Assembly: GCA_902518505.1 (NCBI GenBank)
Contig: CABYGG010000001.1
Coordinates: forward strand, 124,001 to 188,000
Direction of reading: 5' to 3'
From: an uncultured Alphaproteobacteria bacterium
Lineage (GTDB): Bacteria; Pseudomonadota; Alphaproteobacteria; HIMB59
Length of the DNA stretch: 64,000 nt
A program made the translations under genes and the position numbers. This document shows positions 1 through 64,000 of the stretch, in pieces. Every line of letters begins with the position of its first letter. Position 1 is the first letter of the stretch. The notes beneath the pieces are model-generated. The model was given only the letters and a program-made list of their open reading frames with translations. It was not told where the DNA came from and ran no database searches.

Positions 1-452
1 CCCTCCGAGAGCTCCCCATCTCCCAATAAAGAAAACACTTTATTGTTTTTTTGATCAATTTTTTTGCATATTGCTAAACCCACAGCGACTGAAAGACCGT
101 GACCAAGAGCTCCAGTATTATGTTCAATCCCAGGTACCTTTTTTGTAGGGTGACCTATAAAGTGTGAATTAAATTGATTCAAGGTATTTAGATCTTTTTT
201 TGAATAAAAACCGCAATCACATAATACTGTGAATAATGCTTCCACAGAGTGTCCTTTACTTTGAATAAAATGATCACGATCCAAGTTCGGAAAATTTTTG
301 GGAGAAATGTCCATAACTGAATTGTAAAGAACATTCAAAATATCAATACAAGAAAGGCTCCCCCCAGTATGACCTGCACCAGATTTAAAAATTATTTCAA
401 GAATAGTTTTTCTATATTCTAATGATTTCTTTTTTAAATTTTTCTCATTCAT
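1..452 (-). CDS. Transketolase N-terminal (ThDP-binding) subunit/domain, partial at window edge
   Basis: Own translation of the minus strand from the ATG at 452: MNEKNLKKKSLEYRKTILEIIFKSGAGHTGGSLSCIDILNVLYNSVMDISPKNFPNLDRDHFIQSKGHSVEALFTVL...GHPTKKVPGIEHNTGALGHGLSVAVGLA. Contains transketolase motifs GHTGGSLS, SKGH and TGALGHGLSVAVG. Confidence 0.88.
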   Translation of the reverse strand, partial: MNEKNLKKKSLEYRKTILEIIFKSGAGHTGGSLSCIDILNVLYNSVMDISPKNFPNLDRDHFIQSKGHSVEALFTVLCDCGFYSKKDLNTLNQFNSHFIGHPTKKVPGIEHNTGALGHGLSVAVGLAICKKIDQKNNKVFSLLGDGELSE

Positions 453-534
453 AGTGAATAGATAAAGAATATCCCCTTTCTAGGCTCGATCAATTATTAT
501 ATATTACATTTAGTAAGGTAGGAGGTAATAGGAC

Positions 535-1938
535 GTGTCATCAACATTAGGTATAATAATAGGTAATAGAGATTTTTTTCCAGATCATCTAATTACAGAG
601 GCTAGAAATGAAGTTTTGAATATTTTTAAGAATAAAGGTTTAAAACCTATTATTTTGAAAGACTCAGACACCAAGCTGGGTGGAGTTGAAACATTTCTTG
701 AAGCTCAAAAGTGTGCTGATCTTTTTAAATCCCATAAAGATGAAATAGAGGGCATATTAGTGGTCTTACCTAATTTTGGTGATGAAAAAGGAGTAGCTGA
801 CACAATTAGACTATCAGGTTTAGATGTGCCTGTTCTGGTTCAGGCAACTCCAGACGATTTAGAAAAAATGCAACCCTCAAATAGAAGAGATGCTTATTGT
901 GGTAAAATATCTGTTTGTAATAATCTTTATCAATATGGAATAAAGTACTCGTTAACAAAAAGCCATGTTGTAAGTTTGTCCGGAAATGAATTTGATTATG
1001 AGCTAAATAAATTTATTTCAATTTGTAAAGTAGTGAAAGGTATGAGGAGGGTCAGAATTGGAGCTGTTGGAGCAAGACCTCAAGCTTTTAATACAGTCAG
1101 GTTCAGTGAAAAAATTTTAGAACGCCATGGTATTAGCGTCACTACTATCGATTTATCAGAAGTCCTTGGTAAAGCTAGAGAACTCAATGATGATAGCAAA
1201 AAAGTTAAAGACTCGATGAATAGAATTTTAGGTTATGGAGATACTACTGCTACCCCATCTGAAAAATTATTACAGCTTGCGAGGCTTGATGTTGTTTTAA
1301 ATGATTTTGTTGAAACAAACAAACTCGATGCTACTGCTATTCAATGTTGGACAAGTGTTCAAGAAAATTATGGATGTAATGTTTGTACGTCAATGAGTAT
1401 GATGAGCGAAAATATGCTTCCAAGTGCTTGTGAAGTAGATGTCACTGGAACTTTAACGATGTATGCTATGCAATTAGCCTCAAACAGTCCAAGTGCTTTA
1501 GTTGATTGGAATAATAATTATGACCAAGACGAGGAAAAGTGTGTTTTATTTCATTGTGGAAATTGGGCTAAAAGTTTCCTCCCTGATTTGAAAATAAGTA
1601 CAGCACCTATTCTGGGAAGTGTTTTTGGTGAGGAAAAAACCCATGGTGCACTTGAAGGTAGAACGCCAGCTAATCCTCTAACTTATGGAAGGATTTCCAC
1701 TGATGATAACTTAGGTAAAATAAAATGCTACTTTGGAGAGGGAGAGCTAACTGATGATCCTTTAAACACTTTTGGTACAAGAGCTGTTGCAAAAGTACCT
1801 AAGCTTCAAAAATTAATGCAATATGTTTGTAGACATGGTTATGAACACCATGTAGTGATGAATGCTTCAAAAACTGGCGAAATATTAAATGAGGCTTGTG
1901 GTAATTATCTTAATTGGGAAACTTATATTCATAGTTAA
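535..1938 (+). CDS. L-fucose/L-arabinose isomerase family protein
   Basis: 467 aa ORF, GTG start; FucI/AraA-like features (RIGAVGARPQAFNTVRFSEKILERHGI, AIQCWTSVQENYGCNVCTSMSMMSENMLPSACEVDVTGTLTMYAM). Confidence 0.75.
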   Translation: MSSTLGIIIGNRDFFPDHLITEARNEVLNIFKNKGLKPIILKDSDTKLGGVETFLEAQKCADLFKSHKDEIEGILVVLPNFGDEKGVADTIRLSGLDVPVLVQATPDDLEKMQPSNRRDAYCGKISVCNNLYQYGIKYSLTKSHVVSLSGNEFDYELNKFISICKVVKGMRRVRIGAVGARPQAFNTVRFSEKILERHGISVTTIDLSEVLGKARELNDDSKKVKDSMNRILGYGDTTATPSEKLLQLARLDVVLNDFVETNKLDATAIQCWTSVQENYGCNVCTSMSMMSENMLPSACEVDVTGTLTMYAMQLASNSPSALVDWNNNYDQDEEKCVLFHCGNWAKSFLPDLKISTAPILGSVFGEEKTHGALEGRTPANPLTYGRISTDDNLGKIKCYFGEGELTDDPLNTFGTRAVAKVPKLQKLMQYVCRHGYEHHVVMNASKTGEILNEACGNYLNWETYIHS

Positions 1939-2133
1939 TTTAGCTAATTTGCTTTAATTTATTATAATTAAAACACAAGAAATACCTATAATTTTTGATT
2001 ATTGAAACTTTTTGATGTTTACTCTGATTTTTTTTGTCGCAAATGATCAAATTGCATGATTTTAAGCAACAAATGTTTTGGATTTGCTTGAAAAAATTAA
2101 TATTATGCTCTCGTTATAATTAAGGAGGAATTT

Positions 2134-3036
2134 ATGAGAAAAATAATTCTTACAATTCTTGTATCATTCTTATCTCTTTCTGCATTTGCTGAAAGATATG
2201 TAATGGTAACACACGGTGAGGGTAAAGACCCTTTCTGGCCTGTTGTGCAAAAAGGTGGTGAAGATGCTGCTAGACACGTAGGTGCAGATTTTGAATATAT
2301 CTTCAACCCTTCAGGTGACATGGGTGACATGGCAAAATCAATTGCTGCTGCTGCAGCAACTCAGCCTGATGGAATGGTAGTTTCACTTCCAGATCCTGAA
2401 GCTTTAGGTCAAGCAATTAAAGACGCTGTTGCTGCTGGTATTCCAGTCATCACAATGAACTCAGGTCTCGAGTCTTCTGCTTCACTTGGTGCACTAATGC
2501 ACGTTGGTCAGCCTGAATACCTTGCTGGTCAATCTGCTGGTGCAAGAGCAAAAGCAGAAGGTGCTACAAAAGCTCTTTGCATGATTCAAGAAGCTTACAA
2601 CACAGCTTTGACTGATAGATGTGGTGGTTACGGTGAAGCTATTCCTACTGAATTAGTAGATAGCTCAAACGATCCTGCTACTATCCCAACAAGAGCTGCT
2701 GCTGGTTTACAAGCAAACCCAGATGTTGATGCAGTATTATCAGTTGGTCCGCACGTTTGTGTTGGAGTTCAACAGGCTATCGATGAGTTAGGTATGTCAG
2801 TACACCACTCTTGTTTTGACTTGAGCCCACCTGTTATGGACTTAATCAATGAGGGTAAAGTTGCTTTCACAATTGACCAACAACAACGTCTACAAGGTTA
2901 TATGCCTGTTGTAGTATTACACTTATACAACAACGGTGCTGGCCTTTTACCTGGTGCAAACATTCCATCAGGTCCAGGATTTGTTGACAAGTCAAATGCT
3001 TCATCAGTTGCTGCTTTAGCAGGTATTGATAGATAG
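2134..3036 (+). CDS. Sugar ABC transporter substrate-binding protein (CUT2/Peripla_BP_4 type)
   Basis: Signal peptide MRKIILTILVSFLSLSAFAE; RbsB/FrcB-like fold (PDPEALGQAIKDAVAAGIPVITMNSG); strong SD aaggagg; next to permease and ATPase. Confidence 0.88.
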   Translation: MRKIILTILVSFLSLSAFAERYVMVTHGEGKDPFWPVVQKGGEDAARHVGADFEYIFNPSGDMGDMAKSIAAAAATQPDGMVVSLPDPEALGQAIKDAVAAGIPVITMNSGLESSASLGALMHVGQPEYLAGQSAGARAKAEGATKALCMIQEAYNTALTDRCGGYGEAIPTELVDSSNDPATIPTRAAAGLQANPDVDAVLSVGPHVCVGVQQAIDELGMSVHHSCFDLSPPVMDLINEGKVAFTIDQQQRLQGYMPVVVLHLYNNGAGLLPGANIPSGPGFVDKSNASSVAALAGIDR

Positions 3037-3055
3037 TATAATCTTATAAATCTTG

Positions 3056-3086
3056 AAAAGTGGGTAGTAAACTACCCACTTTTTTT
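3056..3086 (+). terminator. Intrinsic terminator/attenuator hairpin between SBP and permease genes
   Basis: aagtgggtag-taaa-ctacccactt followed by a T run; 10-12 bp perfect stem. Confidence 0.85.
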
Positions 3087-3141
3087 ATATTTAAGTAAAA
3101 TTAAACTGAATGATCTTTATTAAAATTATATAAATTAAATC

Positions 3142-4731
3142 ATGGCTACAACATCAACTCCCCAAAGACAAGAGTCTGATAGGCACCAAAAGAAAACCTG
3201 GCTTACCACACTGGTTTCAAGACCAGAAGTTGGACCTATTGGAGTTATGCTCCTTTTATTTGGAATGCTTGGCTATTTCTCAATCCCTGCTGGTGAAATG
3301 TCTTGGAACCCTTTTACAGGTGAGGGTTTTAATGCACTAGGCATTAGAAACTTTCTAAGAGTTATATCTCAACTTGGAATCATAGCAATTGGTGCTGGGC
3401 TTTTAATAATTGCTGGTGAATTTGACTTATCTATTGGATCTATGATTGGTTTCGCAGGAGCCTGTATGGCAATGATTTTAAGATGGGGTTTTTCATTTAT
3501 TGTGCCCTACATATCTTTTGAGGGTGGTTTCCACATAGAATTTTATACTGTTTTCCACATTGCTGATGTTTCCCCAATACTAGCAATATTTATTACTTTA
3601 TGTTTCACACTTTTTTTTGGATGGATACAAGGTACCATTGTAGTTAGATCAGGCTTACCTTCTTTTATCGTTACACTTGGTGGATTATTTTTTTTAAGAG
3701 GACTTACAGAAGTTTCTCTTCGCTCTTTTAATCATAGACCAGATCAAGCTAAAGGCGCTACAACAGTTACAGAAATCCCAGATATTAAAAATATTGTAAA
3801 TGTTCCCGGACATGGTGAAATGGTTCGTGAAAAAGCAAAAGCTCTTCCAGAAGCTGACCTTGTATCTTTAGCTCAAACATTACCAGCAGATACAGTAGCA
3901 GCAATAACTGAAAGACTCGAATATACATATCAAAGGGTAGCAGATGCCAAAACACAAATTTTGGTGGATAAAGGTACCAAACCTCTGCAAGAAGCTCTAG
4001 CAAATGCTCAGGCTACTGGAAACGAATATATGGTTGGGATGATACAAGAAAAAATTGCTAACTTTCAAATTGATCCTGTTGTTGCAAAAACTGTCACAGA
4101 TGTTGATATAGCAAGGGTTTATATAGACTCGTTATACTCAGCTCAACCTGTCGCTAACTTTTTTGGTGGAGATATTTTAGAGCCTGTATTTGACTGGCTA
4201 TATTTTCCAATTGATTGGAATACCAATAATTTTGGAAACCAATTTGCTCCGGGGCTGTACTCTTGTGTAATGATTTGGCTTATTATAGCCATAATCTGTT
4301 ATGTTGTTCTAAGTAGAACACAGGCTGGTAACTGGATTTATTCTACTGGTGGAAACTTAAGTGCTGCTAAAGCTAATGGTGTGCCCACAGATAAAGTTAA
4401 AGTATCTCTATTTATGTTTTCTGCTTTTTGCGCGACTGTATTTGCAACTTGCCAAGTTTTCGAGGTTAATACCGCAGATGCAGCTAAAGGTAATTTAAAA
4501 GAATTAGAGGCAATTGCTGCTGCTGTTATTGGCGGTGTTGTACTAACAGGTGGCTTTGGAACAATTTTAGGTATATGTGTTGGTGCATTTATTTTTGGAA
4601 TAGCAAAAGAGGCTTTCTTCTATATCCCAGGAATTGATGGATCATTTTATAGAGTATTTTTAGGTTTAGTGATCATAGCGTCTGCGCTAACAAATGAAAA
4701 TATCCGAAAAAGAATTATAGGTAGTATATAA
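3142..4731 (+). CDS. Sugar ABC transporter permease (FrcC-like, BPD_transp_2) with large internal insertion
   Basis: 529 aa; multiple TM segments, GEFDLSIGSMIGFAG motif; overlaps ATPase start. Confidence 0.85.
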   Translation: MATTSTPQRQESDRHQKKTWLTTLVSRPEVGPIGVMLLLFGMLGYFSIPAGEMSWNPFTGEGFNALGIRNFLRVISQLGIIAIGAGLLIIAGEFDLSIGSMIGFAGACMAMILRWGFSFIVPYISFEGGFHIEFYTVFHIADVSPILAIFITLCFTLFFGWIQGTIVVRSGLPSFIVTLGGLFFLRGLTEVSLRSFNHRPDQAKGATTVTEIPDIKNIVNVPGHGEMVREKAKALPEADLVSLAQTLPADTVAAITERLEYTYQRVADAKTQILVDKGTKPLQEALANAQATGNEYMVGMIQEKIANFQIDPVVAKTVTDVDIARVYIDSLYSAQPVANFFGGDILEPVFDWLYFPIDWNTNNFGNQFAPGLYSCVMIWLIIAIICYVVLSRTQAGNWIYSTGGNLSAAKANGVPTDKVKVSLFMFSAFCATVFATCQVFEVNTADAAKGNLKELEAIAAAVIGGVVLTGGFGTILGICVGAFIFGIAKEAFFYIPGIDGSFYRVFLGLVIIASALTNENIRKRIIGSI

Positions 4732-5522
4732 TGAGTCAAGACAATCAAGCTCCATTTATTGAGATTACAAATTTAGTTAAAAAGTTTGGCACATTCACAG
4801 CACTGAACGGTGTCTCCTTAAATGTTTTGCCTGGAGAGGTTCACGCACTTCTTGGTGATAATGGTGCCGGAAAATCAACTCTAATAAAAGTTTTATCAGG
4901 TGTTCACAAACCTACATCTGGTGTAATTAAAGTTGATGGAAATGAAGTGAAATTTGGATCCCCAAGAGAAGCAACAAGTGCAGGCATAGGAACTGTTTAC
5001 CAAGATTTAGCATTGAACGCACTTACATCGGTTACTAGAAACTTTTTTTTGGGTAATGAGTTAAAAAAAGGCCCAGGACCTCTTGGAATATTAGATTTTA
5101 AAAATATGAATGAAATTACTATCGCTGAGATGGGCAAGATAGGAATAAATATCTCTGATCCGACTCAGTTAGTAGGTACGATGTCCGGAGGACAGAGACA
5201 AACTTTAGCGATTGCTAGAGCTATATATTTTGGAGCTAAAATATTAATCTTGGATGAGCCAACATCAGCTCTTGGACAAAAACAACAAATGGAAGTTTTA
5301 AAAACTATTAAAAAGGTCCAACAATTAGGGAATATCGCAATTATTTTGATTACTCACAATGAAATCCATGCGAGGCTAATAGCTGATCGATTCACATTCT
5401 TAAGCTTGGGTGAAGTGATAGGATCTGGAAAGTCTTCAGAATTAGGCGGAGATGATGTTAAGCGTTTAATGGCTGGCGGCGCTCAAATAGGTGATCTAGC
5501 TAAAGAGCTTGAAGCCGTATAA
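4731..5522 (+). CDS. Sugar ABC transporter ATP-binding protein (single domain, FrcA-like)
   Basis: Walker A GDNGAGKST, signature MSGGQRQ, Walker B ILILDEPTSALG. Confidence 0.92.
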   Translation: MSQDNQAPFIEITNLVKKFGTFTALNGVSLNVLPGEVHALLGDNGAGKSTLIKVLSGVHKPTSGVIKVDGNEVKFGSPREATSAGIGTVYQDLALNALTSVTRNFFLGNELKKGPGPLGILDFKNMNEITIAEMGKIGINISDPTQLVGTMSGGQRQTLAIARAIYFGAKILILDEPTSALGQKQQMEVLKTIKKVQQLGNIAIILITHNEIHARLIADRFTFLSLGEVIGSGKSSELGGDDVKRLMAGGAQIGDLAKELEAV

Positions 5523-5530
5523 TATTTTTA

Positions 5531-6352
5531 TTAGTAAGAGCTAGGATTATTATCTTTATCAGACTCATCGTGGTTTTGATTAGTAAGCTCTTTAAATTTT
5601 CTTACATGAGCTGCTGCTGCGCCTGATAACAACCTTACATCATTAGTAATGGTAACAAGATCAAAACCCCATTCGGAAGCCTTGGCAGCGTACTCCGGAG
5701 TCCCACAATGAAGACATGCTACTTTTCCATGCTTATGAGCAATTTCTAAAATTTTCTTTTTAGATTCAATCATCTCAGGTTCTTTTCGATCAAAACCTGG
5801 TACTAATTTTCCTTGATTAAGTCCTATTGTTAAATCTGCTGTGCCAATATAAAGTCCATCAAGACCGGGAGTGGATGCTATATCATCAAGATTATCAAAT
5901 GCTTCTTGAGTTTCTATCATAGCTAAACAAAAAGTTCCCTCATTTGACTCGTAAAAATAATTTGAACTAACTGAAAAGTTAGCTCTCGTTGGACCAAAAC
6001 TTCTGATACCCATTGGTGGATATTTACAATCTTGAACAAGTTTTTGCGCTTGCTCTTTATTATTAATCATAGGGCATATTATTCCCAATGCTCCTGCATC
6101 CATGACTTTTGATATTACTGCGTGATCTAGTCCTGAAACTCTACAGATTGGAGTGACACCACTATTTCTAATACTTTGCAACATTGTAAACAAATCACTA
6201 AACCCAATCATCCCATGTTGATAGTCAATGGTCAGGGCGTCATAACCCTGCTCAGACATAATTTCAGCAGTAAAAGTATTTGGTATCGATAAAAAGCTAT
6301 TAAGAACCACCTCTTTTTTTTGCCATTTAGTTTTTACTTTATTTTCAATCAT
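5531..6352 (-). CDS. HpcH/HpaI aldolase/citrate lyase family protein
   Basis: 273 aa; DALTIDYQHGMIGFSDL, GALGIICPMINNKEQAQKLV, GLYIGTADLTIGL. Confidence 0.88.
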   Translation of the reverse strand: MIENKVKTKWQKKEVVLNSFLSIPNTFTAEIMSEQGYDALTIDYQHGMIGFSDLFTMLQSIRNSGVTPICRVSGLDHAVISKVMDAGALGIICPMINNKEQAQKLVQDCKYPPMGIRSFGPTRANFSVSSNYFYESNEGTFCLAMIETQEAFDNLDDIASTPGLDGLYIGTADLTIGLNQGKLVPGFDRKEPEMIESKKKILEIAHKHGKVACLHCGTPEYAAKASEWGFDLVTITNDVRLLSGAAAAHVRKFKELTNQNHDESDKDNNPSSY

Positions 6353-6427
6353 TGAGTATTAGATACCAAAATTATTTAAAAAAATAATTATAACAATTAT
6401 TTATTATTCATTAATAAATGCATAAAT

Positions 6428-7432
6428 TTAATCAATATTCTCCATCCTCCCACTTCTGACAGATTTATAGGCAGTTTCTGCTAAGAGAAGTGCTCTTCTT
6501 CCGTCCTCAAAGCCAACAGATACAGGCTTTTTTTCCAAAATTGTTTCGACAAATGAGCTAATTGAATTCATATAGGACTCCTGGTATCTCTCAATAAAAA
6601 AATTTAAATAGGGCTCACTCTTATCAACAAACTCTGAATTGTATTTTTTCAATTCATGTGGCTTTCTATTTTCAGATATAACCATCCCTTTACTTCCAAA
6701 CAACTCAACTCTTTGATCGTATCCATAAGTTGCTGATCTAGAGTTGTTTATGTGACATTGTTTCCCCGAGGCTGTTTCCATTATAATCATCAAGGTGTCA
6801 CTATCATTTAATTCAGATTTTATTTTTGGATCTATTAAAGCATTAGAGATTGCAAAAACTTTAACTGGCTCTTCACCAAGCATAAAACGGGCTAAATCAA
6901 AATCATGAATTGTCATATCTCTAAATTGCCCACCAGACACTTTTAAATAATCCCAACTTGGCAGACCTGGATCTCTAGATGTAATCAGACATTGATGAAG
7001 CTCACCAATTTCACCATTAATATAAGATTTTTTTGCAGCCTGATGACCAGGGTCAAATCTTCTATTAAAGCCTAATTGGATTGGAACTTTATTACCTTCA
7101 AGTCTTTTTGAAAACTCATTGACTTTTTTAATATCGAGGTCAATAGGTTTCTCACACAAAACAGGTTTTTTTGATGCAACAGATCTCTCTATGAAATCAA
7201 TATGTGTATTTGTAGGGGAAGATATAAGAACAGCATCAATATCATTATTGTTAAAAATATCATCAACATTTTCCACAGCACGTACGTTTAAATCATTTGA
7301 TACTTTTTTTGCAAATTCTTCATTTGGGTCATAAATGCATACTAAATTTGTCTGTTCATGGAGTTGAATATTCTTAGCATGCATTTGGCCAATTCGCCCG
7401 CACCCAATAACTGCAATGCTAACTTTTTTCAT
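6428..7432 (-). CDS. Gfo/Idh/MocA oxidoreductase, inositol 2-dehydrogenase-like (IolG family)
   Basis: N-terminal Rossmann VAVIGCGRIGQMHAKNI; CEKPIDLD; GGQFRDMTIHDFDLARF. Confidence 0.85.
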   Translation of the reverse strand: MKKVSIAVIGCGRIGQMHAKNIQLHEQTNLVCIYDPNEEFAKKVSNDLNVRAVENVDDIFNNNDIDAVLISSPTNTHIDFIERSVASKKPVLCEKPIDLDIKKVNEFSKRLEGNKVPIQLGFNRRFDPGHQAAKKSYINGEIGELHQCLITSRDPGLPSWDYLKVSGGQFRDMTIHDFDLARFMLGEEPVKVFAISNALIDPKIKSELNDSDTLMIIMETASGKQCHINNSRSATYGYDQRVELFGSKGMVISENRKPHELKKYNSEFVDKSEPYLNFFIERYQESYMNSISSFVETILEKKPVSVGFEDGRRALLLAETAYKSVRSGRMENID

Positions 7433-7476
7433 ATCACAGAATTATAGTATTCTTTAAATTTTAGAAATAAAAAAAA

Positions 7477-7489
7477 ATTCATTTTGAAT
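7477..7489. promoter_or_regulatory. Putative operator palindrome ATTCATTTTGAAT in divergent intergenic region
   Basis: 13 bp with 5-bp perfect arms; same core as sites at 10992 and 15786. Confidence 0.55.
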
Positions 7490-7548
7490 AAAATTTAAGT
7501 ATTCTTTAAAAGGTTTATTTATCTATAATCTTTTCATAGGAGGGGTTT

Positions 7549-8460
7549 ATGAAAGCAAAATTGGGAATAGCGCCTATAGCATGGTCCAATGATGATTTAC
7601 CTGAACTTGGAGGAGAGACTTCTTTGGATACCTGCCTTAGTGAGTCAAAACTTGCTGGATTTACAGGTGTGGAAACTGGTGGAAAATTTCCAAAAACTCC
7701 TGAAAAACTTGGTCCGATTTTAAAAAATCACCAACTATACTTGGCATCAGGGTGGTATTCAGGAACTGTGCTAGATAATGACCTAGAAAATGAAAAAGAT
7801 AAAGTTCTTCAACAACTCACTCTCTTCAGAGACCTAGGCGCAGCTGTTTTAGCATATGGAGAAACATCTGGAACTATCCAAAATATTAGACATGCTCCAT
7901 TAAACACAAAAAGAAAAATACATAGTGAGGACTTTAAAGAGTATGGAAGAAAACTAACATTATTTGCAGAATTTTGTGCAGATTTTGGTGTGCCAATTTC
8001 ATTTCATCATCACATGGGTACAGCGATTGAGACTGAGGATGAGCTTGATAAATTGATGAACCACACTGGTGAGGCAGTAAAAATCTTATTTGATACAGGC
8101 CATATGACCTTTGCAGGAGGCAACTCTTTGAGAGTAATAAATAAATATGCAAAAAGAATAAATCACTTTCATGCTAAAGACATTCGCTCTAAGGTTGTAA
8201 ATGATTTAGATCGATCAAAAAAAAGTTTTTTAGATTTTGTGTTAGAAGGGGCTTTCACAGTACCTGGAGATGGAAATATTAATTTCAAGGAAGTAGTTGA
8301 GGCATTATCAAATAATAATTACGAGGGATGGTTCATTGTCGAGGCAGAGCAAGATCCAGCCAAAGCAAACCCATTTGAATATGCTAAAATTGGAAATAAA
8401 GAACTTTTAGAATGCTTAAGTATGTATGGATATGAAATAGAGGATTATAGAGATGAATAG
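7549..8460 (+). CDS. iolE: Myo-inosose-2 dehydratase-like sugar isomerase/epimerase
   Basis: 303 aa; MKAKLGIAPIAWSNDDLPELGGETSLDTCLSE and HHHMGTAIETEDELDKLM are IolE-like. Confidence 0.8.
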   Translation: MKAKLGIAPIAWSNDDLPELGGETSLDTCLSESKLAGFTGVETGGKFPKTPEKLGPILKNHQLYLASGWYSGTVLDNDLENEKDKVLQQLTLFRDLGAAVLAYGETSGTIQNIRHAPLNTKRKIHSEDFKEYGRKLTLFAEFCADFGVPISFHHHMGTAIETEDELDKLMNHTGEAVKILFDTGHMTFAGGNSLRVINKYAKRINHFHAKDIRSKVVNDLDRSKKSFLDFVLEGAFTVPGDGNINFKEVVEALSNNNYEGWFIVEAEQDPAKANPFEYAKIGNKELLECLSMYGYEIEDYRDE

Positions 8461-9274
8461 TATTAAGGGAAAGTTTGCACTAGTGACTGGAGGAACACAA
8501 GGTTTAGGAGCAGCAATTGCGAAAAATTTTGCCGATAGCGGAGCCGAAGGTGTTGTCACAATTGGTAGAAAAGAAGATAAAGGAAATCAGGTAGCAAAAA
8601 AAATTCAAGATGAAACTGGATGTAAAGTAATTTTTGTAAAAACAGATCTTGGAGAGGTCCATGAGTGTAGAAATGCAGTTTCAGTTGCCAAACAAGAATT
8701 TGGGAGATTGGATGTTCTTGTAAACGCTGCCGGTATTACTGATAGGGGAGATATTGTTAATACGAGCGAAGAACTGTTTGATAAAATGATTGGAACCAAC
8801 TTAAAAGGCCCTTATTTTCTAATACAAGATACAGTGAAAATTATGATTGAAAAAAACATAGAGGGTTCAATTATTAATATTGGATCTGTGGCAGCTATGA
8901 CTGGCCAACCATTCATATCAACTTATTGTGTATCAAAAGGGGCACTTGCAACATTAACAAGGAATACAGCATTCGCTTTGTTAAAAAATAAAATTAGAGT
9001 TAATCAGTTAAATATTGGTTGGATGGCCTCAGATGGAGAACATGAGATACAAACAAAATATCATGGTGCCTCAGAAGATTGGTTAGAAGATGCTGGTAAA
9101 GCTCAACCATTTGGAAGGTTGCTTGATCCAAAAGAGGTAGCTAAGGCAGTTACATTTTTAGCATCTGATGACTCAGGTATGATGACAGGTTCTGTTGTAA
9201 ACTTTGATCAGTCAGTATGGGGAGGATATCCTTTTGCACCTCCTCAGCCTGCAGAAAAAATGGAAATAAAATAA
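8453..9274 (+). CDS. SDR family oxidoreductase
   Basis: TGGTQGLGAAIA, NAAGITDRG, YCVSKGAL. Confidence 0.9.
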   Translation: MNSIKGKFALVTGGTQGLGAAIAKNFADSGAEGVVTIGRKEDKGNQVAKKIQDETGCKVIFVKTDLGEVHECRNAVSVAKQEFGRLDVLVNAAGITDRGDIVNTSEELFDKMIGTNLKGPYFLIQDTVKIMIEKNIEGSIINIGSVAAMTGQPFISTYCVSKGALATLTRNTAFALLKNKIRVNQLNIGWMASDGEHEIQTKYHGASEDWLEDAGKAQPFGRLLDPKEVAKAVTFLASDDSGMMTGSVVNFDQSVWGGYPFAPPQPAEKMEIK

Positions 9275-9275
9275 T

Positions 9276-10961
9276 TTAGTTTAAATATTTTTCAGCACTT
9301 TGTTGACAACTTTTTAATGTAGTCTCCAAATCCTTATTCAAAAAAATATACTCATAAATTTTATGACCAACATCTTCTATAATATTTGAATAGGTTGGTA
9401 GAGGGTATCTTGCCCATTCTATAATTTTTTCCTCCTTTTCCATTTTATCAATTTCATTAAATATTGGACTTAAAGCTCTCACTTCAGGATCATTAACGAC
9501 ACTAAAAACGGGAGATGATAAACTTCCATGCTCTATATAATATTTTATAAATTCAGGAGAGACAAAATTTCGAATATTTTTCATAACAAAAGGTATTTTT
9601 TCTGGAGAGATATTTGAGGGTATACCTAATGAAAAACCACCTATTGGAGATACTTGAAAAGAGGAATTTCCAGCAGGTCTAGGTAAATAACCAGTTTTCT
9701 TATATGCGGGTGAAGCCTCATTTAGTTCAAACAAATGTGCTCTACTACTCCAATTCATTGCCATAGCTGATTTACCCTGACTATAATATTCAACACATTC
9801 ATCATTGGAATGAGCAGACAATTCATTTGGCGAGTATAAAGTCAATTTTTTCAACATTTTAGCCGCTTCAAAAGATGCATCAGATAAAAAATTTGCTTTT
9901 AAGAGTATTTTTTCCACATCTAAATCATAAATATTTTTCCCAATATACCTAAGGTTTACATATGGTTTTCCATAATTTGCCATTGCTAAAATAAAACTAG
10001 TAGCAAGTGGTTGTCCTTTTTTAGCTGGCCAAGAAATAGGACTTTCTATCTGTTTGTCACCTTTTAATACCTCACAGGCATGGAGTAAATCCTGAAATGT
10101 TTTTGGTGGGCTCAAAGCATATTTTTGAAAAATATCTGTTCTATAAAATAATAGATCAGGAATTGCTTCGATCGGTATCCCATAAAGTTTTTTATTAAAA
10201 GAACTTGATCTTACTCCTGAATAGTGAAAGTCATTCAAATTTATACCAACATCTTTAACAAAACTATTTAAAGGAAGAAGGCAATTTAATTTAGTTAACT
10301 GTCCAATCCATGGAATATTAAAAGCAACTATATCAAATTTAGACTTTTTATTTGATGAGGAATTTTTAATTATTACATTAAGTAGTTTTTTTAAATCACC
10401 TTCAATAATAAGTTCAATTTCACAATCAAGTATATATTCAAAAAAATCAATATTCTTATTTATCACTTTAAATGTTGGATTATCATTGGCAAGAAAGTTA
10501 ATTTTTTTGTATTTTTTATTTTGATTTATTATAACATTTGGTGCAGGTATAATATTTCCCGCAGACAGAGAAGTTCCAAAAAAATAATTATCATTAAAAT
10601 CACTATAACCTAAGTTCAAGGCCACCTCTTTTTTGATTGAAAGTAAATAATCCGTGAACTCTTTAATGAGATTATTACTTGGATGTATAGAAAACGATTT
10701 ACCTGATTTTGTTTTTGATCTTTGTATTAATTTTTTTTCTTGAATAAGTTTTTTTACTCTTCTCAAACCAGTTGCAAATGGCAAACCTGATGCCTGGATG
10801 ATACTCGTAGTAGTGGTAATTTTATTGTCTAGATGGTTGATAATAACATAAGAAAAAATATTCCAATCAGCGTCAATTGTTTTAATTGAAATAGATCTGT
10901 TAAATAAAAGTCTTGTTTTATCAACAAATTTTAAAAGAGTGGTAATCTCGTTTCTATTCAT
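9276..10961 (-). CDS. Predicted transcriptional regulator: N-terminal winged helix fused to extracellular solute-binding protein family 1-like domain
   Basis: 561 aa, no signal peptide. N-terminus TTTTSIIQASGLPFATGLRRVKKLIQEKKLIQRSKTKSGKSFSIHPS is wHTH-like; the rest (FDIVAFNIPWIGQLTKLNCLLPLNSFV...KKLYGIPIEAIPDLLFYRTDIFQKYALSPPKTFQDLLHA...GKSAMAMNWSSR...PIGGFSLGIPS) resembles sugar SBPs. Confidence 0.75.
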   Translation of the reverse strand: MNRNEITTLLKFVDKTRLLFNRSISIKTIDADWNIFSYVIINHLDNKITTTTSIIQASGLPFATGLRRVKKLIQEKKLIQRSKTKSGKSFSIHPSNNLIKEFTDYLLSIKKEVALNLGYSDFNDNYFFGTSLSAGNIIPAPNVIINQNKKYKKINFLANDNPTFKVINKNIDFFEYILDCEIELIIEGDLKKLLNVIIKNSSSNKKSKFDIVAFNIPWIGQLTKLNCLLPLNSFVKDVGINLNDFHYSGVRSSSFNKKLYGIPIEAIPDLLFYRTDIFQKYALSPPKTFQDLLHACEVLKGDKQIESPISWPAKKGQPLATSFILAMANYGKPYVNLRYIGKNIYDLDVEKILLKANFLSDASFEAAKMLKKLTLYSPNELSAHSNDECVEYYSQGKSAMAMNWSSRAHLFELNEASPAYKKTGYLPRPAGNSSFQVSPIGGFSLGIPSNISPEKIPFVMKNIRNFVSPEFIKYYIEHGSLSSPVFSVVNDPEVRALSPIFNEIDKMEKEEKIIEWARYPLPTYSNIIEDVGHKIYEYIFLNKDLETTLKSCQQSAEKYLN

Positions 10962-10991
10962 TTGATAGTATTATATTATAAATTCGTTAAA

Positions 10992-11008
10992 ATATTCAAT
11001 TTGAATAT
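10992..11008. promoter_or_regulatory. Putative operator palindrome ATATTCAATTTGAATAT
   Basis: Perfect 8-bp arms around a single T, between the divergent regulator (10961) and SBP (11074). Confidence 0.65.
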
Positions 11009-11011
11009 ATT

Positions 11012-11026
11012 AGAGATTAAATCTCT
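11012..11026. promoter_or_regulatory. Second palindrome AGAGATTAAATCTCT upstream of SBP gene
   Basis: Perfect 7-bp arms around a single A. Confidence 0.4.
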
Positions 11027-11073
11027 TAATAAATCGTAGATACTTTCCTGAAAGGATATTTAGGAGGATCAAT

Positions 11074-12117
11074 ATGAACAAACTAATAAAAGTATTAGCT
11101 GTTCTAATGTGCTTTTCTTTCGGTTCAGCTAAAGCAGTTGAAATCGTGTCTTTTAATGCTGCGTCATCTGAGGCTTATGTTGGTGCGTTCGTTAAAGGTA
11201 TTAAAGCTACAGCAGAGCAATATGGCTATGATATTACTGTTTTTGAAAACAACTATAACCAAGCAGAGCAAAACCAACAAGTAGAACAATACTTGTCAAG
11301 TGGTGCACTACCTGATGTATTTATTTGGTGGCCACCTGATGCTGTTGCAGGTTTAGGTTCGTTAAGAAAGCTTGCTAAAACTGGAGTACCAGTTTTAAAA
11401 ATCAATCAGTTACCTAATGAGCAAGATAAAGCATTCATCTTTGGATATGCCGGACCAGATGATAGTCTTCGCGCTTATAACGCAGGTGAGATGATGGTTA
11501 AAGCTATGAAGATGAAACAAGCTGCTGGTGGAGATGGATATAATGTTATTGCATTATCATATCCTCACTCTTACGGTGGATATGGCTTATCAATCAATGC
11601 TTTTAAACAAGCTATCGCTGGAACTGACTTAAATCTTATCGGTGACATCGGTGAGGGATTTGGACAGGCTAACGGTTATAAAGGTGCAGCTAAGCTTATA
11701 GCTAAAGTTAAAGATCAGGGAATTCATTTTGTATATGGTATGGACGATGCGATCTTAACTGGTGGTATTAAGGCTTTAGAAGAAGCTGGTTATAATGTTG
11801 ACTGGTATGCAGGTACTGGCAAAAGTGGCAGTGTAGATAGTGATGCTGTCATTACAGTTGGTACTGTGTGTAACGGTGATAAGCAGATGATTACTGATGG
11901 AAAGCAATTTGGTACTACTCTACAATCACCTCTTCATGAAGGTCAATTAGCTATAGCTCTTGTTAAAGAGTATATGGAGAACGGTAAGCTAGCAAACTAC
12001 ATTAACTTTACACCTAACCCTTCAGTGACTGGTGCCACTATGGACTTCACAGCACTTAGAGGTTTTGATGGTAAGTTATATGGCATCAACGAGCTTTGCT
12101 CAGGTGCTTGGGACTAA
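11074..12117 (+). CDS. Sugar ABC transporter substrate-binding protein (Peripla_BP_4 type)
   Basis: Signal peptide MNKLIKVLAVLMCFSFGSAKA; strong SD aggagg; followed by ABC and permease genes. Confidence 0.88.
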   Translation: MNKLIKVLAVLMCFSFGSAKAVEIVSFNAASSEAYVGAFVKGIKATAEQYGYDITVFENNYNQAEQNQQVEQYLSSGALPDVFIWWPPDAVAGLGSLRKLAKTGVPVLKINQLPNEQDKAFIFGYAGPDDSLRAYNAGEMMVKAMKMKQAAGGDGYNVIALSYPHSYGGYGLSINAFKQAIAGTDLNLIGDIGEGFGQANGYKGAAKLIAKVKDQGIHFVYGMDDAILTGGIKALEEAGYNVDWYAGTGKSGSVDSDAVITVGTVCNGDKQMITDGKQFGTTLQSPLHEGQLAIALVKEYMENGKLANYINFTPNPSVTGATMDFTALRGFDGKLYGINELCSGAWD

Positions 12118-12143
12118 GTTTTAGTCTTTTCATAAAAATTTTT

Positions 12144-12173
12144 ACACACAGGGAGCTATCCCTGTGTGTTTTT
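12144..12173 (+). terminator. Intrinsic terminator/attenuator hairpin between SBP and ATPase genes
   Basis: ACACACAGGGA-GCTA-TCCCTGTGTGT followed by TTTT; 11 bp perfect stem. Confidence 0.88.
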
Positions 12174-12206
12174 AATAAATAAAAAAGGTGTACAATCTCT
12201 TTTAAT

Positions 12207-13715
12207 ATGTCCACAAATCCAATTCTTAAAATTACAAATGTTTCTAGGACTTTTGGAGCTATACAGGCTCTAAAAGAAGCAAATTTTGAGATAAATGAAG
12301 GTGAAATTATGGGACTAGTTGGAGAAAATGGAGCTGGGAAATCAACTCTTGTAAAAATTATAAGTGGATTTGACCCTGGTTTTAAGGGCAGCTATCAAAT
12401 CAATAATAAAGAAGTAAAATTTGAAACACCTTCACAAGCTGAGGAGTCTGGCATTGCTATTGCTCAACAAGAATTAAGCTTGATCCCTAATATGTCAGTT
12501 GCAGAAAATATTTTTCTTACTGGAGCTAAAGTAAAAAAATTTGCCACTCTTAATACATTGGCAAAGATGGCACGCCCATATCTTGATCAAGTTGGATTAA
12601 CTGAAGTAGACCCAACTACTAGAATAAATTTATTATCTGTTGGTGAACAACATTTGGTAGAAGTAGCTAGATTAATTTCTAGAGAAGCAAAAATTTTAAT
12701 TTTAGATGAGCCTACAGCTGCGTTGGGTGAAGCAGAGAGTCGAAGAATTTTAGAAATGGTTGAGCGTCTTGCAGCAAATGGTAAATCAATAATATATGTA
12801 AGTCATAGACTGGACGAAATTTTTAAGATTACAAAAAGAATAACAATATTAAGAGATGGAGTAAGTCAAGGTATTCAAGAAACTAAAGATATTGATGTAA
12901 ATAAACTAGTTGAAATTATGCTTGGAAGAGAATTGGCAAATATGTTCCCATCAAAAGCTGACCATATAAGTGATGATCCAAAATTAGAAGTAAAAGAACT
13001 TTGGCCTGATGGCGTTTTAGAGCCGGTTAGTTTTTCAGCCTTCAAAGGAGAGATACTTGGACTCTCTGGGCAACTTGGTAGTGGAGCAGGTGAAGTATTA
13101 GCCTCCATAGCAGGCGCACTTCAATCTAGATCAGGTTCACTCACTTTGAACGGTGAAACCTTTTTACCAAAATCACCAAGTCATGCTATAAAGAAAAAAA
13201 TTGCATATTGCTCCTCCGATAGAAAAAAAGATGGTCTTTTTCTTGGACGTCCAATATTTGAGAATTTAACCTCCCCAGCACTTGGTGCTATATCAAAATA
13301 TGGTTTTAACTTTGGCAGTTCTGAGGATAATTATTCCAAAAATTTAGCAAAAGAGTTCTTAATTGATGTCAAAAGAATGCACGATGAGTCAGGTCTTTTA
13401 AGTGGCGGAAATCAACAAAAAGTAGCATTAGGAAAATGGCTTTCAATTAAGCCCGATGTATTGCTTGTGAATGAGCCGACAAGAGGTGTTGATGTTGGTG
13501 CTAAATCAGAGATATATCAAAGAATGAGAGAATTAGCAGCAAGGGGAATTACAATTATTTTTGCCTCAACTGACATCCAAGAAATCACGTATCTTCCTGA
13601 CAGGGTGATTACATTTTATAGAGGAATGATGATTGATGAACACCGATTAGAAAAAATTAAAACACCTCTTATTCTTAAAGAGATTACTGACCCATTTAAC
13701 GAGACAAACCTATGA
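12207..13715 (+). CDS. Sugar ABC transporter ATP-binding protein (two-domain, RbsA/MglA-like)
   Basis: GENGAGKST, ILILDEPTAALGEAE, second-half LSGGNQQKVALGKWL. Confidence 0.93.
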   Translation: MSTNPILKITNVSRTFGAIQALKEANFEINEGEIMGLVGENGAGKSTLVKIISGFDPGFKGSYQINNKEVKFETPSQAEESGIAIAQQELSLIPNMSVAENIFLTGAKVKKFATLNTLAKMARPYLDQVGLTEVDPTTRINLLSVGEQHLVEVARLISREAKILILDEPTAALGEAESRRILEMVERLAANGKSIIYVSHRLDEIFKITKRITILRDGVSQGIQETKDIDVNKLVEIMLGRELANMFPSKADHISDDPKLEVKELWPDGVLEPVSFSAFKGEILGLSGQLGSGAGEVLASIAGALQSRSGSLTLNGETFLPKSPSHAIKKKIAYCSSDRKKDGLFLGRPIFENLTSPALGAISKYGFNFGSSEDNYSKNLAKEFLIDVKRMHDESGLLSGGNQQKVALGKWLSIKPDVLLVNEPTRGVDVGAKSEIYQRMRELAARGITIIFASTDIQEITYLPDRVITFYRGMMIDEHRLEKIKTPLILKEITDPFNETNL

Positions 13716-14752
13716 GTGCTATTATCGAAAATAATCAATTACCTTTTTCTACAAAATTTTTGCAATTCTATAAAGATCGCACACTTCTTGCTATTTTGTT
13801 GTCACTTTTTGCTGTGATGTTTATATATGGAATTTTTTTCACAGAAAATTATTTAACAATAACCAATTTTAAAGCAATTATCAGAGATGCAGCACTATAT
13901 GGCATTATGGCTATAGGACTCACATTTGTAACTCTGTCAGGAAATTTTTTTTTATTGTCATTAAAAGAAACAGCATCAATTTGTGGTGTTACGTTTGCTA
14001 TGGGTATGGCTACTGGTTTTGGATCACCAGATCTTGCAGGAAACTTTTTAGTTTCACTATTAGCTGCTTTAGCAGTAGGTGTCGTAAGTGGAGTAATACA
14101 AGGATATTTTGTTGGAATGGGAGGCAACCCAATTGTAGTAACATTAGGTGGAGCAGGCATCCTATATGGTATTGGTGCATGGTGGAGTGATAACCTTGTA
14201 ATAAACTTTACTAGACCTCATGATGCAGAATGGTTAGGGACTGGTTCTTTTCTAGGTCTTCCCAGTATTACATGGTCATTTATTTTAATAGCCATTGCTG
14301 CTGAAATAGTTTTAAGACATACAAATTTTGGAAGAAAAGTTTATTTAGTCGGAGCAAACAAAGCTGCTGGAAAAGCCACTGGTCATGAAAATTTTTCCAT
14401 GGCAATAATAGTTTTTACAATTTGTTCTGTTTGCTGTGCTTTTGTTGCAGTTGCTTTTGTTGCTCAAATGGATAGTGCTCAATCTAATTATTTTTCTGCA
14501 GAATTTGGATCTTCAGGTGACATGACAATACTCGTTATAGCAACTGTCATGGTTGGTGGAAATTCAATAATGGGCGGTTATGGATCTACTTTAAGAACTA
14601 GTTTGGGAGCAATTTTTATTGCTATGGTTGATAATATGATGGTTTTACAAGGATTTAATAGTGGACCTAGAATAGTTGGTGTGGGCTTAATGATCGTCTT
14701 TAGCATCATAGTTTTTGGTTTATTTGCTAAAGGAAGTAGGGCTCAGGAATAA
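13712..14752 (+). CDS. Sugar ABC transporter permease
   Basis: BPD_transp_2-type multi-TM protein; 4-bp overlap with ATPase gene. Confidence 0.88.
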   Translation: MSAIIENNQLPFSTKFLQFYKDRTLLAILLSLFAVMFIYGIFFTENYLTITNFKAIIRDAALYGIMAIGLTFVTLSGNFFLLSLKETASICGVTFAMGMATGFGSPDLAGNFLVSLLAALAVGVVSGVIQGYFVGMGGNPIVVTLGGAGILYGIGAWWSDNLVINFTRPHDAEWLGTGSFLGLPSITWSFILIAIAAEIVLRHTNFGRKVYLVGANKAAGKATGHENFSMAIIVFTICSVCCAFVAVAFVAQMDSAQSNYFSAEFGSSGDMTILVIATVMVGGNSIMGGYGSTLRTSLGAIFIAMVDNMMVLQGFNSGPRIVGVGLMIVFSIIVFGLFAKGSRAQE

Positions 14753-15786
14753 TGGAAAATTTTTTAAAAAAGATTACAAAAGATGTGGATCTCTCTTTTG
14801 CAATCTTATTATCATTTTGTGTTTATGTATTCTTTGCAATTAATATAGAGGTTTTCTTTAGTCACAATATCAGTTTCGCTATTCTTGAAAGGTTTGCAGT
14901 CTTGGGCCTTGTAGGTTTAGCATTAACAATTTGTATAATTGCTGGAGAAATTGATTTATCAATTGGGTCAAACGCAGCCCTATGTGCTGTGATAGTTGTA
15001 AAATTAACAGACCCCTTAGGCGCCCCATTAGCGATGATTATAGGACTTTCAGTTTCAACTTTAATCGGTGCAACACAAGGTTTTGTTATAGCTTTCATAA
15101 GAATAAGAGCGATTGTGATTACAGTTGGTACGCTAATGTTGCTTAGAGGTGTGGCTTTACTAATTGCTGAAGAAAAAACGGTTATGTTAACAGATTTTAG
15201 AGTTCCTGATTTTATTACTACTAAAGTTTTAATGTATTTTTCTCCTGCTAGCCTAACGGTTATCTTCATATTCATTTGTGTAGGAATTTTTATGCGTTAC
15301 ACAAAATATGGAAGAGAAATATATGCGATCGGTGGTGCAAGAAAAGAAGCACTTACTGCAGGTATACCTTTAAGACGCCCAATGATTATAGCTTTTGCGC
15401 TATCAGGTTTTTGTGCCGGTTTTGCTGGAACTGTAATTGGTTTGAAATCAGGAACGGCTCAAGGCTTAGGACTGCAATACCTTCTTTTAGCAGGAACTGT
15501 AGCAGCTTTTGTTGGAGGTGTGAGTATACTAGGGGGAAAGGGTGGTGTTTTAGGAGCTGCTATCGGAGCTTTAACAGTTAATTTTTTAAATACTGGTCTC
15601 GTATTCTATGCACTTCAGGTTCATTTTGTTCAATTATTTACATCAGTGCTTTTGGTAATCGTTATAGTTTTCCAAACTATGTCTAGGGTATTTGACTCGC
15701 GGCAAGCTAGGAAAAGTCTGCTTGCCACAATTGATGAACGAAAAACATCTTTGCTGGAAAAAAAGAGATCGGCTTTAGGTAGATAA
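14752..15786 (+). CDS. Sugar ABC transporter permease
   Basis: IIAGEIDLSIGSNAALCAV motif; overlaps the preceding permease. Confidence 0.9.
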   Translation: MENFLKKITKDVDLSFAILLSFCVYVFFAINIEVFFSHNISFAILERFAVLGLVGLALTICIIAGEIDLSIGSNAALCAVIVVKLTDPLGAPLAMIIGLSVSTLIGATQGFVIAFIRIRAIVITVGTLMLLRGVALLIAEEKTVMLTDFRVPDFITTKVLMYFSPASLTVIFIFICVGIFMRYTKYGREIYAIGGARKEALTAGIPLRRPMIIAFALSGFCAGFAGTVIGLKSGTAQGLGLQYLLLAGTVAAFVGGVSILGGKGGVLGAAIGALTVNFLNTGLVFYALQVHFVQLFTSVLLVIVIVFQTMSRVFDSRQARKSLLATIDERKTSLLEKKRSALGR

Positions 15787-15802
15787 TATTCATTTTGAAT
15801 AT
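15786..15802. promoter_or_regulatory. Putative operator palindrome ATATTCATTTTGAATAT
   Basis: Perfect 7-bp arms around TTT; differs from the 10992 site at one base. Confidence 0.65.
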
Positions 15803-15855
15803 ATTTGAAGTCAGTAATTTAATTACATATTATATAATAAAGATGGAGGAAATTT

Positions 15856-16659
15856 ATGGATAAAGAGAGACTAAAAGGGAAAAATGTCCTTATTACAGGC
15901 GCTGCTCAAGGCATGGGCGCTGCGGTAGGAGAGCACTTTGCTGCCCAAGGAGCCAAAATTTGTCTAACAGATGTCAACCTTGACGGTTGTAAAGAGGTTG
16001 AAGAGAGAATTAGGTCAGCTGGAGGTGAGGCTATCTCATGTAAAGTAGACGTGCGAAATCGTGAAGATCACGTAGCTGCTGTAAAAGCAACAGTTGAAAA
16101 TTTTGGTAGTCTAAATGTTTCTATAAATAATGCTGGAGTAAACAAACCACTCTTCTTCATGGATATAACTGAGGAAAATTATGATTTTATTATGGATATA
16201 AATGTTCGAGGAGCCCTTTTAGGTATGCAAGAACAAGCCCGACAAATGATTAAACAAGGTAAACAAAAAGAACCTTACAAAATTATTCATGTAGCTTCTA
16301 TTTTATCCAGAGAAACTTTTGATGATGTTGTGGTTTATGGAATGAGCAAACATGCTATTGCTGCTCTAATAAAAGGTGGTGCAAAAAGTTTAGTTGAGCA
16401 TGGCATTACCGTTAATGGATATGGCCCTGGCGTAGTTAGAACAGAGCTATGGGAGCAACTAGATAAAGATTTAGTTGCAATTGGAAAATTTGACAAACCC
16501 GGAGAGTCAATGGACTCAATTGCAGAGAATATGATTTTGATGAAGAGGTATTCCTATCCAGAAGACGTAGTGGGCACAGCATCATTTTTAGCATCTAGTG
16601 AGTCTGATTATATGACAGGACAAATACTTATGATTGATGGAGGGATGGTAATTCAATAA
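15856..16659 (+). CDS. SDR family oxidoreductase
   Basis: TGAAQGMGAAVGEHFA, NNAGVNKPLFF, YGMSKHAI; SD ggagg. Confidence 0.9.
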   Translation: MDKERLKGKNVLITGAAQGMGAAVGEHFAAQGAKICLTDVNLDGCKEVEERIRSAGGEAISCKVDVRNREDHVAAVKATVENFGSLNVSINNAGVNKPLFFMDITEENYDFIMDINVRGALLGMQEQARQMIKQGKQKEPYKIIHVASILSRETFDDVVVYGMSKHAIAALIKGGAKSLVEHGITVNGYGPGVVRTELWEQLDKDLVAIGKFDKPGESMDSIAENMILMKRYSYPEDVVGTASFLASSESDYMTGQILMIDGGMVIQ

Positions 16660-17949
16660 ATGAGTGAACCCTCAATCATAAAACCTGAAGATATTAATCC
16701 AAATTACGATTGGCATAGAAGAGTACCTTCTCATGGAAGGACAAATGTAGATTATGAAGAGAGAATTAATTTTCCTAGACTTCACAAATATAGACTAGGA
16801 AGAGCCAGAGAGGCTCTAAAAAATTCAAAAGCCGGTTCACTCCTTTGTTTTGATAATAACAACATCAGATATCTCACAAGCACAGTTATTGGAGAGTGGT
16901 CAAGAGACAAAATATGTAGATATTCTCTATTAGCTCAAGACCATGATCCCGTGCTGTGGGATTTCGGTTCAGCGGCTAAGCATCACCAATTATTTTCGCC
17001 TTGGCTTCCAAAAGAAAATTGGAAGGCAGGAATGGTAGGCTTGAGGGGTACAGTTCATCCTGATGCAGGATTAATGAAAAATGCCGCAAAAGAAATAAAA
17101 TCAATGTTAAATGAGAAGGGATTAGCAAATGAACCCGTTGGTGTGGATCTTGTTGAACCAGCAATGATGTTTGCTCTTCAAGCAGAGGGTTTAGAGATAA
17201 TTGATGGACAGCAAATTCTTCTTGAAGCAAGGGAAATAAAATCAAGAGATGAGCTAATGTTATTAAACCAGGCTGCATCGATGGTTGATGCAACTTATCA
17301 TCAAATTTATGAGACTATGAAGCCTGGCGTTAGTGAAGCCCAAATAGTTGCCAATGCAAATAAGCTTTTATACGAACTTGGTTCAGATGATGTTGAAGCA
17401 ATAAATGCCATTTCAGGCGAAAGATGTAATCCGCATCCACATAATTTTACAGATAGAATTTTTAGACCTGGTGATCAAGCTTTCTTTGACATACTTCAAT
17501 CTTATATGGGCTACAGGACCTGTTATTATAGAACCTTCAATATTGGACGGGCATCAGACTCTCAAAATGATGCCTACAAGCAATGTCGAGAGTGGCTAGA
17601 CAAAGCCATTGAACTTGTAAAACCTGGAGTATCTACAGATAAAATTGCATCAGTATGGCCGAAGGCTGAGGAATTTGGTTTTGCAAATGAAATGTCAGCA
17701 TTCGCATTACAGTTTGGACATGGTTTAGGTTTGGCAATTCATGAAAGACCAATAATCAGTAGATTGGTTTCAATGGACTCACCTGACGAAATTAAAGAAG
17801 GAATGGTTTTTGCTCTTGAAACCTACTGTCCTGCAAAAGATGGTTATTCTGCCGCGCGAATTGAAGAAGAATTGATTGTTACTGATAAAGGATGCCAAGT
17901 GATTTCCTTGTTTCCCGCTGAAGATCTACCTATTGCTAATAAATATTAA
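16660..17949 (+). CDS. M24 (creatinase/Xaa-Pro aminopeptidase-like) family protein
   Basis: 429 aa; pita-bread fold motifs (FGHGLGLAIHERPIIS, EGMVFALETYCPAKDGYSAARIEEELIVT). Confidence 0.85.
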   Translation: MSEPSIIKPEDINPNYDWHRRVPSHGRTNVDYEERINFPRLHKYRLGRAREALKNSKAGSLLCFDNNNIRYLTSTVIGEWSRDKICRYSLLAQDHDPVLWDFGSAAKHHQLFSPWLPKENWKAGMVGLRGTVHPDAGLMKNAAKEIKSMLNEKGLANEPVGVDLVEPAMMFALQAEGLEIIDGQQILLEAREIKSRDELMLLNQAASMVDATYHQIYETMKPGVSEAQIVANANKLLYELGSDDVEAINAISGERCNPHPHNFTDRIFRPGDQAFFDILQSYMGYRTCYYRTFNIGRASDSQNDAYKQCREWLDKAIELVKPGVSTDKIASVWPKAEEFGFANEMSAFALQFGHGLGLAIHERPIISRLVSMDSPDEIKEGMVFALETYCPAKDGYSAARIEEELIVTDKGCQVISLFPAEDLPIANKY

Positions 17950-18953
17950 TGGTAGATAAATTAAATGACGATATAGGAGAAGAGAAAAGACTTCAATTAT
18001 GGGAAATGATGCTGAAATTAAGGTTAGTCGAAAAAAAAGCATATGATCTTTTTCTTCAAAATCTTATCAAAGGTACTAGCCATTTAGCTCTAGGTCAGGA
18101 AGCTATTGCAGGTGCCTTTGGAGTCGCCTTGAAACAGGGCGATTATACATTTTGCACATACCGTGGGCACGCACATACACTCGCAAGAGGATCCTCAATC
18201 GAGGGAGTTTTAGGAGAATTAATGGGTAGACAGTGTGGCTTGATGAAAGGTAAAGGAGGATCCATGCATCTTACAGATGTAGATAATGGAGTTATGGGTT
18301 CATATGCTATTATAGGTGCTCATTTAACTATAGCCAATGGCACTGCTTTAGCATCAAAATATAATAAAACAAATGAGGTAAGCGTTTGCTTTTTTGGAGA
18401 CGGTACTACGAATATCGGAGCATTCCATGAGGCATTGAACATGGCAAAAATTTGGAATTTACCCATAGTTTTTGTTTGTGAAAATAATTTATATATGGAA
18501 TATACACCAATTCATGAAGTTACTGCTGTTGAGCACCCAGCTGCTGATAGAGCAGGTGCATACGATTTAGATAAAATTATTGTGGACGGAAATGATGCTG
18601 ATGAAATGCTCAGAACAGCAGAAAAAGCTATTTCAAAAGCGAGAGAGGGTAAAGGTCCAAGTTTAATTGAGGCCAAGACTTATCGACATAGTGGGCATTC
18701 AAGAGCTGACCCAGGTAAGTACAGACCTGATGAGGAAGTAAAAGATTGGATGGAAAACAAAGACCCAATAAAAAATTACAGAGCAAAGTTGTTAGATTTT
18801 AATATCAATGAAAAAATAATTTCTGAAATTGAGGAGAAAATTAAGGATCAAGTTGAAAAAGCAACTGAAATTTCCATGGCTTCTCCAATTCCAGAAATTA
18901 AAGAAATATATACTGATGTATGGGCTAATGGAGGTTCTGAGTGGCACAATTAA
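17949..18953 (+). CDS. ThDP-dependent dehydrogenase E1 component alpha subunit (pyruvate/acetoin dehydrogenase type)
   Basis: RGHAHTLARG, GKGGSMHL, FFGDGTTNIGAFHEALNMA, YRHSGHSRADPGKYR. Confidence 0.92.
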   Translation: MVDKLNDDIGEEKRLQLWEMMLKLRLVEKKAYDLFLQNLIKGTSHLALGQEAIAGAFGVALKQGDYTFCTYRGHAHTLARGSSIEGVLGELMGRQCGLMKGKGGSMHLTDVDNGVMGSYAIIGAHLTIANGTALASKYNKTNEVSVCFFGDGTTNIGAFHEALNMAKIWNLPIVFVCENNLYMEYTPIHEVTAVEHPAADRAGAYDLDKIIVDGNDADEMLRTAEKAISKAREGKGPSLIEAKTYRHSGHSRADPGKYRPDEEVKDWMENKDPIKNYRAKLLDFNINEKIISEIEEKIKDQVEKATEISMASPIPEIKEIYTDVWANGGSEWHN

Positions 18954-19924
18954 CATACAGAGCAAGTGTTTCACTCGCTATAGCTCAATCCATGAGAAAA
19001 GATCAAAAAGTTTTTTTTATTGGCGAAGACGTAGGTGCTGCGGGTGGAGTATTTAAAGCGACCGTCGGTCTCTTAGAGGAGTTTGGTAAAGAGAGAGTCA
19101 TGGATGCACCAATTTCAGAACAGGCGATTTTAGGTGCAGCTATGGGTGCAGCAATGACAGGCTTAAGACCAATAGCAGAAATAATGTTTTCAGATTTTTT
19201 AGCTGTCTGTTGGGATATTGTGGCAAATCAAATTGCTAAAACTAGATATATGTCAGATGGCCAAATCAACATTCCATTGGTCATTAGGACCGCAAACGGT
19301 GGAGGGTCAAAATTTGGTGCACAACATTCTCAAAGTTTAGAGAATTGGTCTATGATGATACCAGGTTTAAAAGTAGTCGCACCAAGCTGCCCTAGTGACG
19401 TGTTGGGTTTGATGGATAGTGCTGTAAAGGACCCTGATCCCGTTATATTTTATGAACATAAATCACTTTATGCATTTAAAGAAGAAATTGAACAAACTGA
19501 TATATCCATTCCTATCGGGGAGGCTAATACGCTTCACGAGGGAAAAGATATTACTATTATTGGTTTAGCTTTAATGGCACAAAGAGCAAAAGAGGCTGCA
19601 TTAATTTTGAGAGACAAACACGATATTAATGCAAAGGTAATCGATCTCAGATCTCTAGTGCCCCTAGATTTACAAACAATAAAAAAATCTGTAATCGAGA
19701 CTGGTCATGTCTTGACAGTAGAAGAAAATCCAAGACTTTGTGGATGGGGAGCGGAAATATCATCTTTAATCTCAGAACATTGTTTTAAAAATTTAAAAGG
19801 CCCTGTCACTAGAGTAACTACACCACATGTACCTTTACCAAGTGCTGACATACTCGAAGATAATACAATTCCCTCAGTGGAACTAATTGTAAAAGAGGTT
19901 ATAAAAAAACTAAAAGGAGAATAA
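18941..19924 (+). CDS. ThDP-dependent dehydrogenase E1 component beta subunit
   Basis: FFIGEDVGAAGGVFKAT, DAPISEQAILGAAMGAAMTGLRPIAEIMFSDF. Confidence 0.92.
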   Translation: MAQLTYRASVSLAIAQSMRKDQKVFFIGEDVGAAGGVFKATVGLLEEFGKERVMDAPISEQAILGAAMGAAMTGLRPIAEIMFSDFLAVCWDIVANQIAKTRYMSDGQINIPLVIRTANGGGSKFGAQHSQSLENWSMMIPGLKVVAPSCPSDVLGLMDSAVKDPDPVIFYEHKSLYAFKEEIEQTDISIPIGEANTLHEGKDITIIGLALMAQRAKEAALILRDKHDINAKVIDLRSLVPLDLQTIKKSVIETGHVLTVEENPRLCGWGAEISSLISEHCFKNLKGPVTRVTTPHVPLPSADILEDNTIPSVELIVKEVIKKLKGE

Positions 19925-19926
19925 TT

Positions 19927-20154
19927 ATGGAAATAATAATGCCATCCCTTGGAGAAACTGTTGACGAGGGAAAAGTAGTAAAGTGGCTTAAAAAAGTCGG
20001 AGATGAAATTAAAGAAGGAGATATACTCTGCGAAGTTGAGACTGATAAGACAGCTGCTGAGATACCTTCAACAGTTAATGGAAAATTAACAGAGATAATT
20101 GCACAAGAAGGAGACACGATCCCTGTAGGTGGTAAAATTGCCACTGTAGAATAA
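19927..20154 (+). CDS. Free-standing lipoyl domain protein
   Basis: 75 aa; MPSLGETVDEGKVVKWLKKVGDEIKEGDILCEVETDKTAAEIPSTVNGKL...; lipoyl-Lys motif ETDKT; no E2 catalytic domain follows. Confidence 0.88.
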   Translation: MEIIMPSLGETVDEGKVVKWLKKVGDEIKEGDILCEVETDKTAAEIPSTVNGKLTEIIAQEGDTIPVGGKIATVE

Positions 20155-20178
20155 GAATTAAAACTGTTATAAATATTT

Positions 20179-21636
20179 ATGGAAATTAAAGACTCAAAAT
20201 TTTATAGAGATAAGTGCTACATTAACGGTGAATGGGTTAATGCCGTCTCAGGTGAGACAATATCTGTTAACAATCCAGCTAACTTGAAAGAGATCGGCAC
20301 TGTACCTAAGTGCGGAACATCTGAAACTAGAAATGCTATAGAAGCAGCAAATAATGCCTGGCCTGAATGGAGGGCAAAATCTGCACGTCAAAGATCAGAA
20401 ATACTCAGAAAATGGTTTGATTTAATGATTGAAAATAAAGAGGAATTAGCTCAAATCATGACAGTTGAACAAGGAAAACCAATAAATGAGTCACGCGGAG
20501 AAATAGGCTATGGAGCCTCTTTTGTAGAATGGTTCTCAGAAGAAGCAAAGAGGGTTTATGGAGATACAATTCCAGATCCCATGACCGATCGAAGAATTGT
20601 TGTTTTGAAGCAACCAGTTGGTGTAGTGGCATCTATTACACCATGGAATTTTCCTAATGCTATGATTACAAGAAAATGTGCACCAGCTTTAGCTGTTGGG
20701 TGCCCAGTTGTAATTAAACCAGCAAGTCAAACTCCTTATTCTGCACTCGCACTAGCTGTTTTGGCTGAGGAGGCAGGTTTCCCAAAAGGAACTTTAAATG
20801 TAATTACTGGAAAGGCCTCTGAAATCGGAGAGGAATTAGCCACAAATCCAATTGTCAGAAAATTATCTTTTACAGGTTCAACAGAAATTGGAAAAATACT
20901 TTTACAGAAATGTTCTGGAACTGTAAAAAAAGTCTCAATGGAACTTGGTGGTCACGCACCCTTCATTGTATTTAATGATGCAAATATTGATGATGCAGTT
21001 GCGGGTGCAATCCAAAGCAAATTTAGAAATACAGGACAAACTTGTGTTTGTGCAAATAGAATTTATGTCCAAGAAAAAGTTCATGATGAGTTCTGTTCAA
21101 AATTTGTTGATGCTGTCTCTAAAATAAAAGTAGGAGATGGTTTAAATGAGGAAAATGCCTCTGGACCCATGATTGATGAGCACTCTTTAAGTAAAGTAGA
21201 GGAGCATGTCCAAGATGCATTGCAATATGGCGCAAAAGTTGCAATTGGTGGATCTAAACATTCTTTGGGAATGAACTTTTATCAGCCTACAATCCTCACT
21301 GAAGTCCCACCAGAAGCAAAAATTACAACTGAAGAAACATTTGGGCCAGTGGCTCCAATATACAAATTTAAAGATGAAAAAGAAGTAATTAAACTCGCAA
21401 ATAACTCACCATATGGACTTGCATCCTATTTTTATTCCAGAGATATCGGAAGAATATGGAGAGTTGCTGAGGCACTTGAATACGGAATGGTTGGAGTCAA
21501 TACTGGATTAACTTCAAAAGCAGAGGCACCATTTGGAGGAATAAAAGAGTCTGGTCTTGGCAGAGAAGGCTCAAAGTATGGAATTGATGATTTTATTGAA
21601 ATAAAATACATCAATATGTGCGGCCTAGACAAATAA
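20179..21636 (+). CDS. NAD(P)-dependent aldehyde dehydrogenase (succinate-semialdehyde dehydrogenase-like)
   Basis: ITPWNFPNAMITRKCAPALA, FTGSTEIGK, ELGGHAPFIVF, NTGQTCVCANR. Confidence 0.9.
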   Translation: MEIKDSKFYRDKCYINGEWVNAVSGETISVNNPANLKEIGTVPKCGTSETRNAIEAANNAWPEWRAKSARQRSEILRKWFDLMIENKEELAQIMTVEQGKPINESRGEIGYGASFVEWFSEEAKRVYGDTIPDPMTDRRIVVLKQPVGVVASITPWNFPNAMITRKCAPALAVGCPVVIKPASQTPYSALALAVLAEEAGFPKGTLNVITGKASEIGEELATNPIVRKLSFTGSTEIGKILLQKCSGTVKKVSMELGGHAPFIVFNDANIDDAVAGAIQSKFRNTGQTCVCANRIYVQEKVHDEFCSKFVDAVSKIKVGDGLNEENASGPMIDEHSLSKVEEHVQDALQYGAKVAIGGSKHSLGMNFYQPTILTEVPPEAKITTEETFGPVAPIYKFKDEKEVIKLANNSPYGLASYFYSRDIGRIWRVAEALEYGMVGVNTGLTSKAEAPFGGIKESGLGREGSKYGIDDFIEIKYINMCGLDK

Positions 21637-21645
21637 TTCATATTT

Positions 21646-22803
21646 ATGAACAAAGTCTTTAATGTTGGCTTAATAGGATGTGGTCATATTTCTGAAACAT
21701 ATTTTAGAGGACATGATTATTTTAATAATTTTCGCATAATTAAATGTGCTGATATTAATCATGAAAATTCTAAAAAATGTGCCGAAACTTATAATATAAA
21801 CTCTTGTTCTGTTGATGAAATATTAAATGATAGTGAAGTCGATATTATTTTAAATTTAACTATTCCAAAGGCTCATTACGAGGTAGCAAAAAATTCGCTG
21901 GAGAGTGGTAAACATGTTTATAGTGAGAAACCAATGGCTGTAAATTTTTTAGATGGTGAAAATCTCTTAAAATTATCTAAAAGTAAAAACTTATACATTG
22001 GCAATGCTCCTGATACTTTTTTGGGTGGTGGAATTCAAAAATCTATTGAATTAATAAATGATAATAAAATTGGAAATGTTCGACTTGGAAATGCGATTTT
22101 TGCTTATCCAGGAGTTCAATCTTATCATCCCAATCCTGAACCATGGTTTGCAAATAATGAAGGTGGCCCAGTTATAGATATGGGACCATACTATTTAACA
22201 GCTTTAGTAAATTTACTTGGCCCTGCTAAAAGCGTTCATGGTATTTCTACCAAAGTTTTCGATAAAAGAGTTATAGGCATAGGTCCAAAAAAAGATCAGG
22301 AGTTTGATGTGGAATGTCAAACTAGCTATTTAGTTAATTTAGAATTTCATAATGGGGCTTTAATTCAAATAACTTTATCGTTTGATGTTGTAGCTCACCA
22401 ACGTAATCACATAGAGCTTTACGGCGATAAAGGTTCTATGATTGTGCCTGATCCAAATATGTTTGGAGGCTCAGTATACACAAGTACTGATGATAGTGGT
22501 GTTTGGCAAGAACACAAAACTGATGATATGCCCCTTGGTAAAATTAATATTACATCTCATAGCGGTAGGGCTAATGAGTCGCCAACTAATGCGAACTACC
22601 GTGGTGTCGGATTAGCTGAAATGGCATACTGTATTGATAATGAACTTGAACACAGATGTAGCGGAGAATTATCGTTACACGTTTTGGATATTATTCAATC
22701 AACAATGAAGGCAGCAGACACCAAAACACCCCAAGAGATAAAGACTACTTTTAAGAAGACAGATTATTTTTCACAAGAGGAAATACAAAAAATTCTTAAG
22801 TAA
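21646..22803 (+). CDS. Gfo/Idh/MocA family oxidoreductase
   Basis: NVGLIGCGHISETYF; SEKPMAVNF; GGPVIDMGPYYLTALV. Confidence 0.88.
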   Translation: MNKVFNVGLIGCGHISETYFRGHDYFNNFRIIKCADINHENSKKCAETYNINSCSVDEILNDSEVDIILNLTIPKAHYEVAKNSLESGKHVYSEKPMAVNFLDGENLLKLSKSKNLYIGNAPDTFLGGGIQKSIELINDNKIGNVRLGNAIFAYPGVQSYHPNPEPWFANNEGGPVIDMGPYYLTALVNLLGPAKSVHGISTKVFDKRVIGIGPKKDQEFDVECQTSYLVNLEFHNGALIQITLSFDVVAHQRNHIELYGDKGSMIVPDPNMFGGSVYTSTDDSGVWQEHKTDDMPLGKINITSHSGRANESPTNANYRGVGLAEMAYCIDNELEHRCSGELSLHVLDIIQSTMKAADTKTPQEIKTTFKKTDYFSQEEIQKILK

Positions 22804-22837
22804 TTACAATAATTCCTCTAGACTTAATTTTCATTAA

Positions 22838-23800
22838 ATGAAATTTGATAATACAAAAAAAATTCTTGTAATAGGGAGAGCAGGATTAGATATTTATCCA
22901 GAGCCACCCGGTACAAAAATCTCCGATGTAAATAACTTTTCTTCTCATTTAGGGGGCTCGGCGGCAAATACTTGTGTTGCTCTATCGAACTTGGGTGTCA
23001 GCACTGATTTACTTACTTGTATATCTGACGATGCAATCGGAGAATACATAATTAACAAACTTAATGAATTCAAAGTTGGTGTAGAACACTGCAGAAAAGT
23101 TAATAAATCATTTCAAACACAAATAGCTGTTGTTGAAACTATTTTAAAAAATAACCAATCTATTCTTTACAGAAGTAATCCTTGTGATCTACAACTTAAT
23201 AAGGAGGATATTAATAAAATTAATTTTAATAATTACTCTGCAGTATTCATCTCTGGAACTGCGCTTTCAGGAGAACCTTCAAGGAATGCTGTTTTGGTTG
23301 CCTCAAAACTAACTTCAGATCTCAAGATACCATTAATAATCGATCTTGATTATCGGCCTTACAACTGGGAGTCTGATACAATCAAATCAGATGTTTATAA
23401 GGAAATTATGAATGAAATGGATATTATCATTGGAAACGATTTGGAATTTAATGTGGCTGATAATTCCACAAATGGACTTGAATTAGCAAAAGTGTATATT
23501 AAAAAAAAACCATCAGTGATTGTCTATAAAATGGGCGAAGAGGGATCTAAAGTATTTACTAAAGAAAATGAGAGCCAATACGGGACATTCAATGTCGAAG
23601 CTATTAAACCCACAGGTGCAGGCGACGCATTCAATGGAGGTTTTATAAGCTCCCTATACAATGGCCTTAGTTTAGAGGATGCAGTAATTCGGGGTTCCGC
23701 AAATGCTGCAATAGTTGTAACAAGAGTAGGTTGTTCCTCAGCTATGCCCAACAATCAGGAATTAGAAAAATTTATTAACCAAAATCAAAAGGAGTTATAG
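22838..23800 (+). CDS. iolC: PfkB family kinase, 5-dehydro-2-deoxygluconokinase-like
   Basis: VIGRAGLDIYPEPPGTKISDVNNFSSHLGGSAANTCVALSNLG; PTGAGDAFNGGF; next to iolB. Confidence 0.75.
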   Translation: MKFDNTKKILVIGRAGLDIYPEPPGTKISDVNNFSSHLGGSAANTCVALSNLGVSTDLLTCISDDAIGEYIINKLNEFKVGVEHCRKVNKSFQTQIAVVETILKNNQSILYRSNPCDLQLNKEDINKINFNNYSAVFISGTALSGEPSRNAVLVASKLTSDLKIPLIIDLDYRPYNWESDTIKSDVYKEIMNEMDIIIGNDLEFNVADNSTNGLELAKVYIKKKPSVIVYKMGEEGSKVFTKENESQYGTFNVEAIKPTGAGDAFNGGFISSLYNGLSLEDAVIRGSANAAIVVTRVGCSSAMPNNQELEKFINQNQKEL

Positions 23801-24643
23801 ATGCACATCCCTTATTCAGATAATAAAAATCAAGCTTTATTTGGAGAAACAAATGAAACAGTACCCTTAGTTTATTTTAATATTATCAATTTAAAAAAAG
23901 GTGAGTCCTATGAATACCAACTATCAAAACATGAAAGTAGCGTAGTTCCAGCAACAGGTATCGTCGAGATTACCGTGGAGGATAATAAGTTAGGACAGAT
24001 TGGAAAAAGAACAACTGACGTATGGGATGGTGAACCTGAGGGTAGTTATATTCCTACAAATTCAAAATGTAAAATTACTTGTTTATCTGACTCCTCTGAG
24101 TGTTTCATAGCTGGTGGAATTTATGAAAAAAAATTAGAGCCATTTCTCGTTTTAAAAGAAGAACTAGATGTTGTTCAATATGGCTCAGACGATACAAAAA
24201 CTCACAGAAAAATTAAACATATCTTGGGTGCGAAACATCATGATCAAGTTGGTCGATTATTAGTAAATGAATTATATACTGTTGGCGCTGGAGGGTGGTC
24301 AGGCTTCCCTCCTCACAAACACGACACAGATGATCTCCCTCAAGAAACACGGCATGATGAAGTTTATAACTATCGATTTAAACCAGGACATGGTTTTGGT
24401 GTTCAAATTATGCAATCAGAAGATGAAAAAGAGGGTCACGGTTATCAACTTTTTAATGGCTCTACTATTGCAATAAATAAAGGATATCATCCATGTGTGG
24501 TTGCCCCAGGATATGAGATGTATTATTTTACAATCCTAGTAGGTCTTTCTCAAAGATCACTTATTCAATCTTTCCAAAAAACCCATGCTTACCAATTAGA
24601 AACAATCCCAGGTATTAAGGATATGATAGCAAAATATAAATGA
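23801..24643 (+). CDS. iolB: 5-deoxy-glucuronate isomerase
   Basis: GGWSGFPPHKHD, RHDEVYNYRFKPGHGFGVQIM, INKGYHPCVVAPGYEMYYFTILVG are typical of IolB. Confidence 0.87.
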   Translation: MHIPYSDNKNQALFGETNETVPLVYFNIINLKKGESYEYQLSKHESSVVPATGIVEITVEDNKLGQIGKRTTDVWDGEPEGSYIPTNSKCKITCLSDSSECFIAGGIYEKKLEPFLVLKEELDVVQYGSDDTKTHRKIKHILGAKHHDQVGRLLVNELYTVGAGGWSGFPPHKHDTDDLPQETRHDEVYNYRFKPGHGFGVQIMQSEDEKEGHGYQLFNGSTIAINKGYHPCVVAPGYEMYYFTILVGLSQRSLIQSFQKTHAYQLETIPGIKDMIAKYK

Positions 24644-25470
24644 CGATAGCTAGCCTCTCAGAAGTTTTACAAGAAGCAAAAAAAAATAATTATGCCATTG
24701 CAGGATTAGTGGTACTAGGTTGGGAGGATGCAAGATGTTATGCAGAAACAGCCGAAGAGCTCAAGGTGCCTGTGATTCTTCAAGCAGGACCAGGTTGTAG
24801 AGCGAATACACCTCTGCCAGTTTTAGGTAAAATGTTTAGATACTTGGCTGAGCAATCATCTAGTCCAATAGTTTGTCATTTAGATCATGGTTATACTAAA
24901 GAAGAGTGTTTAGAGGCAATTGACAACGGATTTACATCTGTAATGTTTGATGGATCCAAGCTTTCACTTAATGAAAACGTTGATAAAACAAGTGAAATCG
25001 TTGAATTAGCTCATAAACAAAATATTTCCGTTGAGGGAGAAATTGGATTTGTTGGTTACAATGATGGTGCTAAGTCACAAAGCACAGATCCAGAAGAAGC
25101 GAAGACATTTGCTGAATTAACCAAATGTGATGCTATGGCGATAAGTGCAGGAAACGTACACTTACAGACAAACAAATCCTCTTCTATTGATATGCAAGTC
25201 ATAAAGAAGATAGAAACCTTAACTGAAGTACCATTGGTGCTTCACGGAAGTAGCGGTATCGACGATACACTTAAAAGAACGATAGCAAATACAACGAATG
25301 TTTGTAAGTTTAATATCGGCACTGAACTTAGAAAAACTTTCGGCGATACTTTAAGAGAGGAAATTGCAAAAGATCCAAATACTTATGACCGTATTAAATT
25401 AATCAATTCAACTATTCCAAGATTAAAAGAAGTAACAAAAAAAGTTTTAGAGAATATTTCAAAAATTTAA
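24640..25470 (+). CDS. Class II ketose-bisphosphate aldolase (IolJ/FbaA-like)
   Basis: PIVCHLDHGYTKEECLEAIDNGFTSVMFDGSKLS; VEGEIGFVG; LVLHGSSGI. Confidence 0.88.
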   Translation: MTIASLSEVLQEAKKNNYAIAGLVVLGWEDARCYAETAEELKVPVILQAGPGCRANTPLPVLGKMFRYLAEQSSSPIVCHLDHGYTKEECLEAIDNGFTSVMFDGSKLSLNENVDKTSEIVELAHKQNISVEGEIGFVGYNDGAKSQSTDPEEAKTFAELTKCDAMAISAGNVHLQTNKSSSIDMQVIKKIETLTEVPLVLHGSSGIDDTLKRTIANTTNVCKFNIGTELRKTFGDTLREEIAKDPNTYDRIKLINSTIPRLKEVTKKVLENISKI

Positions 25471-25476
25471 TCATTC

Positions 25477-26430
25477 ATGATTAAATCGCACACAATTGAA
25501 AATAAGTTTTTAAGAGTTAAGACTCTCAATATTGGTGCAACATTATTTGAAGTTTTTTATAAAAAGAAAAAAATCAATTTAATTCTAAATTTAGGAAATA
25601 TCTCATCATATAAAAATAATAAAAATTACTTAGGCGCAACATGTGGCAGGTATGCAAATAGAATAAAAAAAGCTCAATTTCAGATCAAAGGAGTAAAATA
25701 CAAATTAACTAGAAATGAGGGAAAAAATATACTACATGGTGGTAAAAAAGGGTTTGACTCAAAAATTTGGCAAGTTAAGAGCTTCTCCAAATCTCATATT
25801 AGCTATTATTGTATATCACCAGATAAAGATCAGGGTTTCCCAGGAGAATTATATTCCAGTTGTGATTACTCAATTGCAAATTCGACTCTCAAAATCAATA
25901 TAAGTGCACAAACATCAAAAACTACTCACGTTAATTTGGTAAATCACGCCTATTGGAATTTAGATAAAATTAAAAAAGATATTTTTGATCACCACGTCCA
26001 AATCAATTCAAATCAGTACTTAGAAAATGACTCTGAAAATATACCTACTGGTAGGGTAATGAATGTAAAAGGAACACGTTTTGATTTTAAAAAATCAACT
26101 AGGATACGCGATAAATTTACTAATAAATTCAAGGGATTTGATGAAAATTTCATCATAAAAAAAAATTCTAAGTTTGCAGCTAAAATACAATCACCAAAAA
26201 GCAATATATCCCTAAAAATTTTTTCAAATCAACCTGGTGTTCAATTTTATACTGGTCAGCATTTAAAATATTCCAGTAATCGTATTAAAATAAAAAAATA
26301 TCAAGGTATGTGTTTTGAAACTCAGGGTTTTCCAAACGCACCCAATAATCGAAAATTTCCTTCAACGCAATTAAACCCATCACAAATCTATAAACACCAA
26401 ATTAAGTTTGAAATTGGAGAAATAGAATAA
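25477..26430 (+). CDS. Aldose 1-epimerase (GalM-like)
   Basis: GATCGRYANRIKKAQF, LHGGKKGFDSKIWQV, LVNHAYWNLD. Confidence 0.88.
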   Translation: MIKSHTIENKFLRVKTLNIGATLFEVFYKKKKINLILNLGNISSYKNNKNYLGATCGRYANRIKKAQFQIKGVKYKLTRNEGKNILHGGKKGFDSKIWQVKSFSKSHISYYCISPDKDQGFPGELYSSCDYSIANSTLKINISAQTSKTTHVNLVNHAYWNLDKIKKDIFDHHVQINSNQYLENDSENIPTGRVMNVKGTRFDFKKSTRIRDKFTNKFKGFDENFIIKKNSKFAAKIQSPKSNISLKIFSNQPGVQFYTGQHLKYSSNRIKIKKYQGMCFETQGFPNAPNNRKFPSTQLNPSQIYKHQIKFEIGEIE

Positions 26431-27435
26431 TTATTCGGTTTTTTCTCTTAATTTTATATTCAATGTATCAAAAAATATTTGAGGAACGCTAAAAGCAAAA
26501 TTATTTAAAAAAGCAACCGAACTAACTTGTATTTGATTTCCATCTAGCAATGGATCTATAAACTTTGATATTTGAACTTTTTCATCGACATAATTCCAAT
26601 CAAAAGTAGCATGAACACCTTTACCCTCAATATCGTAAAGATTTACAAAAATTATAGTTCCATTATTGAGTGTAAACCTAGCTTTTAAATCTGAAGAGTT
26701 AGGTAATTCTGTCTTAAGTATAAAGCCATTATGTTGAAGATCAGTTAATATATTTTGAGCATCAATAATTTTATCATTATCAATTTCATTAAATTGAGAG
26801 GTCAAATTTGTATGTTTTAGCTCTCCTTCTTTGACACTTAAGTTAATCATATTTTGATTATAAATTTGAATTGATTGAATTTGAGATTTACCAATATTTA
26901 TTAAATCGGTGGGCACCCAGTAGAAATCAGACACATCGGCGGTTAAGTTTGTTGAAACCAAATAAGATTGATTAGACTCAGGGGTCTTTATGTAAGATCC
27001 TGGGATATTATAATTATAAATACCAATATCTAGTGAATACAATACTACATCGTCTTCAGATTTTAATATTAATTGCATTTTATTTTCATCATCTAGACCC
27101 AATTTGTATAAAAGATCTTCACGATTAGTTTTAGCATCTAAAATATTTGCTTCACGAAGTTGAATAAAAAACCTACTTAAAAGCTCAGTATTTGCCGGAA
27201 AATTATTTGAGCTTGAAATAAGCCATTGATTATCAATGATTTCAATAACAGATTTTCCATTTTGATTAGAAAATTCAATGTATGCTATTTCTGGTAAAAC
27301 ATCATCAAAACTAGGAAATAATACTTCAGATGATGACTTGTTAGAGATATTTTTGCCATCAAAATACATACCAAGGGCAATAATTAAAAAACCAAAAGAT
27401 AGTAAAACCAATATTTTTAAATTTTTAATATACAT
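26431..27435 (-). CDS. DUF4340-like membrane-anchored protein associated with Gld ABC system
   Basis: 334 aa, single N-terminal TM, IEIIDNQWLISSSNNFPANTELLSRFFIQLREANILDAKTNREDLLYKLGLDD; abuts the GldG-like gene. Confidence 0.65.
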   Translation of the reverse strand: MYIKNLKILVLLSFGFLIIALGMYFDGKNISNKSSSEVLFPSFDDVLPEIAYIEFSNQNGKSVIEIIDNQWLISSSNNFPANTELLSRFFIQLREANILDAKTNREDLLYKLGLDDENKMQLILKSEDDVVLYSLDIGIYNYNIPGSYIKTPESNQSYLVSTNLTADVSDFYWVPTDLINIGKSQIQSIQIYNQNMINLSVKEGELKHTNLTSQFNEIDNDKIIDAQNILTDLQHNGFILKTELPNSSDLKARFTLNNGTIIFVNLYDIEGKGVHATFDWNYVDEKVQISKFIDPLLDGNQIQVSSVAFLNNFAFSVPQIFFDTLNIKLREKTE

Positions 27436-29313
27436 TTATCTGCTTTTTCTTTTTCTGATACCGAGTTGTCTTGGAATAAAAAACATTAGTAGAATTAAAA
27501 GAACAGGGATTAAAAAAGTATTTAATATGTTTATTTGATTTGCTAATCGATCTATATCTTTACTTAAATTTCTTCTAACTTCTCTTAGTTGTTTACGAGT
27601 ATTTTCTACTTGTAATTGAAAATTTGCTAATTCCATTAATTGTTTGTCAGATAAATTGACACTTTCTACATCTCTACCGCCTGATAAATTTTGAATTTGA
27701 TTTAATGTATTATCAAGTTGAGCTTGTAATTGCTGTTCTTGTCCTAGATACATCTGTTCTGCTTCTGCTTGAAGTTTTTGAACTACAACAAACGGTCTAA
27801 ATGGAGCTTCTTTGTTTCTCAGATCAATAAATTCATCATAACCTGTCATTGAGTCAAACACATTTGTAACTAAACTTCCATTATCAGATGTCGCCTCTAT
27901 TACATTGGTATCTAAAAACTTTTGAATTCTTGCCCAAAAGGCATTTCTTATAAAATCAGCGTCACTGAAAACTACCACATTTATATTTTTTGAGGATATT
28001 TCTAAATGATTATCATTTTTAAATTCAAAATCATTAAAATTACTTTTTGCAATACCACTTAATTTTACACCAAAGTCATAGCTAATACCTGTTGGCTGAA
28101 AATTATTAATGAGCTTAATTGGATCATGTACCTCTTTCATAGGTAGATCCATTGTTACCTCACTGGAGGACATAATAGGAGTGTAAGAAATTTCACTTTC
28201 ATCATTTAATGGGGAAAGACCACCTGGAGACACAAGTCTAATTAAAGATAAACCGTCTCCAATTTCTTCAGCTTGATTGATGAACTGTCCTCTGACTTCA
28301 GGCCAATTCAATTTCAACATAGTTTGCAAAGATGTATTTTCAGTAATGTTTTGTTGTGTTTGCAGTCTTGTTGCTTGAGCACCATCTAAAATAACATTGC
28401 TATTATAGTTAATATTGAGAGTTTTTAAGACATTTTCTAAATTTGATGATTTATTTGAATGGTCATTTTTCTCAAAAAATGGATCAACAAAAATAACTGA
28501 TTTTCCCCCATTCAAGATAAATTGTTCAACTGCATATTCAGTTTTGTCACTAATATCAGAGGGGTGATAAACTATTAATAAGTCTATACCCTCAAAACTC
28601 TCTATGTCTGTATCTAAAAACTCAAAATCATAAAAATAACTAAGCTCCTCAAGTATTGTGTATTCTCCTTGTCCAAGTTGATTATTTGGCATCATTGGTG
28701 GTGTAGTGTCTACCCATGATAAAAAACCAATCATTGGTTTTTTTGATCTATTAAGTTTGTATACAATGTCAGTTAATTGTTTTTCTAATGTGCCAGCTTT
28801 TGAGGGATCAAAAAAGGGAACAGTTTCTATGTCATCTGTTGTATTTGAAGCAATTAATCCAAAATATACTTTGGACCCTTCTTGATCTATAGGAAAACCC
28901 TGCACACCATATCTATTTACATAATCTTCATCATCTGAATAAGGCTCTGGTTCAATAAAGTTTAATTCAATTTTACCTGAGGCTAGATCTGAATATCTGT
29001 TTAATAGACCTTGAACTTGATTAGCATAATTTTGAATAATTGGAATATTTTTAGACAAGTCTCTGCTATACACAAAAGTAATTTTTAATGGCTCTTCTAT
29101 TTCGTCTATAACTCTCTTAGTACCACTTGAAAGAGTAAAAGTTTTGGTAGAGGTAAAATCAACTCCTAAATTAAAATTGATTTTTTGGATTATAAAATTA
29201 AAGGACAAAAATAAAATAACAGTGCTTAATATAGATACTATAAGATAGTTTTTTTGTAAAAATTTATTCATTAGTCTCGATTTAAAAATTTTATAATTGT
29301 TAAATAATTCCAA
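27436..29313 (-). CDS. GldG-like ABC-associated auxiliary membrane protein
   Basis: 625 aa; TM at both ends; LKITFVYSRDLSKNIPIIQNYANQVQGLLNRYSDLASGKIELNFIEPEP; GKSVIFVDPFFE. Confidence 0.82.
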   Translation of the reverse strand: MELFNNYKIFKSRLMNKFLQKNYLIVSILSTVILFLSFNFIIQKINFNLGVDFTSTKTFTLSSGTKRVIDEIEEPLKITFVYSRDLSKNIPIIQNYANQVQGLLNRYSDLASGKIELNFIEPEPYSDDEDYVNRYGVQGFPIDQEGSKVYFGLIASNTTDDIETVPFFDPSKAGTLEKQLTDIVYKLNRSKKPMIGFLSWVDTTPPMMPNNQLGQGEYTILEELSYFYDFEFLDTDIESFEGIDLLIVYHPSDISDKTEYAVEQFILNGGKSVIFVDPFFEKNDHSNKSSNLENVLKTLNINYNSNVILDGAQATRLQTQQNITENTSLQTMLKLNWPEVRGQFINQAEEIGDGLSLIRLVSPGGLSPLNDESEISYTPIMSSSEVTMDLPMKEVHDPIKLINNFQPTGISYDFGVKLSGIAKSNFNDFEFKNDNHLEISSKNINVVVFSDADFIRNAFWARIQKFLDTNVIEATSDNGSLVTNVFDSMTGYDEFIDLRNKEAPFRPFVVVQKLQAEAEQMYLGQEQQLQAQLDNTLNQIQNLSGGRDVESVNLSDKQLMELANFQLQVENTRKQLREVRRNLSKDIDRLANQINILNTFLIPVLLILLMFFIPRQLGIRKRKSR

Positions 29314-29990
29314 AGAGCAATAAAGGATAAAAAGAAAAACAATCCTTTAATTGAGAAGAAACCCGTTTGGATACTTGAGAAGTGAGTCAAAAAGCTAAAA
29401 CTAGAAATGAGTTCTACTATTTCAATAGGTAAAATCCCAGTTATAAAATTAATCATAAGAGGAAACCCACTTATGGTAAAAAGAAATGAGACTAAAATAG
29501 ATAAAATAAAAGCAATTATTTGATTGTTAGTTAACGAAGAAAAGAAAATTCCAAGAGAGACATAAGCACCTGCCATGATAATAACACCAAGATATTGGCC
29601 AATAATTACAAGGTTATCAGGTTTTCCAAGATAATTTACTGTAATCCAAATAGGAAACGTCAAAACAACTGAGAATACAACAAAAGCCCAAGTTGCAAAA
29701 AATTTACTCAACACTATCTTCCACAAAGGAATTGGCAAAGTCATTAATAATTCAATAGTACCAAGTCTTTTTTCCTCGGACCAACTTTTCATAGTAACTG
29801 CAGAGACAAAGAAAATAAAAACCCATGGGATAAAACTAAAAAAAACTGTTAAGTCTGCAACTCCTGAGGAGAAAAACGAGCCAAAATAAAATGTCAAGGA
29901 CATAGAGGTCAAAATAAATATTGCAGTAAAAATATAGGCGACAGGAGTAATAAAATATAATTTAAGTTCTCTTTTAATTAGCGCCAACAT
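29271..29990 (-). CDS. ABC-2 type permease (GldF-like)
   Basis: 239 aa multi-TM; FVSAVTMKSWSEEKRLGTIELLMTLPI. Confidence 0.87.
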   Translation of the reverse strand: MLALIKRELKLYFITPVAYIFTAIFILTSMSLTFYFGSFFSSGVADLTVFFSFIPWVFIFFVSAVTMKSWSEEKRLGTIELLMTLPIPLWKIVLSKFFATWAFVVFSVVLTFPIWITVNYLGKPDNLVIIGQYLGVIIMAGAYVSLGIFFSSLTNNQIIAFILSILVSFLFTISGFPLMINFITGILPIEIVELISSFSFLTHFSSIQTGFFSIKGLFFFLSFIALWNYLTIIKFLNRD

Positions 29991-30691
29991 TAGCTTACTA
30001 ACTTTCTAAATTTTTCATCTAGAGATTTACCAATTTTTTTCTTAAGCTGTGCTGGAGTTCCCTCAAAGACTTTTTGTCCATCATTAATAATAAGACACTT
30101 ATTACAAACCTCTGGGACTTCATCAAGAATGTGTGTAGAAATTATAATTGCTTTCGTTTTAGATAATTTTTTAATTAATTTTCTTACTTCAAACTTTTGA
30201 AGGGGATCCAATCCATCAGTTGGCTCATCTAAGATCAGTAATTTGGGATTATGAATAAGAGCCTGTGCTATTCCAACACGTCTTTTAAAACCTTTTGATA
30301 AAGTTTCAATAGGAACATCTTTTACTTCATCTAATTGCAGATCATTAATTACTTTTTTTATTGCTACTTTTGAGTTTTTTATATTTCTTACCTGGCAAAC
30401 GTAGTCTAGGTAAAGATATGGTGAAAAGTCCAAATAAAGTGGAACACCTTCAGGTAAGTAGCCAATCATTGACTTTGTGTGAATGGGATCTATTTCAATG
30501 TCCTTATTGTTTATGATAACGTTTCCACTGTCAGATTTAAGATAACCTGTTATTACCCTCATGGAAGTTGTTTTGCCAGCACCATTAGGTCCAAGGAACC
30601 CCATCACATCACCAACTTTGACCTCAAAAGAGAGTTTATTAATGGCAGTAAAATCGCCAAAATTTTTAGAAATATCTATTACACTTAACAT
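29990..30691 (-). CDS. ABC transporter ATP-binding protein (GldA-like)
   Basis: GPNGAGKTTSMRVITGYL, LSKGFKRRVGIAQAL, LLILDEPTDGLDPLQ. Confidence 0.92.
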   Translation of the reverse strand: MLSVIDISKNFGDFTAINKLSFEVKVGDVMGFLGPNGAGKTTSMRVITGYLKSDSGNVIINNKDIEIDPIHTKSMIGYLPEGVPLYLDFSPYLYLDYVCQVRNIKNSKVAIKKVINDLQLDEVKDVPIETLSKGFKRRVGIAQALIHNPKLLILDEPTDGLDPLQKFEVRKLIKKLSKTKAIIISTHILDEVPEVCNKCLIINDGQKVFEGTPAQLKKKIGKSLDEKFRKLVS

Positions 30692-30764
30692 TTTTCATAT
30701 TATTTAGTTTAAAATCTTAATAATTCAAGATGATAAATTTACCATCTCTTATCAGATGAAGTTT

Positions 30765-31928
30765 TTACCATGCAGACCTATAAATATCAAAAGCATCTTT
30801 TTCAGATATTTCTCTTGGGTTATTGATTAGTAATCGGGTTTGTTTCATAGCATCTCTAGCCATTGTTTCGCATGCAGTTTCAGGGATGTCGAGATCTCTT
30901 AATCTTTGTTCTAAACCTAATTCACTTGATAGATCTGACAATTTTTCAATGAATTTTGAAGAAATATCTTGAGTGCTGGTGCTTGTATCAATATCTGGAA
31001 AAACAATCGGGGCTATTTCACTGTATAGTTTTGATGCATTTTGATCAGATATATTAAATCTTAAAACATATGGCAGGACAAGTGCGTTGGAAAGACCGTG
31101 AGGGACATGATAAGTGCCTCCAATCGGATATGCTAAAGCATGAACACCAGCAACTGGAGAGTTTCCAAAGGAGACACCTGCTAACATAGAGCCAACAAGC
31201 ATATTTGATCTTGCTTCAATATCCTTTCCGTTAATGACAGCTTGTCTTATAGAACTACCTAAAAGCTTCAATGCTTCCTTTGCAAGTGTTTGGGAGATCA
31301 AATTATTGTTCACACTTTTTGAAGCATAAGACTCTATCGCGTGGACCATTGCATCAATACCGGTAGCAGCAGTAATGTGAGGGGGAAGACCGAGTGTTAA
31401 TGATGGATCAAGAATTGCAAGGTCTGGAAGTATAATAGGAGAGGAGACTCCTTTTTTTTCTAAATCTTCTTGTGTGATAATAGAAATTGGAGTTACTTCA
31501 GAACCAGTACCAGAAGTTGTTGGGTAAAGTGCAAGAGGGAGCCTAGGCCCTTTAGCATTAGCCACTCCCCAAGCTTCATGAATATTTTCGTTTGAGCCAA
31601 TCAAAAGTGCAGTTAATTTCGATACGTCCATTGATGATCCACCACCAAATCCAATTACACCTGTTGCATCAAAATCTCTTCCCTGTTGTACACAACTCAT
31701 AAGTGTTTTTATAGATGGGTCAGCTTCAACATTATCAAAAATTAAAATTTCAGAGTATTTTTGAAGCTCAGTAATTGTTCTTTCGTGTAACCCAATTTTT
31801 ACTAAACCCGGATCAGTTACAAATAGTATTTTGTTACCAAGTTTTTTAGAAACTTCTTCTGCTGTGCCTATTGAATAGTCACTTCCAAATCTTATTCCAG
31901 GAGTAGTGTTGAATTGAAACGCTTTCAC
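30765..31928 (-). CDS. Iron-containing alcohol dehydrogenase
   Basis: GVIGFGGGSSMDVSKL, TTSGTGSEVTPISII, GIDAMVHAIESYAS, GVHALAYPIGGTYHVPHGLSNAL. Confidence 0.92.
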   Translation of the reverse strand: MKAFQFNTTPGIRFGSDYSIGTAEEVSKKLGNKILFVTDPGLVKIGLHERTITELQKYSEILIFDNVEADPSIKTLMSCVQQGRDFDATGVIGFGGGSSMDVSKLTALLIGSNENIHEAWGVANAKGPRLPLALYPTTSGTGSEVTPISIITQEDLEKKGVSSPIILPDLAILDPSLTLGLPPHITAATGIDAMVHAIESYASKSVNNNLISQTLAKEALKLLGSSIRQAVINGKDIEARSNMLVGSMLAGVSFGNSPVAGVHALAYPIGGTYHVPHGLSNALVLPYVLRFNISDQNASKLYSEIAPIVFPDIDTSTSTQDISSKFIEKLSDLSSELGLEQRLRDLDIPETACETMARDAMKQTRLLINNPREISEKDAFDIYRSAW

Positions 31929-32057
31929 GATAGCAATATAGATGATATGAGGTTTATTTCCTATATAATTTTACCAAACCTATTCTAAGTACCTATCAAC
32001 CCACAACTTTTTTTTAATAAGGCTTTCTTAAGAGTTTTTTATTTTTATACTTGAACT

Positions 32058-32696
32058 GTGTCTAAGGTTATTACCATCGCTCAACAAAAAGGAGGCTCTG
32101 GAAAAACCACTATAGCTGCAAATTTAGCTGCTGTTTATTCTTTAAAAAATAATTTATCCACGACATTACTCGACACAGACCCTCAAGGCAGTTTAGGTAA
32201 GTGGTTTATTACCAGAAATGAAAAACTTAAAAATAAAAACATGATTCAGTTTAAAACAGCAAGCCTCTGGGGCGCACAGTATGAGGCAAAAACGCTTAAA
32301 GAAAAATCTGATTTAGTAATAATTGATACTCCTCCCAAAATTGACGCTGATGGAAGACCAGCAATTGAAATAGCTGACCTTGTCATTATACCGATATCTC
32401 CCTCTCAAGTGGATTTTTGGGCCACGGAGTCCATAATTGAATTAGCGAAAAGAGAAAAAAGAGAGATATTAATACTAATTAATAGAGCAAATGCAAAATC
32501 TAAACTTATTCAAGAAGCACATAAATTTGTTAATAAAATGAATGTTAAAAAAGCAAAGACGATTTTGGGTAATAGACAAATATTTGTATCAACTATGGGA
32601 TTAGGGTTAACAGTAGTAGAAAAACAAAGAACTGGAAAAGGGTGTTTAGAAATGTTGGCTCTAGCAAAAGAGATACAGTCATTCTTGAAATTTTAA
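32058..32696 (+). CDS. ParA family ATPase
   Basis: Deviant Walker A QQKGGSGKTTIAANLA; LLDTDPQGSLGKW; no ParB alongside. Confidence 0.88.
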   Translation: MSKVITIAQQKGGSGKTTIAANLAAVYSLKNNLSTTLLDTDPQGSLGKWFITRNEKLKNKNMIQFKTASLWGAQYEAKTLKEKSDLVIIDTPPKIDADGRPAIEIADLVIIPISPSQVDFWATESIIELAKREKREILILINRANAKSKLIQEAHKFVNKMNVKKAKTILGNRQIFVSTMGLGLTVVEKQRTGKGCLEMLALAKEIQSFLKF

Positions 32697-32711
32697 ATTT
32701 TAATAAATTAT

Positions 32712-33161
32712 ATGAATGAAGAAATAGATAATGAACAACTCCATGACATATGCTCAAGATTATTGAAAGGTTTTATTAATTGGATTGAAATAAATGATAG
32801 CAAAGAAAAAGCATCAATTCTCGATAATGCATTCCAATTTAAAATATCTATCCTAGAACAAGATAAATCAACACTTCAAAAAAAATACTTTATATCACCA
32901 CAGAATTTATCAAAAAAAGAAGCTGATGTTCTCTTACTACAGTGGAAAGATACTTTTTCCACATTAGTTAATTCAAATGTCGATAGACTATCAAAGGACT
33001 CTTTTAAGATATGGTTTTTAAGCTTAGCATCATATTCGATCCCAGAATTAGAAAAGGATGCAAACGAACTATGGTCAAAACTTTTAGAGGGTGTTGAATA
33101 TTGTCATAAATTTTCTATCAAAGATGTTCCATATCCGCTCAACACTATTTTAAAGAACTAA
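32712..33161 (+). CDS. Hypothetical protein downstream of ParA
   Basis: 149 aa; 15 bp after the parA-like gene, same strand; no family recognised. Confidence 0.6.
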   Translation: MNEEIDNEQLHDICSRLLKGFINWIEINDSKEKASILDNAFQFKISILEQDKSTLQKKYFISPQNLSKKEADVLLLQWKDTFSTLVNSNVDRLSKDSFKIWFLSLASYSIPELEKDANELWSKLLEGVEYCHKFSIKDVPYPLNTILKN

Positions 33162-33165
33162 ATCA

Positions 33166-33768
33166 ATGTTAAAATTCCTTATGTTTAAGACATTATTCAC
33201 GGTAAGCATGTTTTTTTGTTTGAATGCACAATCAATTGAGCTTTTTGGTTATAAATTGTATGAGGACATTCTTAGGTATGAAAATGATGGTAGAATAAAA
33301 TTAAAGAAAGGTAATATTGAGAGCATTTCTATTAAAGAGGACAACGTCTTGATAGCAAACAAATATCTTAATGAATACACATTAAAATCAACAAAAACAG
33401 GAAATATTTACGAAATTCACGGCTCAAATAATCAATTGCAACTCAGTCCTGTTGAGTGCCTTGACATTCAAGATAGCTTTATTAATTCATTTCAAAAGAA
33501 AAACACCGAATTATTTCAAACTGAAGTTAAACAATTTCCAAATAAACTTAAAAGTAAAACAACTTGGGAAATTTATCTTAGCAATAAATCTAATAGTAGT
33601 GAGTTAATTTTCTCAGTTACTTGTGATTATAGCTTTAATAATAGGAGAATGGATATAATTTTAACTGATAGTGCTTATTTGAGTAATGAAAATTCGAACT
33701 ATGAAAATTTACTTGATGAAAATAAAGAAAATATTTCAAAAGAAGAAATTGATACTAGTGGAATTTAG
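33166..33768 (+). CDS. Hypothetical secreted protein
   Basis: 200 aa; signal-peptide-like N-terminus MLKFLMFKTLFTVSMFFCLNAQS. Confidence 0.55.
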   Translation: MLKFLMFKTLFTVSMFFCLNAQSIELFGYKLYEDILRYENDGRIKLKKGNIESISIKEDNVLIANKYLNEYTLKSTKTGNIYEIHGSNNQLQLSPVECLDIQDSFINSFQKKNTELFQTEVKQFPNKLKSKTTWEIYLSNKSNSSELIFSVTCDYSFNNRRMDIILTDSAYLSNENSNYENLLDENKENISKEEIDTSGI

Positions 33769-33982
33769 TAACTAGAGATAACATATTAATAATTATATAA
33801 GACTTTATTTCTGATTTCAGTTGATCATAGGTTTCAGGTAATTTATCACTAAGCTGGAAAGCAAAGTCTATAATTTCATAAGCTTCATCTTTACTCATAT
33901 AAATCTCATTACATAAGTCATGGGCAAGTTTTTCTCTTATTAATATTAAAGAAGCTAATGATCTCTTTTGTTTTTTTTTCAA
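33755..33982 (-). CDS. Small hypothetical protein
   Basis: 75 aa, TTG start just after the 33984-34532 stop; soluble, non-repetitive composition. Confidence 0.4.
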   Translation of the reverse strand: MKKKQKRSLASLILIREKLAHDLCNEIYMSKDEAYEIIDFAFQLSDKLPETYDQLKSEIKSYIIINMLSLVTKFH

Positions 33983-33983
33983 A

Positions 33984-34532
33984 CTATTTTTTTGTTGGTT
34001 TCTTAAGTTTCATTCCGGTTCCTCCAAGTTGCATGCCACCAGAACCTTTACACAAACTTTTCTTTTCTTTATCACACTTTTCTATCTTCTTCTCTTTTTT
34101 CTCTTCTTTTTTGACAACCTCTTTTTCTTCTTTCTTTTCTTCTGATTTTACTTCCTGATTTACAATTTTTGTATCTGAGGAAGGCTCAACATTTTGAACT
34201 GTGTTGACAGATCCAACCTGAATATTAGAGAGCATTTCTAATATTTGATCTTGTTTTGATAGTTTATCTTTCTGTTTTGCCTTCCAAGATTTTGGTAGTT
34301 TTAAATCGATACAACTCTCAGAACCACAAAAAAGGACATCCCCAGTTTCATTATCAAATAAAAAACCTCCGCAATTTTCAACACCTTTTTGAGTACAATT
34401 TGGGATATGCATCTCATACTCTGCATTCAAATTCATCGATAATAATGGCAAACTTAGAAGAAGTACAAAAATATATCTCATCAACTTATAATGTATCATT
34501 TGTAGAAAAAATTTTCTAAATCTTTTATTCAT
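33984..34532 (-). CDS. Hypothetical protein with Lys/Glu-rich tail
   Basis: 182 aa; hydrophobic N-terminal segment, CTQKGVENCGGFLFDNETGDVLFCGSESCIDLKLPKSWKAKQKDKLSKQDQI then EEKKEEKEVVKKEEKKEKK. Confidence 0.6.
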   Translation of the reverse strand: MNKRFRKFFLQMIHYKLMRYIFVLLLSLPLLSMNLNAEYEMHIPNCTQKGVENCGGFLFDNETGDVLFCGSESCIDLKLPKSWKAKQKDKLSKQDQILEMLSNIQVGSVNTVQNVEPSSDTKIVNQEVKSEEKKEEKEVVKKEEKKEKKIEKCDKEKKSLCKGSGGMQLGGTGMKLKKPTKK

Positions 34533-35139
34533 ACTTAAAACTCTCTCCAGGTAATGTTGATTTCATAAAATCATTCTTGGTAATATTTTCTAACCATTTT
34601 TTTAATTTAATATTATTGTCTCCCCAGGCATCAGTAAATCTAAAAGATGTATAGTCTAATGCACAGGCAACAGATATTTGATCAATCGTTAACTTGTCAG
34701 TCACGAACTCATCATATTTTCTTTCAATCCAATCAATGGATCTTAAAATTTTTTTCTCATATCGCTCTATAGATTTATGTCTTTGCTCTAATTCTGGTAT
34801 AGCTGACATTTCTATATAACGATTAACTGCATTTTCCATAATTCCATTTGAAACACTTATCATTGTCATACTTTCCCAATAACGATTTTTTGGATATATA
34901 GAGTCTTTTTTTGAAATACTATCAAAGTACAAACAAATATTATCACTGTCTGTGATCGTTTTATCACCAACTATTAAAGTAGGAACTTGTCTTAATGGAT
35001 TAAATTCATCTAGAAATCTTGATTTATAAATATTTATCTTTTCTTCTTTATGAGCAACGTCTAATACAAGAGCAGATACTTTACATTTTCTTCCAAAAGG
35101 AGAAGTAGGCCCATTATATAAAAGTGGAGTATCTGCCAT
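34525..35139 (-). CDS. Glutathione S-transferase family protein
   Basis: LLYNGPTSPFGRKCKVSALVLDVAHKEEKINIYKS; FNPLRQVPTLIVGDKTITDSDNICLYFD. Confidence 0.85.
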   Translation of the reverse strand: MADTPLLYNGPTSPFGRKCKVSALVLDVAHKEEKINIYKSRFLDEFNPLRQVPTLIVGDKTITDSDNICLYFDSISKKDSIYPKNRYWESMTMISVSNGIMENAVNRYIEMSAIPELEQRHKSIERYEKKILRSIDWIERKYDEFVTDKLTIDQISVACALDYTSFRFTDAWGDNNIKLKKWLENITKNDFMKSTLPGESFKYE

Positions 35140-35373
35140 TTAATCTATTATTATAGCAATAGTGCCAGGGCTTACGCCCTCTTGGTCATTCCTAATGTTA
35201 ATTTGTGTTATCGTTCCACTAACTGGAGCGTTATGATTGACCTCTGATTTCATAACTTCCATAATAAATAATATATCCCCCTCACTTACCTCATCACCAA
35301 CTTCAACTAAAACTTTCCATATGTTACCTGGAACTGACGTTAAAACTTCTGTAGACATATTATTAGATGACAC
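35140..35373 (-). CDS. Biotin carboxyl carrier-type (biotinyl domain) protein
   Basis: 77 aa; VEVGDEVSEGDILFIMEVMKSEVNHNAPVSGTI. Confidence 0.85.
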   Translation of the reverse strand: MSSNNMSTEVLTSVPGNIWKVLVEVGDEVSEGDILFIMEVMKSEVNHNAPVSGTITQINIRNDQEGVSPGTIAIIID

Positions 35374-36331
35374 TTCCCATTGAGCAGATGGAGGTTTGTT
35401 CAGATCTCATTTCCTGTGCCTCTTGCACACTTATTTCTTTAAACTTAAATTTTTCATTTGGTTTAGCTTGTCCTAATTTCCAAAAAGAGGCTGATGGAAC
35501 AGTAAAAGGTACAATAAACCCACCCATACTAGGCCCATCATTTACGAGTATTATTGGCGTTTGACCCGCCAAATTAATACCACCAATTGGGTAACCCTGA
35601 TCTATTATATTTGAGGGTTCATAGCCATGTTCAGGAGATTTATTTGTAGCTTTTTCGGTAAAACTTAAAGTGGGTCCATCCAACCTAAATCCAGTACGAT
35701 CACTTCTTGCTTGAAGTTTCCACTCTGCTTTTAGAAAAGTGTCATATCCTTCATCGTCAAGCCAATCATCATTTGGTCCCCGAACAACCTCAATTTCCCA
35801 AATACCACTATTGCTAATCTCTGGAATTGAGTCAGTTCTAATTTTTCTGCCGATCTTCCCATTTGCTTGACCTAAAGGAATTCTTTGACCGTCTTTCAAA
35901 GCATGACCATCAATGCCACCAACACCTGCTTTGTGAAAAGTTGATTGAGAGTTTAGCCATTTTTCTGACTCAATGCCACCAGCAAAAGACACATAAGATC
36001 TTGCACCAGATACTGTAAAACCCATTTCAAGAGTTTGTCCAGATTTTATTAAAACACTCTCCCACATAGGAATAGAATTACCATTTATTTTGGGTTGCAT
36101 ATCCGCACCACAGACTGCAATGACGTGATCTTTTTCAAATTTTAAAGTTGGACCAGTGTACTGACACTCAAGTGCTGCAAAACTCTCCTCATTACCTACA
36201 AGTAAATTGGCAAGTCGAAAAGACCAACTATCCATTGGCCCTGAGGGAGGAAACCCTTGGTTAAGATAACCGACTCTCCCAGGATAATCTTGCACTGATG
36301 TTTCTAGTCCTTGTTTAATAACTTCAAACAT
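35363..36331 (-). CDS. pxpC: 5-oxoprolinase subunit C / biotin-dependent carboxyltransferase (KipA) family
   Basis: TSVQDYPGRVGYLNQGFPPSGPMDSWSFRLANLLVGN; PIILVNDGPSMGGFIVPFTVPSASFWKLGQ. Confidence 0.87.
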   Translation of the reverse strand: MFEVIKQGLETSVQDYPGRVGYLNQGFPPSGPMDSWSFRLANLLVGNEESFAALECQYTGPTLKFEKDHVIAVCGADMQPKINGNSIPMWESVLIKSGQTLEMGFTVSGARSYVSFAGGIESEKWLNSQSTFHKAGVGGIDGHALKDGQRIPLGQANGKIGRKIRTDSIPEISNSGIWEIEVVRGPNDDWLDDEGYDTFLKAEWKLQARSDRTGFRLDGPTLSFTEKATNKSPEHGYEPSNIIDQGYPIGGINLAGQTPIILVNDGPSMGGFIVPFTVPSASFWKLGQAKPNEKFKFKEISVQEAQEMRSEQTSICSMGSVI

Positions 36332-37594
36332 TTAAAACTTCTTATTGTAATCTAGTTTAGACAACCAGTTTTTATATTTTTTGATGGAAAATTTATGTTC
36401 TTCAATTAAATCATATCGATATGATTTATCTTCAACTTTTTTTTCAATCATTTCAAACTCATCATAATCACAAGGCACAAATTTAATTCTATCTCCTGGC
36501 CTAAATAGACAAATACTATCTTTGAAAACATCAAAATTTTTGTCAGGATCCCAAATGGGAACAGGGGTTCTTCCAAAAATTTGATAACCTCCAGGTAGCC
36601 TATCAGGATAAATAGCTGTGGACGATCCCCCCATACCCACGGTTCCTTTTGGTGTCCATGTTCTAGGTGGGTTATACTTTGGAGCGGTTAATTTGCACCT
36701 AGGGTCAAGCGGCATTGTAAATGGTAAACCAGGCCAAAAACCGAGCGAAGCCACCCAATACTCAGTTCCAGAGTGAACTCTGACAAAATGATTAACGTCA
36801 TCTAATTGGTTTAATTCTGTAATGAACTCAGGATCTGGCTTTTTCATTGTGATTTTAGCTATATAGTCTTCAATTGCCTCTTTTGTCCATTTGTCAAGAT
36901 AGACAGTCGGGAAATGAAAAAGTCTGCTATTTACAACAGTATCGTCATTATCTTTCATATCTTTAAGCAATGATTTCAATTCATTAATTAAATCTTGATA
37001 GCCGATATCATCTGGATTGTAGTGAACTATCATTGAGGCAAAACATGGGAGTGTTTCGTAAACTCCCTTTATATTTGCTGTCTTAATTAAGTTTGATAGC
37101 CCCTGAGCTTTAAAGTTCAATTCTAAATTCATCACATTACCAAATTCTATTAATAAATACTTATCACCACCTGGTAAAAACTTTGGCTCAGGGTAAATTC
37201 CCTGAAATATCTCTGAGGTTTTATCTTTTGTATTCTTTGAAACTAAATTGGGATAAGTGCCATCCTCGTTTATATGTTTTTTTACAGAAAGTTTATTTAC
37301 ATTTAATTTAGGTTGAGAAATATTATGAGGATACATATTTTTGAAACTAGCATAATCGTCAATATCAAGTTGAGAGAATAAAATATCATTAAGTTTTTTT
37401 GATTTATCTTGAGATAAATGACTCTCTAAATTTTCAAATTTTGAAATCTCGTGATTTAAATAATTAAATTTTATATTATTGTTTTCTTGTTGCGATGATC
37501 CTATCTTATTTTTTTTTAATAACTCATCTTTAGGATTGGTTAAATCTATTTTATCAAATAAATCTAAATCTGTATTTTTATATTCTTGAACCAT
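36332..37594 (-). CDS. pxpB: 5-oxoprolinase subunit B (KipI) family with ~130-aa N-terminal extension
   Basis: C-terminal part GDKYLLIEFGNVMNLELNFKAQGLSNLIK...ASLGFWPGLPFTMPLDPRCKLTAPKYNPPRTWTPKGTVGMGGSSTAIYPDRLPGGYQIFGRTP; N-terminus is Lys/Asn-rich. Confidence 0.85.
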   Translation of the reverse strand: MVQEYKNTDLDLFDKIDLTNPKDELLKKNKIGSSQQENNNIKFNYLNHEISKFENLESHLSQDKSKKLNDILFSQLDIDDYASFKNMYPHNISQPKLNVNKLSVKKHINEDGTYPNLVSKNTKDKTSEIFQGIYPEPKFLPGGDKYLLIEFGNVMNLELNFKAQGLSNLIKTANIKGVYETLPCFASMIVHYNPDDIGYQDLINELKSLLKDMKDNDDTVVNSRLFHFPTVYLDKWTKEAIEDYIAKITMKKPDPEFITELNQLDDVNHFVRVHSGTEYWVASLGFWPGLPFTMPLDPRCKLTAPKYNPPRTWTPKGTVGMGGSSTAIYPDRLPGGYQIFGRTPVPIWDPDKNFDVFKDSICLFRPGDRIKFVPCDYDEFEMIEKKVEDKSYRYDLIEEHKFSIKKYKNWLSKLDYNKKF

Positions 37595-37599
37595 TGAAT

Positions 37600-39384
37600 T
37601 TAAAAATATTTAACTTTAATTTTTTCTTTACTCTTAGGTTTATCTGTAAAATCTACTACTTTGACATTTGTAGGCACAGTCGGTTTAATAATTTTATTTT
37701 GAATTTCTGCATTAGTATTAGCTTTTTGATTTGAATTTTGCGCACTTGATAAATTATTATCATTAGATTTCTTTTGGGTATGACCAAACATTCCTTCAAG
37801 AATAGTATTTGGATTAATATCCTCTTTCTCAAAGGTCTCAAATATGCTCCCATCTCTAAAAACTAAAACTCGATGACATAATCCTATAAATTCCTCGAGT
37901 TCACTTGATAGAAATATCGCTGTACCACCTTCATTTACAAAAATTCTTAAGTGTTTATATAAGTCTCGTTTTGCGCCAACATCAATACCTCTCGCTGGAT
38001 CATTAAGTATTAGTATTTTTGGAGTTGTTGTGAATGCTCTGGCAATCATAACTTTTTGCTGATTTCCCCCACTCAATGAGGTGATTAGATTACTCTTTGG
38101 ACCTGTCTTAATACTTAATCTTTCTACTTCCCAATCAAAAATACCGTTTAATTCCATCCATTTAATAAAACCAATAAATCCTCCTGATGTTTTAGCTTGT
38201 TTTCCTTTATATAAGGGTATCACCATATTTTCATATATGCTCATGTTAGGAAAAATACCCTCTTTTTTTCTATCTCCAGATACGTATCCAACTCCACTTT
38301 TCTTGGCATCTAACAAGCTATTTACAGTTGTGTAATCTTTCTTGGTTCTTTCTCGTTCCTCATCAGACTGTTTTACAATTACTTCTCCGCTCAGTGGTTG
38401 ATCAATACCTGCCAGAGCCTTAACAAAATTATCTTGTCCTTGTCCATCAAGTCCTGTGACTCCAAGTATCTCACCTTTTGGTAGGTCAAAGTTAATAACA
38501 TCTCCATTGTCCCAAACTTTTAAATCTTTAGCAGACAAAACTATTTCATCTAAGATTGAGTCTGGAGGTGTAGCTTTTATTTCTGATGCTGTAGAAAATT
38601 TTTTATCACCTGTCATAAGTCCGAGAAGATTTTTTTCAGTAATTTCCTCTCCTGCTAAAACTCCAACATCAACCCCATCTCTCATAACCGTTGCTCTATC
38701 GCTTATTCTAACTAGCTCTGCAATTCTGTGAGTTACTATAAATATTGCTGCACCTTGATCTCTTAATGTTCTCATTTTTGCAAAAAGTCTTTCTGTAGAG
38801 TCAAAATCGAGAGCGGCTGATGACTCATCTAAAATTAGTACTTTAGGATTTCTTAAAAATGCTCTACCAATTGTTATCCAAGCCTTCATACCAAGCGATA
38901 ATTGACTTGCTATTGTATATGGGTCGACAAATTCACCAGATAGCTCTAACATTATAGAGGCAGCTTTTTCGACCCTATCTCGATGAGCTAATTTTTTCCC
39001 AAAAAAAGAGTCATATCCAATAAATAAATTTTCATAAACAGTAGCCTCTTCAGCTATCATCACTTCTTGAAAAACTGTTGCGATACCAATTCTTTGAGCT
39101 TCAATTGGGGAATTGGGTGAATGCCCCATAATAGAGACCTTTCCTTTGTCCAAAGGTAAAACTCCTGAAATAACCTTTGCCAATGTGCTCTTACCACATC
39201 CATTACCACCGACAATGGCGTGTATTTCACCAAAGTTAGCTTTGAAATTTACACCGTTTAGAGCTTTTGTAACACCAAAGGACTTTGATGCATCTTGAAC
39301 ATAAATATCTCCTCCGACCTTAGAGGAGTTAGACTGTGCCCCATTCCCGTTCGGGGCACTGTCCAAAGTTTTTTCTTCATTCAT
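37600..39384 (-). CDS. Sugar-type ABC transporter ATP-binding protein (two-domain)
   Basis: GGNGCGKSTLAKVISG; LSGGNQQKVMIARAF; low-complexity N- and C-terminal extensions. Confidence 0.9.
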   Translation of the reverse strand: MNEEKTLDSAPNGNGAQSNSSKVGGDIYVQDASKSFGVTKALNGVNFKANFGEIHAIVGGNGCGKSTLAKVISGVLPLDKGKVSIMGHSPNSPIEAQRIGIATVFQEVMIAEEATVYENLFIGYDSFFGKKLAHRDRVEKAASIMLELSGEFVDPYTIASQLSLGMKAWITIGRAFLRNPKVLILDESSAALDFDSTERLFAKMRTLRDQGAAIFIVTHRIAELVRISDRATVMRDGVDVGVLAGEEITEKNLLGLMTGDKKFSTASEIKATPPDSILDEIVLSAKDLKVWDNGDVINFDLPKGEILGVTGLDGQGQDNFVKALAGIDQPLSGEVIVKQSDEERERTKKDYTTVNSLLDAKKSGVGYVSGDRKKEGIFPNMSIYENMVIPLYKGKQAKTSGGFIGFIKWMELNGIFDWEVERLSIKTGPKSNLITSLSGGNQQKVMIARAFTTTPKILILNDPARGIDVGAKRDLYKHLRIFVNEGGTAIFLSSELEEFIGLCHRVLVFRDGSIFETFEKEDINPNTILEGMFGHTQKKSNDNNLSSAQNSNQKANTNAEIQNKIIKPTVPTNVKVVDFTDKPKSKEKIKVKYF

Positions 39385-39396
39385 TAATTACTTAAA

Positions 39397-40557
39397 TTAA
39401 AGTAATGCTTCTCCACGATCGAAGAAATTATTTAAGTATTCATCACTAGCCCAGTTTTCAATTCCAACAGTTCTAAACTCACTTGAGTTTCTGTCACAAT
39501 CTTCAGGAACAAAAGACTGAATAGTCTCAACATCTTCTTCATATGGAGGAACTAAGATAGACTGGATTTTAAGACCCTGACCATACATAGTTCTTAAAAG
39601 AACATTCATCGCAAACTCTGCATCATCTCCAGGAGGCCATGCATAGACCGCTCTGTCAATAAAGTCTGGATTATTTCTCCAATAGCAGAATGCACCAATT
39701 TCTCCACCCAAAGCCATAGGGACCATTGGTCTTCCAGATGATTCTAGAGCGTTAAGTGCTCCGGACTCTCCTGAAGACTGAACAGCAAATCCGTCAACTT
39801 CAATTGTATTGGCTGATAACCATTTTTGAAGTTCAGCTTGAGCAATTTGTGGTGTCCACATGTGTGCAATTTCAGCAACAACGGTAATATCTGGATATTC
39901 TGCAAATCCATCTAGCATACCTTGGTGCTGTGAGTCAGATGCAGATGTTCCAGGAATTCCTTCCATGATAACAACATTACCTTCACCACCAATAGTTTCT
40001 GCTAACCATTGTGCAATATAATATCCGGTTAATTTATAGTTAACAGATGTACTGATAGCATATTCTGAAGTTAAGTATCCTGTCATTGATGCAGTAGGAA
40101 CACCTTTTCCGTACGCATACTCAATAGTTGGATTTAATGCAACAGGATTTGAGCAACAGACTATTAATCCGTCAACTCCTTGATCAGTTAACTGTCTCAT
40201 TTGTTGAATTTGAACCGCGTCTTTTAGGTTAGATTGTGTAACAACGATATCATTAAGAATACCTGCTGCTTTCATTTTTGGCAAATAGTCACCGTACAAT
40301 CTCTCCATCACACCTTTTCTCCATAGATTTCCTGCGTAAGAACTTGCATAACCGATAGTCCAAGGTAGTGGTCTATCACTTTTCCAATTTCTGTATACAC
40401 TTTCACCAAGCGGTTGGTTAGGATCCATAAAGTCAGGATTATAAACGAAGTCTCTAATATCAGCTGGAATTTCGTCTAAAATGTCAGCATTTAAGTTACC
40501 TGCGACACCGACAAAACTAACAGCTAAAATAGCTATGAACTTTTTAAGCAATGTCAT
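39397..40557 (-). CDS. ABC transporter substrate-binding protein (Peripla_BP_4 type)
   Basis: ORF track starts at 40638, but SD GGAGGATAAA and signal peptide MTLLKKFIAILAVSFVGVAGNLNAD place the start at 40557. Confidence 0.87.
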   Translation of the reverse strand: MTLLKKFIAILAVSFVGVAGNLNADILDEIPADIRDFVYNPDFMDPNQPLGESVYRNWKSDRPLPWTIGYASSYAGNLWRKGVMERLYGDYLPKMKAAGILNDIVVTQSNLKDAVQIQQMRQLTDQGVDGLIVCCSNPVALNPTIEYAYGKGVPTASMTGYLTSEYAISTSVNYKLTGYYIAQWLAETIGGEGNVVIMEGIPGTSASDSQHQGMLDGFAEYPDITVVAEIAHMWTPQIAQAELQKWLSANTIEVDGFAVQSSGESGALNALESSGRPMVPMALGGEIGAFCYWRNNPDFIDRAVYAWPPGDDAEFAMNVLLRTMYGQGLKIQSILVPPYEEDVETIQSFVPEDCDRNSSEFRTVGIENWASDEYLNNFFDRGEALL

Positions 40558-40572
40558 AGTTTTATCCTCCTT

Positions 40573-40586
40573 ACTTATATATAAGT
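40573..40586. promoter_or_regulatory. Palindrome ACTTATATATAAGT immediately upstream of SBP SD
   Basis: Perfect 14-bp palindrome in the divergent SBP/pxpA intergenic region. Confidence 0.4.
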
Positions 40587-40704
40587 GTCTATAATAATAC
40601 CTATATTCTGAAAAATATAAGCAAAATTGTTCCAACATGTGGAAAAGATTTTCACATAAAAGCCTGATTTTCTGTAAATTATAAAAGAGAGGAATTTATT
40701 ATTC

Positions 40705-41490
40705 ATGGTCGATTTGAATTGCGATATGGGTGAGGGTTTTGGTATTTACTCCTTCGCAGATGACGAAGAAATAATGCCTTATATAGATGCTGCTAATGTA
40801 GCCTGTGGGTTTCACGCCTCAGACCCAAACACAATGAGGAAAACTGTAGAGCTTGCAAAAAAATATGATGTGAAAGTTGGATCGCACCCTGCCTATCCTG
40901 ACTTAGTAGGATTTGGAAGAAGGCCGATGAAAATGAAACGTGATGAAATCAAAAATCTTGTAATGTATCAAACTGGTGCCATCAAAGCCTTTCTAGATGA
41001 GTATGGAATGCCATTAAACCATATCAAACCTCATGGATCTTTATATGGTGTCTCTGCGAAAGAGGAAGATGTGGCTCATGGAATTGCTGACGCAGCTGAG
41101 ATTTTTAATGTTGGTATTTTTGGAATGGTTAATACCTTTCACGAAAAAGTATACAAAGAAAGAGGGGTAAAATTTTACGGAGAATTTTACTCTGACTTGG
41201 AATATGATGAAACAGGTTATTTGGTTATAGCCAAGGGTCGAAATAAATATTATCCAACTGATAGAGCTGTGGAGCGTTGTTTAAGAGCAATGAATGAAAA
41301 TAAAGTTAAAACTGTTCAAGGAAACGATGTAGTAGTAGGATGTGAAACAATTTGTGTCCACTCTGACACTCCTAATGCTGTAGAAATCTTAAAGGCTCTG
41401 AGAGAAAAAATTTCCTCTGATAAAAAAATTCCACAAAAAACTTCAAACGGCAATCATACCAAAATGCCTTATATCGTTGATAAGAAATGA
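40705..41490 (+). CDS. pxpA: 5-oxoprolinase subunit A (LamB/YcsF family)
   Basis: MVDLNCDMGEGFGIYSFADDEEIMPYIDAANVACGFHASDPNTMRKTVELAK; GSHPAYPDLVGFGRRPM. Confidence 0.93.
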   Translation: MVDLNCDMGEGFGIYSFADDEEIMPYIDAANVACGFHASDPNTMRKTVELAKKYDVKVGSHPAYPDLVGFGRRPMKMKRDEIKNLVMYQTGAIKAFLDEYGMPLNHIKPHGSLYGVSAKEEDVAHGIADAAEIFNVGIFGMVNTFHEKVYKERGVKFYGEFYSDLEYDETGYLVIAKGRNKYYPTDRAVERCLRAMNENKVKTVQGNDVVVGCETICVHSDTPNAVEILKALREKISSDKKIPQKTSNGNHTKMPYIVDKK

Positions 41491-42989
41491 AAAAAATTTT
41501 AATTGCTAATCGCGGTGAAATAGCAAATAGAATTATAAAAAGTTGTAAAATATTAGGTCACAAATCTGTAGCTGTTTATTCAGATGCAGATAAGAATTCA
41601 AAGCATGTAAGATTATCTGACGAGTCTTATTATATTGGACCTAGTAAAGCTCAGGAAAGTTATCTTTCTTACAATAAGATTTTAGAAATAGCTACAAAAT
41701 CAAATGTGGATGCTATTCATCCTGGTTTTGGTTTTTTATCAGAAAACGAAACTTTTGCTCAAGAGGTCATAAACAGAGGTATCACATGGATTGGCCCTAA
41801 ACCAAAATCGATAAAATCAATGGGAAATAAGGATATTGCTCGTGAATTAGCCCTAAATTCCAATATACCTATATGTCCAGGTATAAATAATGTTCATAAA
41901 TTAAGTGATGAACAACTTAAGACAAAATGTGAAGCAATAGGTTACCCTTTACTTGTAAAATCAAGTGCTGGTGGTGGGGGGATAGGCATGAGCGTCGTCC
42001 AAAACTTTAAAGACCTTGCTAGTGCAATTGAAAAAACTAGTAATCTTGCTGCAAAATCTTTTGGTAATGGAGATATTTTTATTGAGAAATTTATCACCAA
42101 CGCCCGACATATTGAAATACAAGTTTTTGGATTTGGTGCAAAAGGATCTGTGCATCTGTTCGAAAGAGATTGCTCTATGCAAAGAAGATATCAAAAGATA
42201 ATTGAGGAGTCTCCAGCACCAGAAGTAGACAGGGAATTAATTAACAATATGGCTCAAGCCGCTGTAAAATTATCTTCTGATGTTAAATACGAGGGAGCAG
42301 GTACTGTAGAGTTTATATATGATGTCCAAGAAATGAAATATTATTTTCTTGAGATGAATACTAGAATTCAAGTTGAACATCCTGTTACAGAGTTATTGAC
42401 AAATAATGATTTAATTTCTATGCAAATAAATTTTGCTTTTAATAGAAAAAATAAATTTTTAAATCAAAATAAAATTAAAACTTATGGACATTCAATTGAA
42501 TGCAGAGTCTACGCAGAGGACCCTTCTCAAAATTTCTTACCATCTCCAGGGAAAATAACCAAATTAAAATTTCCTAAAATACCAAATGGCATAAGATTAG
42601 ATTGGGGATACGATGAAAGAGATGAAGTAAGTTTCTATTATGATCCGATGATAGGAAAAATTATATCTCACGACTTAATTCGAGACGATGCTATATCCAA
42701 ATTAATAAAGTTTTTAGAAGGCACCCAGATTGAAGGTATTAAGACAAACATCCCCTTTTTAATTTGTCTTCTCAAAGACAAAAACTTCATAGAGGGTAAA
42801 CACAACACAAAATATATTGAAAATAATTTAAACACTCTTATTAGTAAGACATCTTTTAAAAATGGTTTTACTAAAAATATTGATTTGGACTCAAAGAGAA
42901 TTAAAATTGTTGAAACAGATAAGCTTAAAGTAGGTCATGGAAGATCGCAGTCTGACAGAGGGGGTATCAAAGTCGTCTATTTTGACTAA
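41487..42989 (+). CDS. Acetyl-CoA carboxylase biotin carboxylase-like subunit
   Basis: ILIANRGEIANRIIKSCK, IHPGFGFLSENETFA, KSSAGGGGIGMSVV, EMNTRIQVEHPVTE. Confidence 0.92.
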   Translation: MKKILIANRGEIANRIIKSCKILGHKSVAVYSDADKNSKHVRLSDESYYIGPSKAQESYLSYNKILEIATKSNVDAIHPGFGFLSENETFAQEVINRGITWIGPKPKSIKSMGNKDIARELALNSNIPICPGINNVHKLSDEQLKTKCEAIGYPLLVKSSAGGGGIGMSVVQNFKDLASAIEKTSNLAAKSFGNGDIFIEKFITNARHIEIQVFGFGAKGSVHLFERDCSMQRRYQKIIEESPAPEVDRELINNMAQAAVKLSSDVKYEGAGTVEFIYDVQEMKYYFLEMNTRIQVEHPVTELLTNNDLISMQINFAFNRKNKFLNQNKIKTYGHSIECRVYAEDPSQNFLPSPGKITKLKFPKIPNGIRLDWGYDERDEVSFYYDPMIGKIISHDLIRDDAISKLIKFLEGTQIEGIKTNIPFLICLLKDKNFIEGKHNTKYIENNLNTLISKTSFKNGFTKNIDLDSKRIKIVETDKLKVGHGRSQSDRGGIKVVYFD

Positions 42990-42994
42990 TTATA

Positions 42995-45268
42995 ATGGTT
43001 AATCAACTTGTAGCAGCAATAAAACCCTCTCAAATTCCGGGTTCTGATCCTCAGTCAACAAAATACTTAATCGTTCCAATATTTATATTTTTTGCACTAA
43101 TGATTTTTGCGATGATTAGAGGACCACAAATAATTTCAGGCTCGGGTATTGGAACTGCGATTATGGTTTCAACACCTCTTATTCTTGCGACTTATGCTCT
43201 TACCGCGTTGGCTTTAGCCGGCAGAGTGACGGTAGATTTATCAATAGGACCACTTATTGGTTTTATTAATGTAACGACAATACAACTTTATGCTGCAGGC
43301 TATATTCAATCGCCAGTTGCATATTTCATATGTGCTCTTGCAATAGGAGTAATTTACCAATTTCTTTATGCCTTAATCGTAATTTTTATAAGAGTTCAAC
43401 CAATAATAGTTGCCTTAAGTATGTTTCTTGCTTTCTCTGGTATTAATTTAGTTATTTTACCAAGACCAGGAGGAAGAGCACCTGATTGGATGTTATCTTG
43501 GAGTGCAGGAACTGAGGTAGTACAACCCACACTGATACTTTTAATTTTCTCGACACTTATTTGGTATGCACTAACTCATACTGCTTACTGGCAACATTTA
43601 AAATTAATGGGTTCAGATGAAAAGTCTGCCTATACAAGTGGAGTAAGAATTTACATTGTAAGAATTGGTGCTCATATTATTGGCGGAGTTTACGCTGCAC
43701 TCGCAGCTATTGCATTTACAGGTTTAATTGGTTCCGGAGACCCAACTCAAGGTACTACTTATACATTGATGGCAGTTACAGCACTTGTATTAGGTGGGTC
43801 AAGTTTAATTGGTGGAAGAGGTGGTGCGTTTGGAGCTATTCTAGGTTCAGTTAACATTTATTTGATAAATTTTATTCTATCAACTTTCAGGTTTGAAAGA
43901 TTTCAAAGTTTCGTTACAGACTTATCATACGGTGCGGTATTGGTGGCTTCTCTTTTAATACTTATTGCACTTCCTTATATTCAAAAAGCATTCAAAAATT
44001 TATCAGTTTTTGTATTTTTTATTATTGGAACATTAAGTGCTGCTGCTGTTCAAATTCATATGAAATTTGATCAAGTCACTAGAGGGACTGTGGGAGGTTT
44101 TGGAGGTAAATCTAAAGATGCTGAGATTTTTGAAAAAGCTCTTGAATCTGGAAGTGATTGTTTAATCACAGGTAAGGCATGCGCAGAGGGTGGAAATTCT
44201 ACAGTGTGGATGTTTATTGCTATCGGAATAGCAGCCTTGATTTATCTTGTTTATTTGCTTGTTAAACACAGAGATGGCCCAACAGTGTCTTTTATTATTG
44301 CCGCAATTGTTATTTTCTTCGGTTGTGTTTGGAGTGGCACGAGAGAGGCTTATTTCGTTAACGCTGATTTGGGTACCAACTTACAATATATTTTAAATTA
44401 TGCTCCTCAGTATTTTACATCTGAATATCTAAGAGTTGGTGCAGGATTGCCTGATTTTTCATCTTCCTCGAGTGCTTTGGTTGGCCTCGCTTACGCTGTC
44501 GCAACTTTAGGAGGAATAGTTTTCTTTACATCTGCGATAGTAATAATTGCTATGCCAAGATTTAGAAAAGAAATCAAAACACAAACATTGGTATTATTTG
44601 CAATAGCAATTTCATTTATTGTATTTGCTGCAATATCTTATTACGGCATTGAGTCAAATAGACAGAGTTTCTTTGGGATAGATGGATACGCTGTAATACT
44701 AATTTTATTTTTACTTTTTTTACTTACGGCACCAACTCTTTTCTCGAATATCAATTTGAATAATGTTTTCATTATTTTCCTCGGTGTATTAGCAATACTC
44801 GCTGTATACTTTTTAGCCTCACCATCTGGAACAATTATTACTGATGATGGAAGTAAGTTTTACTCTCCAATTATTACAGAATTAATTGTAGGCGATACAT
44901 CATCAATAAACTATACAAGACCTATTCGCGGTGAATTTATCACAAGTGAAGTAACTTGGCTTAAAGAAGCAGCTCTAATTATATTTGCAATATTTGTATT
45001 TCAATTTTTTACATATTTAACAATGGGAGCAAAAATATCATTTGCTAGGTTCAGACCTTATATTGCTATTTTAAGTATAGCTGCATTAACATGGTCAGCG
45101 ATGTTCTTCGCAATTGGTTACCCTTATTGGAAAATGATTTTAATTACTGCAATTGGAATAGCTATTTCGCCTCTGATATGGCAAGCGTTTGGTGTTTATA
45201 AAATAAAATTAAAATCTCAAGAAGGACTTGAAAAATGGGGAGGTCTATCAGAAGATAGAAAAGTTTAG
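42995..45268 (+). CDS. ABC transporter permease (BPD_transp_2) with ~400-aa additional multi-TM C-terminal region
   Basis: 757 aa; N-terminal ~330 aa permease-like (ALAGRVTVDLSIGPLIGF, VLGGSSLIGGRGGAFGAILG), then extra TM segments. Confidence 0.85.
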   Translation: MVNQLVAAIKPSQIPGSDPQSTKYLIVPIFIFFALMIFAMIRGPQIISGSGIGTAIMVSTPLILATYALTALALAGRVTVDLSIGPLIGFINVTTIQLYAAGYIQSPVAYFICALAIGVIYQFLYALIVIFIRVQPIIVALSMFLAFSGINLVILPRPGGRAPDWMLSWSAGTEVVQPTLILLIFSTLIWYALTHTAYWQHLKLMGSDEKSAYTSGVRIYIVRIGAHIIGGVYAALAAIAFTGLIGSGDPTQGTTYTLMAVTALVLGGSSLIGGRGGAFGAILGSVNIYLINFILSTFRFERFQSFVTDLSYGAVLVASLLILIALPYIQKAFKNLSVFVFFIIGTLSAAAVQIHMKFDQVTRGTVGGFGGKSKDAEIFEKALESGSDCLITGKACAEGGNSTVWMFIAIGIAALIYLVYLLVKHRDGPTVSFIIAAIVIFFGCVWSGTREAYFVNADLGTNLQYILNYAPQYFTSEYLRVGAGLPDFSSSSSALVGLAYAVATLGGIVFFTSAIVIIAMPRFRKEIKTQTLVLFAIAISFIVFAAISYYGIESNRQSFFGIDGYAVILILFLLFLLTAPTLFSNINLNNVFIIFLGVLAILAVYFLASPSGTIITDDGSKFYSPIITELIVGDTSSINYTRPIRGEFITSEVTWLKEAALIIFAIFVFQFFTYLTMGAKISFARFRPYIAILSIAALTWSAMFFAIGYPYWKMILITAIGIAISPLIWQAFGVYKIKLKSQEGLEKWGGLSEDRKV

Positions 45269-45271
45269 TAA

Positions 45272-46663
45272 ATGGAGAAAAGAACTCATAATTTTTTAAA
45301 AGGACTTGGAATTCTTTTTGCTGTTGCTGCTGGGATAGGTACCGCAGTTCTTGGTTATGTAGATAGAACTGATTGGATACAGGTTGCATTTTACTCTGTA
45401 GCTGTTGTCGCCATTATTCTTTGGGGATGGCATTTTTTCTTAGTTAGATGGTCTTATCGATCTTTAGTAAAGGAAGATGGTTCTCAACCTACCGAAACTA
45501 CTGAAACCACAAGTAAAAGAAGCCTTTTTTGGGACCTTATTGCAAAGAACTGGATAGCTGTTACGGGATTCTTACTTCTTTTAGGTCTTTTTATACTACT
45601 GTGTTTCTTGGTACCCGGGTTCTTCTCAGGTAGAACAGTCGTATCAGCAATCATACTATTAGGTTTCTTAATCTTAGCATTTCTTGCATACAAATTTTTA
45701 AACATTAACAAAAGCGTAATTATAGGAGTCGCCGTATTAGTTGGTCTTTTTATAATAGGATCAGTTTCTATTGATGGCTTCTTATCATTGCAAAATATTA
45801 AATCTATGTTGGTTTTTGCTTCTTTCTTAGGGCTTGCAACTATTGGACAAACATTAGTTGTGATGTTAGGCGGCCTAGATTTATCAATACCATTTTTAAT
45901 TGGCGCAACTAATTTAGGATTAATGTCACTTATTTCACTTGGAGTCCCTCCTTGGCTTGCGTTTATAGTTATTCTTGCATTTGGCACGATCGTCGGGCTT
46001 TTTAATGGGTTGATAAGTTTTAATCTCCAAGGTCAATCACTAATAGTCACGCTTGGAGTTGGCTTCATGGTAGTAGGCGGAGTGCAGATATTGGTATCAC
46101 TTCCTACTGTTACAGGTGGAACTGTTTTTGGTGTTGTTCCAGATTGGTTAAAAAATTTGGCCTCATTAAATGGAAAATTTTTTGGTCTGCCAATACCTCC
46201 AGTTATTTTAATTTGGATATTGATTTCAATTTTATTAATTGTTGGACTTAGACACACTAAGTGGGGAAGGAATTTATATGCTGTTGGTGGAAAAAGGTTA
46301 TCTGCTGACAGATTGTCAATTTCTGAGAGAGCATATTGGGTTGGAGTTTATGTCATTAGTGGATTCACTTCTGCAGCAACCGGGGCAATGTTACTTGGTT
46401 GGAGTGGTGGAGGGTTCATTGGTGTAGGTGATCAATATTTATTTTTAACAGTGGCAGCTGTGGCTGTAGGAGGAACTTCCTTATTAGGTGGATATGGAGG
46501 ATACGGATTTACAGTAATCGGTGTTCTTGCACTTCAAGTCATTAGTACATTTTTGGCTGGACTAGGTTTAAGTTTTGAGGGGCAACAATTTATATTTGGT
46601 CTTCTTATTCTGCCTCTTGTTGCTCTTTATTCAAGAGCACCCCATATAAGGGAGCAAATATAA
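45272..46663 (+). CDS. ABC transporter permease with N-terminal TM extension
   Basis: 463 aa; MLGGLDLSIPFLIGATNLGL, VGGTSLLGGYGGYGFTVIG. Confidence 0.88.
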   Translation: MEKRTHNFLKGLGILFAVAAGIGTAVLGYVDRTDWIQVAFYSVAVVAIILWGWHFFLVRWSYRSLVKEDGSQPTETTETTSKRSLFWDLIAKNWIAVTGFLLLLGLFILLCFLVPGFFSGRTVVSAIILLGFLILAFLAYKFLNINKSVIIGVAVLVGLFIIGSVSIDGFLSLQNIKSMLVFASFLGLATIGQTLVVMLGGLDLSIPFLIGATNLGLMSLISLGVPPWLAFIVILAFGTIVGLFNGLISFNLQGQSLIVTLGVGFMVVGGVQILVSLPTVTGGTVFGVVPDWLKNLASLNGKFFGLPIPPVILIWILISILLIVGLRHTKWGRNLYAVGGKRLSADRLSISERAYWVGVYVISGFTSAATGAMLLGWSGGGFIGVGDQYLFLTVAAVAVGGTSLLGGYGGYGFTVIGVLALQVISTFLAGLGLSFEGQQFIFGLLILPLVALYSRAPHIREQI

Positions 46664-46787
46664 AAATAATGAGTTTAATCAACAGATTTTGTCGCTTTTA
46701 CAATGAATATTTATTTCAAAATATGAAACAAAAATTATTATTAATTAAAGAGGACGGGTAATATGTACCTAAGAGGAATAAGTTTTA

Positions 46788-47489
46788 ATGAATAAAATGC
46801 TTCTCCCTTACGACATCGTAGGGGGGTCTTTCTGGTTAATTTCTGTTGGCATGATTGGTGCCACTTTATTTTTCTTTTTTGAGCGCAGCAAAGTAAGCTC
46901 GAGATTTCATACACCGATGACAATGATAGCTGTCGTATGCTTGATGTCCTCTATACATTATTTCTTCGTAAAAAATCTGTGGGTAGTCAGCGGCACCGCC
47001 CCAACTTTATTAAGATATATAGATTGGTTTCTTAACTTTCCAATGCTTGTACTTATTTTTTATGCAATGCTTATGTCAGTTGTCAAAGTTAAACAAGGCA
47101 TGTTCTGGAGATTATTGGTTGGAACTTTAGTTTTTGTTGTAGCAGGTTTCTTAGGTGCAGCGGGTTATATGAGCAAGACATTAGGTTTCATTGTTTGGTT
47201 GGCTGGATGGTTGTACATCCTTGGTGAGCTATATGTTGGAGAGGCTGGAAGAGCAAATGCTAGATGCGGAAACGAAAATGTACAAATGGTTTTCTTCTCA
47301 AACAGACTTATTATAACAATTGGATGGGCTATATATCCAATGGGATATTTCATAGAGCATTTGGGTGGGGGTATTGATCCCAACAGTGTTAATGTGATTT
47401 ATAATTTAGCAGACTTTTTAAATAAAATAGTTTTTGGTTTAATAATTTACAAAGCAGCAATACAAGACATGAGAGTTAATGGACAATAA
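46788..47489 (+). CDS. Microbial (proteorhodopsin-family) rhodopsin with D-N-I helix C motif
   Basis: 233 aa; seven hydrophobic segments; RYIDWFLNFPMLVLIFY (helix C), GWAIYPMGYF (helix F), NLADFLNKIVFGLIIY with retinal Lys213 (helix G). Confidence 0.93.
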   Translation: MNKMLLPYDIVGGSFWLISVGMIGATLFFFFERSKVSSRFHTPMTMIAVVCLMSSIHYFFVKNLWVVSGTAPTLLRYIDWFLNFPMLVLIFYAMLMSVVKVKQGMFWRLLVGTLVFVVAGFLGAAGYMSKTLGFIVWLAGWLYILGELYVGEAGRANARCGNENVQMVFFSNRLIITIGWAIYPMGYFIEHLGGGIDPNSVNVIYNLADFLNKIVFGLIIYKAAIQDMRVNGQ

Positions 47490-47516
47490 CATCAACTTAG
47501 GAGGTGATAAATAGGT

Positions 47517-49505
47517 ATGAACATTACTAGTGGTGCAGATATTATTGCGATAATAATCTTAATAGCGTTAGCAATAGCAATTATAGTTTACTTGCTACAT
47601 TGGCTGTACAGGCGTTCCTCAAAGGAAATAGCGTTTGTTAGAACTGGTATGGGTGGTGAACAAGTTGTGATCAGCGGAGGTGCCTTCGTTTTACCTATTA
47701 TTCATAACATTACCTCAGTGGGTATGAAAACTCTTTGTATAGAGGTTCAACGAAACGGCAGTAAATCTTTTATTACAAAAAATAGAATGAGGGCAGAAGT
47801 AACGGCTGAATTCTATGTAAGAGTAGCTCCTACAACTGAAGCAGTCTCAATAGCCGCGCAAACATTGGGAAATAGAACATTAGAGCCTGATCATTTAAAG
47901 GAGCTTGTTCAAGGTCGATTTGTTGATGGACTAGGTGTTGTAGCCGCAAAAATGAGCCTTGATGAAATTCAAGAGAATAGATCTGAGTACATTAAAAATG
48001 TTGCAGCTCATGTTGAAGAAGCCATTAAGCACACTGGTTTGGAGTTAGAGACTGTTTCATTGACATCTCTTAACCAAGCACCCGTGGGTGTATTCGACCC
48101 TTCAAATACATTTGATGCTGAGGGTTTAACTCAAATAACAGAATTTACTCAGTCACGTAAAAAGAAAAGAAATGATATTGAGAAAGATACAGAGGTAAGT
48201 ATTCGAAATAAAAACCTCCAGTCTATCAAGCAAACTCTTGAAATCGAAAAAGAGGAAGAATTTTCAAAGTATCAACAAAAACGTGAAATCGAACAACAAA
48301 GAGCTATTGAAAATACTGAGACAGTAAAAACAAAAGCTGAGAAAGACAAAGAGTCTGAGCTGGCTGAAATCTCTTCAGAAAAAGATATTGAGATTGCAAA
48401 GATTAGCAAGAAAGACTTTGTTGAGATGGAAAAAAGTTTACAAGAAACTAAACTTATCCAAGAAATTGAGAAAAGAAGAAAAGAACAAAATGAGTTTAAA
48501 CAACAAACTTCTATCGAGATTAAACAAAAAGATATTGAGACAGAAAAAACTATTCTTGAATTAGAAAGAGATGTTGAATTCAGTCGTCTAGAAAAACAAA
48601 GATCAGTTGATATCAAACTTGCTGAGGAAAAAGCTCAAACAGCAAAAGAAGAAGCTAGAAAAAGGTATGAGTCTGAAGAGGCTTATATTATGGCTGAGGA
48701 GCAAATTAAAAATGCAAAAACTGCTCAACAGAAAAATGTTGATGCGTTCAAAATTGCTGCTGAGCAAGAGACAAGAGTCTTAGATATTGAAAAGGCAAAA
48801 AGAATAGAAATTGAAGAAAAGCAAAAACAAATGGAAGTTCTAGAAAAATCTAAGTCAGTCTTAAAAACTAAAATGGAAGAAGAAAATGCTCGCGCTAAGG
48901 CTGTAGAAGCTGAGGAAAAAGTAAACACCATTAGAGATGTTGAACAAGCTGAGAAGACAAAAGCTCTTGGAGTAATAGACGCTAGTAAAAATGCTGAGAG
49001 AGAAAAGTTAGCATCGATGGCTGCAAAAATTAGATATGAAATTGAAGCAGCTGGCAAAAAAGCCCTTAATGAAGCGGAAAATGCTAGAAGTGATGCAAGT
49101 AGAAGAAGTGCACTTAGACAAAAACTCGCTGAAAAAATTGAGGGTATTATTAGAGAATGGGTTAGACCAATGCAAAACATTGATTCAATTAAAGTTGTCG
49201 ATGTAAATGGATTACCTGGATTTAGTCAGGGAGGAGGTGCTGAAGGAAGCGGCAACGCTGATAACCCCTCTGCGTCCTCAGGTGGATATTCCAAAAAAGG
49301 ATCTTTAGCAGATAATGTTGTGAATTCTGCTCTTCGATATAGAGCACAACAGCCGTTCTTAGATAGTCTTTTAAAAGAAATTGGTATGTCGCCCGGTGAG
49401 GCAAGTAATATCAGGAATATTTTAGGTGACTACGATGATCCTAAGAAGGACAAGCATATGAGATTTGATGAACAAGCCACAAAGACACCCAGGAAAAAGA
49501 AATAG
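47517..49505 (+). CDS. Flotillin/SPFH domain family protein
   Basis: 662 aa; N-terminal TM, VRTGMGGEQVVISGGAFVLPIIHNI, long Glu/Lys coiled-coil; strong SD ggaggtgat. Confidence 0.88.
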   Translation: MNITSGADIIAIIILIALAIAIIVYLLHWLYRRSSKEIAFVRTGMGGEQVVISGGAFVLPIIHNITSVGMKTLCIEVQRNGSKSFITKNRMRAEVTAEFYVRVAPTTEAVSIAAQTLGNRTLEPDHLKELVQGRFVDGLGVVAAKMSLDEIQENRSEYIKNVAAHVEEAIKHTGLELETVSLTSLNQAPVGVFDPSNTFDAEGLTQITEFTQSRKKKRNDIEKDTEVSIRNKNLQSIKQTLEIEKEEEFSKYQQKREIEQQRAIENTETVKTKAEKDKESELAEISSEKDIEIAKISKKDFVEMEKSLQETKLIQEIEKRRKEQNEFKQQTSIEIKQKDIETEKTILELERDVEFSRLEKQRSVDIKLAEEKAQTAKEEARKRYESEEAYIMAEEQIKNAKTAQQKNVDAFKIAAEQETRVLDIEKAKRIEIEEKQKQMEVLEKSKSVLKTKMEEENARAKAVEAEEKVNTIRDVEQAEKTKALGVIDASKNAEREKLASMAAKIRYEIEAAGKKALNEAENARSDASRRSALRQKLAEKIEGIIREWVRPMQNIDSIKVVDVNGLPGFSQGGGAEGSGNADNPSASSGGYSKKGSLADNVVNSALRYRAQQPFLDSLLKEIGMSPGEASNIRNILGDYDDPKKDKHMRFDEQATKTPRKKK

Positions 49506-49514
49506 GTATAAAAC

Positions 49515-49904
49515 ATGAGTATAGATGTAAAATCCTGGGCAAAAAAATATAAAGAGCTTACTGAAAAAGATGAAACCATAAAAGCGATGGCTAAATATTA
49601 TACTTGTTCATTTCTTTTCGACATGGGTAGTGTGAAAGTAATTATCGAGATGCATGATGGAAAGGTAAAAAATATTAATACCAACCCTGGAGGTTTAGAT
49701 CCATATGACTTTGCATTAAGGGCATCAGAGCAAACATGGAGAGAGTTTGCAAAGCCTGTTCCAAAACCTATGTTTCATGGTATCTATGCAGCCTCATTTA
49801 GAGAAGACCTTAAAATCGAGGGTAATCATTTAGTCTTAATGCAAAATCTTAGAAACTTTACTGTTCAATTTGAATTGCTAAGACAATCAGGAGTCCCAGT
49901 ATGA
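49515..49904 (+). CDS. Small hypothetical protein (possibly SCP2-like)
   Basis: 129 aa; same-strand, 9 bp after the SPFH gene; weak family resemblance only. Confidence 0.6.
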   Translation: MSIDVKSWAKKYKELTEKDETIKAMAKYYTCSFLFDMGSVKVIIEMHDGKVKNINTNPGGLDPYDFALRASEQTWREFAKPVPKPMFHGIYAASFREDLKIEGNHLVLMQNLRNFTVQFELLRQSGVPV

Positions 49905-49929
49905 TCAAGAGAATTGAAAGGAAAAATTT

Positions 49930-50793
49930 ATGGCAGTAAAACATCATGACCCAATAGGTAGATACGTTACCATCGAGGTAGATGGTCAACAGTATAAAGT
50001 CTTTTATCTTTCAAATGGAAAAGGCACTCCATTAGTATGTCAGCATACTGCTGGATGCCACAATCATCAGTGGAGAGGATTACTGGAAGATGAAGAAATT
50101 ACTCAAAATTATCAAGTTATCGCTTACGACCTTCCAAGACATGGTAAATCAGATCCACCTCATAATACAGAATGGTGGAAAGAGGAGTACAAATTAACAG
50201 CAGAGCATTACTGTAATTTTATTGTAGAACTTTGTAAGGCCTTAGACCTTGAAAACCCTATATTTATGGGTTCTTCTTTTGGAGGAAACGTGGCTCTTCA
50301 ATTAGCTCTGAAGTATCCTAATAAATTTAAAGCTGTCATTCCTGTCGAGGCTGCGCATTATTCCCCTGGCTTTTATATTGATTGGTGGAGGCATCCTCAT
50401 GCCAATGCAGCTCAAGTGTGTGGTAGTGGAGTTTGGGATTTAATGGCCCCACAATCTCCAGATATGGATAGATGGTTAACTTGGCATTATTACACTCAAG
50501 GATCAGAGGCTTTTAAAGGAGACCTTCATTTTTATTCAGTTGATCATGATTTAAGAGATGAGCTTCAAAATATCGATGGTCACAAGTGCCCTGTTATCAT
50601 GCTGACTGGTACCTATGACTACCTAACCCCTCCCGAAGCAACAGAAGATACTGCCAGACAAATAAAAGGAGGAGTTTATATTGAAATGAGAGATATTGGT
50701 CATTTCCCGATGAGTGAAAACCATGAAGTCTTTAGAGTATATTTATTAGAGGCACTCAGAATTATTAAGGAAAAGACTGATTACAACTCTTAA
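49930..50793 (+). CDS. Alpha/beta hydrolase
   Basis: YDLPRHGKSDPP, nucleophile elbow GSSFGGNVALQLALKYP, HFPMSENHE. Confidence 0.9.
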   Translation: MAVKHHDPIGRYVTIEVDGQQYKVFYLSNGKGTPLVCQHTAGCHNHQWRGLLEDEEITQNYQVIAYDLPRHGKSDPPHNTEWWKEEYKLTAEHYCNFIVELCKALDLENPIFMGSSFGGNVALQLALKYPNKFKAVIPVEAAHYSPGFYIDWWRHPHANAAQVCGSGVWDLMAPQSPDMDRWLTWHYYTQGSEAFKGDLHFYSVDHDLRDELQNIDGHKCPVIMLTGTYDYLTPPEATEDTARQIKGGVYIEMRDIGHFPMSENHEVFRVYLLEALRIIKEKTDYNS

Positions 50794-50807
50794 TTCAAGT
50801 TTGAGTT

Positions 50808-52862
50808 ATGGTCGCTAATCTTTATTGGTTTTTTTTCTTTCTTGTCCTATATATAAGCTTTTGTCTTTTTTGGGGAGCTAGAACTCTTAGAAAAAATAAA
50901 ACCCCTGAGGCTTACTATTTAGCAGATAGAAGTGTATCTCCTTGGGTATTCTTTTTCTCTGCAACAGTAACTACATTTGCAGGCATAACTATCATTTCTT
51001 TTCCATCATTAATTTATGCAGATGGATACTCTTTTCTAGCTACTGCTGCAATTGTAATAACAATTCCTCTCGGAAGTATACTATTTTTTAAAAGGCAGTG
51101 GATGCTAAGTAGAAAATTTAATTTTATCACTCCAGGAGAGATGTATTATAAATATTATCAAAGTAATACTCTTAGAATTGTAGTACTAATAATCGGATTA
51201 TTTTTTGCTGTTCCATTTCTTGGTATAATTATTGGATCAACAGGTAATGTTGTAGAGTTTATTAGCGGAGGTGAAATAACTAGAGACTCTGCAATGTGGG
51301 CACTAACTGCTGTTGTCTTATTTTATATAGTATCTGGTGGATTTAAACCCATGGTGAGTGTAAGCGTTGTTCAATCATGGTTATTTTTTGTTTTTTTCTT
51401 AGCACTTGGTGTTGGTGTATTTAATTACTTAGGAGGTTTAAGTTTTTTTGAAGACCTATCTATGGCGAATAGCTTTATATCTTTCGGAGCTTGGGGAACT
51501 ACTGGAGGTTACGGAGGCGGTGATATTTCAGGATATTTCAACGTTCCTGGTGTAATTCAGTGGGTTGCAGGTATTGGAAAAAACAACCCATTAGGAGGAC
51601 CTTGGACAGCAGTTATGATTTTATCCTTTACTCTCTCTTATATGGGTATTGTGCTTTCTCCTACATTTTCGATGTGGAGCTATTCAGTAAAATCACCGAG
51701 GTCATTTTATTTTTATCAAGTTTGGGGTTCAGGTGCTGTTGTTGGAATATTTTTATTTATATTCGCCCCTTTATTAGGTGTAGGAGCACATCTTCTTGGA
51801 GCTAATAGTATTGTTAATTCAAATGGTTTTGCCATTAACCAAATATTCCCTGAGCTAAGTCTACAAAATATATCATCTTTAATTTATGTGTTTGTTGAAA
51901 GCTTCAGTAATCTCTCACCAATCATTGTTGGATTTTTAGCAATATCCATAATTGCTGCTCTTCAATCTACATTATCTGCTTTTTTAATGACCTCAGGCAG
52001 CATGGTGGCAAGAGATCTCTATAGACCATATATCGATAGTAACCCTACATGGAAAAGGGAGTTATTAGTTGCTAGGTTAGCGATGTTGTTATTAAGCCTA
52101 GCGGCACTGTATCTTGCAACTTTTTTTGAAACTTCTCTAATACTACTTGGTGGATTAGCAATCGCTTTTGGTTTCCAATTGTTTCCTGTTTTACTTGGAA
52201 TGCTTTGGTTTAAATGGATCACAAGAGGTGGGGCAATTCTTGGACTCATCACCGGATTAGGTTTTGTAACTTTAGCTGAAACTTTTGGTCATAAGCTAAC
52301 AGGAAATTCTCTTCCTTGGGGGCGATGGCCACTAACAATCTACTCTGGGTTATGGGGTTTATTCTTTAATGTGATTGTATGTTTTTTATCCTCTATATTT
52401 GCAAGTAATGATACAGATAAAGAACATCGAGCGTCATTTCATAATTTTTTAAATGAACATATGGGTATTCACCCATCAAGAAAAAAAATAAAATCTCTTG
52501 CTTATGTCTTCTTTTTAATTTGGGCATTCTTTTCTATCGGCCCAGGGTTAATTTTCGGAAACTTAATATTTGGTAGTGCGGATCAAAGTTATGATAATTG
52601 GGTGATGGGAGTCCCTTCACTATGGGCTTACCAAATAATTTGGTGGGTAGCGGGTATATTTCTAATTTGGTTTTTAGCCAATAAGATGGACTTATCGACT
52701 TTGCCAAAAAAACCCATACTAAATGGTGATGAACATTTGGCACCTGACGATGTTGAGGAGCAAGGAAACTATATTGACAGAATGGGAGGAGGGTATGGTT
52801 GGCCACTTATATTAATAGGTATGGCTGTGGCAACTGTAATACTTTCCGTTTATGCATTATGA
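50808..52862 (+). CDS. Sodium:solute symporter (SSS) family transporter
   Basis: 684 aa multi-TM; AYYLADRSVSPWVFFFSATVTTFAGITIISFPSLIYADGYSFLA. Confidence 0.87.
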   Translation: MVANLYWFFFFLVLYISFCLFWGARTLRKNKTPEAYYLADRSVSPWVFFFSATVTTFAGITIISFPSLIYADGYSFLATAAIVITIPLGSILFFKRQWMLSRKFNFITPGEMYYKYYQSNTLRIVVLIIGLFFAVPFLGIIIGSTGNVVEFISGGEITRDSAMWALTAVVLFYIVSGGFKPMVSVSVVQSWLFFVFFLALGVGVFNYLGGLSFFEDLSMANSFISFGAWGTTGGYGGGDISGYFNVPGVIQWVAGIGKNNPLGGPWTAVMILSFTLSYMGIVLSPTFSMWSYSVKSPRSFYFYQVWGSGAVVGIFLFIFAPLLGVGAHLLGANSIVNSNGFAINQIFPELSLQNISSLIYVFVESFSNLSPIIVGFLAISIIAALQSTLSAFLMTSGSMVARDLYRPYIDSNPTWKRELLVARLAMLLLSLAALYLATFFETSLILLGGLAIAFGFQLFPVLLGMLWFKWITRGGAILGLITGLGFVTLAETFGHKLTGNSLPWGRWPLTIYSGLWGLFFNVIVCFLSSIFASNDTDKEHRASFHNFLNEHMGIHPSRKKIKSLAYVFFLIWAFFSIGPGLIFGNLIFGSADQSYDNWVMGVPSLWAYQIIWWVAGIFLIWFLANKMDLSTLPKKPILNGDEHLAPDDVEEQGNYIDRMGGGYGWPLILIGMAVATVILSVYAL

Positions 52863-52967
52863 TGATAAAATACTTAAAACTGAGGAGGAATAAGAATTTT
52901 TCGTATTGTGTTTCATTATTTGGAACAAAAAACTGTGCGAAAGGTTAACTATATCTAAAATAGAATT

Positions 52968-53396
52968 ATGTCTGATTACAGCTATAAGCACCCGTCAAAC
53001 GTCCAATTAAATAAAGGGCATAAACACACTGATGATTTTATTACCAAAAAATACATATTAAAAATGTTGAGAGATCCTCAAAAATTAAAATCTCTAATTG
53101 AAGAGCATAGAGCAACTCCAATTGGAAGGGCTGCTACTCGAGACCACGGCGTTATTCAGCACAGTCAAGATCTCCAAACATTATTAGATAAGTTAAGAAG
53201 AGGAAGTAAAGAAAATGGTTTTGTAACTGTTTGTTTAAGAAGGCATGAAGATTATAGAGTTGGAATAACAACAGGAGTTAGAGGTGAGCCAGTTGAAATT
53301 ACTGAAGACTCTTATTCATCTGAGGAAGCATGTGAACATGCAATATTTTTAAAAAGAATTAACAGACTAATTGAGGAGTATAGCGGAGAAGAGTAA
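52968..53396 (+). CDS. N,N-dimethylformamidase small (alpha) subunit-like protein
   Basis: 142 aa, directly upstream of the large-subunit-like gene with 1-bp overlap; size and order match the two-subunit DMFase arrangement. Confidence 0.65.
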   Translation: MSDYSYKHPSNVQLNKGHKHTDDFITKKYILKMLRDPQKLKSLIEEHRATPIGRAATRDHGVIQHSQDLQTLLDKLRRGSKENGFVTVCLRRHEDYRVGITTGVRGEPVEITEDSYSSEEACEHAIFLKRINRLIEEYSGEE

Positions 53397-55750
53397 TGTT
53401 AAAAATAACAGGTTATAGTGATAAGTACTCAGCTCACCCTGGCGAAGAGGTTAAATTTTATATTAATGCTGAATACAATGACAGTTATGAAGTTCAATTA
53501 GTCCGCTTAATACACGGTGATACAAATCCTGAAGGCCCAGGATATAAAGAGGCCGAAATAGATGCTAGTTGCAATGGAACCTATCAAGGGAAAAACCAGA
53601 GAATACATGGTGGATCATATATCATCATGCCCCAACACGATAATTTAAATCTAGAAAGCTTCACTATGCAGGCTTACATTTTCCCAACCACCCCTGACAA
53701 AGGCAGACAAGGAATTTTCACCAAATTTAATGAAGAAGAAAAAAAAGGCTATGGCCTTTTCGTTAATGATGAAGGCTGTTTATCTGTAGAAATTGGTGAT
53801 GGCTCTCAGGTTGTTACTGTCTCCTCAGAAAAAAAGCTTTTAAGAAAGGTCTGGTATCTGGTTATTGCAACATTTGATGCTCAATCTAGAAGGCTTACCC
53901 TTCATCAAGAACCCAGAGTTACATCTACAAATGGTGGCTTGGGTATGGCTATTTTGAATCCAATTGAAGAAACCTCAGCTATTATTGAGACCACTAGCTC
54001 AGTTTTACCTGCTGCTAATGACGCTCCATTGTTAATTGCTGCCACAACACTCAACAATAGATCAGGAAGACATATTTCTGGCGGACATTTTAAAGAGGTA
54101 CCTCACCCTATTGAATTACCTGAGCAAACAAAGACATTTAATGGAAAGATAGACAGACCTAGATTATCTAATATTGCGCTATCGAAGGCTGAAATTGAAA
54201 CACTTGCATCAAGCTATGATGAGTGTAATACCACTGTCAGGTCAACAGTCGTAGGTGCCTGGGATTTTCATGCGAATATTGGCAAAAACATTGCCTCAAC
54301 AAAGATTGTTGATACTTCTCCAAATAATCACCACGGATTTATTATTAATATGCCAAACAGAGGTATGACAGGACATAACTGGACAGCGGATGAAATGGTT
54401 TTCCATCATAAACCTGAGGAATACGGTGCAATTCATTTTCATGACGATGATATAGACGATGCAAGATGGGATGTAGACTTTACTTTAAAAGTACCTGAGG
54501 GGTTAAAAAGTGGTGTCTACGCTGCAAGACTAAGAGTAGACGGACGAGAGGAGTCAGAAAATGAGGACTATATTCCATTTTGTGTTAAACCTCCCAAGGG
54601 GACAGCAACTGCAAAAACTTTATTCTTATTGCCTACTAATAGTTACATGGCTTACTCCAATGATAATCTTGGAACCAACTCTGTGGTAGCACAATTGCTT
54701 GCAGGTAAAGTGCCTGTGCTTGAGCCAGCAGATTTATATTTAAATGAACATAGAGAATACGGGCTATCAACTTATTCACTTCACTCAGACGGACATGGTG
54801 TATCAATATCATCAAGACTAAGGCCAATCCTTAATATGAGACCAAAATACAGACATTGGCTTTCTCCTTCATTATGGCAACTCAATGCCGACTTACATCT
54901 TACTGATTGGCTAGAAGAAAAAGGTTTTGATTTTGATGTTCTGACAGACGAGGATTTGGAACATGAAGGTATAAATTTATTAAATCGTTATAAAGTTGTG
55001 ATGACTGGAAGTCACCCTGAGTATTCATCTGAGAAATATATGGATGCTCTAGAGTCATATCAAATGCAGGGTGGTAGATGTTTTTATCTAGGATCAGATG
55101 GATTTTATTGGATTAGTGAGTATCATCCTGACAACCCTAATATTACCGAAGTTCGAAAAGGTGAAGCAGGCACAAGAGCATGGACATCTAACCCAGGTGA
55201 ATACAATAATGCTTTTGATGGTAAATATGGAGGTATGTGGAGAGCTCGAGGAAGAATACCTTCTAAAGTTTGTGGGTTAACTTTCACATCTTATGGATTT
55301 GACGTGTCCTCATACTACAAAAGAGAAGAAGATAGTTTTAAACCTGAATGTTCATGGATCTTTGAGGGGATTGGAGCAGATGAGGTGATTGGTGATTTTG
55401 GTTTAGTTGGTGGAGGAGCTGCCGGTTTGGAGTTAGACAGATACGACTTAGAATTTGGAACCCCACATAATGCTTATTATTTGGCTCGCTCTCAGGATCA
55501 CTCTAATATGATGTTGCAAGTTAACGAGGAAATACATTTTGCTGTTCGTGGTTACTATGGTGGTGGTCATGAAAATCCAATGGTCAGAGCTGATATGATT
55601 TACTATAAAACACCTAACAATGGAGCAATGTTTGCACCAGGGTCTTTGGCTTGGTGCGGTAGTCTCTCACATAATAATTACAATAATAATGTCTCTAGAA
55701 TAATGGAAAATACGCTTAAAGGTTTCTTAAAGGACGGGCCTTTACCTTAA
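53396..55750 (+). CDS. N,N-dimethylformamidase large (beta) subunit-like protein
   Basis: 784 aa; LamG-like N-terminal half and C-terminal core with LPTNSYMAYSND, GLSTYSLHSDG, TGSHPEYSSEKYMDALESYQMQGGRCFYLGSDGFYW. Confidence 0.82.
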   Translation: MLKITGYSDKYSAHPGEEVKFYINAEYNDSYEVQLVRLIHGDTNPEGPGYKEAEIDASCNGTYQGKNQRIHGGSYIIMPQHDNLNLESFTMQAYIFPTTPDKGRQGIFTKFNEEEKKGYGLFVNDEGCLSVEIGDGSQVVTVSSEKKLLRKVWYLVIATFDAQSRRLTLHQEPRVTSTNGGLGMAILNPIEETSAIIETTSSVLPAANDAPLLIAATTLNNRSGRHISGGHFKEVPHPIELPEQTKTFNGKIDRPRLSNIALSKAEIETLASSYDECNTTVRSTVVGAWDFHANIGKNIASTKIVDTSPNNHHGFIINMPNRGMTGHNWTADEMVFHHKPEEYGAIHFHDDDIDDARWDVDFTLKVPEGLKSGVYAARLRVDGREESENEDYIPFCVKPPKGTATAKTLFLLPTNSYMAYSNDNLGTNSVVAQLLAGKVPVLEPADLYLNEHREYGLSTYSLHSDGHGVSISSRLRPILNMRPKYRHWLSPSLWQLNADLHLTDWLEEKGFDFDVLTDEDLEHEGINLLNRYKVVMTGSHPEYSSEKYMDALESYQMQGGRCFYLGSDGFYWISEYHPDNPNITEVRKGEAGTRAWTSNPGEYNNAFDGKYGGMWRARGRIPSKVCGLTFTSYGFDVSSYYKREEDSFKPECSWIFEGIGADEVIGDFGLVGGGAAGLELDRYDLEFGTPHNAYYLARSQDHSNMMLQVNEEIHFAVRGYYGGGHENPMVRADMIYYKTPNNGAMFAPGSLAWCGSLSHNNYNNNVSRIMENTLKGFLKDGPLP

Positions 55751-55753
55751 AGT

Positions 55754-56113
55754 ATGAAAAAACAAAATATGCAGGAGATTCCATGGGGGAAAGAGACACT
55801 TGGCGCTCTGGATACTCCGTTAAATGAATTAGAAAAAAAAGCACTTCAAAATCTAGACATCGATAAATTAAACGATATGGCAGAGTGCCTTTTTGCTTTG
55901 AATAATAGACATTATGGTCCTATTCCTGGGACATATATGGTCATGTGTGTTGAACCCGGTAAAACCTGGTGTGTTGGACAGCTCAGTGCTGATAGAGCAA
56001 AACCTTTTGTTCTTTTTCCTGAACTTGTTTTCGACTCAGTTGAAAAAGCAACAAAAGCTGCCGAAGCTCTTAAGGCTGAAAAAGCTGAGAGCGTACCATG
56101 TAGAAATATCTAA
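55754..56113 (+). CDS. Hypothetical protein
   Basis: 119 aa; tightly packed in operon; no family recognised. Confidence 0.6.
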   Translation: MKKQNMQEIPWGKETLGALDTPLNELEKKALQNLDIDKLNDMAECLFALNNRHYGPIPGTYMVMCVEPGKTWCVGQLSADRAKPFVLFPELVFDSVEKATKAAEALKAEKAESVPCRNI

Positions 56114-56117
56114 CGAC

Positions 56118-56393
56118 ATGGCTAAAGCCAATGTCATGATTGATAATCAAAAAACTAGAGTTACAGAGTGGTCTTTTGAAGTTGGGGACTCAACTGGCCA
56201 GCATATTCATGAATACGATTATGTGGTAGTGCCCTTGTTAGATGGGGAGCTAAAAATTGTTAATCATGATGGTGAGGAGACAATTTCAAAACTAGCAAAA
56301 GGTGGATCCTACTTTAGAGAAAAGGGAGTTAACCACAATGTATTTAATAACAATGATTTTATTTATAAATTTATTGAGATAGAATTTAAGTAG
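56118..56393 (+). CDS. Small cupin-like protein
   Basis: Start re-assigned to ATG 56118 because the track ORF (55914) overlaps the preceding gene; SFEVGDSTGQHIHEYDYVVVPLLDGELKIVNHDGEE...VNHNVFNNND. Confidence 0.7.
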   Translation: MAKANVMIDNQKTRVTEWSFEVGDSTGQHIHEYDYVVVPLLDGELKIVNHDGEETISKLAKGGSYFREKGVNHNVFNNNDFIYKFIEIEFK

Positions 56394-57347
56394 ATGGAAA
56401 AAAAATTAAGCGTTAGTTACAAAAAATCTGATTTAGATCAATTTGATAAAATTATTACAAATAAACAAACAGATCAAAAAGTAAAAGAATATTCCATAAA
56501 AGAAGCAATTGAAGAGTCAAAAAAAGAATATAGTCACTTAACGAACTCACAAGTTTCTACTGACATGAGGCTCTATATGTTCCAGACCGGAACTCTAAAA
56601 ACGAAAATGAAATATATTAAAATGAATCAATCTAATGAGGACTTTGAGATACCTGTTCCATGGTTTTTGATAAGACACCCAAAAGGGGATGTGGTCATTG
56701 ACGGAGGCAATGCAAAAGAGGTCAGTGAAGATAAACATGCTCATTGGGGTTCTGTTGTTGCGGCTTATGATCCAATTATGGGAAAAACTGAAAATTGTAT
56801 TGATCAACTTAACTCTATTGGGGTTAATCCAGCAGGTATAAGATATGTCTTACATTCTCATCTTCACCTCGATCACTCAGGTGGTGTTGGAAGGTTTCCT
56901 AATGCAACACACCTAGTTCAACAAAAGGAATATGATTATGCTTTTAATCCTGATTGGTTCTCAAAGCCTGCATATATAAGAAAAGACTTTGATAAACCTG
57001 GAATTAATTGGAAATTTTTAAGAGATAAAAATGATGATTTTTATGACTTATATGGCGACGGATCAATAATTGTAATTTTTACTCCGGGGCATGCACCGGG
57101 CCATCAGTCTTTTTTAGTTAATTTACCAAATTCAGGTTATGTATTGCTTACTATAGATGCAGCTTACACAATGGATCATTGGAACAATTTAACACTACCA
57201 GGTCTTGTTTGCTCTGCTGTTGACGTTGTTGACTCTGTAAAAAAACTCAAAAAAATTGCAAAAGACAAAAATGCTACAGTAGTCACAGGGCACGACCCGC
57301 ATGCTTGGGAAGAATTTAAAAAAGCCCCAATGTTTTATTACGACTAA
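56394..57347 (+). CDS. MBL-fold hydrolase, N-acyl homoserine lactonase-like
   Basis: HSHLHLDHSGGVGRF (HxHxDH), FTPGHAPGHQSFLV. Confidence 0.85.
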   Translation: MEKKLSVSYKKSDLDQFDKIITNKQTDQKVKEYSIKEAIEESKKEYSHLTNSQVSTDMRLYMFQTGTLKTKMKYIKMNQSNEDFEIPVPWFLIRHPKGDVVIDGGNAKEVSEDKHAHWGSVVAAYDPIMGKTENCIDQLNSIGVNPAGIRYVLHSHLHLDHSGGVGRFPNATHLVQQKEYDYAFNPDWFSKPAYIRKDFDKPGINWKFLRDKNDDFYDLYGDGSIIVIFTPGHAPGHQSFLVNLPNSGYVLLTIDAAYTMDHWNNLTLPGLVCSAVDVVDSVKKLKKIAKDKNATVVTGHDPHAWEEFKKAPMFYYD

Positions 57348-57350
57348 TTT

Positions 57351-58658
57351 ATGTCTGATTATTTCAAAGATATACCTACAATTAAATATGAAGGTAGAGA
57401 CTCTACTAATCCACTTTCATTTAAATTTTATGATGCTAATAAAAAAATTCTAGGAAAAACATTAGAGGAACATCTGAGAATGGCAGTATGTTACTGGCAC
57501 ACTTTTAATTGGCCAGGGGGTGACCCTTTTGGAGGACAGACATTTTTAAGACCATGGATGGAAGCAGGAGATAAAATAGAACAAGCAAAAGATAAGCTCA
57601 ATAATGCATTCGATTTTTTTGAAAAATTAGGAATACCATATTTCTGTTTTCATGACGTAGATGTTGCTCCAGAGGGTAAAAGTTTTTTGGAGACAGAAAA
57701 AATTCAAAAAACCATTATCGATGAAATTTCAAAAAAACTTGAAACAAGTAAAGTAAAACTTCTTTGGGGAACAGCAAATTTATTTAGCCACCGCAGGTAC
57801 ATGTCTGGTGCTGCTACTAATCCTGATCCTGATGTTTTTCAATATGCAGCTGCTCAAGTGAAGATGTGTATGGAAAATACAATGTTTTTAGGTGGACAAA
57901 ATTATGTTTTATGGGGAGGCAGAGAGGGTTACGAAACAATTTTAAATACTAATATGAAACAAGAATATGATCAGCTTGGTAGATTTTTGAACATGGTAGC
58001 TGAGCATAAGCACAAAATTGGTTTTAAGGGTCTACTCCTCATTGAGCCGAAACCCCATGAGCCAACGAAACATCAATATGATTTTGACTCTGCTAATGTT
58101 TTTGCATTTCTTCAAAAATATGGTTTAGAAAGAGAATTCAAGCTAAATATCGAACAAAATCACGCTATTTTAGCAAAACATTCATTCGAGCACGAGATTG
58201 CATATGCACTTTCCAATGACATCTTTGGGAGTATTGATATTAACAGAGGAGACTATTTAGTAGGATGGGACACAGACCAATTCCCAAACAATGTAGAAGA
58301 ATTAGTTTTGCCTTTTTACTACATTTTTAAAAATGGTGGTTTTTCCTCAGGAGGTCTCAACATGGATGCTAAGATTAGAAGACAATCAATAGATCCTGAG
58401 GATCTATTCTATGCGCATATTGGCTCTATGGATACTTGTGCTAGAACTCTTATTGCTGTTGAAAAAATGATTAATGATGGAAGTTATGAAAATTTTTTAA
58501 AACAAAGATATGAACAGTGGGCCTCTGAAAAACAACTCATGACTTCAATGTCTCTTGAAGATATTCATAAAAATGTCATTGCTAAAAATTTAAACCCTCA
58601 ACCAAAGTCCGGTCGCCAAGAATATCTTGAAAATCTAATTAATTCTTTTGTCGATTGA
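57351..58658 (+). CDS. xylA: Xylose isomerase
   Basis: [63 protein letters not shown]. Confidence 0.96.
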
Positions 58659-58662
58659 GTCG

Positions 58663-59268
58663 ATGAAAATTACAAAATTTCTATTTGATTTAGGTAATGT
58701 TTTTTTTGATTGGGATCCACATTATGTATTTAAAAATATTATTCCTGATCAAACTAAAAGAGAATATTTTATGAATTCAATCGCGTTCCCTCATTTAGAT
58801 ATGAGATGCGATGCTGGAGTAAAAATTGATGATGCAGTTAAAGATGCAATAAAAAATTTCCCTAATTATGAGAATGAAATAAAGCAATATTATCCAAATC
58901 ACAGGAATATGGTTAACGGGGTTTATCAAGATACAGTTGATATTTTTCGAAAAATAAAATCAAGTGGTTATCCCTGCTATGTCTTGTCAAACTGGTCAGA
59001 TGAGACTTATGAGGGTATGGAAGATCAACACCCATTCCTGAAAGAATTTGATGATAAAATTATCTCTGGTAGAGAGTTTTTAGTAAAACCAGACCCTGAA
59101 ATTTATAAATTAGCGATTTTAAGATTTAATTTAACACCTGAACAAACTCTTTTCATTGATGATCGTATTGAAAATATTGAGGCGGCGCAATCACTTGGCT
59201 TTCAAACTATTCATTTAACTGACCCACTGACAATAAAAAGTCAAATAGCAAATCATATAATTGTTTAA
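58663..59268 (+). CDS. HAD family hydrolase
   Basis: Start moved to ATG 58663; KFLFDLGNVFFDWDP, YVLSNWSDETYE, KPDPEIYKLAILRFNLTPEQTLFIDDRIENI. Confidence 0.88.
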   Translation: MKITKFLFDLGNVFFDWDPHYVFKNIIPDQTKREYFMNSIAFPHLDMRCDAGVKIDDAVKDAIKNFPNYENEIKQYYPNHRNMVNGVYQDTVDIFRKIKSSGYPCYVLSNWSDETYEGMEDQHPFLKEFDDKIISGREFLVKPDPEIYKLAILRFNLTPEQTLFIDDRIENIEAAQSLGFQTIHLTDPLTIKSQIANHIIV

Positions 59269-60214
59269 ATTAGACAATAAAATAGGCCTAGGATTGGCTT
59301 CTCTTGGGAGGCCCGGATATATAAACATTGGTCATAGTTCAGATTTAGGCAGCGACATATCAAAAAATTCTATGAGATCTCATTGTCACGAAGTACTTAG
59401 TCATGCTTACAAGAGAGGTATTCGATATTTCGATGCGGCAAGGGTATATGGAGATGCTGAGGAATTTTTATCTAGTTGGATTAGAGCTCAAAAACAATTT
59501 GATGGTTTTGTGGGTTCTAAGTGGGGCTATGAATATTTAGCAAATTGGGAAGTTCAGGCAGATCAACATGAAAGAAAAGATCACTCAGTTGAATTTTTAA
59601 AACAACAATGGGTGGAGACAAGACTTAATTTAGGAAAAAGTATTGATCTTTACCACATCCATTCTGTCAATTCAGAAAGTAAAGTCTTAGATGATATTAA
59701 TGTTCTAAAGGAGCTTGAGACAATAAAAAAAAATGGAATAGAAATAGGAATCTCAACAAGTGGCCCAGATCAAGAGAAAACTATTAATGACTTTTTAATT
59801 AAGAATGAAAAACTTAATCTATTTTCTTATTTACAAACGACCATTAATATCTTTGACCAATCTTGTATTTCCATTTTAAAAGAAGTATCTGAAAAAAAGA
59901 TCAATGTAATTGCAAAAGAGATTTTCTCAAATGGAAGACTAACTAATTCAAATAAAGAATTTCATCAAAACAAAATTAAAGAATTAAAGTCAGTTGCCTC
60001 ATCTATGGATTTAACTTTGGAGCAATTGTCTTATCTCTGGGTTTATCGACTACCGTTTGTTAAAATTTGTCTAACAGGAGCATCAACAATCAAACAGTTG
60101 GATGAAAATTTAAGTTGTCTTGAAAAAATAGATACCGAATTGCCCTCTCTTGAGTCTTTTAGCCTGTCCACTCAAGATTATTGGGAAACACGTAAAAAAC
60201 TAAGTTGGAATTAA
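59261..60214 (+). CDS. Aldo/keto reductase
   Basis: TTG start; GIRYFDAARVYGDAEEFL, GSKWGYEY, DLYHIHS. Confidence 0.85.
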   Translation: MFKLDNKIGLGLASLGRPGYINIGHSSDLGSDISKNSMRSHCHEVLSHAYKRGIRYFDAARVYGDAEEFLSSWIRAQKQFDGFVGSKWGYEYLANWEVQADQHERKDHSVEFLKQQWVETRLNLGKSIDLYHIHSVNSESKVLDDINVLKELETIKKNGIEIGISTSGPDQEKTINDFLIKNEKLNLFSYLQTTINIFDQSCISILKEVSEKKINVIAKEIFSNGRLTNSNKEFHQNKIKELKSVASSMDLTLEQLSYLWVYRLPFVKICLTGASTIKQLDENLSCLEKIDTELPSLESFSLSTQDYWETRKKLSWN

Positions 60215-61368
60215 TTGAAACTTACCCAGCTTGAATTTGATGAGCTAGAGGCGATTGACCTTTCGATAAATTTAATACCTTCAAGTCCATCTTCTACACT
60301 TGGAAAATGGTGATTTTCCTCATTAAATTTGCCATTTTTCTGATCAATTAGCGCATTAGCTACATCTGTATAGATATTTGCGAAGCCCTCTAAATATCCC
60401 TCGGGGTGTCCAGCAGGAATTCTAGTAACATCTCCTGCATCGCTCATAGCACCTGATCCACCCCTTGTAATTTTTTGTTTGGGTTCTCCAAATTTTGTAA
60501 AGTAAAGGTAATTTGGATCTTCTTGACACCATTCTAGTCCGGCCTTATTACCATAAATTCTTATTTGTAAATGATTTTCATTTCCTGGGGCTACTTGAGA
60601 AGACCAAATAGTACCTTTTGCTCCTCCTTTAAATCGTATCGATATTTGAGCATTATCATCTAATTTTCTCCCAGGCACAAAAGATGTTAACTCTGCAGAT
60701 ATCTCCTCAGTATTGAGATCAGTTATAAACCTAATCAGATTGTAAGCATGAGTTCCAATGTCACCAATACATCCACCAGCACCTGATTGATTAGGATCAG
60801 TTCTCCAAGAGGCCTGTTTGTTTCCCCCATCATTAATTCTATTTTCTAAATCTTCGGTCAGCCAATCTTGAGCATACTCTGCTTGAATTACTCTTATTTC
60901 ACCTAAGTCACCTCTCTTACAAAGAGCTCTGGCATTCCTAATCATGGGATAACCAGTGTAGTTATGAGTTAAAGCAAAAAGAACGTTATTGTCTTTTTTA
61001 CATTTTATTAGTTCCTCACATTGATTAACATTCATGGCAAGGGGTTTGTCACAAATTATGTTAAAACCTTTCTCCATGAAAGCTTTAGCGATCGGATGGT
61101 GCATATGATTTGGTGTCACTATGGCTACAGCATCTATTTTATCCTCTCTGATCAATTCTTTTTCGACCATTTCAAGGTAGTCTTTATAATTCCTTTCATC
61201 TGCTATTCCAATATCTCTGCCAGAGGCTTGAGCTTTTTCAGGATTAGATGAAAAGGCACCAGCGACCAGTTCAAAGCGGTCATCAATTCTAGATGCTATA
61301 CGGTGAACTTCTCCAATAAATGCTCCTGAGCCACCACCAACCATTCCTAATTTTAATTTTTTGGTCAT
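60211..61368 (-). CDS. Gfo/Idh/MocA family oxidoreductase
   Basis: Start moved from 61443 to ATG 61368 (MTKKLKLGMVGGGSGAFIGEVHRIA); CDKPLAMN; GGCIGDIGTHAYNLI. Confidence 0.9.
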   Translation of the reverse strand: MTKKLKLGMVGGGSGAFIGEVHRIASRIDDRFELVAGAFSSNPEKAQASGRDIGIADERNYKDYLEMVEKELIREDKIDAVAIVTPNHMHHPIAKAFMEKGFNIICDKPLAMNVNQCEELIKCKKDNNVLFALTHNYTGYPMIRNARALCKRGDLGEIRVIQAEYAQDWLTEDLENRINDGGNKQASWRTDPNQSGAGGCIGDIGTHAYNLIRFITDLNTEEISAELTSFVPGRKLDDNAQISIRFKGGAKGTIWSSQVAPGNENHLQIRIYGNKAGLEWCQEDPNYLYFTKFGEPKQKITRGGSGAMSDAGDVTRIPAGHPEGYLEGFANIYTDVANALIDQKNGKFNEENHHFPSVEDGLEGIKFIERSIASSSSNSSWVSFN

Positions 61369-61372
61369 ATTA

Positions 61373-62425
61373 TCATTCAATTCCAAGCATTTTTTTGTTT
61401 GCATCTTGATCAGTACCAGCATCGGCAAAATCATCGAAAGCATTCTCGGTAACTCTAATTAAATGATCTTTAATAAATACAGAACCCTCTTTAGCTCCGT
61501 CTTCAGGATGTTTCAAAGCACATTCCCATTCTAAAACAGCCCATCCATCAAAGCCGTAAGTAGTAAGTTTGGAGAAAATTGACTTGAAATCGACTTGCCC
61601 ATCTCCTAAAGATCTAAATCGACCTGCTCTGTTCTTCCAAGATTGAAATCCACTATAGACCCCTTGTTTACCAGTGGGATTGAGTTCTGCGTCTTTCACA
61701 TGAAACATTTTTATTTTCTCGTGATAAATATCAATATGCTGCAAATAATCTAAATGCTGCAAAACAAAGTGGCTAGGATCATATAACATGTTGCAGCGCT
61801 CATGATTCCCTACTTTATCTAGAAACATTTCAAAAGTTATTCCATCAAAAAGATCCTCGCCTGGATGAATTTCATAACATAAATTCACCCCACACTCATC
61901 AAATTCATTAAGAATAGGTTTCCACCTTTTAGCCAGTTCATCAAATGCAGTTTCAACTAACCCTTCTGGTCTTTGAGGCCATGGATAAACATATGGCCAA
62001 GCCAATGCTCCTGAAAAAGTGACATGTTCAGTCAATCCAAAATTTTTCGAAGCCTTAGCGGCCATCATTAATTGATCAACTGCCCATTGCTGCCTTGCAG
62101 ATGGATTTCCTCTTACCTCTGAGGCTGCAAAACCATCAAATACAGAGTCATATGCAGGATGAACAGCTACAAGTTGACCTTGGAGATGTGTCGAAAGCTC
62201 AGTTATATTTAAATTAAAACTTTTAAGAGTCCCTTTTATTTCGTCACAGTAATCTTTGCTTTCAGATGCTTGTTTTAAATTAATTAACCTCTCATCCCAA
62301 CTAGGTATCTGAACACCTAAGTATCCCAAATCACTAGCCCATTTTGAGATATTCTCTAAATTGTTAAACGGAGCATCATCACCTGCAAATTGAGCTAAAA
62401 ATATAGCTGGACCTTTTATAGACAT
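61373..62425 (-). CDS. Sugar phosphate isomerase/epimerase (xylose isomerase-like TIM barrel)
   Basis: 350 aa; LCYEIHPGEDLFDG, NMLYDPSHFVLQHLDYLQHIDIYHEKIKMFHVKD. Confidence 0.87.
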   Translation of the reverse strand: MSIKGPAIFLAQFAGDDAPFNNLENISKWASDLGYLGVQIPSWDERLINLKQASESKDYCDEIKGTLKSFNLNITELSTHLQGQLVAVHPAYDSVFDGFAASEVRGNPSARQQWAVDQLMMAAKASKNFGLTEHVTFSGALAWPYVYPWPQRPEGLVETAFDELAKRWKPILNEFDECGVNLCYEIHPGEDLFDGITFEMFLDKVGNHERCNMLYDPSHFVLQHLDYLQHIDIYHEKIKMFHVKDAELNPTGKQGVYSGFQSWKNRAGRFRSLGDGQVDFKSIFSKLTTYGFDGWAVLEWECALKHPEDGAKEGSVFIKDHLIRVTENAFDDFADAGTDQDANKKMLGIE

Positions 62426-62573
62426 CGCTTAACCCCCCTCCTGCGACAAACTATAATATTACAGTTAACTGCTATTTAAAATGTTTTTAAAAATATGAAT
62501 AATCTGCATTTATAAATATGTAAAAAGACTGTATAATCAGCCAGTTTTGTTATTAAAGAGGAGGAATAATAAC

Positions 62574-63884
62574 ATGAAAAAAATACTATCTGTATTTCTA
62601 GTTCCTGTTTTTGCCTTACTTTTTTCTTTGAATGCTAAATCTGAGTCTTTGACTTTGGGCTGGGCCGCTTGGGATCCTGCTAACGCATTACAAGAACTAA
62701 GTAAAGAATTTACAGCTGAAACAGGTGTTGAAATGAACTTCGAATTTGTGCCATGGCCAAATTTTGCTGAGAGAATGCTTAACGAGTTAAATAACCAAGG
62801 TAAAACTTTTGACTTGTTAATTGGTGACTCACAGTGGATTGGACAAGGTGCTGAATATGGTCACTATGTTAAGCTAAATGATTTCTTTGATGCTAACGGA
62901 ATTTCAATGGATGATTTTAACCCAGCAACTGTTTACGCATATTCAACATGGCCAAAAGGATCACCTAACTATTACGCTCTCCCAGCAATGGGTGATGCTT
63001 TAGCATGGGCTTATCGAAAAGACTGGTTTGATAGACCAGAGCTTCAAGCTGAATTTAAAAGTAAGCATGGATATGATCTAGGTGTTCCAAAAACTTGGGA
63101 TGAGTTATATGACATGTGTACTTTCTTCCAAGGAAGAGAAATTGATGGACAAGTAAGATATGGTGCAGCCATCAATACAGAGCGTGGATCTGAAGGTATC
63201 ACCATGGGTGTAACAGCAGCCATGTATGCATGGGGTATGCAGTACGAAAATCCTGATAACCCATACGAGATGGATGGTTACTTCAACTCAGATGCTTCTG
63301 TAGAGGCTGTTGAATTTTATAGAAAAATGTATGAAGACTGTGCACCTCCAGGGCATTCAGATGCTTATATGGTCGCAAATCTTGATGCATATAAATCAGG
63401 ACAGGTTGCATTTCAAATGAACTGGTATGCTTTCTGGCCTGGCGTTTCTAAAGAAGACAGTGACGGAAGAGTTTCTGGTTTCTTTGCTAACCCATGTCAA
63501 AACGTATGTGCAGCTACTCTTGGTGGTCAAGGTATCTCAGTTGTGAGTTACTCTGATAAACAAGACTTGGCTCTTGAATACATGAAGTGGTTTGCAAAGC
63601 CAGATATTCAACAAAAATGGTGGGATTTAGGAGGATATTCATGTCATATGGATGTTCTTGGATCACCTGATTTCGTCGACTCAGCTGTTTACGCACAAGG
63701 CTTCCTTGACTCAATGGGCATCGTCAAAGACTTTTGGCAAGAGCCTACATTTGTTGAATTAATGCTTCCAATGCAGGAGAGAATTCATGACTACGTTGTG
63801 AATGGAAAAGGTTCTGCAAAAGACGCATTAGACAAAATCATTGATGATTGGACTGAAGTCTTCGAAGACGACGGTAAAATTTAA
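62574..63884 (+). CDS. Extracellular sugar-binding protein family 1 (CUT1-type SBP)
   Basis: Start moved to ATG 62574 after SD gaggagg; signal peptide MKKILSVFLVPVFALLFSLNAKSE; GQVAFQMNWYAFWPG. Confidence 0.9.
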   Translation: MKKILSVFLVPVFALLFSLNAKSESLTLGWAAWDPANALQELSKEFTAETGVEMNFEFVPWPNFAERMLNELNNQGKTFDLLIGDSQWIGQGAEYGHYVKLNDFFDANGISMDDFNPATVYAYSTWPKGSPNYYALPAMGDALAWAYRKDWFDRPELQAEFKSKHGYDLGVPKTWDELYDMCTFFQGREIDGQVRYGAAINTERGSEGITMGVTAAMYAWGMQYENPDNPYEMDGYFNSDASVEAVEFYRKMYEDCAPPGHSDAYMVANLDAYKSGQVAFQMNWYAFWPGVSKEDSDGRVSGFFANPCQNVCAATLGGQGISVVSYSDKQDLALEYMKWFAKPDIQQKWWDLGGYSCHMDVLGSPDFVDSAVYAQGFLDSMGIVKDFWQEPTFVELMLPMQERIHDYVVNGKGSAKDALDKIIDDWTEVFEDDGKI

Positions 63885-63900
63885 TCACTAAATTAATATA

Positions 63901-63924
63901 AAGGGTGGGATTAATCCCGCCCTT
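63901..63924 (+). repeat. Hairpin downstream of CUT1 SBP gene (attenuator or mRNA-stability element)
   Basis: AAGGGTGGGATTAATCCCGCCCTT, near-perfect stem with one G-T pair; no T tract. Confidence 0.7.
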
Positions 63925-63939
63925 CAATCTAAAACATAT

Positions 63940-64000
63940 ATGAAAAGTGCTGTTAAAAAGTTCAAAGGCTTATCTGATAAAGCAATAGCCTGGATTTTCA
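63940..64000 (+). CDS. Start of probable CUT1 sugar ABC permease (partial at window edge)
   Basis: Own translation: MKSAVKKFKGLSDKAIAWIF...; position after the SBP suggests a permease. Confidence 0.5.
   Translation, partial: MKSAVKKFKGLSDKAIAWIF

Follow-up and report, generated by a model that had tools for sequence, protein, structure and literature searches.

The gene at positions 9276–10961 of the window (the whole stretch of 64,000 nucleotides analyzed here, from a contig of an uncultured HIMB59 alphaproteobacterium; window coordinate equals contig position minus 124000) quite probably encodes a one-component regulator that controls its own gene and senses an imported sugar or polyol in the cytoplasm, with palindromes in three promoter gaps as its operators and with ligand-released repression as its most likely mode of action. 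A cytoplasmic regulator that joins a winged helix to a solute-binding-protein (SBP) fold had been proposed in the initial annotation, and the proposal is supported by the domain make-up seen with family profiles, the lack of an export signal, the single group formed by the sensor domains in the sampled tree, the gene neighborhood, and the conserved palindromic sites in promoter gaps. The gene and its two domains are as follows.

9276..10961, reverse strand: winged helix-turn-helix (wHTH)–SBP regulator gene, 561 aa, ATG start
10608..10961, reverse strand: MarR/IclR-like winged helix by family profile, N-terminal 118 aa, core at about residues 30–95
9279..10499, reverse strand: SBP_bac_1 (CUT1-type) sensor domain, C-terminal, about residues 155–561

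The C-terminal part, likened from the outset to family 1 SBPs, matches the Pfam families SBP_bac_1 at E=2.3e-19 (residues 201–450) and SBP_bac_8 at 5.5e-17. SBP_bac_1 was found in 28 of 28 family members, the solved sugar SBP 5iai matches the 28-member family profile at 7e-58 over positions 155–560, and the sorbitol SBP 4rya matches the full family profile at 4e-32. The winged helix that had been claimed for the N-terminus becomes evident at the family level, once relatives are included. Searched alone, the window protein matches no Pfam HTH family, and a weak match to the TcaR model (MarR-type) is its sole HTH-type signal. Nineteen of the 28 family members match MarR_2 (best 2.3e-4; the window protein itself is unmatched), the best single HTH match among them is to HTH_IclR (2.2e-7), and the N-domain profile matches the structures of TubR at 3e-4 and SlyA/MarR at 4e-4. 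The conserved N-domain pattern in the 28-member alignment, TSL...SGLPYATA.R.I..M...GLI..RPRT..GKSFSLHPS, can be read as a helix-turn-helix plus wing. The N-domain profile (A3) also matches, to about 1e-15, the winged helix of alphaproteobacterial receiver-type response regulators, two of which were checked and both match MarR_2; response regulators with a related winged helix were seen at L095, L096, L097, L098, L101, and L104.

AlphaFold2 models of the complete protein, run together with ten close relatives (pLDDT 34), and of the N-domain alone (pLDDT 55) were too poor for testing the fold, and Foldseek with the low-confidence N-domain model returned nothing credible. Without a usable structure the ligand-pocket residues could not be mapped, and it might be argued that the SBP domain no longer binds a small molecule and has a role in dimerization or protein contacts, such as docking to the importer. 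This is improbable, given that conservation across many orders extends along the entire SBP part and that the neighboring genes differ by subgroup, as a ligand sensor would suggest.

The homolog search for the same two-domain architecture, put forward as a check in the initial annotation, yielded 28 diverse full-length members that can be aligned end to end with both domains in one chain. By these comparisons the regulator is a member of a family found across Alphaproteobacteria and in Paraburkholderia, and not a one-off. A tblastn search of plasmids returned 34 records with at least 80 per cent coverage, from Skermanella, Rhodobacterales, Rhizobiales including Aminobacter, and Paraburkholderia, which are mostly annotated as ‘extracellular solute-binding protein’. 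Relatives outside the genus share 20–34 per cent identity over their full length; the locus is also carried by other small genomes of the same genus, and one search of genome contigs gave close relatives only. Strong N-domain matches outside the genus (E<1e-20, two whole-genome samples) all lie in open frames of at least 574 aa, which leave room for the SBP part, and such a match occurs in eight genomes besides G000 of the 397 in the phylum sample. In a tree of SBP domains that has some rows on long branches and few transporters sampled, the 28 regulator domains lie on one side of a branch (99/99), with 16 transporter SBPs on the other. Two genomes of the genus hold a copy of the N-domain that lacks the SBP sensor: one of 144 aa at L116:3813-4247, next to a PotD-like ABC operon, and another at L117:1-417, which lies at the edge of its contig and may be truncated.

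The annotation given to most relatives would make the protein an ordinary exported transport SBP, with its N-terminal region a misread extension. Export was judged by hydropathy, as the most hydrophobic 13-mer of the first 60 aa. The 561-aa open reading frame was confirmed, and, in keeping with the initial description of a protein lacking a signal peptide, its top 13-mer scores only 1.0, at residue 29, compared to 2.4–2.5 at residue 4 for two periplasmic SBPs of the window. Among the 28 family members no hydrophobic export segment was seen within the first 60 aa (maximum at most 1.95), and on this measure the exported-protein reading was rejected. The N-terminal winged helix is, moreover, conserved across the family, and the adjoining importer has an SBP of its own (Peripla_BP_4) with a hydrophobic, signal-like start. 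An exported transport SBP is thus exceedingly improbable, and hydropathy supports a regulator that stays in the cytoplasm.

The gene was initially described as divergent from an ABC importer operon and set among inositol-type genes, and both parts of this description were borne out by the neighborhood, in which iolG and iolE exceed their NCBIfam cut-offs.

11074..15786, forward strand: CUT2 sugar importer, divergent from the regulator, with a Peripla_BP_4 SBP, an ATPase, and two permeases
6428..7432, reverse strand: iolG, inositol 2-dehydrogenase (399 bits, NCBIfam cut-off 355), predicted regulon
7549..8460, forward strand: iolE, myo-inosose-2 dehydratase (394 bits, NCBIfam cut-off 290), predicted regulon
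8453..9274, forward strand: SDR oxidoreductase gene, overlapping the end of iolE, predicted regulon
15856..21636, forward strand: SDR, M24, E1 alpha, E1 beta, and aldehyde dehydrogenase genes, in that order, predicted regulon

A likely ligand, and the first candidate, is inositol or a related cyclitol, because of these two genes together with an IolB-like gene at 23801-24643 (below cut-off) and an IolD encoded elsewhere in the genome. A strong terminator-like hairpin of 11 pairs (12144-12169), located between the importer SBP and ATPase genes, possibly lowers expression of the downstream importer genes.

Family genes usually have sugar importers and sugar or polyol dehydrogenases as neighbors. 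Divergence from a sugar importer recurs in Marinovum, Tritonibacter, Phaeobacter, Pacificitalea, and strain SC52, where the regulator is followed by SDR, M24 (Xaa-Pro peptidase-like), E1 alpha, E1 beta, lipoyl/E2, and succinate-semialdehyde-dehydrogenase-like (SSADH-like) genes. This SDR-M24-E1 alpha-E1 beta-SSADH-like block, with lipoyl/E2 in Rhodobacterales, accompanies the regulator both in the window (15856-21636) and on Rhodobacterales plasmids (L038, L039, L040, L064, L065), and is apparently an uncharacterized catabolic unit. Several Rhizobiales carry the regulator with Gfo/Idh/MocA, butanediol-dehydrogenase-like, intradiol dioxygenase, and maleylacetate reductase genes, and because of these other neighbors the substrate there is probably different. 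At the Rhizobiales loci L041, L068, L070, and L071, intradiol dioxygenase and maleylacetate reductase genes adjoin Gfo/Idh or other oxidoreductase genes and the regulator.

The palindrome picked out initially at 10992-11008, ATATTCAATTTGAATAT, is present and conserved. Its core TATTCAAWTTGAATA has one exact occurrence in the 1.2-Mb assembly, in the gap between regulator and importer, and near-copies lie in both of the remaining promoter gaps of this locus.

10993..11007, no strand: predicted operator TATTCAATTTGAATA, regulator/importer gap, the only exact match in the assembly
15787..15801, no strand: predicted operator TATTCATTTTGAATA, before the SDR-M24-E1 operon, the single one-mismatch copy
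7476..7490, no strand: predicted operator AATTCATTTTGAATA, between the divergent iolG and iolE, a two-mismatch copy
10970..10999, reverse strand: promoter-like TTGAAT-18-TATAAT of the regulator gene, with its -35 hexamer inside the operator

Measured against TATTCAWWWTGAATA, a slightly wider form of TATTCAAWTTGAATA that was widened after the three sites had been seen, the sites at 10993-11007, 15787-15801, and 7476-7490 have 0, 0, and 1 mismatches, and the match of each gap was equalled in at most 2 of 2000 shuffles. A genome-wide scan with two mismatches allowed gave 44 sites compared to 21 for the reversed control, and the weaker sites therefore rest on position and conservation. A further two-mismatch site (446-460, upstream of a gene at 535) was not counted, as it has no counterpart with two or fewer mismatches in L118 and L121. 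Two further exact matches in the complete relative G067, near DnaJ-domain and phosphoribosyltransferase-like genes, look like chance.

The importer-gap site is kept in nine of nine related loci examined, and among these related loci the SDR-operon site was found in every one in which that operon follows. Between iolG and iolE, the site is present in L045, L053, L055, L057, L119, L120, and L122 and was not found in L118 and L121; the rearranged L058 has a two-mismatch site before SDR1. When the regulator/importer gap is aligned for six genomes the flanks drift, whereas the palindrome is invariant save for its central base. Boxes resembling TATCCAWWWTGGATA also occur in the corresponding gap of Rhodobacterales and Skermanella relatives, with 20 near-matches in nine regions compared to 0.31 expected, and of the 17 sites in 13 plasmid loci, 15 fall between genes, where intergenic DNA makes up 8.7 per cent of the sequence (P=1e-14, a value that ignores the AT-richness of gaps and the relatedness of loci). 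No clear box was seen in the relatives L042, L043, L069, L070, L123, L128, and L044. Thus in the window, its genus, and most Rhodobacterales a nearby promoter gap contains a TATYCAWWWTGRATA-like palindrome, which is absent or unclear in several relatives. From this co-occurrence of the regulator gene and the sites we infer that the regulator binds these palindromes.

The mechanism that we infer would begin with the N-terminal MarR/IclR-like winged helix, presumably dimeric, bound to the palindrome TATTCAWWWTGAATA at three places in its own locus, namely the promoter gap shared by regulator and ABC importer, the one between iolG and iolE, and the one before the SDR-M24-E1 operon. The SBP domain at the C-terminus, located in the cytoplasm, would bind a sugar or polyol from the neighboring importer or an early intermediate, and closure of the SBP lobes on this ligand would probably rearrange the two winged helices such that the operator is released. 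The outcome would be a ligand-released, autoregulating repressor.

Repression is our first choice, and its main rival is a ligand-dependent activator whose ligand-bound form would bring RNA polymerase to the promoters of the importer and catabolic genes while repressing only its own gene. Escherichia coli SgrR, the best-known HTH–SBP regulator, activates its targets and represses itself. The palindrome at 15787-15801 lies just upstream of a promoter-like TTGAAG-17-TATTAT (15805-15833), which is an activator-like position, and DsvR positively controls sugar uptake genes (PMC13060122). On the other side, the operator overlaps the -35 of the regulator’s own promoter-like site, an arrangement that fits autorepression, although neither positional argument is firm, as promoter-like sites are no more numerous in this region than expected by chance. 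MarR/IclR-like regulators often act as repressors, and with these points taken together we regard activation as possible but unlikely.

Because family members are mostly annotated as exported transport proteins, genome-based transporter and regulator lists of marine and soil alphaproteobacteria would misplace them. Knowing the predicted operator and its regulon of three promoters could help in predicting what the neighboring importers carry. The regulator would also stand alongside SgrR as a separate example of a transport-type binding protein turned cytoplasmic sensor, which would allow structural comparison. The chances are somewhat better than even that a single capture event joined a CUT1 SBP, as cytoplasmic sensor, to a MarR/IclR-like winged helix, independently of SgrR, and that this fusion spread through the alphaproteobacteria into Burkholderiales, with the operator TATYCA-WWW-TGRATA kept and the ligand changing with the catabolic cluster.

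Each half of the regulator has familiar counterparts. It resembles the CUT1 transporter SBPs 5iai, 1eu8, and 4rya in SBP_bac_1 similarity over the whole length of the domain, but unlike those exported proteins it lacks a signal and is fused to a DNA-binding domain. A weak but repeated winged-helix match at the family level likens it to MarR proteins, which are, however, typically about 140-180 aa and have no separate sensor domain. The REC-type response regulators (L095, L101, and others) have a receiver domain in place of the SBP, and their winged helix is C-terminal. LacI family regulators similarly combine a DNA-binding domain with a periplasmic-binding-type sugar sensor, use palindromic operators, and lie beside sugar operons; their HTH is a different one, however, and their sensor is Peripla_BP_1/3, and the LacI HTH and Peripla_BP families are absent among the matches listed (25 of 29 families) for the 28 members.

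The initial annotation knew of no characterized protein with this architecture. That holds for the SBP_bac_1 type, of which a search of mainly freely available papers found no characterized regulator, but the combination of HTH and SBP is itself precedented by SgrR and DsvR, which have SBP_bac_5 and another N-domain (PMC13060122). DsvR/Vca0578 of Vibrio cholerae is a cytoplasmic regulator linked to sugar metabolism, in which an HTH at the N-terminus is joined to a solute-binding domain at the C-terminus (PMC13060122), and the window regulator shares with SgrR and DsvR this order of domains, a cytoplasmic location, and the link to sugar metabolism. SgrR_N (PF12793) was matched by 1 of 28 family members, at only E=0.16, and SBP_bac_5 is absent among the matches listed (25 of 29 families) for the 28. 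Unlike SgrR and DsvR (SgrR_N plus SBP_bac_5), the window family carries a MarR/IclR-like winged helix with SBP_bac_1, and by these domain assignments it is a lineage separate from SgrR/DsvR.
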